Notes under the pieces: generated by a model
The model's input: the letters and a program-made list of their open reading frames with translations, nothing else
Told to the model about the DNA's origin: nothing
Databases searched by the model: none
Position numbers and translations under genes: made by a program
DNA from: a virus
Virus record (IMG/VR): IMGVR_UViG_3300027977_000149
Coordinates: 1 to 29,200 of that record
Direction: 5' to 3' (one strand)
DNA: 29,200 bases
Shown: positions 1 through 29,200 of the stretch, in pieces
How the letters are laid out: the number at the start of each line of letters is the position of its first letter
Numbering within the stretch: position 1 is the first letter of the stretch

Positions 1-3000
1 TGGTATGCATAAATTTGATCTTGCTTAATACGAATTTGTTCTTGTAAAGGAATTCTTGCTTGTTCTAATGCATAAATCTGATCTTGTTTAGCAAGAATTT
101 GTGCCTGTACCGCTTCACGCTGCTCTTCTAAATTAAATACTTGTTGACTAATAGCAAACTGACGTTGTTCTACCTGTACTCTTGTCATTCCCTGACGTGT
201 ACGCAAAGCCTCTAATTGAGCCTGACGTGCAGCATCTATGGTTCCAGAAGCCCTTTCTGATGCCGAAGCAGCGGCTTGCGCTCTTGCTTCCTGTGCAGCC
301 TGTGCAGCAGCAGAAATATCTCCTTGAGTTAAAGCGTCTGCAATACTAAGTTGTGATTTTTGTTGAGCAGCAATCTCTTGATTAATATCAGATATTCTAC
401 TTAAGGCCTCTTCTTGTGCATCATATTTGCTGTTAATTTCTTCAGCAGCACGATCCATTAATTCAAGTTCATTAGATAAGTCAGATGCTTCTTCTTGTAA
501 TGCAGCAATTGGACGCTCAAATCCAAGTTCAATGCTGCGTTGCATTGCTTCAATATCAGCCTGTAGTCCAGAAATAGGTCTATCAAAACTAATCTCTATC
601 TGTCTTTCAATAGAATTAATTTGTTCACTAAGTTGTTCAATAGGTCTTTCAAAATTTAATTCAATATTGCGCTGCAAATCAGCAATTTGTTCTTGGAATG
701 CCTCTATTGGTCTAGAAAGATTTAATTCTGTTTTTCTTTGTAAAGATTCAATATCTCTTTCATATCCGTCAACAACTGCCTGAACTTTATCTACAGCAGC
801 CTGTGCTGCCTCCACTTCCTTTTCAGCATTTGTAATTTTAGGCTTATATTCACGCTGTACTGCTCTTTCAAGAAATCCAAATAATTCATCTGCTTTACGC
901 TGTAACTCTGCTTCTGCATCATCTTCACTAAAACCAAGAATAAGATCAATCCTTTTAATTTCTGGTATTTGTTCAATATATTTGGCAAGTTCTTTAGAGT
1001 TTAATACACCATCTTGTAGGTCTTTTATAAACGCCCTTGCTAAATCTGGATCAGAAAATATTGCTTTAATATCTTCAGACTTCAGCCCCATGCCTTCTAG
1101 CAGTGGAAGGATTTCAGCAAATTGTTTCTTTAGATTTAGTTCTGCGGTTCTTCCTTCAAAGAATTTAAGAAGTTCACTGCTCAATAGTTCTCTATTTACA
1201 TCTTTAATTAATTTAAGAAGTTCTTTCCATTGTGGCGTTCCTACTTTTGTTGTAGCAATAGCAGCGGCCAGAATTGGATTAGATGCTATCTCAAATGCTC
1301 TTCCAGTTTCAACACCAGCCTTTTTTAGTTTAGCAAAAGCATCTTGTGACTTAATTAATTGTTTTCTTTGTTCTTTTAATTCCTCAATGGCTTTTTGATA
1401 TACAGATTTTTCACCACCGCCACCACCGCCACCGCCCAATTCTTTAGCAACAAGTTCACGAATTTCTTTAAGGCTGGCAATTTCTTCTTTAATTCTTCTT
1501 CTTACTCTGCTTGCTGCTCTTTGTGCTCCACCATCTAAAGATTCTTCTGCCATTTCAAGTGCTGCAATCATGGCTGGTGTAATTGTTGTAACACCAAGCA
1601 TTGCAGCCTCAACTAATAATAACTGATTTGATGTATTTTTTAATCCTGCTGCACTCTTTGCTAGTTCTCCAGGAAGATTTTTAAACACTTCCCCCATTAA
1701 AAGAGCGGCCTGTGGCTTTGGCATGTTAGAAACTGCTTTAGAAATATTACCAAAACTTTGATCAAACTGCTTTGCTGTTATTGTGCCAGTTTCTAGTTGA
1801 CCAGAAATACCATTTAATATTCCAACTACTGATTTAGAAACAGTTGAAACAGTCTTTTTTAAGTCTTTGGAGAGTGTTTGTTTTGTCCAAGTTACCACTT
1901 CTCCAGTAGCCCTATTTATTGCACTCTGTGTTTCTTCCGTATACCCTGCAGAAAAATCTTTTCCTAAAAAACTGCCTAGATCAGCAATATTCTTTTTTAA
2001 TGTTGCTTGTCCTTGATCAGTTCCTAAATCTATGCTTGCAAAATCAAACTTAAGATCAACTTTTCCAGATTCTTCTTGAAGAGCCTGAATAATATTTGTA
2101 ACTTGTTCTTTTGCAAAACCTTTGCCTTTAAGTTGTATTGCAAGTGAATTGAAAACTAGTTCTGCCTCTTCGGTAGTTGCCTGTCTTAGTGCTTTTATGT
2201 CATTTTCAAATTGCTTTAAGAAGTCCTGATTAGACCTTAACTCATCAATCCTTGTTCTTTCTTCTCTATTTACTACTAGAGATGGACCAGTTCTTTCTAA
2301 TGCAGTTGTTTGTGGAACTACCCCAAAAATATCACCTAAAGTTTTTAATTTATTTTTAGTTAATAAAGCAGCATCTCCAAGACCTTCGATTGTCAACCTT
2401 TCTTTTTCTCTCCAAGCATTTACGCCTCTTATAACTGATGCAGTTGTTGCAATTGCTGTTATTGCCAACCCAATTGGACCTAAAAATCTTGCAATCGCTT
2501 TACCAAAATTAAAAAGATTAGGGAGTAGTTTTTTAATACCCCCAGCAAACAGGGTTGAATTAAATGCCATTTTTTTAGTGGCAGTATTTCCTATTAGTAG
2601 GCCTGCAGCAGAAGCCCTATCCGATGCTAACTTTAAGAACTGTGTTTGTGTAAGCATTTGTGTAACTGACATTAATGCAAACATTGCAAGATTTAATTTT
2701 GAAACGGTACCCGCAAATTCTCCTAATTTACCACCACTCATTGATGCTAATCCAGATAAAGATCCAAGAGCAAAAGTTCCACTCATTAAGCCTCTATTAA
2801 GGCCAGTCATTCTGTCTTGGAAAGATTTGGCAGATGCAACCATGTCATTTGCAGACTTTTTTGTTGCTTCTGAAATAACTGCAGCATTGGCAACTTGTGA
2901 AACTGATACTCCATCATTAGTTTTTTTAATATCAAAGTCTGTTCCTGGTGTAATTACTCCAGTACCTGCACTACGTCTAGTTCTTGTTACTGCACCCTCT

Positions 3001-6000
3001 CTTGCTTTTTCATATGCAGTTCCATCATCATTTCCATCTTTAGGTGCAAGTGGATGTGGGCTTGTTCTTTGACGTGATTCAACATAAATATCTTTTAAGC
3101 CACTTTTTTCTACGCCAAGTTTATATGATTCTCCTGTTTTAAGTCCTGCAAGTTCTGCTTCTTTTTGGAACTCTGCAGTAAATTTTGCAATATCTCCTCT
3201 TAATGAGGCGAGTCTAATTTTTACTTCATCAGAAAATTGAGCATAAACGGCAGCAGCATTAGCAGATGTAAGACCAAGTTGTTCTGCCATTGGGTTTGTA
3301 ATTTTAAATCTTGCTTTTTCTTGGTATGGCACATTTCCAGCGCCAGCCATTTCTTCCATTCCACCAAAATAAGCACCAGATTTTCTAAATTTAAAATAAG
3401 GGTCTTTGCTTAAGGCAACACGAGAATCTGTTCTTGGGTCTGTTAAAGCGGTGGCCTGACGCATTCTGGCTTGTGCATCTTTTACACGCTGATCTGTTCT
3501 TGCAACTTCATTATACGCATCACTAATTAATTTATCTAAATCTTCAGCAGTTACCTCAGTAATATCTCCAAGTTTGTCAAAACCTGTTTTGATTTCTTCT
3601 GTAACTCTCTTGTTAATTATTTTAATTTCTTCTACTGATACCCCCGCACTTTTAAGTTGACGCTGAAGTTCAATATCTCGTACTTCTCCACGTTCAATTA
3701 GATCTCTACGAGCAAGCCCAACATCTGCTTTCTTTCCACTTCCAGTTCTACCAACTGCACGATTAAGTTCTGTAGAAGTAGCAATAACTTCATTGCTAAA
3801 TACTGTAAATACTCTATCTAGCCCACCCTCTACTTCTGCAACCATCGTTCTGATTTGTCTAGCAAAAGCAGTGTTAAGACCTTCTACTATTGCTAAAAGT
3901 TCTTTACCAGACCTATATGCACTGCCACCAAAATGTGCAGCAGCAAAACCTCCAGGTATGTCAACGGCTGTTCCAGTTCCTTTACCAGTTCTGTATCCAG
4001 GAATATTTCCAGCAATCATTCCATCAATAAGTGCGCCATACTTCTTTGTCATATCTGCAGGAATAACCGCTTCTCCTGGAGTTAGCATTGCAGGAACAGT
4101 ATCTTTGTTTCCACTTCCTGGAACTACAACAACACCTTTATTATATTTCTTTGGTGGCATCATCATGCCAGGATTACGTTGTGCAAATTGTTGTAATGCT
4201 GCTAGAGCATTACGATATTCATTAGCAAGATTTCTTATAGCCCCTGCTTCAGCATTAAATGTTTGTGTAAGTCTTGCATGTGATTGATCTAGTGAGTGAG
4301 CAACTGCAGCAGCCCTTTGTTGTTCTACCGTTAAATAATCTGTTTGTTCTCCAAGAATTTGTGTCTGACCAGTTAATCTTAGATATCCTTGACGTAGTAC
4401 CAGCAATCCTTTAGCACCGTTTGCCAAAGCATTCATCAATAAACCAAATGTCATAAGCGCTACTGGACCTATTGCACCAATTGCAACTGTTAAAACAACT
4501 ATTGCTTTCTTTACCCCAGATGAAAGATTGTCAAATCTTTCTAATATTCCGCCTACAAATTCTAATATTGGAGTAACTGCTTGAAGAAATGCTTCTCCTA
4601 CTGGAATTAATGCAAGTTTTAGATCTTCTACAGATTTACGAAACTTAATCATTCCAGAGTCAGCAGTCATACCTAATTCTGACTCAGCCATTCTTGCTAA
4701 TTCTTCAGTTGATGCTGTTGTTAAATCAATTACCCTAGATGCCTGATTTCCATCTTGAATAACATTTTGAAATAATGTAGATAAACGTGCTAATTGGAAT
4801 TTACCAAACAATTGCTCAATTGCTCTTTGTCTATTTAAATCTGTCAAACTATCAAGAGCAGTAGCAAATTCAATAACTGTTTGTTTTACGTTTCCTGCAT
4901 TTCTGTTTACAATGGAATCAATATCAATTCCAAAGCCCTTCATCATATCTCTTGCTTTGTCTGTAGGATTAATCAAAGATGCAAGACCAGACTTTAGTGC
5001 GTTAGCACCTTCAGATGCATTAACACCGCCTTCTTTCATAGCAGTTAAGAAGAATGCTAAATCTTTTACATCTCCTCCAAGTTGTTTTACAACTGGTGCT
5101 GCTTTAGGAATAGCCGTAGTAATGTCGTCAAGAGATACAACAGTTTGATTCTCTACTGCGTTTAGAAAATTAATTGCCTCTGCTAATTCTTCAGACTGTA
5201 ACTGAAAAGCATTTTGCAAAGAAATTGTTGTTTCAAGTGCCTTTTGTTGATCAAGTTGTCCAAGAATTTGAAGCCTTGTTGCCTCTGTTACTTGCCTTTG
5301 TAAATCTAAACCTTGAAAACCCGCTGCTGCAGCGTCTGCTGCTAGGCTAACAGTTTGAGAAACTGCAATACCGTATCTAGTAAATGATTGTCCTAAAGCC
5401 TCTATATCAGCAAGTGCTTGCTGTCTTTCTGCTTCTGGAGTAAATAAATCTCCGTATACCTTTCTAAATTTAATGGCAGCAGTTTCCATATCCATAAATG
5501 TTTTTGATGCTGTCATTCCAAGAGTTGCTAGTGGTAAGGTAAAGCCAACCATCAACTGACGACCAGCCCACTGTGTATTTTTACCAAAATTTAAAAGATT
5601 TGTAGAGCCCTGTTTTACTAGTTGATTAAATAAAGATTGTCTTTGCGCTGCCATCTGTAACTGAGTTGACATTTTTGACATGTCAAGTTCATTTGGCATA
5701 ATCGCAATTGCTCGCATTGCACCACTTGCATCACGCCCCATCTTAACATACTGAGTTTGAAGACGTTTTACATTTTGTTCTGCTACTTTATTTATTGTGT
5801 CAAATTCAGAAGTAAATAACTTACCAAATGTTTTTGTTGATGCACCAGCAAAGCGGAAGTATTCCCGCATTGAAAACTTGTTTTTTTCTAAAGAATCAGT
5901 AAAAGACTCTGCTGTTGTTTTAACAGTTCGTAATTCTGCAGAAAAAGATCCAATAGCATTTATGCTATTAAGGAAATTCTTCTGCAGATCACGTTGTGCC

Positions 6001-6131
6001 AGTCCAGCGGTTTCGCTGCTTCTAGCAATTGATGTATGAAATTGTGAGATCTGACGCTGTAATGCTTTTAGTTGTGCTAATGCATTCGACGTATCAATAT
6101 TAACGCCAATATTAGCATTAACGTCAGCCAC
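1..6131 (-). CDS. Tail tape measure protein (3' end beyond window)
   Basis: This frame stays open from a GTG at 6131 to the left edge, about 2043 codons without a stop, so the C-terminus is missing. The GTG was chosen because AGAGGTGAG lies just upstream; the protein begins VADVNANIGVNIDTSNALAQ. Tape measure proteins set tail length and fill the tail tube before DNA ejection. The N-terminal few hundred residues contain the TP901/PhageMin_Tail-like stretch GRQLMVGFTLPLATLG, followed by hydrophobic helical segments. A second typical motif, DTVPAMLTPGEAVIPADM, lies near 4040-4110. The rest is Ala/Gln/Glu/Lys-rich helix, with a Gly run (eight glycines) near 1420-1435, a 22-residue repeat at 427-785, and a Gln/Glu/Arg coiled coil to the window edge. 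No peptidase or lysozyme domain was noticed in the visible part. It lies 17 nt after a tail chaperone gene, the standard order for siphophages. Confidence 0.95.
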   Translation of the reverse strand, partial: MADVNANIGVNIDTSNALAQLKALQRQISQFHTSIARSSETAGLAQRDLQKNFLNSINAIGSFSAELRTVKTTAESFTDSLEKNKFSMREYFRFAGASTKTFGKLFTSEFDTINKVAEQNVKRLQTQYVKMGRDASGAMRAIAIMPNELDMSKMSTQLQMAAQRQSLFNQLVKQGSTNLLNFGKNTQWAGRQLMVGFTLPLATLGMTASKTFMDMETAAIKFRKVYGDLFTPEAERQQALADIEALGQSFTRYGIAVSQTVSLAADAAAAGFQGLDLQRQVTEATRLQILGQLDQQKALETTISLQNAFQLQSEELAEAINFLNAVENQTVVSLDDITTAIPKAAPVVKQLGGDVKDLAFFLTAMKEGGVNASEGANALKSGLASLINPTDKARDMMKGFGIDIDSIVNRNAGNVKQTVIEFATALDSLTDLNRQRAIEQLFGKFQLARLSTLFQNVIQDGNQASRVIDLTTASTEELARMAESELGMTADSGMIKFRKSVEDLKLALIPVGEAFLQAVTPILEFVGGILERFDNLSSGVKKAIVVLTVAIGAIGPVALMTFGLLMNALANGAKGLLVLRQGYLRLTGQTQILGEQTDYLTVEQQRAAAVAHSLDQSHARLTQTFNAEAGAIRNLANEYRNALAALQQFAQRNPGMMMPPKKYNKGVVVVPGSGNKDTVPAMLTPGEAVIPADMTKKYGALIDGMIAGNIPGYRTGKGTGTAVDIPGGFAAAHFGGSAYRSGKELLAIVEGLNTAFARQIRTMVAEVEGGLDRVFTVFSNEVIATSTELNRAVGRTGSGKKADVGLARRDLIERGEVRDIELQRQLKSAGVSVEEIKIINKRVTEEIKTGFDKLGDITEVTAEDLDKLISDAYNEVARTDQRVKDAQARMRQATALTDPRTDSRVALSKDPYFKFRKSGAYFGGMEEMAGAGNVPYQEKARFKITNPMAEQLGLTSANAAAVYAQFSDEVKIRLASLRGDIAKFTAEFQKEAELAGLKTGESYKLGVEKSGLKDIYVESRQRTSPHPLAPKDGNDDGTAYEKAREGAVTRTRRSAGTGVITPGTDFDIKKTNDGVSVSQVANAAVISEATKKSANDMVASAKSFQDRMTGLNRGLMSGTFALGSLSGLASMSGGKLGEFAGTVSKLNLAMFALMSVTQMLTQTQFLKLASDRASAAGLLIGNTATKKMAFNSTLFAGGIKKLLPNLFNFGKAIARFLGPIGLAITAIATTASVIRGVNAWREKERLTIEGLGDAALLTKNKLKTLGDIFGVVPQTTALERTGPSLVVNREERTRIDELRSNQDFLKQFENDIKALRQATTEEAELVFNSLAIQLKGKGFAKEQVTNIIQALQEESGKVDLKFDFASIDLGTDQGQATLKKNIADLGSFLGKDFSAGYTEETQSAINRATGEVVTWTKQTLSKDLKKTVSTVSKSVVGILNGISGQLETGTITAKQFDQSFGNISKAVSNMPKPQAALLMGEVFKNLPGELAKSAAGLKNTSNQLLLVEAAMLGVTTITPAMIAALEMAEESLDGGAQRAASRVRRRIKEEIASLKEIRELVAKELGGGGGGGGEKSVYQKAIEELKEQRKQLIKSQDAFAKLKKAGVETGRAFEIASNPILAAAIATTKVGTPQWKELLKLIKDVNRELLSSELLKFFEGRTAELNLKKQFAEILPLLEGMGLKSEDIKAIFSDPDLARAFIKDLQDGVLNSKELAKYIEQIPEIKRIDLILGFSEDDAEAELQRKADELFGFLERAVQREYKPKITNAEKEVEAAQAAVDKVQAVVDGYERDIESLQRKTELNLSRPIEAFQEQIADLQRNIELNFERPIEQLSEQINSIERQIEISFDRPISGLQADIEAMQRSIELGFERPIAALQEEASDLSNELELMDRAAEEINSKYDAQEEALSRISDINQEIAAQQKSQLSIADALTQGDISAAAQAAQEARAQAAASASERASGTIDAARQAQLEALRTRQGMTRVQVEQRQFAISQQVFNLEEQREAVQAQILAKQDQIYALEQARIPLQEQIRIKQDQIYAY
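511..774 (-). repeat. Four tandem 66-nt (22-aa) repeats in the tape measure gene
   Basis: Anchors reading ggacg, ggtct, ggtct and ggtct occur at 511, 577, 643 and 709, exactly 66 nt apart. In protein each unit resembles FERPIEQLSEQINSIERQIE, with a conserved (F/L)-x-R-P-I start and a heptad-like helix. Degenerate edges extend the array to about 427-785. The units differ in sequence, so this is an old protein repeat and not a recent slippage product. Each unit probably adds a fixed rise of helix. Confidence 0.85.
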
Positions 6132-6148
6132 TTCTCACCTCTTTAGTT

Positions 6149-6463
6149 TTAGTTGCTAAGAGCGTCTTCAGCAGCAGCAAGTTGTGTACCTGATGCAGCC
6201 TCAACAATCTTATATACGGTTGGCAGATCCAGAATATCCTCAAGTTTTGAGAGATCGGCCAACTCTGGCTTGTATTGCTGCATTGCAATTGCAACGCATT
6301 CTACAAGAAGAGTCATAGACTTCTCGTTATCATCCGCCACCGCTGCAACTCCCTCAAACTTCTTCATAAAAGGACGAAGAAGAGAAATTTTTAGAGGGCG
6401 AACTGAGATTTTTGTCCCGTCCATAAGCGTGAGTTCTTTAGACTCATGCACAGTTGTTGCCAT
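6149..6463 (-). CDS. Tail assembly chaperone, short paralogue
   Basis: This 104-aa protein starts at ATG 6463 behind AGGAGG (6469-6474). It lies between the longer chaperone-like gene and the tape measure, the usual place for lambda G/GT-type chaperones, which coat the tape measure protein and recruit tail tube subunits in the cytoplasm. Its N-terminal 40 residues align without gaps to the upstream gene: both begin MAT, share LxDGT, and continue with PLKI-LR-FM--FE-V. Both later have an LDLPT-YKI segment. It lacks the C-terminal half of the longer protein. A consensus extended -10 in the short intergenic gap suggests it is also transcribed on its own. Assignment is by position and similarity to the neighbour; chaperones diverge fast. 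Confidence 0.75.
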   Translation of the reverse strand: MATTVHESKELTLMDGTKISVRPLKISLLRPFMKKFEGVAAVADDNEKSMTLLVECVAIAMQQYKPELADLSKLEDILDLPTVYKIVEAASGTQLAAAEDALSN

Positions 6464-6489
6464 TATTTCCTCCTATATAGGTTATGTTA

Positions 6490-6498
6490 ATTATAGCA
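6490..6498 (-). promoter_or_regulatory. Extended -10 promoter TGCTATAAT for the short chaperone gene
   Basis: TGCTATAAT is read on the minus strand in the 55-bp gap between the two chaperone genes. The predicted transcript would start about 20 nt before the ATG and include the AGGAGG ribosome site. No clear -35 is visible, as is common for extended -10 promoters. Confidence 0.55.
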
Positions 6499-6518
6499 CA
6501 AAACGCTGTTTTTTTAAA

Positions 6519-7232
6519 TTAAGATTTCATAACAGATGGGTCTCTCATATCATCATAATCGATACCCATATTTATACCAAACCCTACTTTTCTAGCATTT
6601 TCTCCTTGTAGTGCCAGGATATCATTGCTATCTTTTGCACTACCCTTGCTAAATACCCTGGCTTTCATGTCTTCCCATTCTTTTTGACCACGCTCAGCGC
6701 CAGTAGCCTTGTCTAAATCTACCCCCTGTATTGCAGCCAAAAATTTTCTTTCCTGATAATCAAGGTCCCTTTTGCTTTCCAATGTTGTTAATAATTCGGG
6801 CATTGATAAAGACTTTTCTAATTCATGATAATCTTTCCATATACCCAATAAAAATACCTCTGACTCTAACTTTGCCAAATCTAAATCATCCCATGTATTA
6901 CCACTAGTAGTTGCTTGTTTGGTAACTGTTTCTTCTGATTGTTGGTTTATTTTAATACCCGCTGAAATGTCTAAAATTTTATAGATTGTTGGAAGATCTA
7001 AATTATCCTCAATATCTTCAGTTGTTTTTGATATTTGTGGATAGTATTGTTTCATGCATATCCTTGCACACTCTGTTAATTTTTCAATAGCCTCATCATC
7101 ACCTTTTGATTGTTTTACATCTTCAAAGGCAACCATAAATTCTCTAAGGTATTTTATCTTTAATGGAGTTATTTCTAATTCTGTACCGTCAATTAAAAAA
7201 ATATTTCCACTCTTGTATATTTCTGTAGCCAT
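6519..7232 (-). CDS. Tail assembly chaperone, long form (GT-like)
   Basis: A 237-aa protein begins MATEIYKSGN at ATG 7232. A longer in-frame TTG start exists at 7256, but it lies next to the terminator stem, and the ATG aligns exactly with the start of the shorter paralogue. Residues 1 to about 110 match the short chaperone. The remainder, containing EKSLSMPELLTTLESKRDLD and an acidic C-terminus ending in PSVMKS, looks like the T-type extension that other siphophages attach by -1 frameshifting. Here the extended form is an uninterrupted ORF and the short form is a separate downstream gene. It follows the major tail protein and its hairpin terminator, so its expression depends on read-through or on an undetected promoter. 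Confidence 0.75.
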   Translation of the reverse strand: MATEIYKSGNIFLIDGTELEITPLKIKYLREFMVAFEDVKQSKGDDEAIEKLTECARICMKQYYPQISKTTEDIEDNLDLPTIYKILDISAGIKINQQSEETVTKQATTSGNTWDDLDLAKLESEVFLLGIWKDYHELEKSLSMPELLTTLESKRDLDYQERKFLAAIQGVDLDKATGAERGQKEWEDMKARVFSKGSAKDSNDILALQGENARKVGFGINMGIDYDDMRDPSVMKS

Positions 7233-7254
7233 TTCATCTATTCTATCATACAAC

Positions 7255-7281
7255 AAAACCCACCCCCGTTTAAGGGATGGG
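7255..7281 (-). terminator. Rho-independent terminator after the major tail protein gene
   Basis: On the minus strand CCCATCCC (7281-7274) pairs with the GGGGTGGG portion at 7259-7266 (8 bp, one G-T wobble) around a short loop and is followed directly by TTTTGTTG. This fits a terminator that reduces transcription from the abundant tail tube gene into the chaperone genes. The T-tract is short, so read-through is likely. Confidence 0.65.
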
Positions 7282-7289
7282 CTTGTTAT

Positions 7290-7307
7290 TAATCTAAAAT
7301 TAGATTA
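7290..7307. repeat. 18-bp palindrome TAATCTAAAATTAGATTA
   Basis: The arms TAATCTAA and TTAGATTA flank two A residues. The palindrome begins immediately after the stop codon of the major tail protein and precedes the GC-rich terminator hairpin. It may protect the 3' end of the mRNA or be part of a two-stem terminator. Confidence 0.6.
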
Positions 7308-7943
7308 TTATGATGCTTGAGTCCAAGTACGGTCAATAAGTTTGCCGTATGAAGCACTAGTATCTTCAGGAAGAAGACGGAAGGAAACCTCAAACATGGA
7401 AGGTTCGTCACGCTTTGCGGATACTGTTACATTCTCAATTGAGAGTGCACGGTACGCAGCGTAAACACGCTCTACGTATGCGGAGTCTTCGCAGTCTCCA
7501 GTTCCAGGTCCAACAGCAACAATTCCACGCTCAACTGGGCATTCTCCAATGTCTCCTGCGGAGAGATTAAGAGTTTGTCCTGCTGAAGTAGATTTGGTTC
7601 CTGTTAGTTCGTCGCTTGGGGAAGCAATAGCCAAGAGAAGATTCTCAAGGGTAGCCTCTGCAAAAGCAGTTGCCATATTTACTTGCATTCCTTGCTTGTA
7701 TAACTTAGCAACGTCAAGAAGTTGGTCAACCTGTACTTCACCGAAGTCTGGTTGGAACTGCAATTCAAGACCGTTCATGGTATAACCTACGTTTGTAAAA
7801 TCTGAATCGTCTGCAAGTGTTTCTCTGTAGGACTCTGAAGATGTAAACGCAGGTAGTGTGCCAGCGGTCAATGTTGCGTCAGCAACAAAGAAAGCAGCAG
7901 CACCAACAATAATGTTGTTTGATGTACCACGTGTATATGCCAT
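7308..7943 (-). CDS. Major tail (tube) protein
   Basis: A 211-aa protein starting MAYTRGTSNN at ATG 7943, with AGAGGTGA upstream. Its position between the tail-terminator-like gene and the chaperone/tape measure block, its size, and its Gly/Ser/Thr-rich beta-type composition fit a siphophage tail tube subunit, which polymerises around the tape measure protein. The C-terminal section (residues about 165-211, with SIENVTVSAKRDEPSMFEVS) reads like the strand-rich end of tube proteins. It has its own extended -10 promoter 60 nt upstream and a terminator downstream, consistent with high independent expression. The family assignment rests on context and composition, not on a signature motif. Confidence 0.8.
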   Translation of the reverse strand: MAYTRGTSNNIIVGAAAFFVADATLTAGTLPAFTSSESYRETLADDSDFTNVGYTMNGLELQFQPDFGEVQVDQLLDVAKLYKQGMQVNMATAFAEATLENLLLAIASPSDELTGTKSTSAGQTLNLSAGDIGECPVERGIVAVGPGTGDCEDSAYVERVYAAYRALSIENVTVSAKRDEPSMFEVSFRLLPEDTSASYGKLIDRTWTQAS

Positions 7944-8003
7944 ATTTTCACCTCTACTTTCAATATTTTCTATATTAAGTTTTTGGCGGGTTTCCTCAAC
8001 ATA

Positions 8004-8012
8004 ATTATAACA
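8004..8012 (-). promoter_or_regulatory. Extended -10 promoter TGTTATAAT for the major tail protein
   Basis: TGTTATAAT on the minus strand lies between the neck gene ending at 8019 and the tail tube gene. The predicted leader is about 50 nt, contains no other ORF, and carries the AGAGGTGA ribosome site near its end. Confidence 0.55.
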
Positions 8013-8018
8013 GTGTTT

Positions 8019-8573
8019 TTAGGTATAAGGGTACCCTGGAGGGTTATTTGAGTGATAATCGTATTCTACAATGAGTTTATTTGCGTATACCGTTCGTGCT
8101 GAGGCCAGTTCAAGTAGGTCTCTTGTTTCGTCTGCCTGGTATACCCTGATATTATGAAAGAATATATTAAATGGTAGGGATGCTTGAGACTGTCCAGCAC
8201 ACCAGGCATTTACGTCCTGTGCTGCAGCATCTTCACGGTCTAGGGCATCGCTTATAACTCTATGGGCGTCTGTTATCTTGCTTAGATCTGTGCAATATAA
8301 ATAATAGACTACCTGTTCTCTTTTACGTCTATAAAAAGCATTAGGTCTAAATCTAATTAATCTTTCATACTGAATTAATAGTGGGTCGTCTATTCCTGGA
8401 GCCCCTATGTAGTTTTTAAATACATCTTCTATATTTGTTGGGGTAGTGGGAAAAACAGGAACCATCTGCTCAAAACCACTTAAAATATCAAACATTTTTA
8501 ATTGTTCAACAACATACTGGTTTATAAAAATAGGGGGAAAGGCTGTGTCTGTTATTTTAGATACATATGTCAT
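8019..8573 (-). CDS. Tail terminator / tail completion-like protein
   Basis: A 184-aa protein starting MTYVSKITDTAFPPIFINQY, 4 nt after the upstream stop codon, so probably translationally coupled (no good ribosome site of its own). It is the last gene of the connector set before the major tail protein, where siphophages place the tail terminator that caps the tube and docks to the neck. It has features of that group: an N-terminal amphipathic helix, then central beta-strand segments such as REQVVYYLYC, followed by NIFFHNIRVYQ. It has no membrane segment or catalytic motif. The role is inferred from gene order. Confidence 0.6.
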   Translation of the reverse strand: MTYVSKITDTAFPPIFINQYVVEQLKMFDILSGFEQMVPVFPTTPTNIEDVFKNYIGAPGIDDPLLIQYERLIRFRPNAFYRRKREQVVYYLYCTDLSKITDAHRVISDALDREDAAAQDVNAWCAGQSQASLPFNIFFHNIRVYQADETRDLLELASARTVYANKLIVEYDYHSNNPPGYPYT

Positions 8574-8577
8574 GATA

Positions 8578-9255
8578 TTATTCTACCTCAATCTTAGCAT
8601 TGGTAATCCATTTATATCCAGTTGAAATACCTTTTGATTTACCCTGTCTTGCACCAGCAGCAAAGTTTTGTTTAAATACCCTTGGCTTTTGGATATAGTC
8701 AAATAGACCACTTGCTCTTAAAAACCCTTGAGTAAAATATTTTTGCATAAATTCATCAAAAACTCTTTCAAAAGATCCTTCTACTTCTTCTCCTCCAGGG
8801 TTTCTAACTGTGATAGGTTTTCTAACAAACACTGTTTGTCCACCTTCATAAAACCTTAAGACAGAGTTTGCTTTTGGTTTAATTACAACTGGAATACCCT
8901 CTTCCATTATTTTTGCCTTATTATAAAATGGTGTGTTTGTATCTGCCTGTATTGATCTAGATTGTTTAAAGGTAGAGTTAACAGATAATCCAAGATTACT
9001 TACTGTGTAATCAATGTCAAACAATCTTGCTGCTGGGCTTCCTGTTTGATACCATTCGTATACGTGATGCAACGCACTACTGTTTGCTCTAGCCTCAAGA
9101 TCTATATATTGACCCAAAGCGCCTATTGTTGCTTTTCCAAGGTTATTTAAAAATACCTTTTTACCACGCTGAGCACCCTCTATAAAGCCAAGAGAATACT
9201 GCACAATATTTATAAGTTGTTTTTCAAAACTATTAACCGTAAGAGATGCTCTCAT
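8578..9255 (-). CDS. Neck / tail completion protein (HK97 gp10-like position)
   Basis: A 225-aa basic protein whose ATG overlaps the previous stop by one base (TAATG at 9255). It begins with a helical stretch (MRASLTVNSFEKQLINIVQY), continues with Gly/Arg/Lys-rich strands and ends in a strand containing TGYKWITNAKIEVE. Its place among the connector genes suggests a head-tail joining or tail completion role in the virion neck. No enzymatic motif is visible, so the function is inferred from order and tight coupling. Confidence 0.55.
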   Translation of the reverse strand: MRASLTVNSFEKQLINIVQYSLGFIEGAQRGKKVFLNNLGKATIGALGQYIDLEARANSSALHHVYEWYQTGSPAARLFDIDYTVSNLGLSVNSTFKQSRSIQADTNTPFYNKAKIMEEGIPVVIKPKANSVLRFYEGGQTVFVRKPITVRNPGGEEVEGSFERVFDEFMQKYFTQGFLRASGLFDYIQKPRVFKQNFAAGARQGKSKGISTGYKWITNAKIEVE

Positions 9256-9704
9256 TAGTCACCTACCGCTTGATTTTCTGTCCTACGCCAAAGCATCTTG
9301 TAATATTCTATATTTCCAAAAGGATTAACAAAAGGTTCAATGGTTCCAATTTCATAAATAGTTCCACGACCATTTCTTGGGCCAGCAGTTTCTTTATAAA
9401 TTAAAGTATCTGCTGCGGTTCTAATGTTTGTAACCAAGATATTGCTAACAGCATTATTAGTTCCATCAGAAGATATGCGAAGATCAAACTTAGAGCGAGC
9501 AACTAGTTTGCCATCATATTGTAGAAACACTTCTGGCTTTAATTCATCAGTTCCTGCTCCACCTACAGTTGTTGCATTACAGGCTACAGTTCTATCAAAT
9601 ACCCACTCTTTATTTGGCTGACCATATTGATTTTGAGTGATAATAGGATAGTAGATATCTGCTTTCATTGGGTATACAAAATCTGTAGTTTCACAGGTAT
9701 TCAT
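9255..9704 (-). CDS. Head closure (head-tail connector)-like protein
   Basis: A 149-aa beta-rich protein joined to both neighbours by 1-nt TAATG overlaps. Segments such as ADIYYPIITQNQYGQPNKEW and KFDLRISSDG resemble the small SH3/beta-barrel-type head-closure proteins of siphophages, which plug the portal-adaptor channel after DNA packaging. It follows the adaptor-like gene and precedes the neck gene, the expected order. The assignment is by position; the sequence is not diagnostic. Confidence 0.6.
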   Translation of the reverse strand: MNTCETTDFVYPMKADIYYPIITQNQYGQPNKEWVFDRTVACNATTVGGAGTDELKPEVFLQYDGKLVARSKFDLRISSDGTNNAVSNILVTNIRTAADTLIYKETAGPRNGRGTIYEIGTIEPFVNPFGNIEYYKMLWRRTENQAVGD

Positions 9705-10696
9705 TATAATACCCCAGGCTTACCAAAATTGGTAATGTATTTCTCCAAAATCTTATCCACTAAAAGATTTCCAGTTCCAAAGAAAGAACCCTTATCTACT
9801 TGTATTTTAAACTGATCTGTTGAATAGTTTGTTACATATCTCTTGTGATAATCTAATCTACCACATTTAATATCATCAATAAGCATAAGAGTTGCATCTT
9901 TAATATCATAAGGTACTACTTTGTATCCCGTCGCTAATTGGAACAGATAATTCCATCCCATAGGAAATGTTACTCCTGGGGCTACGGCAATTGTGTTTGG
10001 GCTATCTTCTGAATCATACATATAGACAGAATCGGAGTATGCTAGTGGAACTCCTCTTGGGAAACCTGCTTGACGAATATAGGAGTCTGTGATTTGAGCC
10101 CAGTCTTTAATAATTGCAGTCTTATCTTTTGTTAACAAGTAATTCCATTGTCCATCACCCTGTGCTTGTGGGCTATCATCATTATCCCAAACAAGTTCAT
10201 TATTTTCATATGCTTTAAGAATTAAATAGGTTCTTGCCCATAATGGCATAAAGTCGGTATTGTTACCAATTGTTTCATACCAAGTACGATTATAATAAAA
10301 TCCTCCAGGAACAATGGAGTCAATAATTGCTCTTGCTAAGTTTTCCCATTCTGCATATTGAGCCTTTTCTGTAGCGGTAGTGCCAAGAGTATTTGGATCT
10401 ACATATGGCCTATTTACCTCAAGATTATCTTCTACAACAATGTCGCCCTCTTCTGCGCTTGTAGAAGCGGTAGTGTAAACTGCGTCGTAAATTGTTAAAG
10501 AATAAGAATCATCATAGGTATTGAATAGATCTGGAAGAATATAGGAAATCTGAGAGTCCGCTGAAGATGTTATTGTTTCTTGAACTTCATTAACATTTCT
10601 AGTACCCTCATTAATTACTAGGATATAGTCTGTATCTGCTTCTGGCACATCATATGTGATAGAAAGGGGATAGGGTGGGAGTCTTAAGATCTGCAT
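9704..10696 (-). CDS. Head-tail adaptor-like connector protein
   Basis: A 330-aa protein beginning MQILRLPPYPLSITYDVPEA. The first ~110 residues look like an immunoglobulin-like beta domain rich in Asp/Thr/Ser. The remainder is helical, with WENLARAIIDSIVPGGFYYN and, near the C-terminus, WNYLFQLATGYKVVPYDIKD followed by LMLIDDIKCGRLDY, typical of the helical bundle of connector adaptors that bind the portal from the tail side. It is coupled by TAATG overlaps to the genes on both sides. The extra N-terminal beta domain makes it longer than usual adaptors (100-200 aa), and it might be surface exposed. Confidence 0.65.
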   Translation of the reverse strand: MQILRLPPYPLSITYDVPEADTDYILVINEGTRNVNEVQETITSSADSQISYILPDLFNTYDDSYSLTIYDAVYTTASTSAEEGDIVVEDNLEVNRPYVDPNTLGTTATEKAQYAEWENLARAIIDSIVPGGFYYNRTWYETIGNNTDFMPLWARTYLILKAYENNELVWDNDDSPQAQGDGQWNYLLTKDKTAIIKDWAQITDSYIRQAGFPRGVPLAYSDSVYMYDSEDSPNTIAVAPGVTFPMGWNYLFQLATGYKVVPYDIKDATLMLIDDIKCGRLDYHKRYVTNYSTDQFKIQVDKGSFFGTGNLLVDKILEKYITNFGKPGVL

Positions 10697-11046
10697 TATA
10701 CTTTGCCGTAATGTTTGGCTACTTCTTCAGGCGTTGCTGATCGCACTGCCTTATGCTTTAGCCACTTTTCGGATACCTCCTTAGTAACAATATTATAACC
10801 CCTTTGAAGTTGCCCCACGCCATTCCAATGAAGATTCTTTTCTGAGAATACCGCTACCTTTTCTTGAACGGTACTTGATTTAACTTCCTGATGATCCTCT
10901 CTAGGAACAAAAGGTAAAATCGCTTCTAATAAGTCTAATTTTGTAGTTGCACCAAATGTATCAATATTATTTTTTTTAGCATATGACTTTAACTGCGGTA
11001 CTGTCTTTTTATTAAATTCTTCTACTACTTCTTTTGTTGTTGCCAT
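10696..11046 (-). CDS. Small head-associated protein with SAP-like domain
   Basis: The 116-aa form starts at ATG 11046 behind GGAGGA; an in-frame GTG four codons upstream lies within the ribosome site and is unlikely. Residues about 14-46 (VPQLKSYAKKNNIDTFGATT plus KLDLLEAI) match the helix-extension-helix pattern of SAP/HeH DNA-binding modules. The C-terminal half contains WLKHKAVRSATPEEVAKHYG. Such proteins are often found between capsid and connector genes of actinophages; the role is not established. It has its own extended -10 promoter with a leader of only about 10 nt. Confidence 0.6.
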   Translation of the reverse strand: MATTKEVVEEFNKKTVPQLKSYAKKNNIDTFGATTKLDLLEAILPFVPREDHQEVKSSTVQEKVAVFSEKNLHWNGVGQLQRGYNIVTKEVSEKWLKHKAVRSATPEEVAKHYGKV

Positions 11047-11062
11047 TTTTTCCTCCACTGCT

Positions 11063-11071
11063 ATTATATCA
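11063..11071 (-). promoter_or_regulatory. Extended -10 promoter TGATATAAT for the SAP-like gene
   Basis: TGATATAAT on the minus strand ends 16 nt before the ATG at 11046. The expected transcript start falls at the edge of the GGAGGA ribosome site, giving a very short leader. Confidence 0.55.
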
Positions 11072-11077
11072 GAATCC

Positions 11078-11290
11078 CTATCTGTATAAACTTTGTGCTC
11101 TTCTTACTCCCGCAGGAGTCCCACTTATAATTACATTTTCACCAAAATTAGGTGTTGGTATGCATCCCAGTGCATATCTTTCTGTGATAATTCCATTAGG
11201 TCCACTAATGATTGTTCCTATACCGCCAACTGCTATAGCACCGTCACCACTGTGTTGATGATTTACTGTTGGTTGTCCTGGATATGACAT
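11078..11290 (-). CDS. 70-aa paralogue of the capsid N-terminal arm
   Basis: A small protein starting MSYPGQPTVNHQHSGDGAIA with TAGGAGAA upstream. Its first 20 residues match the N-terminal arm of the adjacent major capsid protein (YPGAPTVAHQHAGDGAFASG), and PNFG and GTPxG recur in the same order near its end. It stops where the capsid protein continues into its folded domain. The product could bind the capsid shell or scaffold at the site used by the capsid arm, serve as a minor head protein, or be a decaying partial duplication. Its intact frame and good ribosome site argue against simple decay. No known family is recognised. Confidence 0.75.
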   Translation of the reverse strand: MSYPGQPTVNHQHSGDGAIAVGGIGTIISGPNGIITERYALGCIPTPNFGENVIISGTPAGVRRAQSLYR

Positions 11291-11309
11291 TTGTTCTCCT
11301 AATGTGATA

Positions 11310-11337
11310 AAGGAGGACAGTTTTACCTGCCCTCCTT
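11310..11337 (-). terminator. Hairpin after the major capsid gene, possible terminator or translational regulator
   Basis: On the minus strand AAGGAGGGCAG and CTGTCCTCCTT form an 11-bp stem (one G-T pair) around the loop GTAAAA. It lies between the capsid stop and the 70-aa gene. The T-tract is poor (TTATCACATT), so full termination is uncertain. The stem also contains a Shine-Dalgarno-like and a complementary anti-Shine-Dalgarno arm. Confidence 0.55.
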
Positions 11338-11356
11338 ATCGGTTAGTTTTTACAAA

Positions 11357-12496
11357 CTATGCGGTTGGGTCATAGGCCGCATCTGCGTAAGCAACTGCAT
11401 CCTGCTCTTCCCATTGCAAGCCAAAACGAACGAATACTGTGTACTCGATTGTATCTTTCTTTGGCTTGTATTCACGGTTTACGGTAATATCTCTCTGGAA
11501 ACCCCATACACGGTTAGCAGGGAATGTCAAATCGACATAATCTGCTGGGTAGTAAGGAACTTCCATAACATCAATTCCAAGAACACGAGTTGTACGTGCT
11601 CCACCGAATGTCTGTCCAACACCATCTAGGTATTGCTGACGGTTACGCTCTGTACCACCAGTACGAGGTGCAAACGCTTCAGCAATTGCATCAGCGAGTG
11701 TACCGTTGTTCTTAACAATTCCCTGGAAAGCATCTGTACCAGCATAGAACTTTAGGTTCTGCTTGATAGCACGATACTTACGTGGCATTGCAAGAATGAT
11801 GTCCTGCATGACCTCTGTTGTCCAGTTGTCATCAGTAACAGTAACGAGTGCCTCATGAGCATCTCCGTCATTTTCTACTTTGTGAACAAAGCCTTCCATA
11901 ATTGAAAGGAATGCTCCTGTAGAACCATCACCATTAATGGCTAGGTCTTCGATATCGTTAGCAAATGCATTGGTCATCAAGCGAACTAGATGATCTTCCA
12001 ACGCACCTCCTTCAATATTGTCTTCAAGTGATTCTGTAGATACTTCCCAATCAAGACGAATCTTTTTGGTTGTTAGTTCTACCTTAGTGAATGAAGCACC
12101 TGTGTTTGTATAATCGTTGCTTGCTTGTGCAGCAGCACGAATAACACGTTCACCAACGTTAACCTTCTCGATTTCCATGGTGTTTGCTCGCATTGTAACT
12201 CTACGACCATCTTTGGCGAGAACTGTTGCATCCCACACGTAGTCGATGAAGCGGCGAGCCTGCTCTGGCAGAAGAATACCACCTGGTGTACCAGTTGGAC
12301 TTACTGCGTTCGGGCCGTTTGTCACACCAAAGTTTGGTGTAGCAATGTTACCCAGTTGAGCGCCAACATCAGATGTGGTTGGACTGGTTGCTGTTGCACC
12401 GCCAATGTCACCTGAAGCGAAAGCACCATCACCTGCGTGTTGATGCGCTACGGTTGGAGCACCTGGATAATTTTTTACGATTTCTTGTTCCGACAT
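11357..12496 (-). CDS. Major capsid protein (HK97 fold)
   Basis: The 379-aa form starts at ATG 12496 (MSEQEIVKNYPG) with AGGAGG 8 nt upstream; a GTG three codons earlier overlaps that site. A flexible Gly/Ala/Pro/Thr-rich arm (about residues 9-80) precedes the folded domain, which begins near LLPEQARRFIDYVWD. HK97-type features follow: a spine-helix-like stretch ending in LVRLMTNAFANDIEDLAING, and a C-terminal strand region with KKDTIEYTVFVRFGLQWEEQ. The protein forms the icosahedral shell. It lies directly downstream of the protease-scaffold gene, as usual. The N-arm may be proteolytically processed during maturation, but no cleavage site can be fixed from sequence. Confidence 0.92.
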   Translation of the reverse strand: MSEQEIVKNYPGAPTVAHQHAGDGAFASGDIGGATATSPTTSDVGAQLGNIATPNFGVTNGPNAVSPTGTPGGILLPEQARRFIDYVWDATVLAKDGRRVTMRANTMEIEKVNVGERVIRAAAQASNDYTNTGASFTKVELTTKKIRLDWEVSTESLEDNIEGGALEDHLVRLMTNAFANDIEDLAINGDGSTGAFLSIMEGFVHKVENDGDAHEALVTVTDDNWTTEVMQDIILAMPRKYRAIKQNLKFYAGTDAFQGIVKNNGTLADAIAEAFAPRTGGTERNRQQYLDGVGQTFGGARTTRVLGIDVMEVPYYPADYVDLTFPANRVWGFQRDITVNREYKPKKDTIEYTVFVRFGLQWEEQDAVAYADAAYDPTA

Positions 12497-12523
12497 ATTG
12501 TTCACCTCCTAGTGAATATACCT

Positions 12524-13105
12524 TTAATTAAATAGGTCGGCTGTTTTGAGGAAACGTCCGCCCCATAGGGATTTTTGAGTTTTCATTTCTGGAAACTCCT
12601 GCACGATCTCGCCTAGATCGCCAGACTTGCGGAAAGCAGTATCTTTTTCTACAAGATCTACTCGCTTTCCAAACTCATTAAAAGTTCCCTTTACTTGGCT
12701 TACCTCATTTGCTACAGACTTTACTTCGCCTGTAACTGTTTCAAGGGACTTTGTGATTGCTTCAACGTTAGCCTGCATAGACTTAACTGTTTCAGCAAGA
12801 TTGCTCAAGGCATTAGTAAGAGAGTCATTGATCTCAGCAACAGACTTTGCAATCTCTGCTGCACTATCAACTACTGCATCTACTGACTTTTCCGCTGCGA
12901 TGTCAACAACAGGAGCATCTGCTACTGGTGCTGAATCTGCCACTGGCTCTGCAACAGGTGCTTCTGCAGAAACTTCTGCTGGAGCATCTACTGGAGCCTC
13001 TGCTACAGCATCTGCTGGAGCCTCTGGAGCAACCTCAACATGTTCAACTACTTCTGCTGTATCTGCAACTGGTGCATCTACAACTTCCATTGTTTCTTCT
13101 GTCAT
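12524..13105 (-). CDS. Scaffold protein from internal in-frame start
   Basis: Within the protease gene, AAGGAGG (13114-13120) stands 8 nt before an in-frame ATG at 13105, giving MTEETMEVVDAPVADT and a 193-aa product that is only the linker and coiled-coil scaffold region. This matches the arrangement of lambda C/Nu3 and similar phages, where a nested start supplies scaffold in excess of protease. The ribosome site is stronger than that of the full-length gene, which has none visible, supporting the idea that free scaffold is the main product. Confidence 0.7.
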   Translation of the reverse strand: MTEETMEVVDAPVADTAEVVEHVEVAPEAPADAVAEAPVDAPAEVSAEAPVAEPVADSAPVADAPVVDIAAEKSVDAVVDSAAEIAKSVAEINDSLTNALSNLAETVKSMQANVEAITKSLETVTGEVKSVANEVSQVKGTFNEFGKRVDLVEKDTAFRKSGDLGEIVQEFPEMKTQKSLWGGRFLKTADLFN

Positions 13106-13846
13106 AGGATTTTCCTCCTTTGTAATCTTAATTGTCCTAATGCCTTTTGCACTATCAACTAAGAACTTTACTGTTGTGATATCTTCTTGATCTTCAACAA
13201 ATCCAATGTTTTTCATTGAACCATTGCAAGATGGACAACTTTCATCAGACTCTTTTGAAAGTCTTACGATATCATCTGCCTTACACCAATAAACTGTATC
13301 AATAACTGCTTTTGATAAGTACCCGCCAAGTTGTCCTTTTTCAATAGAGATAACATTGGCAAATTGGTTTGCTGGATTATCAACAAGTGATAACTCAAAC
13401 AATTCGTACTCTTTAATTATACGCACTGATTTATCAATTTTTTCATCATACATGTCATCAGACTTTGTAATGTTGCCACCAATTGAAAAACCAGTCAAAG
13501 TTCCATCAAGGACTTTCTCCCAGGTATCCTGAGCGCCTTTTGAAACATAAGCAGAAACATAAACTCCGCTATAAAACTTTTTTACCTGTGGATCAAAATA
13601 ACGATCCTCTTTAAAAGAAACAACCTTACCTACAGCGCTAGGCTGGTGCATCTCACGAAGGTTCCCTCTGAATTTCTTAAATGCATCTATACTTGCTTCT
13701 GTTGTAACAATATCATTTTGCTTATCTACGTTATCTAGAGTGGCAAAGCCAGAGACAATACGACGTTCTTGGTCTACTTTGCCAATAGGCATAGAAAAGC
13801 GAACATTGTCGCCATCAGTAATCCAGTGTGCTTTATTTATAGTCAT
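12524..13846 (-). CDS. Prohead protease fused to scaffold domain
   Basis: A 440-aa protein. Residues 1-170 are an HK97-type (S78-like) prohead protease: candidate catalytic His67 in LREMHQP, Ser121 in LTGFSIGG, and the conserved ELSLVDNPANQ at 151-161. Residues about 180-250 carry Cys188, Cys204 and Cys207 (WCKA and CPSC), a possible zinc-binding insert. Residues 248-440 form an Ala/Pro/Val/Glu-rich linker and a coiled coil (SVAEINDSLTNALSNLAETV) ending in WGGRFLKTADLFN, a scaffold-like region. The protease would remove scaffold and capsid arms during head maturation. A promoter element lies 9 nt before the ATG and no ribosome site is visible, so the mRNA may be nearly leaderless. An internal start at 13105 probably yields free scaffold. 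Confidence 0.88.
   Translation of the reverse strand: MTINKAHWITDGDNVRFSMPIGKVDQERRIVSGFATLDNVDKQNDIVTTEASIDAFKKFRGNLREMHQPSAVGKVVSFKEDRYFDPQVKKFYSGVYVSAYVSKGAQDTWEKVLDGTLTGFSIGGNITKSDDMYDEKIDKSVRIIKEYELFELSLVDNPANQFANVISIEKGQLGGYLSKAVIDTVYWCKADDIVRLSKESDESCPSCNGSMKNIGFVEDQEDITTVKFLVDSAKGIRTIKITKEENPMTEETMEVVDAPVADTAEVVEHVEVAPEAPADAVAEAPVDAPAEVSAEAPVAEPVADSAPVADAPVVDIAAEKSVDAVVDSAAEIAKSVAEINDSLTNALSNLAETVKSMQANVEAITKSLETVTGEVKSVANEVSQVKGTFNEFGKRVDLVEKDTAFRKSGDLGEIVQEFPEMKTQKSLWGGRFLKTADLFN
13114..13120 (-). promoter_or_regulatory. Internal ribosome binding site for nested scaffold
   Basis: AAGGAGG on the minus strand, 8 nt from the ATG at 13105. A near-perfect Shine-Dalgarno site with correct spacing inside a coding frame is unlikely by chance and marks the nested start. 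Confidence 0.7.
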
Positions 13847-13855
13847 GGCAGTATT

Positions 13856-13864
13856 ATTATAGCA
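13856..13864 (-). promoter_or_regulatory. Extended -10 promoter TGCTATAAT for protease-scaffold gene
   Basis: TGCTATAAT on the minus strand, 9 nt from the ATG at 13846. The leader would be only about 2-3 nt. The upstream TG overlaps an inverted repeat GCATTA-gttta-TAATGC (13862-13878), which might be an operator or a weak transcript end for the portal gene. Confidence 0.55.
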
Positions 13865-13886
13865 TTAGTTTATAATGCTTTCTCAA

Positions 13887-15542
13887 CTATTGAGACGATC
13901 TGCCTTCACCTTGTGCATTTCTTCCAGATATGGTTGTAGGAGAATCTGATTCATTATTTGCTCTTTCAGCATCTCTTTCTCTGTTACCCGCCAAGTTTGC
14001 CCTAGCATCTGTGGCTTGTCTAGCACTCATTGTAAATGGGTCATCTCCATCTGGACGCTGTGACATGTTTAGTATTTCACGTGCCTCATTTGGAGTAATA
14101 ACCTGAGTCTTGACATACCGCTCAATAATCTGAGATTGGGCAATTTCATCTGTAAGTGTAAGTTCATTAAACTTAAGATCAAGAATGTCAGTCTTTTCCT
14201 TAACTATCTTATTTACGATCTTCTCTAAATGACGTTGGGCTGGACGAGAAACCTGCTCTTTAAAGGTTCTATCCTGTGCAAGGGCAGCAGCGATAGCAGC
14301 AGAGTCAGATCCGCCAAGTTTTGAAATAGGAACCTGATGGGCAACCAAAATATCATCACGATTTTGTTTACGATATTTTTCAAATGAACCTTCTTGAACA
14401 CCATTTTCAATAGGTTGCATACTAAACTCAACCTTATTTCCATCTGTATCTCCAGGAAGTGGGATATATAGTGTTCTGTGATTTTGTCCTTTTAGACCTG
14501 TTTGCATAAAACGGAACATCTTATCTTCAGCATCAGCAGATAATTTTGCACCTTTTACTGTGATGATATATCTTGGTACCGCCTTGTTTTGGAAATAATC
14601 AATATTATACTGAGCAGCAAGAGAGTCTCCAATAAGAGAAGAAACGGCAGACAGAATATCTGGAACCCCGTAAAATGTATTTAAAGGAGAGTATTGTTTA
14701 AGATGTAAAATTTCGTTTGGTCTTTGATCTGCAGTAAGAGGATTTGTATTTTTTGCACCAAAGTTTCTAAAGTATACTAACTTCTGACCAATGATTTGTA
14801 CAAAACCATCACGCAAACGACGGACACGAACTGTGGTTGCTGGAATGTGTCCAACATAACCAATCTCCCCAGTTACGGTACGGCCAATCTCAAGGAAGCC
14901 ATTTCCTGTAGCCTGAACATCTGTATAGAACTTTTCCATTGTTTGCTGAAAAGTATCCTCATCATTTAAAGATTCTAGCCAGTCACGAACCTCTAGTTTC
15001 ATACGCTCTACACGACGACGAGCACGATCAACGGCATCATCATCATCGTTCATTTCAAACCTTAACATTGTTCTATCTGTTAATTCAAATTTATAACCAA
15101 GACCTACAACATTTTCTACCTTTGCATCAATAGCAGCATGATTAGCAAAAGAAGTATCATAATAACTTGCTAGTTCATAAAGGTTATATGGTGGTGTGAT
15201 TACATCAAATAAGCCATAGCCATTTTGATATACCGTTCCAGGATTAATCTGTTTTGACTGTGCCCCGTCTTTTCCAGAAGGAAAGGCGTTTGCATCATTT
15301 AAATATGCAGGAGTTGGAGCAATTGCAGGATAACGAGGATTGTAAGTCTCTGGAGCCATGGAATACTTGGAAACTGTTCTGCTAGTTCTGCGCTTGAAGT
15401 TAGTATCTATGCCAGACAGATCTTTAAGTTGGTCCCATGATTTTAAGAAAGGGTCACTCTCAAGAAACTGATTGTTTCCTGTATCTTCTGTGTTTAGACT
15501 TGCTTGAATATATTCAAATTCTCTATCCATTTTCGTATGCAT
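13887..15542 (-). CDS. Portal protein (PBSX-like family)
   Basis: A 551-aa protein. The first ATG (15542) overlaps the upstream gene by 20 nt; a second ATG at 15530 (MDREFEYIQA) is equally possible, and translation is probably coupled. The central part has portal hallmarks: EILHLKQYSPLNTFYGVPDI, DSLAAQYNIDYFQNKAVPRY and DDILVAHQVPISKLGG, typical of PBSX-type portals. The C-terminus is a disordered Asn/Arg/Ser-rich tail. The portal forms the dodecameric ring through which DNA is packaged and ejected. No terminase gene lies next to it, which is unusual. Confidence 0.92.
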   Translation of the reverse strand: MHTKMDREFEYIQASLNTEDTGNNQFLESDPFLKSWDQLKDLSGIDTNFKRRTSRTVSKYSMAPETYNPRYPAIAPTPAYLNDANAFPSGKDGAQSKQINPGTVYQNGYGLFDVITPPYNLYELASYYDTSFANHAAIDAKVENVVGLGYKFELTDRTMLRFEMNDDDDAVDRARRRVERMKLEVRDWLESLNDEDTFQQTMEKFYTDVQATGNGFLEIGRTVTGEIGYVGHIPATTVRVRRLRDGFVQIIGQKLVYFRNFGAKNTNPLTADQRPNEILHLKQYSPLNTFYGVPDILSAVSSLIGDSLAAQYNIDYFQNKAVPRYIITVKGAKLSADAEDKMFRFMQTGLKGQNHRTLYIPLPGDTDGNKVEFSMQPIENGVQEGSFEKYRKQNRDDILVAHQVPISKLGGSDSAAIAAALAQDRTFKEQVSRPAQRHLEKIVNKIVKEKTDILDLKFNELTLTDEIAQSQIIERYVKTQVITPNEAREILNMSQRPDGDDPFTMSARQATDARANLAGNRERDAERANNESDSPTTISGRNAQGEGRSSQ

Positions 15543-15933
15543 CTCTTCCGTGTGTTTTTAATGTTTTTTGTGCAGCGTCAACAGCGCCTAGATCATTTAG
15601 TGAAGGAATAAGTCCTTGATTAAATCTATCTACCTGCTCGCTATACTCTTCGTCTGTAACTCTGGTTAGACCTGGCACAAATACCGCCTGACCATCACCC
15701 TCATCGCCATAGAAAACTGCTGTTTGTTTTAATTTTGCAATCTGGGCAATATCTCCACGAAGCGACTCAATGTTTAAAACATTGCCATCTCCATCTGTAA
15801 ACCACTTGCCATTAGCCTTTTTATAAACATAAAGACCCCAATTGTAGTCTTTCTCAATGACCTTACGGCGAACATTACTTACAATAGGTTTGCCAGTTTT
15901 AGGGTTAATCAATGGATTATTTTTAGAACTCAT
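15523..15933 (-). CDS. Unknown 136-aa protein upstream of portal, leaderless start
   Basis: I do not recognise this family. The sequence starts with an Asn/Lys-rich segment (MSSKNNPLINPKTGKPIVSN), then WGLYVYKKANGKWFTDGDGN, which reads like a small beta-sheet domain, then a Val/Phe-rich strand and an acidic helical C-terminus. There is no ribosome site; instead TGCTATACT stands exactly 6 nt before the ATG, which predicts a leaderless mRNA. It overlaps the portal gene by 20 nt, so the two are likely co-translated. A minor virion or portal-associated role is possible but not shown. Confidence 0.75.
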   Translation of the reverse strand: MSSKNNPLINPKTGKPIVSNVRRKVIEKDYNWGLYVYKKANGKWFTDGDGNVLNIESLRGDIAQIAKLKQTAVFYGDEGDGQAVFVPGLTRVTDEEYSEQVDRFNQGLIPSLNDLGAVDAAQKTLKTHGRDAYENG

Positions 15934-15939
15934 ACCACA

Positions 15940-15948
15940 AGTATAGCA
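15940..15948 (-). promoter_or_regulatory. Extended -10 promoter TGCTATACT, leaderless arrangement
   Basis: TGCTATACT on the minus strand ends 6 nt before the ATG at 15933, so transcription would start at or next to the A of the start codon. It lies immediately after the stop codon of the LamG-like gene. Confidence 0.6.
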
Positions 15949-15950
15949 GA

Positions 15951-18900
15951 TTATACTGGTGTTGCAACATTGGTTGACCAGATTACCTCTGAATATAGGC
16001 TTAATTCGTTCGGTTCAATACTAAGTCCTTCATCATCATCAATAATAATCTTATTTGTTCCAAGATAGGTCTTATATACATCTACTGGATTTACCCCATA
16101 TAGTTCAGATGAGGAAATAATAAGAACACCTTCCCAGATAAAATTATTAAGCCAGAATTCCCATTCAAAGTTTGTTATACCGTCAGTTTTTACTCTGAGC
16201 CATGGCCTTGTAAGATTACTCTGGACCTGCTGAAGATTATTTGCCTGGTAATAAGCAATATTATTAAACACCACTGGACCATTAAGATTAATACCGCCCA
16301 GATATAAATCAAAGTTAAGGGATGTAGAAAATGCTAGACCAAGAACTCCCCACTCTTTAATTGTTATTACTGGCTCTCTTACTAAAGTACCGTTCCAATA
16401 ATAGGCAAGACCATTAAAATTTCCACCAGTTGCTACGCTTTTTGCAAATACCCTTGCTCTTGACCCATCGCTATCCAAAGCCTCCATAAAAAACTTAATT
16501 GTGTCACCCTTATACTCAATTTCAAATAGTTCTGTTTCTGCTAATGGAAATTTATCTAAATCAGATCTCATCCACATCTGCATGGCGCTTACACGATAGT
16601 TATCAGCAATTGTGCTATTAATTGGAATAGCAATTCCACGACTTACCTGTGGATCATACTGTCCTCGTATTTCTATGCCAGAAGTTCTATTTAAATATAA
16701 ATATGGAGTACTGCCCTTGTAAATGCTGAAAGGATTTTTTGCTTTATAGTCATAGTAAAGGCCAGCACGTGTGTATGGGAATAGGTCAACACCAAATCGT
16801 GTTCCAACTGGATTAAATGAATTATCATTAAACGCCTGAGATGCAAGTTCAAGTCTACGAAGTGTAATTGGCTTTGTTAAAATACCACGAATATTAAACT
16901 CAAGGTGATAAACAATTGCTAAATCATTAAAGTCAGCAGACTTGTTAGGATAAACCAAGGTGTTATCTACTACCTCAAATTTTGTAACATCCCAATACTG
17001 ATAATCTGAAATGTCTATAACAGACCCTTCTTTAGGTGGCTCTATAGTAGTAAAAGCAGACTGTGGCGAGTTGGCACCCTCAGCAACATACTGGAAAGTT
17101 AAATAACTTCTAATTGATGCTTCTGTGGTGTCGTATTCATAAAACTTAAGAGAATTAGACTCCATATCCTCATAGTTGTTCCAACCAGTAAACAGATAAT
17201 TGTCTAAATCATTATATGTTCTCTGAACTGGATGACGATATTCTTGAAACAGTTCTTCATAAGTCCAAGATGATGTAGTTTCATCTTCTAACAGTTTTGA
17301 TGGCTTTGGATATCCAATATTAAACTGAATAAAGTCTAGATCGTAGTATGATCCACCTTCTTCGTTTGTAACAAATTGAGCAAAATATGATAGTGGCAAA
17401 TAATCTTCCCAATACCCCGCAACTCCAATATCTAAATAATATGTATCATATGCCTCTGTAGGCAAAAGGGTATAACTTGCGGTATGAGCAAGAAGCGCCT
17501 TAGCATTTTCTGATTCTGCTGAACCAGTAGCCAAATAACTATCCAAGATTGCCGTTCCATTTAACTCAAAATGATCTTCAATCTCAAATGCATTGTACGA
17601 TGTTGATAATCCTACAGAATAGATCTTTCCAGTGAACTGATATGTGTCTGTTCCATCTCCACCAACATACATTTTTAATCCATTTTGATTACCAAAGAAT
17701 GCTGCTACATTACCGCCAAAATAACTAGACAGGGCTTGAATCTGAATACCAGCAGCATATTTTTCATCTTCTACAATTATGTCTGTAGTGTATATTTCTT
17801 CTTCTGTACCATTAAAAGTTAAAGAATAATGAATTTCATCTAAGTCTTTTCTGATGCTAAAAGAGTTTCCAGTTAGTGGGTTATAAATTTTAAATAAAAG
17901 TTCTTCTGTTAATAAATCATCTGAAGAAAACACACCGTAGATGCTATAAATACCGTCATTTATAATATTAAACTGTGGAAAATTAAAATATGATTGAACA
18001 GAAACCCAAGAGGTATTTGGTCTAAATGTTATGAAGGTATCATCATTGGGATCTTGAATTGCCTGATTATCATCATAGAGTTCTTGTAGCGTTTTTGTAC
18101 CAGTGCTTATCTGTGGTAAAGAATAGGTTGGAGTTGTTATAGATGTTTCTGTTGTTACGAGATTATCAAACGTACCCTGGTCCCAACGAGCAAAGTCTGG
18201 ATAGTTATAGTTTGCAGTGTAATCAGCAAACGGATAATCAATAAACGCCTGTGTTCCTCCATAAGCAGAGTTAATAGTTTCTGGAGAAAGAACTCCTTGA
18301 CCATAAACCCAACGACGCTTTGCTACCGTTACCGCAACAGAGTACGGATAGATAGCAACACAATCTAACTCAATTGGACTTACTTCTTCATATGCATAAA
18401 ATCCAAGCCAGTCTTGATCATCTCCGTATGCGTCTACAATATTAGGTAAGTCCAAAGTGTCTGTATTGATACTTAAGCCTATGACTTCTTCTCCATTAAT
18501 TAGTACGCTAACATTATTTCTAATCATTCTAATATGAATTAGCATAGGCCTAAACCATTCACCAACAAAGTGTGAGGAAAATTGTTTTCCAATAACTAAA
18601 GTTAAAAATCCACCTTCAATATATAACCCATCTGTTGATGCTATAGGACCAAATATTCTTTTAGGATCAAATGTATTTGAGTTTACCCTCATCCAAAACT
18701 CAACAGTGTAATCTTTAAACTGACCATCTTTATTTAAAAAGCCTTTGCCAGGAACGATGAGAGATGGCTCTCCATCATTTTCTCTTAGCCTTGTAATGTT
18801 TGATGCACCAAAAACCATTGGAAGGGCAGTATTACGAGCCTTTAAATTATTATCATTAATTAAATAATATCCAACTTGTCCACCAAGACCATAAGGATCT

Positions 18901-19559
18901 GCGGGAATAGCCTGAGCAGTTGTTAGTGGAATGTTTGATGGCAATGAAACTGGAGTAACACCTAAAGAAACGGTATTAAAATCTTCTGACCATTGTCCAA
19001 GAGTAAAACCATTTACATAAAATGTATAATCAGATGTAGTTCCGCCCTGATCATATTGAAACTCTATAACCATTCTTAATTCTGTATCTTCATCTGGTAT
19101 TTCAAAGGTACCAGAAACAAAACTCCAAGCCTGAAAAGAGTTGGTATTAAAGGTTTGAAGTCTTTCTATAACTTGTGAAGAAGTTGTATCTGTATATTGG
19201 TATCCTATTGATACCGCTGTTAAATAGGGACTCTCTGAATAAAAATATGCACCAACACAAAATGTTTTTAGATATTGATCTATTTCTGTAAAGTTTATAA
19301 TATTTTGGCTAACACAGACAACACTTTCTGAGGTTACCGCTGGAACATCTCCTTCAATTAAAGATGTTACGCTATCTGGAAAGGGCTCATTTGAAAAAGA
19401 AGAACTTGTTGCTGTACCGTTTGTAACTGTCCAAAGACCTAGATCTCTATCTGTTTCATCAATAAGACTAATATAGTCAGCCTGATCATCTAACGCCCAT
19501 AAAATTGTAGGGTGTTCTGCAAATATCTTTTCTGCATATAAGTTAGATGGGGTAGTCAT
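15951..19559 (-). CDS. Large LamG/concanavalin-like tail or virion surface protein
   Basis: A 1202-aa protein starting MTTPSNLYAEKIFAEHPTIL at ATG 19559, with TAGGAGAAAT upstream. It is rich in Tyr, Asn, Thr and Asp and reads as repeated beta-sandwich domains. Two segments resemble LamG/concanavalin A-like jelly rolls: around residues 280-390 (KDYTVEFWMRVNSNTFDPKR, HIRMIRNNVSVLINGEEV) and around 990-1150 (MQMWMRSDLDKFPLAETELF, FDLYLGGINLNGPVVFN). Such proteins occur as minor tail or adhesion proteins in actinophages. No signal peptide or transmembrane segment is present. Its place between a nuclease and the portal-side genes, where terminase is normally found, is unusual. Carbohydrate binding is an inference from the fold. 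Confidence 0.75.
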   Translation of the reverse strand: MTTPSNLYAEKIFAEHPTILWALDDQADYISLIDETDRDLGLWTVTNGTATSSSFSNEPFPDSVTSLIEGDVPAVTSESVVCVSQNIINFTEIDQYLKTFCVGAYFYSESPYLTAVSIGYQYTDTTSSQVIERLQTFNTNSFQAWSFVSGTFEIPDEDTELRMVIEFQYDQGGTTSDYTFYVNGFTLGQWSEDFNTVSLGVTPVSLPSNIPLTTAQAIPADPYGLGGQVGYYLINDNNLKARNTALPMVFGASNITRLRENDGEPSLIVPGKGFLNKDGQFKDYTVEFWMRVNSNTFDPKRIFGPIASTDGLYIEGGFLTLVIGKQFSSHFVGEWFRPMLIHIRMIRNNVSVLINGEEVIGLSINTDTLDLPNIVDAYGDDQDWLGFYAYEEVSPIELDCVAIYPYSVAVTVAKRRWVYGQGVLSPETINSAYGGTQAFIDYPFADYTANYNYPDFARWDQGTFDNLVTTETSITTPTYSLPQISTGTKTLQELYDDNQAIQDPNDDTFITFRPNTSWVSVQSYFNFPQFNIINDGIYSIYGVFSSDDLLTEELLFKIYNPLTGNSFSIRKDLDEIHYSLTFNGTEEEIYTTDIIVEDEKYAAGIQIQALSSYFGGNVAAFFGNQNGLKMYVGGDGTDTYQFTGKIYSVGLSTSYNAFEIEDHFELNGTAILDSYLATGSAESENAKALLAHTASYTLLPTEAYDTYYLDIGVAGYWEDYLPLSYFAQFVTNEEGGSYYDLDFIQFNIGYPKPSKLLEDETTSSWTYEELFQEYRHPVQRTYNDLDNYLFTGWNNYEDMESNSLKFYEYDTTEASIRSYLTFQYVAEGANSPQSAFTTIEPPKEGSVIDISDYQYWDVTKFEVVDNTLVYPNKSADFNDLAIVYHLEFNIRGILTKPITLRRLELASQAFNDNSFNPVGTRFGVDLFPYTRAGLYYDYKAKNPFSIYKGSTPYLYLNRTSGIEIRGQYDPQVSRGIAIPINSTIADNYRVSAMQMWMRSDLDKFPLAETELFEIEYKGDTIKFFMEALDSDGSRARVFAKSVATGGNFNGLAYYWNGTLVREPVITIKEWGVLGLAFSTSLNFDLYLGGINLNGPVVFNNIAYYQANNLQQVQSNLTRPWLRVKTDGITNFEWEFWLNNFIWEGVLIISSSELYGVNPVDVYKTYLGTNKIIIDDDEGLSIEPNELSLYSEVIWSTNVATPV

Positions 19560-19574
19560 ATTTCTCCTACCTTT

Positions 19575-19583
19575 ATTATATCA
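19575..19583 (-). promoter_or_regulatory. Extended -10 promoter TGATATAAT for the LamG-like gene
   Basis: TGATATAAT on the minus strand, 15 nt from the ATG at 19559. The predicted leader is about 8-9 nt and just holds the GGAG ribosome site. Confidence 0.55.
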
Positions 19584-19586
19584 GTT

Positions 19587-20183
19587 CTAGGCTTTACTAT
19601 ATTTATCAACATAGTCTGCCAAAAGTCTTAAAATTGCAGAACTTTCTTTTGCTTGTCCTATTGATCTATTGCAATGTTGACATAAAGTTCCACGAACACA
19701 CTGGCCACAGGAAAACCTTGCATTGCAACAATTATGATCATGGTCTATTGTCAGGCCTTCTGAAGAGCCACAAACCTCACAAGAATTAGAAAGCATAGAG
19801 ACAATTCTTTCTGTTGAAAGGCTATAGGTTCTTTTTGTAGTATCGTGTGTTCTGCAAAGGCCTCCTGCGTGGTGTGGCTTATTGCAAAATGTAATCTGGC
19901 ATCCAGTCTGATTATATTTTAAAACTTTTACTGGTTTATTTTCTTGAATATCTCCACCACTTTTAAATCTAGCATAGTGTGCGGCGCAATAATTCATAGA
20001 ATAGTGTTTTCTTGTACATTTATATGCTACGCAAATACCTGGTCTTTTTGCTCTAGGCTTGCTACCAGAGGCTCTTCTTTTTTGCTCTCTGTAATGATTG
20101 TGACAAAGCCCCTTTGCATGAACTTCTTTTTTACAAGAAGTGGCAGAGCAGGCTTTTGTGTGCTTTTGTACTTTGTCAAACAT
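19587..20183 (-). CDS. HNH / endonuclease VII-type nuclease with three zinc-finger repeats
   Basis: The 198-aa form starts at ATG 20183 (MFDKVQKHTK), because TGGTACAAT lies exactly 6 nt upstream; a longer in-frame start at 20213 would place the promoter inside the gene. Three modules share the spacing C-X4-C-X9-C-X2-H (C12-C17-C27-H30, C51-C56-C66-H69, C95-C100-C110-H113). Residues 135-179 form a recombination endonuclease VII core: CEVC, the catalytic-type DHDH at 147-150, and VRGTLCQHCNRSIGQAK. T4 endonuclease VII resolves branched DNA before packaging; a homing-endonuclease role is an alternative given its location next to ribonucleotide reductase. All expected metal ligands are present, so it looks functional. 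Confidence 0.88.
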   Translation of the reverse strand: MFDKVQKHTKACSATSCKKEVHAKGLCHNHYREQKRRASGSKPRAKRPGICVAYKCTRKHYSMNYCAAHYARFKSGGDIQENKPVKVLKYNQTGCQITFCNKPHHAGGLCRTHDTTKRTYSLSTERIVSMLSNSCEVCGSSEGLTIDHDHNCCNARFSCGQCVRGTLCQHCNRSIGQAKESSAILRLLADYVDKYSKA

Positions 20184-20189
20184 AAGATA

Positions 20190-20198
20190 ATTGTACCA
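20190..20198 (-). promoter_or_regulatory. Extended -10 promoter TGGTACAAT, leaderless arrangement
   Basis: TGGTACAAT on the minus strand ends 6 nt before ATG 20183. It lies in the 17-bp gap after the reductase gene and decides the start of the nuclease gene. Confidence 0.55.
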
Positions 20199-20200
20199 TA

Positions 20201-22222
20201 CTATATTGCACAATTATCGTTGTTACAGTATTTCTCCCCAATCGCATCCAAATTCTCTATACCCTCATAAATTGCAGACCAGTCAATTTTAGCAATTTTC
20301 CCAATGTAAGCGTTGTAGTCTTCTTCTGAAAGATATGTATATGGCTGCTGAGGGTAAACCTCATCTCCCATTGGTAAAAACGAAACAGCCTTTAGTTGTC
20401 CTTCAAACATGTGCAAGGCTGGAGCAATATCCTTTTTTTCTTTTTCTTTATCAAAAGAAAGTGTTACGGAAACTCCATTGTCTGACCAATATCTTTGAGT
20501 TAATGCTGCCAAACTAATCTTTTCCCAAAGAGTAACATCTTTTTCGCTTCTCTTATGTGGTGTTGCTACTGGAAAATAAACAACCAAAGTATTATCAGAA
20601 TATACATCGTTTTCTATTTTATAGCCTGCTGCTTTAAATAAGTGAACCATTGGGTCCAGCGAACTAAACCTAATTGCACGTAAAAAATATTTTCCTCCTG
20701 GAGACCAATGAACTCCTGGTGTTGCTCCAGATAAAATAGAAACAGATCCAGATGGTTTTACTGTTGTTACACGAATTGATTCACGTACACACAGCCACTC
20801 AGAATATGCCTTGTCATAATTTTTAATTGTCTCATATCCACTATGCATCCAGTCACGAACTGTTGGCACTCCATTTTGATCAGTAAAAGAAGCAATCCCA
20901 GTCAAAGAAGTTCCGATTCTTCTATTTCTTTGCATTACTGCATTTGTTGTTTGCCAGTGTGTTGCCATTAATGTGACCGTTTTTCCATATAAATATGCAA
21001 ACTTTAAAGTACGCAAAAAATCTTCCTTAGATTCATGACGATTTAAATGCACTTCAACAAGTGTACACATTTCAGTGCTTTCAAGGCACATCTCAGCACA
21101 AGGATTCATGCCCATAACACGATAATCTTTATTATCTGAAATATCATTTAGTCTTCCATACTTACGAATAACATCAAGCCAAATAAATCCTGGCTCTCCA
21201 TTGTTAGCGATTAAATCAACATAGTCTTCATAGTTTGTGCCTACTTTTGCAGATATAGAATTATTGGACATGTAAGCCCATCCAGGATTTTCTGGATCAT
21301 AAGAATTTCTTTCGGGAAAAACTTCTGCATTTTTTAAGTTAATAAAATCTTTATCTTCTGGAGCGCCAAGTGCGAGGGTAGCAGAACGACGAACATTACC
21401 AGCAACCACACAAGTTCCAATAAGATTTACAATATCAACAATTGCACGAGAATCAAGAATATCTTCTGCTCTATCTCCAATTACTTTACGAATGGTTTCA
21501 TGTAATTTAATCAATGGCTCTGGACCTGAAGCGGTACCACCAAAACCTTTAATAGGTGCACCTAATGGTCTAATCAAAGAATAATCAAAATTAATCTTAG
21601 CCTGACCTTGTTTCAAATATGAGTTAATAAGTAGTCTTACAGATTCTACCCATCCTTCTCTTGTATCAGGTATTTGATATGCTATTTCTTCTTTGGTATT
21701 GGCATATATTTCCATACCCTTTTCTTGTCCAAGGGTGTCAAATCCTACCCCCACACCAAGCATCAGAGCATCCATAACCCAGCCAAAAAGGGCCCCAGGG
21801 TCGTTTCTATCAATGTCCCTAGTAGATACCATGGCACAGTTCTGTAAGGCCGCAGAATTGCGTCTCTCCATCGTCATAGGGGTACCAAAAGCCCATAGCC
21901 CACGACCTGGAGGGGTCCATTTAAGATTAAACATACGATCATAGGCTTCTTGGGCAGACTTCTGTGCCTTATTGTCATTCCAAGGAAGGCGGTTTTCTTT
22001 AGCATGATTCTTTTGAACAGAATACATTCCTTCAATTACCCGCTTACAAACTTCATGCCATCGTTCTTTTGTGCCATCTTCTTTGACTCTTGAATATGTG
22101 CGGATAAAAGTTACCTCACCTAAAGAGTTGCCACCTGCGTCGGTAAAGCCAAAAGGAGGCTCAACATCTTTATATTTATTAACAAATTCATCCAATAGCC
22201 TAAAAGAAAATACGTCTGACAT
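20201..22222 (-). CDS. nrdJ: Adenosylcobalamin-dependent ribonucleoside-triphosphate reductase (class II)
   Basis: A 673-aa single-chain enzyme reducing ribonucleoside triphosphates to dNTPs with coenzyme B12 as radical source. It resembles the monomeric Lactobacillus leichmannii enzyme. Visible hallmarks are Cys129 in ALQNCAMVST and Cys386 in STEMCTLVEV (redox pair), N373-P-C375-A-E377 (the radical Cys and general-base Glu of the active site), PPGRGLW near 104-110, and the C-terminal Cys666/Cys671 pair (CNNDNC) that re-reduces the active site. Every key residue is in place and no intein is seen. The start ATG is 62 nt downstream of a TGCTATACT promoter and has only a distant GAGAGG. It would boost nucleotide supply in infected cells and would depend on host B12. 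Confidence 0.95.
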   Translation of the reverse strand: MSDVFSFRLLDEFVNKYKDVEPPFGFTDAGGNSLGEVTFIRTYSRVKEDGTKERWHEVCKRVIEGMYSVQKNHAKENRLPWNDNKAQKSAQEAYDRMFNLKWTPPGRGLWAFGTPMTMERRNSAALQNCAMVSTRDIDRNDPGALFGWVMDALMLGVGVGFDTLGQEKGMEIYANTKEEIAYQIPDTREGWVESVRLLINSYLKQGQAKINFDYSLIRPLGAPIKGFGGTASGPEPLIKLHETIRKVIGDRAEDILDSRAIVDIVNLIGTCVVAGNVRRSATLALGAPEDKDFINLKNAEVFPERNSYDPENPGWAYMSNNSISAKVGTNYEDYVDLIANNGEPGFIWLDVIRKYGRLNDISDNKDYRVMGMNPCAEMCLESTEMCTLVEVHLNRHESKEDFLRTLKFAYLYGKTVTLMATHWQTTNAVMQRNRRIGTSLTGIASFTDQNGVPTVRDWMHSGYETIKNYDKAYSEWLCVRESIRVTTVKPSGSVSILSGATPGVHWSPGGKYFLRAIRFSSLDPMVHLFKAAGYKIENDVYSDNTLVVYFPVATPHKRSEKDVTLWEKISLAALTQRYWSDNGVSVTLSFDKEKEKKDIAPALHMFEGQLKAVSFLPMGDEVYPQQPYTYLSEEDYNAYIGKIAKIDWSAIYEGIENLDAIGEKYCNNDNCAI

Positions 22223-22258
22223 TTAATTTACGAACCTCTCACTAAAAATAATATTAGA

Positions 22259-22277
22259 ACTTTACAAATCGTAAAGT
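22259..22277 (-). promoter_or_regulatory. Leader hairpin of the reductase mRNA
   Basis: ACTTTAC and GTAAAGT form a 7-bp stem around a 5-nt loop in the ~55-nt leader between the promoter and the reductase start. It may affect RNA stability or start-site access. It is too small to be a cobalamin riboswitch. Confidence 0.4.
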
Positions 22278-22284
22278 ACTCCCA

Positions 22285-22293
22285 AGTATAGCA
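22285..22293 (-). promoter_or_regulatory. Extended -10 promoter TGCTATACT for the reductase gene
   Basis: TGCTATACT on the minus strand in the 162-bp gap upstream of the reductase. It is identical to the element in front of the 136-aa gene at 15933. Confidence 0.6.
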
Positions 22294-22349
22294 CAAATTT
22301 TAATTAAAAATAAATTGATTTATAACGATTTTATAAACTTTAACTATGA

Positions 22350-22390
22350 AGTTAAGGTTGAGTACTTTTAATTTTACAAAGTACTTAACT
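22350..22390. repeat. Interrupted inverted repeat at the end of the fibre gene
   Basis: Outer arms AGTTAAG (22350-22356) and CTTAACT (22384-22390) enclose inner arms TACTTT (22363-22368) and AAAGTA (22378-22383). It overlaps the stop codon of the fibre gene. Without a T-tract it is a poor terminator. It contains two of three AGTACT words in this gap. Confidence 0.4.
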
Positions 22391-23344
22391 AATTACAAGA
22401 CCAGACTTACCATTTTTTACTTCTCCCCATGTTAAACCAGGAAGAGCAGCAGTAATTGCTACGTTATTAATTTTAAATGACTTACCAGAAGCAAGATTCA
22501 TATGTTCTGAAGATGTCCAAGCATCAGTTGCGTCTATCCATTCAAATGTTTTATTGGTTGCTCCCAATAATGTAATACCACCACCGTCAGCACCAGCGTC
22601 TGAAGTATTTCCATAAGCAATAACAATATTTTTATCTTCTACCTGAAGTGTTTGTGTATCAATTGTAGTAGTAGTTCCATTAACTGTCAAATCTCCAGTA
22701 ATAACTACACTGTTGTTAAATGTTGCCGTACCGCTGGTAGCACCAATTGACAATACTGTCGCAGCACCGCCAAAATTAATAGTTGTTGCGGTTGTATTTA
22801 AAAGATCAAAAGATGTGGATGCGGTTGTTAAAGATGTTTCAATTGAAGGGCTTGTATTAAATACCAATAAACCAGACCCTGTTTCGTCTGTCATTGCAGA
22901 TGCAAGATTTGCAGATGAAGGGGTACCAAGCCATGTTCCAATTCCGCTTCCATAGTCGCTTGAGATAACTAAAGTTCCAGTAGCATCTGGAAGAGTAATG
23001 GTTCGATCTGCAGTAGGATCTACTGTAACAAGAGTTGTTTGATATGAGTTAGTTGTAGCACCTTCAAAAATTACAGATTCTCTAGTTAAAACATTTTTAT
23101 TAGAATCTAATTCTGCTACACCATCAACAGCGCCTTTTTCAGATGTTTCAATATAACCCTCAAGGCTTGTAACTAATTCTGCATCTGTAGCAAGATAGGT
23201 TAGTTCTGACCAGATCGTAGAGCCATCTCCAACCTTAAGTTGTCCAAGAGTAGAGTTATACCCAAGTTCACCTTCATTAAGAATTGGATCTGCATCGTTC
23301 CATTCGGAACTAGTGCCCCTACGCATTTGAATTCTAACGGCCAC
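22385..23344 (-). CDS. Tail fibre protein with Mtd-like N-terminal segment
   Basis: A 319-aa protein starting at GTG 23344 behind TTGGAGG. The first ~50 residues (IQMRRGTSSEWNDADPILNE, then GELGYNSTLGQLKVGDGST) are the widespread phage fibre module resembling the N-terminus of major tropism determinant-type and hyaluronidase-type proteins, which anchors fibres to the tail. Residues about 85-135 carry IFEG...TVDPTADRTITLPDATGT, a module repeated in the 780-aa fibre upstream. The rest is a Thr/Ser/Gly-rich beta-helix-like shaft with VITGDLTVNGTTTTIDTQTL. It likely contacts the host surface. It ends the fibre gene block and has its own promoter. Confidence 0.75.
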   Translation of the reverse strand: MAVRIQMRRGTSSEWNDADPILNEGELGYNSTLGQLKVGDGSTIWSELTYLATDAELVTSLEGYIETSEKGAVDGVAELDSNKNVLTRESVIFEGATTNSYQTTLVTVDPTADRTITLPDATGTLVISSDYGSGIGTWLGTPSSANLASAMTDETGSGLLVFNTSPSIETSLTTASTSFDLLNTTATTINFGGAATVLSIGATSGTATFNNSVVITGDLTVNGTTTTIDTQTLQVEDKNIVIAYGNTSDAGADGGGITLLGATNKTFEWIDATDAWTSSEHMNLASGKSFKINNVAITAALPGLTWGEVKNGKSGLVIS

Positions 23345-23367
23345 AGCAAACCTCCAAGTTATCTTCC

Positions 23368-23376
23368 ATTATACCA
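23368..23376 (-). promoter_or_regulatory. Extended -10 promoter TGGTATAAT for fibre gene
   Basis: TGGTATAAT on the minus strand, 23 nt from the GTG at 23344. The leader would be about 16 nt and includes the GGAGG site. Confidence 0.55.
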
Positions 23377-23383
23377 AAATTTG

Positions 23384-23782
23384 TCATGCTGCACTACCGC
23401 CATCTATTACCATAGCAAAAGATGTTGTTGCTGGTGTACCGCCATCAAGTGAAGTACCAAGCCATTGACCTTCAGGACCGTTTCCTTGATATTGATAAAT
23501 ACTGTCTACAAAGCCGTCAACATTGTGTGTGTGATCTGTGACGGTAGCAGTATCATCATAATTAGCCATTGCATACCAGGTAGCACTATAATAATAATAA
23601 ATACGATTTGTATTTGTATCTAAATGCATTGCCCCATTTGATGGGCTTACAGGAAAAGTACTTCCTACAGTAATAGCAGAGCCTGTAAAGGCTGTGGTTT
23701 GAACTGAGTTATCTGGGAATGTAACTCCAGTGGCGACCTTAAGGCCTTGTTTTACTACAAAGTCTCTATCAGTTGTTGCCAC
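23384..23782 (-). CDS. Small tail fibre protein
   Basis: A 132-aa protein starting at GTG 23782 (MATTDRDFVVKQGLKVATGV). The first 25 residues resemble the start of the 780-aa fibre (MATVDKAFRIKNGLVVEGSS), an anchor-like segment shared by fibre genes. Then comes TFPVSPSNGAMHLDTNTNRI, a common phage fibre module (P..G..W.dt...r.y.y....w), followed by Tyr-rich strands and an Asp/Gly-rich end. No good ribosome site is seen, so the start is less certain. A structural tail-tip role is inferred from context. Confidence 0.65.
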   Translation of the reverse strand: MATTDRDFVVKQGLKVATGVTFPDNSVQTTAFTGSAITVGSTFPVSPSNGAMHLDTNTNRIYYYYSATWYAMANYDDTATVTDHTHNVDGFVDSIYQYQGNGPEGQWLGTSLDGGTPATTSFAMVIDGGSAA

Positions 23783-23811
23783 TGAAGTTCACTGTCCCTT
23801 CGTGGTTCACT

Positions 23812-26154
23812 TTACGCTTCGATTAGCGTTCTGTGTACCTTTACTGTTGTTCCGTTTGTTGATGTTACGAGTAGACGAACATTTGATCCTGAGTAGTCTG
23901 CATCAATTGTGCCGATTTGTGCATTGCTCTGAACATCTGCATATTCAGTTAGATAGACATTGTTATTTCCATCTACGGTTACAAGAACCTCAAGAACCTC
24001 AATGTCATTTCCATTACGCATTTGAACTACGTACTTAGCAGACTTAAATGTTGCTGCTGCCCATGAATCTACTACAGTTGCGCTAGTTGATGTAACGCTT
24101 GTTGTAGCAGTGCCCATAAGAGCATCTGTAAGTGTTACATATCCAACACCAATGCTTGCAAATGTTGGGCTAGATGTTGTAGCAATGCTCTGTGGTAGAG
24201 ATAAAGTTACTGCACCAGTTGATGCTGATGCTGTAATCTGATCTGCAGTTCCAGTAATGCTTGTTACACCTGCGTTACTAATTGTAAGAACATTGTTTGT
24301 TGAAGCATAAGATGCTGTGATTCCTGTATTGCCAGTTACTGCGTTACCGAATGCATCAATTGATGTTTCAATGTCAGATGTAAAGGCTAGTGTACCTGTT
24401 GCATCTTGAAGTGTAATTGTACGGTCTGCTGTTGGATCCGTTACTGTTAATGTTGTTTCATGATCATTTTCTGTACCCTCAAAAACAATACTTGAATCAT
24501 CTAACTTAAGACCAGTTACTGTTGGTGTAGTAAGTGTTGGACTTGTTAAAGTTTTGTTTGTAAAAGTCTGTGCTGTAGTAAGATCTGCTGTAACTGCAGT
24601 ATTGATGCTGAATGAGTTACCAGTTAGTGTTAATCCGTTTCCAGCAACAAATGTTCCTGCTCCAGAAAATTGTGAGAAAGTAATTTCTGTTACACCAATA
24701 GTTACAGAATTATTTGTACAAACAAAACCTTTGTCTGCATTTGAAGTTCCTGCCTCAACAAATGTAAAGGCTGATGGAAATTCACTACCTTCATTCATAT
24801 CTGATGAACGAGTTGGTGCTCCAGAGGCTTGAACTACATAAATACCATTAGCAGTTGCATCTGTTTGATCCTTAATAAGAATTCTGTTACCAGTTGCAAG
24901 AGTTACGCCATCTACTACGCTTCCATTATCAAAATCAGTGGCAAGTGTTCCATTTTCAGTTGTAGCAACCCTTACAGATGCTTTAACGTCTAATCCTTGT
25001 GCTACAGAATCAACATATTGTTTTGTTGCTGCTTCTAGAGCCTGTGAAGGATCTGCATTTAGAGTTACAGTTCCTGGAAATACTACTGTATTTGGAAGAG
25101 ATAGAACAATGTCACCAGTAGTTGAACTTACTGCAATCTGACTTGTTGTACCACTCACGCTAGAAACACCAGAAGTGATATTGATTGATCCACCAAGTGC
25201 TGTTGCAGTACCATTAATTGTGATAGAAGAGTTTGCAAGTTTTTCATTTGCAATTGATCCTGCAAGCATTGTATTTGTAACAGATCCTGTATCTCCTGTT
25301 GTTACTACTGTACCAGTTACGTCAGGTAGAGTAATTGTACGATCTGCTGTTGGATTTGTAACTGTAAGAGTTGTTTCGTTTGAATCTACTGATGAACCTT
25401 CAAAGATAATACTTGAGTCATTAAGTGTAAGTCCTGTAACGACTGGAGAGGTAAGTGTCTTATTTGTAAGAGTTTCTGTTCCAGCAATAGTTGCAAAGTC
25501 AGCATCTGAAAGTGCAGCATTAAACTCTGCAATTGTACCAGTCAAAGTATTTGAAGTAAGAGAAACAGACTTGTTTGTAAGTGTCTGTGTTCCAGATGTT
25601 GTTGCTACTGTTGAATCAATCGCAATTGTTACTGCTGATGAACCGTTGTATGTGCTTCCACTTAGACCTGTTGAAATTGTCAGCGCATCTAGGTTAGTTC
25701 CTAGTGCCTTGTCAGAAATAGTAGAGTTTGTTAATGAACCATTTCCAATATTTGTAAGAGTATTAGATGTTCCAGAAATTGTTTTATTTGTAAGAGTATC
25801 TGTTGTTGCCTTACCGACCAAAGTATCTGTAGCATTTGGAAGTGTTACAGTAACATCTGTTGTAGGATCTACTACTAGAAGTGTTAACTCGTGAGCATCT
25901 GGAGTTGTACCTTCAAAAATAATTCTATCTGCGAACTCTGGTGTTGTTGATACTGCGGCATTAATTGTGCCAGTTTCATCATTATAAGTAAATGTAATAC
26001 CTGTTTGGGTACCATTTGTAAACATCGCTCCAGTTGTATCTTGGAGGAATTCTGTGCTCGCTTCTGTAAGAACATTAGAGCCATTAACTGTAGCAGATGA
26101 TCCTTCTACTACCAGGCCGTTCTTGATGCGAAAGGCTTTGTCGACTGTTGCCAT
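23812..26154 (-). CDS. Long tail fibre protein with repeated modules
   Basis: A 780-aa protein starting at ATG 26154 behind AAGGAGATAAAG. It is Thr/Ser/Gly-rich with many DTLTNKTIS / ETLTNKTLTSP units typical of extended phage fibre shafts. A longer module, (I/V)FEG...ETTLTVTDPTADRTITL(P/Q)DATGT, occurs about three times (near 25820-25930, 25300-25420 and 24385-24500). Residues about 370-490 contain QALEAATKQYVDSVAQGLDV and a globular segment (RILIKDQTDATANGIYVVQA) known from several phage fibres. The last ~90 residues (WAAATFKSAKYVVQMRNGND onward) form a terminal domain also found in the neighbouring 145-aa protein. It probably binds a host receptor as a trimer. No chaperone or protease domain is obvious. 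Confidence 0.85.
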   Translation of the reverse strand: MATVDKAFRIKNGLVVEGSSATVNGSNVLTEASTEFLQDTTGAMFTNGTQTGITFTYNDETGTINAAVSTTPEFADRIIFEGTTPDAHELTLLVVDPTTDVTVTLPNATDTLVGKATTDTLTNKTISGTSNTLTNIGNGSLTNSTISDKALGTNLDALTISTGLSGSTYNGSSAVTIAIDSTVATTSGTQTLTNKSVSLTSNTLTGTIAEFNAALSDADFATIAGTETLTNKTLTSPVVTGLTLNDSSIIFEGSSVDSNETTLTVTNPTADRTITLPDVTGTVVTTGDTGSVTNTMLAGSIANEKLANSSITINGTATALGGSINITSGVSSVSGTTSQIAVSSTTGDIVLSLPNTVVFPGTVTLNADPSQALEAATKQYVDSVAQGLDVKASVRVATTENGTLATDFDNGSVVDGVTLATGNRILIKDQTDATANGIYVVQASGAPTRSSDMNEGSEFPSAFTFVEAGTSNADKGFVCTNNSVTIGVTEITFSQFSGAGTFVAGNGLTLTGNSFSINTAVTADLTTAQTFTNKTLTSPTLTTPTVTGLKLDDSSIVFEGTENDHETTLTVTDPTADRTITLQDATGTLAFTSDIETSIDAFGNAVTGNTGITASYASTNNVLTISNAGVTSITGTADQITASASTGAVTLSLPQSIATTSSPTFASIGVGYVTLTDALMGTATTSVTSTSATVVDSWAAATFKSAKYVVQMRNGNDIEVLEVLVTVDGNNNVYLTEYADVQSNAQIGTIDADYSGSNVRLLVTSTNGTTVKVHRTLIEA

Positions 26155-26173
26155 TCTTTATCTCCTTGTGGGT

Positions 26174-26611
26174 CTATGCCTTCAAACCAGTACGGTAATA
26201 CCTTATGGTCATCGGCGTTAGGGTTGGTGTAACCGTCATGCTAATTGTACCAGAATTTAAACTAGCAGTTATATTTCCTACATTATTTCCAGTATTTGCT
26301 ACTGAGGCAAATTCTGTAATATTTTGATTGGTACCATCAAAAACTAAGTTTATTTCAGTACTTCTATAAGCACTTCCTGAAGCATTGGATACTTGGATAA
26401 GGTATTTAACTGTTCTCCAGGTAGATGTGTCTATTGTGTCAAATACTGTGGCTGATTCAATACCGTTGATTGTTACGGAGTTATTTCCATCCGCCCCCAT
26501 GGAATCAGCACGGTATGAAGTAGTATCAATTAGATCTGTAAAATCTGCACCACTAGGCCTATCGCCTGTTTCAAACTTTGCTTTTAGTTGATTAATTGGT
26601 AGAATGGCCAT
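26174..26611 (-). CDS. Small fibre-tip protein, leaderless start
   Basis: A 145-aa protein starting MAILPINQLKAKFETGDRPS. The N-terminus (KFETGDRPSGADFTDLIDT) is a common virion attachment-type segment. The C-terminal 90 residues (STWRTVKYLIQVSNASGSAY, then ITEFASVANTGNNVGNITAS and ending YYRTGLKA) match the end of the 780-aa fibre encoded next to it. The ATG has no ribosome site but stands exactly 6 nt after TGATATAAT, which predicts a leaderless mRNA. It may form a short fibre or compete for the same position as the long fibre's tip. Confidence 0.7.
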   Translation of the reverse strand: MAILPINQLKAKFETGDRPSGADFTDLIDTTSYRADSMGADGNNSVTINGIESATVFDTIDTSTWRTVKYLIQVSNASGSAYRSTEINLVFDGTNQNITEFASVANTGNNVGNITASLNSGTISMTVTPTLTPMTIRYYRTGLKA

Positions 26612-26617
26612 ATTGTG

Positions 26618-26626
26618 ATTATATCA
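26618..26626 (-). promoter_or_regulatory. Extended -10 promoter TGATATAAT, leaderless arrangement
   Basis: TGATATAAT on the minus strand, 6 nt before ATG 26611. Its first three bases are also the TGA stop codon of the upstream 66-aa gene. Confidence 0.6.
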
Positions 26627-26824
26627 TAAAATGTAGTTATTAATACCAATGATAGCAAGGCCAATTGGGGGTACATTTTGCGGGGAATAAGAAGGAACCA
26701 CAATATTAGTAACCCTAATATAAAACGGTAAATCAGAAATAACAACTGCTTTTCTAGATCTACAAGTTTGAATTACCTCAATGACTCTTTTACTGTCAGT
26801 AGGTATGACAGTTGCTGTAGCCAT
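26624..26824 (-). CDS. Unknown 66-aa protein in fibre operon
   Basis: A small protein starting MATATVIPTDSKRVIEVIQT whose ATG overlaps the previous stop by one base (TAATG). It has hydrophobic strands (AVVISDLPFYIRVTNIVVP, PPIGLAIIGINNYIL) but no clear membrane helix. I do not recognise the family. The tight coupling suggests a small virion or assembly protein for the adjacent fibre genes. Confidence 0.65.
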   Translation of the reverse strand: MATATVIPTDSKRVIEVIQTCRSRKAVVISDLPFYIRVTNIVVPSYSPQNVPPIGLAIIGINNYIL

Positions 26825-27201
26825 TAGTCTGTAATATCCTCAACCATATTTATAGTACCCTGCAAAACTGTCCATACAATTGCATTGGCTGTAGTAGCCA
26901 TTTGAATATCAAATTCATCATCTGTTTCTAAAATTTCTGTTTCATCATATTCTAGATATACCGTGAATTCTCCTGGACCATCATCTTCGTCTGCTTCTGG
27001 GGTAACTGTCAAAACAACGCTGGTAGTTGAAGGACGATAAAAATCCATTTCAATTGTCCAATCAGAAATTTCTAAAGGTTCTCCTGCATCATCTTGGACA
27101 TACATTTTAAAAGAAGCAGTATCTCCTCTTACAATTGTCCATATAGATTGTGGTGGCTCAGAACCAATTTGATATGGTGATTGATTTCTATATTGTGCCA
27201 T
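26824..27201 (-). CDS. BppU-like / Ig-fold tail protein
   Basis: The 125-aa form starts at ATG 27201 (MAQYRNQSPYQIGSEPPQ), chosen because it overlaps the previous stop as TAATG, like its neighbours; a longer in-frame start 10 codons upstream would overlap more. The middle reads RGDTASFKMYVQDDAGEPLE, the pattern of the N-terminal beta-sandwich of baseplate upper proteins (RGDTa.f...l.d..G.p.dlt). The remainder is acidic strand (TVYLEYDETEILETDDEFDI). A structural role at the tail tip is likely. Confidence 0.65.
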   Translation of the reverse strand: MAQYRNQSPYQIGSEPPQSIWTIVRGDTASFKMYVQDDAGEPLEISDWTIEMDFYRPSTTSVVLTVTPEADEDDGPGEFTVYLEYDETEILETDDEFDIQMATTANAIVWTVLQGTINMVEDITD

Positions 27202-27734
27202 TATGATAATCCTGTCTTTATTGATCCCCAAGTGCCGTTGCCACGAACTGCCCCTACAAGTATAATTCCATTTACAGCAACATATGCAACAACGCCAACT
27301 GCACCAGAGCCTGAACTTGGTTGAACATCTGTAAGACCCCCGCCATCGGCGGTATACAAAATAGAACTAGAAGTAAAAGCAGCAGTATCAACTCCTGAAA
27401 ATACACCAGATAAAACAATTACTCCACTAGATCCATCTGCTATTGCTGTTTGGGCTAATCCTGCTACAGGAAAAGTATTTATATCTGTTGAATCACATTT
27501 AGATATTTCTGGTTTATTTTCTATAGAATCATATCCTGATATAAATACAGGATCACCTTTATCAATATTATCTCCACTATTGTTTGAAACTTCAAGGGTA
27601 TGTAAAGGAAGTCCAATAGAAGGCAAAACATTTTCAATTTGTTCTGCTAATGCTTGTATATCTGAAGATACTGCTACAGGATCAGATAATACTGGATAAG
27701 GTAGATCGTATACGGGAGTTGAGCCAGATGACAT
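27201..27734 (-). CDS. Tail fibre / decoration-type protein
   Basis: A 177-aa protein starting MSSGSTPVYDLPYPVLSDPV. Its first ~45 residues (YDLPYPVLSDPVAVSSDIQA, then LAEQIENVL) are a common actinophage fibre start. Residues about 50-170 form a Gly/Val/Ser-rich beta domain (KGDPVFISGYDS, SGVIVLSGVFSGVDTAAF, GAVGVVAYVAVNGIILVGA) shared by many phage fibre and decoration proteins. It is the first gene of a TAATG-coupled chain and starts just after a TGCTATAAT element, so the mRNA is almost leaderless. Confidence 0.7.
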   Translation of the reverse strand: MSSGSTPVYDLPYPVLSDPVAVSSDIQALAEQIENVLPSIGLPLHTLEVSNNSGDNIDKGDPVFISGYDSIENKPEISKCDSTDINTFPVAGLAQTAIADGSSGVIVLSGVFSGVDTAAFTSSSILYTADGGGLTDVQPSSGSGAVGVVAYVAVNGIILVGAVRGNGTWGSIKTGLS

Positions 27735-27743
27735 AGTTATTAT

Positions 27744-27752
27744 ATTATAGCA
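27744..27752 (-). promoter_or_regulatory. Extended -10 promoter TGCTATAAT for the fibre operon
   Basis: TGCTATAAT on the minus strand, 9 nt before ATG 27734; a second overlapping TATAAT (27739-27744) lies closer. It is divergent from the lysozyme promoter about 40 bp away, so the two may share regulatory sites. Confidence 0.6.
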
Positions 27753-27783
27753 CTTACAAGAGTTGTACTTATGAGTAATTTTG

Positions 27784-27792
27784 TGTTATACT
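27784..27792 (+). promoter_or_regulatory. Extended -10 promoter TGTTATACT for the lysozyme gene
   Basis: TGTTATACT on the plus strand, with a weak TTGTAC -35 at 27763-27768 (18-bp spacing). The -10 ends exactly 6 nt before the ATG of a 10-codon upstream ORF. Confidence 0.65.
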
Positions 27793-27797
27793 AGGTG

Positions 27798-27821
27798 TAT
27801 GACACCGTATATGGTGTCATA
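27798..27821. repeat. Perfect palindrome at the lysozyme transcription start
   Basis: TATGACACC and GGTGTCATA are 9-bp arms around GTATAT. The element spans the predicted transcript start. It could be a repressor operator or a 5' RNA hairpin, and it also encodes part of the upstream ORF. Confidence 0.75.
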
Positions 27822-27831
27822 TGCATTTTAG
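27799..27831 (+). CDS. Leaderless 10-codon upstream ORF (MTPYMVSYAF)
   Basis: ATG at 27799 stands 6 nt after the -10 hexamer, the same spacing as the leaderless genes in this window. The frame encodes MTPYMVSYAF and stops at TAG 27829-27831, overlapping the AGGAGG of the lysozyme gene (27830-27835). Translation of the ORF would melt the palindromic hairpin and end on the ribosome site, a layout that could couple or control lysozyme synthesis. It may alternatively be only part of a non-coding leader. Confidence 0.5.
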   Translation: MTPYMVSYAF

Positions 27832-27841
27832 GAGGATAAAC

Positions 27842-28393
27842 TTGACAAATAATAAAATGCTTGTAGGGGTAATAGGTAGTACGTTTCTGTTGGTATCTAT
27901 TTTAGGTTCTATACCGTCTCATGCTACCAAAAACAATTTATCAAAATCAGAAGGAATAGTCTTTGCCACCCCAGAGGTGGCTTTTCTGCTTTCTGAGGAT
28001 AAAAATGAAAAAATACTTACTAAGTATAAAAATGCGACAAGTTTGACTGACAGCCAGTTAGTTGAATTACTTGAAGCAGTGGGGTTCAAAGGAAAGGCTT
28101 TAAGAACTGCCTACGCAGTTGCTAAGGCTGAATCCAATGGTCGCCCGTTTGCTTTTAACGGAAACATCAAAACTGGAGACTCCTCATTTGGCGTCTTTCA
28201 AATCAATATGCTAGATGTTCTTGGAGAGGATCGCCGTGAGCGATTTGATCTAGAGCATAATGCTGATCTTTTCAATCCCGTCATAAATGCACAAATTGCA
28301 TATCGCATGACAAAGGGCGGTATTGATTGGAGTTCATGGTCATCTTATAATAAAGGTGCTGTGAATAAGTGGCTTCATAAATTCCCTGGTTAA
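27842..28393 (+). CDS. Secreted lysozyme-like transglycosylase (candidate endolysin)
   Basis: A 183-aa protein starting at TTG 27842 with AGGAGG 6 nt upstream; an in-frame ATG at 27821 overlaps the palindrome and lies ahead of the ribosome site. Residues 6-28 (MLVGVIGSTFLLVSILGSIP, cleavage after SHA) form a Sec-type signal peptide. The domain at about 70-183 is lysozyme/SLT-like: candidate catalytic Glu97 in YAVAKAESNGRP, then SSFGVFQINM and a C-terminal WSSWSSYNKGA. Such enzymes cleave the glycan of peptidoglycan. It is the only plus-strand gene of the window, convergent with the fibre genes to its right, so its timing is probably separate from virion genes. Host lysis or cell-wall entry are both possible; no holin was seen. 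Confidence 0.82.
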   Translation: MTNNKMLVGVIGSTFLLVSILGSIPSHATKNNLSKSEGIVFATPEVAFLLSEDKNEKILTKYKNATSLTDSQLVELLEAVGFKGKALRTAYAVAKAESNGRPFAFNGNIKTGDSSFGVFQINMLDVLGEDRRERFDLEHNADLFNPVINAQIAYRMTKGGIDWSSWSSYNKGAVNKWLHKFPG

Positions 28394-28410
28394 TTTTAGG
28401 GAATAAAAAT

Positions 28411-28441
28411 ACCCCCAGATTTTGGTCTGGGGGTTATTTTT
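28411..28441. terminator. Strong bidirectional rho-independent terminator
   Basis: ACCCCCAGA (28411-28419) and TCTGGGGGT (28426-28434) form a 9-bp stem followed by TATTTTTTTA on the plus strand; on the minus strand the same stem is followed by ATTTTTATT. It ends the lysozyme transcript and the convergent minus-strand fibre transcript. Confidence 0.9.
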
Positions 28442-28451
28442 TTATATAAAA

Positions 28452-28838
28452 TTATTTGGCGTATCTAACTATAACTATACCTGAGCCGCCTGCGCCAGCA
28501 GTTGCTGTACTGTTATGACTTGCTCCGCCACCACCACTACCTGTATTGGCTGTACCACTTGTTGCTTGAACAGTTGTTGCTTGGTTTTTTGCACCTTGTC
28601 CACCACCACCAGTTCCGCCGTTTCCAGTAGTTGATGCACCGCTATAGGTAGAACCACCGCCTCCACCAGCATAAGTTACAGAAGAACCAGTAATGGATAC
28701 TGCAACTCCATTACCACCGCTACCAGCAGTTGTTCCTGAAGCATCTCCACCTATTGCACCCGCACCGCCACCTCCGCCACCGTTATTTCCAGTGTTAGTG
28801 CTAGAATTTCCACCTCCACCGCCAACGCCTATGCCCAC
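28452..28838 (-). CDS. Glycine-rich fibre-tip protein, 5' end probably incomplete
   Basis: A 128-aa ORF, over one third Gly, starting at GTG 28838 (MGIGVGGGGGNSSTNTGNNG). The segments GNGVAVSITGSSVTYAGGGG and GAGGSGIVIVRYAK are standard for the Gly-rich tips of many phage fibres, so the frame is clearly coding. The start is doubtful: there is no ribosome site, and the upstream sequence stays open without a better start while becoming the antisense of a different protein-like stretch. The usual fibre N-terminus is missing. It appears to be a tip domain cut from a longer protein by rearrangement. Confidence 0.7.
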   Translation of the reverse strand: MGIGVGGGGGNSSTNTGNNGGGGGGAGAIGGDASGTTAGSGGNGVAVSITGSSVTYAGGGGGSTYSGASTTGNGGTGGGGQGAKNQATTVQATSGTANTGSGGGGASHNSTATAGAGGSGIVIVRYAK

Positions 28839-28896
28839 AGAGGGTATGTGGTATTGGGATGAAGATAGCCTAAGTTGGCTGGAACAATCTTTATAG
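28831..28896 (+). pseudogene. Plus-strand 3' remnant of another phage gene (WYWDED motif)
   Basis: The plus strand reads MPTEGMWYWDEDSLSW and stops at 28896. From memory this ends like a family of cyanophage/pelagiphage structural proteins (pattern P-M-P-T-x-G-x-x-Y-x-W-D-E-x-x-x-S-W). Upstream in frame there is only a proline-rich stretch that is the antisense of the glycine-rich ORF, so the body of the gene is missing. It looks like a gene end left by an inversion, deletion or assembly join. The resemblance is by eye and untested. Confidence 0.45.
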
Positions 28897-28903
28897 ATTG
28901 TTC
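28882..28903. repeat. Inverted repeat between fibre-tip genes
   Basis: GAACAATCT and AGATTGTTC (9-bp arms, 4-nt loop TTAT) overlap the stop codon of the 69-aa gene and the end of the WYWDED remnant. There is no T-tract. It could be a recombination site or mRNA hairpin. Confidence 0.55.
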
Positions 28904-29112
28904 TAGGATAACAGCAGGCGAGCTTCGTCTGCTGTAATGCCTAACCGATCAAATAAGGCTTGCTTTTCGGCTGCCTTTGCTGCTTCTTGCTCAACCGCTA
29001 ACTGGTCTTTGACCTTTTGCTCTTCGTATTGAGCAAATTCTTCATCGGTCATTTCTCTATCAACGATTTCATTTGTTGTGACATTATGTATTCTTATCAT
29101 TGGTTTAGTCAT
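28903..29112 (-). CDS. Small tail-tip protein with 'ADEARLLLS' end
   Basis: A 69-aa protein starting MTKPMIRIHNVTTNEIVDRE, with GGAG 7 nt upstream, whose ATG overlaps the preceding fibre stop as TAATG. The middle is a charged helix (EEQKVKDQLAVEQEAAKAAE), and the end LFDRLGITADEARLLLS is a frequent phage motif in short proteins encoded next to tail fibres. Its function is unknown to me; it could be a fibre-associated virion or assembly protein. Confidence 0.75.
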   Translation of the reverse strand: MTKPMIRIHNVTTNEIVDREMTDEEFAQYEEQKVKDQLAVEQEAAKAAEKQALFDRLGITADEARLLLS

Positions 29113-29200
29113 TATTTAACTCCATAGAATTTGAGTGTGCCGCCAGCCCAGTTGCCGCCAGTATTGGAAATCACTAATGAAGTGATTGGGCCATTATTTG
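29112..29200 (-). pseudogene. C-terminus of a tail fibre with a frameshift (partial)
   Basis: Reading in from the right edge on the minus strand, one frame gives NNGPITSLVISNTGGNWA. After that the natural fibre ending GTLKFYGVK followed by stop (TAATG overlap with the next gene) appears only one base out of frame, near 29143-29152. Without a shift the protein would end HSNSMELNND and overlap the next gene by several bases. The simplest explanation is a 1-base deletion in a G/C run, either real or a sequencing error. The gene body is outside the window. Confidence 0.6.

Follow-up and report, generated by a model that had tools for sequence, protein, structure and literature searches.

The pR'-tR' region of bacteriophage lambda combines a promoter-proximal terminator with antitermination. 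In gene e of bacteriophage T4, which encodes lysozyme, a helix sequesters the Shine-Dalgarno (SD) sequence or the start codon in early read-through transcripts, while late transcripts are made without the 5' strand of that helix (PMC3014915). Base pairing or stem-loops at the 5' terminus stabilise the ompA, papA and aprE mRNAs, as cited in PMC3997798; moreover, RppH of B. subtilis requires at least two unpaired bases at the 5' end (PMC3997798), and pyrophosphohydrolases are blocked by terminal stem-loops (PMC4681348).

The phage lysozyme locus analysed here resembles the ompA, papA and aprE leaders (PMC3997798): in both, a stem-loop of freely varying sequence lies at the 5' end or within a few bases of it and precedes an open SD. 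It differs from those leaders in that the stem starts at the predicted first base—with a stabilising effect proposed by analogy—and in that the device serves the genes for lysozyme and ribonucleotide reductase in relatives of actinophages, the lysozyme gene adding a hairpin in its coding region. With T4 gene e it shares a leader hairpin adjoining the promoter (PMC3014915); unlike its T4 counterpart, the hairpin here is transcribed from the gene's own promoter and leaves the SD outside. A literature search of open-licence papers found no account of the lysozyme leader, and the Rfam 15 covariance models gave no credible match at gathering score for either the leader or the coding-region hairpin.

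The window (29,200 nt; positions 1–29,200 of the 29.2-kb IMG/VR virus record IMGVR_UViG_3300027977_000149) belongs to a large group of uncultured, environmental phages that are kin of actinobacterial phages. Its portal protein shares 45–47% identity with the portals of large Streptomyces phages, and contigs related to it reach 100–118 kb. The comparison covered more than 200 IMG/VR relatives overall, with a protein search yielding 80 loci, an alignment search from which the best 80 of at least 600 stretches were used, a promoter-leader pattern search yielding 61 loci and one further query yielding 80. The rows in all counts below share descent, and the number of sequences does not equal the number of independent events. 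A host search of GTDB genome contigs found no close homologue, the alignment search there returning four distant matches with 33–36% identity. Transcript ends are sequence-based predictions throughout.

The leader stem-loop and its conservation

Table 1. Features of the lysozyme locus and of the reductase leader in the window.
Feature	Position	Strand	Basis and remarks
-35-like TTGTAC	27763..27768	+	Sequence; 18 nt upstream of -10; TTGACT/TTGACA in relatives
Extended -10 TGTTATACT	27784..27792	+	Sequence; kept by nearly all relatives
Discriminator AGGTGT	27793..27798	+	Complement of ACACC in the 5' arm
5'-terminal RNA stem-loop ATGACACC (27799-27806) - GTATAT - GGTGTCAT (27813-27820)	27799..27820	+	Folding, covariation; predicted +1 27799
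10-codon mini-ORF MTPYMVSYAF* (ATG ACA CCG TAT ATG GTG TCA TAT GCA TTT TAG)	27799..27831	+	Not conserved as an ORF
U-rich linker, stem to SD	27821..27829	+	6-11 nt across relatives
Shine-Dalgarno AGGAGG	27830..27835	+	Sequence, relatives
Lysozyme-like gene	27842..28393	+	TTG start; SLT_3/SLT domain; N-terminal hydrophobic signal-like segment
Second hairpin GCCACC-CCAGA-GGTGGC, then TTTTCTGCTTTCT	27965..27981	+	Within lysozyme CDS; terminator-like; covariation
Intrinsic terminator-like hairpin	28411..28434	+	Directly 3' of the lysozyme gene
Ribonucleotide reductase promoter TGCTATACT and stem-loop near +1 (ACTTTACG-ATT-TGTAAAGT)	22259..22293	-	Sequence, relatives

Upstream of the TTG, the lysozyme reading frame stays open as far as an ATG at 27821, but the SD spacing speaks for the TTG. 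Since a terminator-like hairpin directly follows the gene, the lysozyme transcript is probably monocistronic, and a role in lysis is suggested by the domain and the signal-like N terminus of the product. Just past the gene, on the opposite strand, lies a sequence (28452–28838, minus strand) that matches, at 68–78% DNA identity, hypothetical proteins encoded by Pelagibacter phages and by phage DSL-LC04 and that appears glycine-rich.

The window and two relatives of about 100 kb contain many genes whose start codon falls 4–9 nt past the -10, its first base very often being nucleotide 7. As the leaderless genes of these phages often start at nucleotide 7, the +1 of the lysozyme transcript was calibrated to that position and is predicted at 27799, which is also the first base of an ATG (27799–27801) separated from the -10 by 6 nt in the window. 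In the window, the structural-gene promoters on the minus strand at 26626, 20198, 15948, 13864, 11071 and 27752 likewise have their start codons 4–9 nt past the -10, so these structural-gene mRNAs are probably leaderless. Among the lysozyme leaders with a parsed stem, the stem begins most often at nucleotide 7 after the -10 (46 of 89; range 5–10), and at nucleotide 11 in one clade (L042). The predicted +1 coincides with the commonest stem start, and the 5' end of the mRNA is therefore predicted to be base-paired.

At this point the arms TATGACACC (27798–27806) and GGTGTCATA (27813–27821) form a perfect 9-bp inverted repeat flanking GTATAT. The window leader folds better than its dinucleotide shuffles (z = -2.7, with 2 of 200 shuffles equally good), and the mean folding z over 47 distinct leaders of relatives is -3.75. 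A recognisable -10 was present in 108 distinct leaders, and a script detected the stem-loop in 89 of these, one more (L211) being recognised by eye. In the window's lysozyme clade, each of the 90 distinct leaders carries a stem that starts no more than a few nucleotides from +1. The stem is absent from a distant sister clade, whose 17 leaders are of the short form cgttatctctaa-AGGAGG, and from one remote homologue. Across all of IMG/VR, the promoter-leader pattern lies upstream of a lysozyme gene, with the exception of one chance group—conservation in related phages that an earlier note on this DNA had proposed to look for.

That note had also proposed to seek compensatory changes in the arms. 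In a 37-row alignment, changes on both sides were found in 6 of the 8 stem pairs; 95.6% of the helix cells are paired, against only 22–51% at slid control positions, and 52 cells hold double changes versus 18.5 in shuffles, while the covariation score of 0.486 (0.214 in shuffles) was matched by none of 500 shuffles. Pairs that depart from the consensus within the helix comprise 8 G.U and 0 A.C cells, and the helix of the L042 clade gives 9 G.U and 0 A.C; an earlier wobble count on the flanks stood at 15 G.U to 3 A.C. Another count, which admitted loop bases and gave 12 G.U to 12 A.C, was set aside in favour of the helix-only counts, its A.C pairs probably stemming from the ctttaacaa loop shared by the L042 clade, to judge from the loop sequences. 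Loop length ranges from 3 to 9 nt among relatives, several loops being of the GNRA type (GAAA, GCAA, GCGA), and sister leaders exchange 4-nt and 5-nt loops such that the frame shifts and the stem remains. On this comparative evidence, the palindrome is an RNA stem-loop, maintained in structure while its sequence is free to change.

Two further patterns were observed around the stem. The discriminators AGGTGT, AGGTGC, TAGTGC and AGTGCT complement the 5' arm and covary with it, giving a three-part repeat (27793–27806, plus strand in the window) that occurs in 20 of 22 CAC-type leaders (0 of 1000 shuffles) and is absent from CTAC-type leaders. Separately, base pairing is possible between the linker TGCATTTT and early codons (AAAATGC), which would leave the SD and the start codon in a loop (27821–27870, plus strand); this pairing exceeds that with shuffled partners, an excess for which U-rich/A-rich composition and descent may account.

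Mini-ORF, SD gating and operator readings

The earlier note had described a compact control unit consisting of the extended -10, the ATG, the palindrome, the 10-codon ORF, an overlap of its stop with the SD and the TTG start, and each of these elements is indeed present in the window, with the TAG (27829–27831) overlapping AGGAGG. The mini-ORF as a conserved unit did not survive comparison. An ATG at +1 occurs in 49 of the 89 distinct leaders, and a stop over the SD in 11 of the 89; elsewhere the frame ends within the stem, reaches or passes the lysozyme start, or lacks its ATG, and in 18 of the 89 leaders no ATG occurs anywhere. In addition, ATG is replaced by ATA together with a change in the partner base that preserves the pair. 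Neither a conserved ORF nor a fixed relation between stop and SD, as a leader peptide or translational coupling would call for, was found among the 89 leaders, and the mini-ORF was rejected as a conserved coding unit on the 11 that share the geometry. A leaderless mini-ORF translationally coupled to lysozyme—for which the exact geometry in the window, the abundance in these phages of leaderless genes with an ATG at nucleotide 7 and the frequency of the +1 ATG could be cited—is hardly tenable in the face of a frame and stop that drift and an ATG that disappears while pairing persists. The 10-codon ORF is probably a by-product of the A at +1 and of U-G in the stem.

The same note had supposed that translating the mini-ORF opens the hairpin and delivers ribosomes to the lysozyme start, a proposal not supported by the position of the stem, which leaves the SD uncovered. 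The SD has a predicted unpaired probability of 0.62 when the stem is intact, and scrambling the 5' arm leaves this value at 0.62. An arrangement of the T4 gene e type, with the SD or start codon in the helix, was not found in the leaders, where the SD lies 6–11 nt downstream of the stem. SD gating by the leader hairpin was accordingly rejected, the site being equally open without the stem.

It had further been suggested that the palindrome could be a repressor operator, here taken as a DNA site to which a dimeric repressor would bind across the start point. The palindrome does overlap +1, and the discriminator holds a third copy of the half-site that covaries with the arm in the CAC-type leaders counted above. 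However, the constant half-site and spacing expected of a dimeric-repressor operator were not found among the relatives: the arms and loop lengths vary, the distance between arms differing by at least 6 bases. Mismatches are of the G.U kind, and G.U, never A.C, substitutes for A-U or G-C in the helix-only counts; moreover, GNRA loops are present and the CTAC group has no discriminator repeat. We thus consider binding of a repressor to this DNA very unlikely.

A second hairpin in the coding region

A promoter/terminator scan first flagged GCCACC-CCAGA-GGTGGC-TTTT at 27965, beyond the coordinates of the earlier note, and this hairpin with its T-rich stretch (27965–27991, plus strand) may act as a terminator or a pause site, or may have another function. 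By script, a terminator-like hairpin was found in 88 of the 90 distinct genes with a leader stem, located at nt 115–155 of the coding sequence in 83 of those 88 (with parsed leader); several of the remaining leader-stem genes show a weaker one by eye at the same place. None of the 24 genes without the leader stem has a hairpin there. It occurs on the sense strand only, and a further such hairpin lies beyond nt 200 in just 3 of the 88 genes. The arms are 95.8% paired, compared with 66% when arms are shuffled, over 40 distinct arm pairs, the register being taken from the loop, as the MAFFT alignment misregistered 4- and 5-nt loops. Stem strength averages 16.6 versus 10.0 under synonymous recoding, and about 3% of recodings keep so strong a stem; because the stem is far stronger than recoding gives, the coding hairpin is, on this measure, under selection.

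The stem is GC-rich and conserved at the RNA level, as in an intrinsic terminator or attenuator, and the lambda pR'-tR' region likewise has a terminator-like hairpin in front of the coding sequence of a lytic enzyme, the distance from +1 being about 190 nt here. Unlike in lambda, the hairpin sits within the coding sequence, its T-run shows no selection over and above codon usage, and the analysis identified no antiterminator. The strongest rival to protection of the mRNA end is accordingly a two-hairpin attenuator, in which the coding hairpin and T-run would act as an intrinsic terminator, full-length lysozyme mRNA would arise only if RNA polymerase passes (through close ribosome coupling or an antitermination factor), and the 5' stem would perhaps serve as a pause or loading element. 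The near-constant company of the two hairpins, the strong covariation, the rarity of recodings with an equal stem, the restriction to the sense strand and the scarcity of such hairpins farther downstream all speak for it. Conversely, the T-run, present in most relatives, averages 6.3 against 5.7 expected from codon usage, with no enrichment, and it is missing in the L042 clade, which keeps the hairpin as GGCCAC-GNAA-GTGGCC; the co-occurrence of the leader and coding hairpins could be one ancestral event; and a search for antiterminator pairing with the coding hairpin found no consistent partner. On balance we rate the attenuator as unlikely, and the same low weight attaches to its corollary that full-length lysozyme mRNA depends on translation or a phage factor, which would time lysis and so give, through this second hairpin, a timing role of the kind suggested in the earlier note.

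Alternatively, the 5' stem could be a ribosome standby site, with the coding hairpin slowing ribosomes after the signal-peptide codons for export targeting. The stem-to-SD linker is held at 6–11 nt, the coding hairpin (nt 120–150) directly follows the signal-like segment, and it is the stem and not the T-run that is selected. Nevertheless, SD openness is independent of the leader stem, a hairpin of 5–7 bp is a weak barrier to ribosomes, and the reductase—for which export is not expected—also has a 5' stem, with no consistent early coding hairpin. We find this reading unlikely.

Proposed shielding of the mRNA end and the reductase leader

At other extended -10 sites (n = 445), +1 stems numbered 6, versus 7 at random positions, showing no excess; however, 5 of these 6 matches are the ribonucleotide reductase promoter. 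Eighty reductase loci comprise 50 distinct leaders; a stem close to +1 is present in nearly all of these, in the sequence families ACTTTGC/GCAAAGT, GCTTTG/CAAAGC and ACTTCAG/CTGAAG, which differ from the lysozyme stem. The reductase stem-loop was seen to covary (L222–L301), and it is long and terminator-like in the relatives L282, L271 and L279. No consistent early terminator-like hairpin was found in the reductase coding sequence.

We tentatively favour, as close to an even chance though short of it, the reading that the palindrome forms a stem-loop at the 5' terminus of a monocistronic lysozyme mRNA and, as its leader, shields the end of that message. The extended -10 promoter would start transcription at about 27799, the first bases would be paired in an 8-bp stem, and beyond a short U-rich linker would lie an accessible AGGAGG, followed by the TTG start. 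By analogy with the stabilised leaders, slowed 5'-end decay is the most likely consequence, since the 5' end is hidden within the stem: removal of the 5' pyrophosphate, and then 5'-end-dependent attack by RNase E or RNase J, would be slowed, and a long-lived lysozyme message may result. The reductase mRNA of the same phages would use the same device in another sequence. Three features of a stabilising leader were found here, namely a stem at or near the predicted 5' end (mode nucleotide 7; nucleotide 11 in one clade), pairing kept through compensatory changes and G.U pairs while the sequence is free, and a ribosome binding site that is not occluded (0.62 versus 0.62). Against end protection, the stem at nucleotide 11 in the L042 clade may leave several 5' bases unpaired, and only the lysozyme and reductase genes carry the device. 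Furthermore, end protection alone does not explain the discriminator repeat or the coding-region hairpin.

A single lysozyme mRNA thus combines two covarying RNA structures, neither of them matched in Rfam and both common to a large group of environmental phages, in genomes that also carry leaderless genes. A mini-ORF within a structured leader can be incidental, as this locus illustrates. The attenuator, if true, would amount to control of lysis timing. More broadly, these structures provide a concrete example, open to testing, of the ways in which actinophage-like viruses may shield or gate the mRNA of an enzyme that degrades the cell wall.
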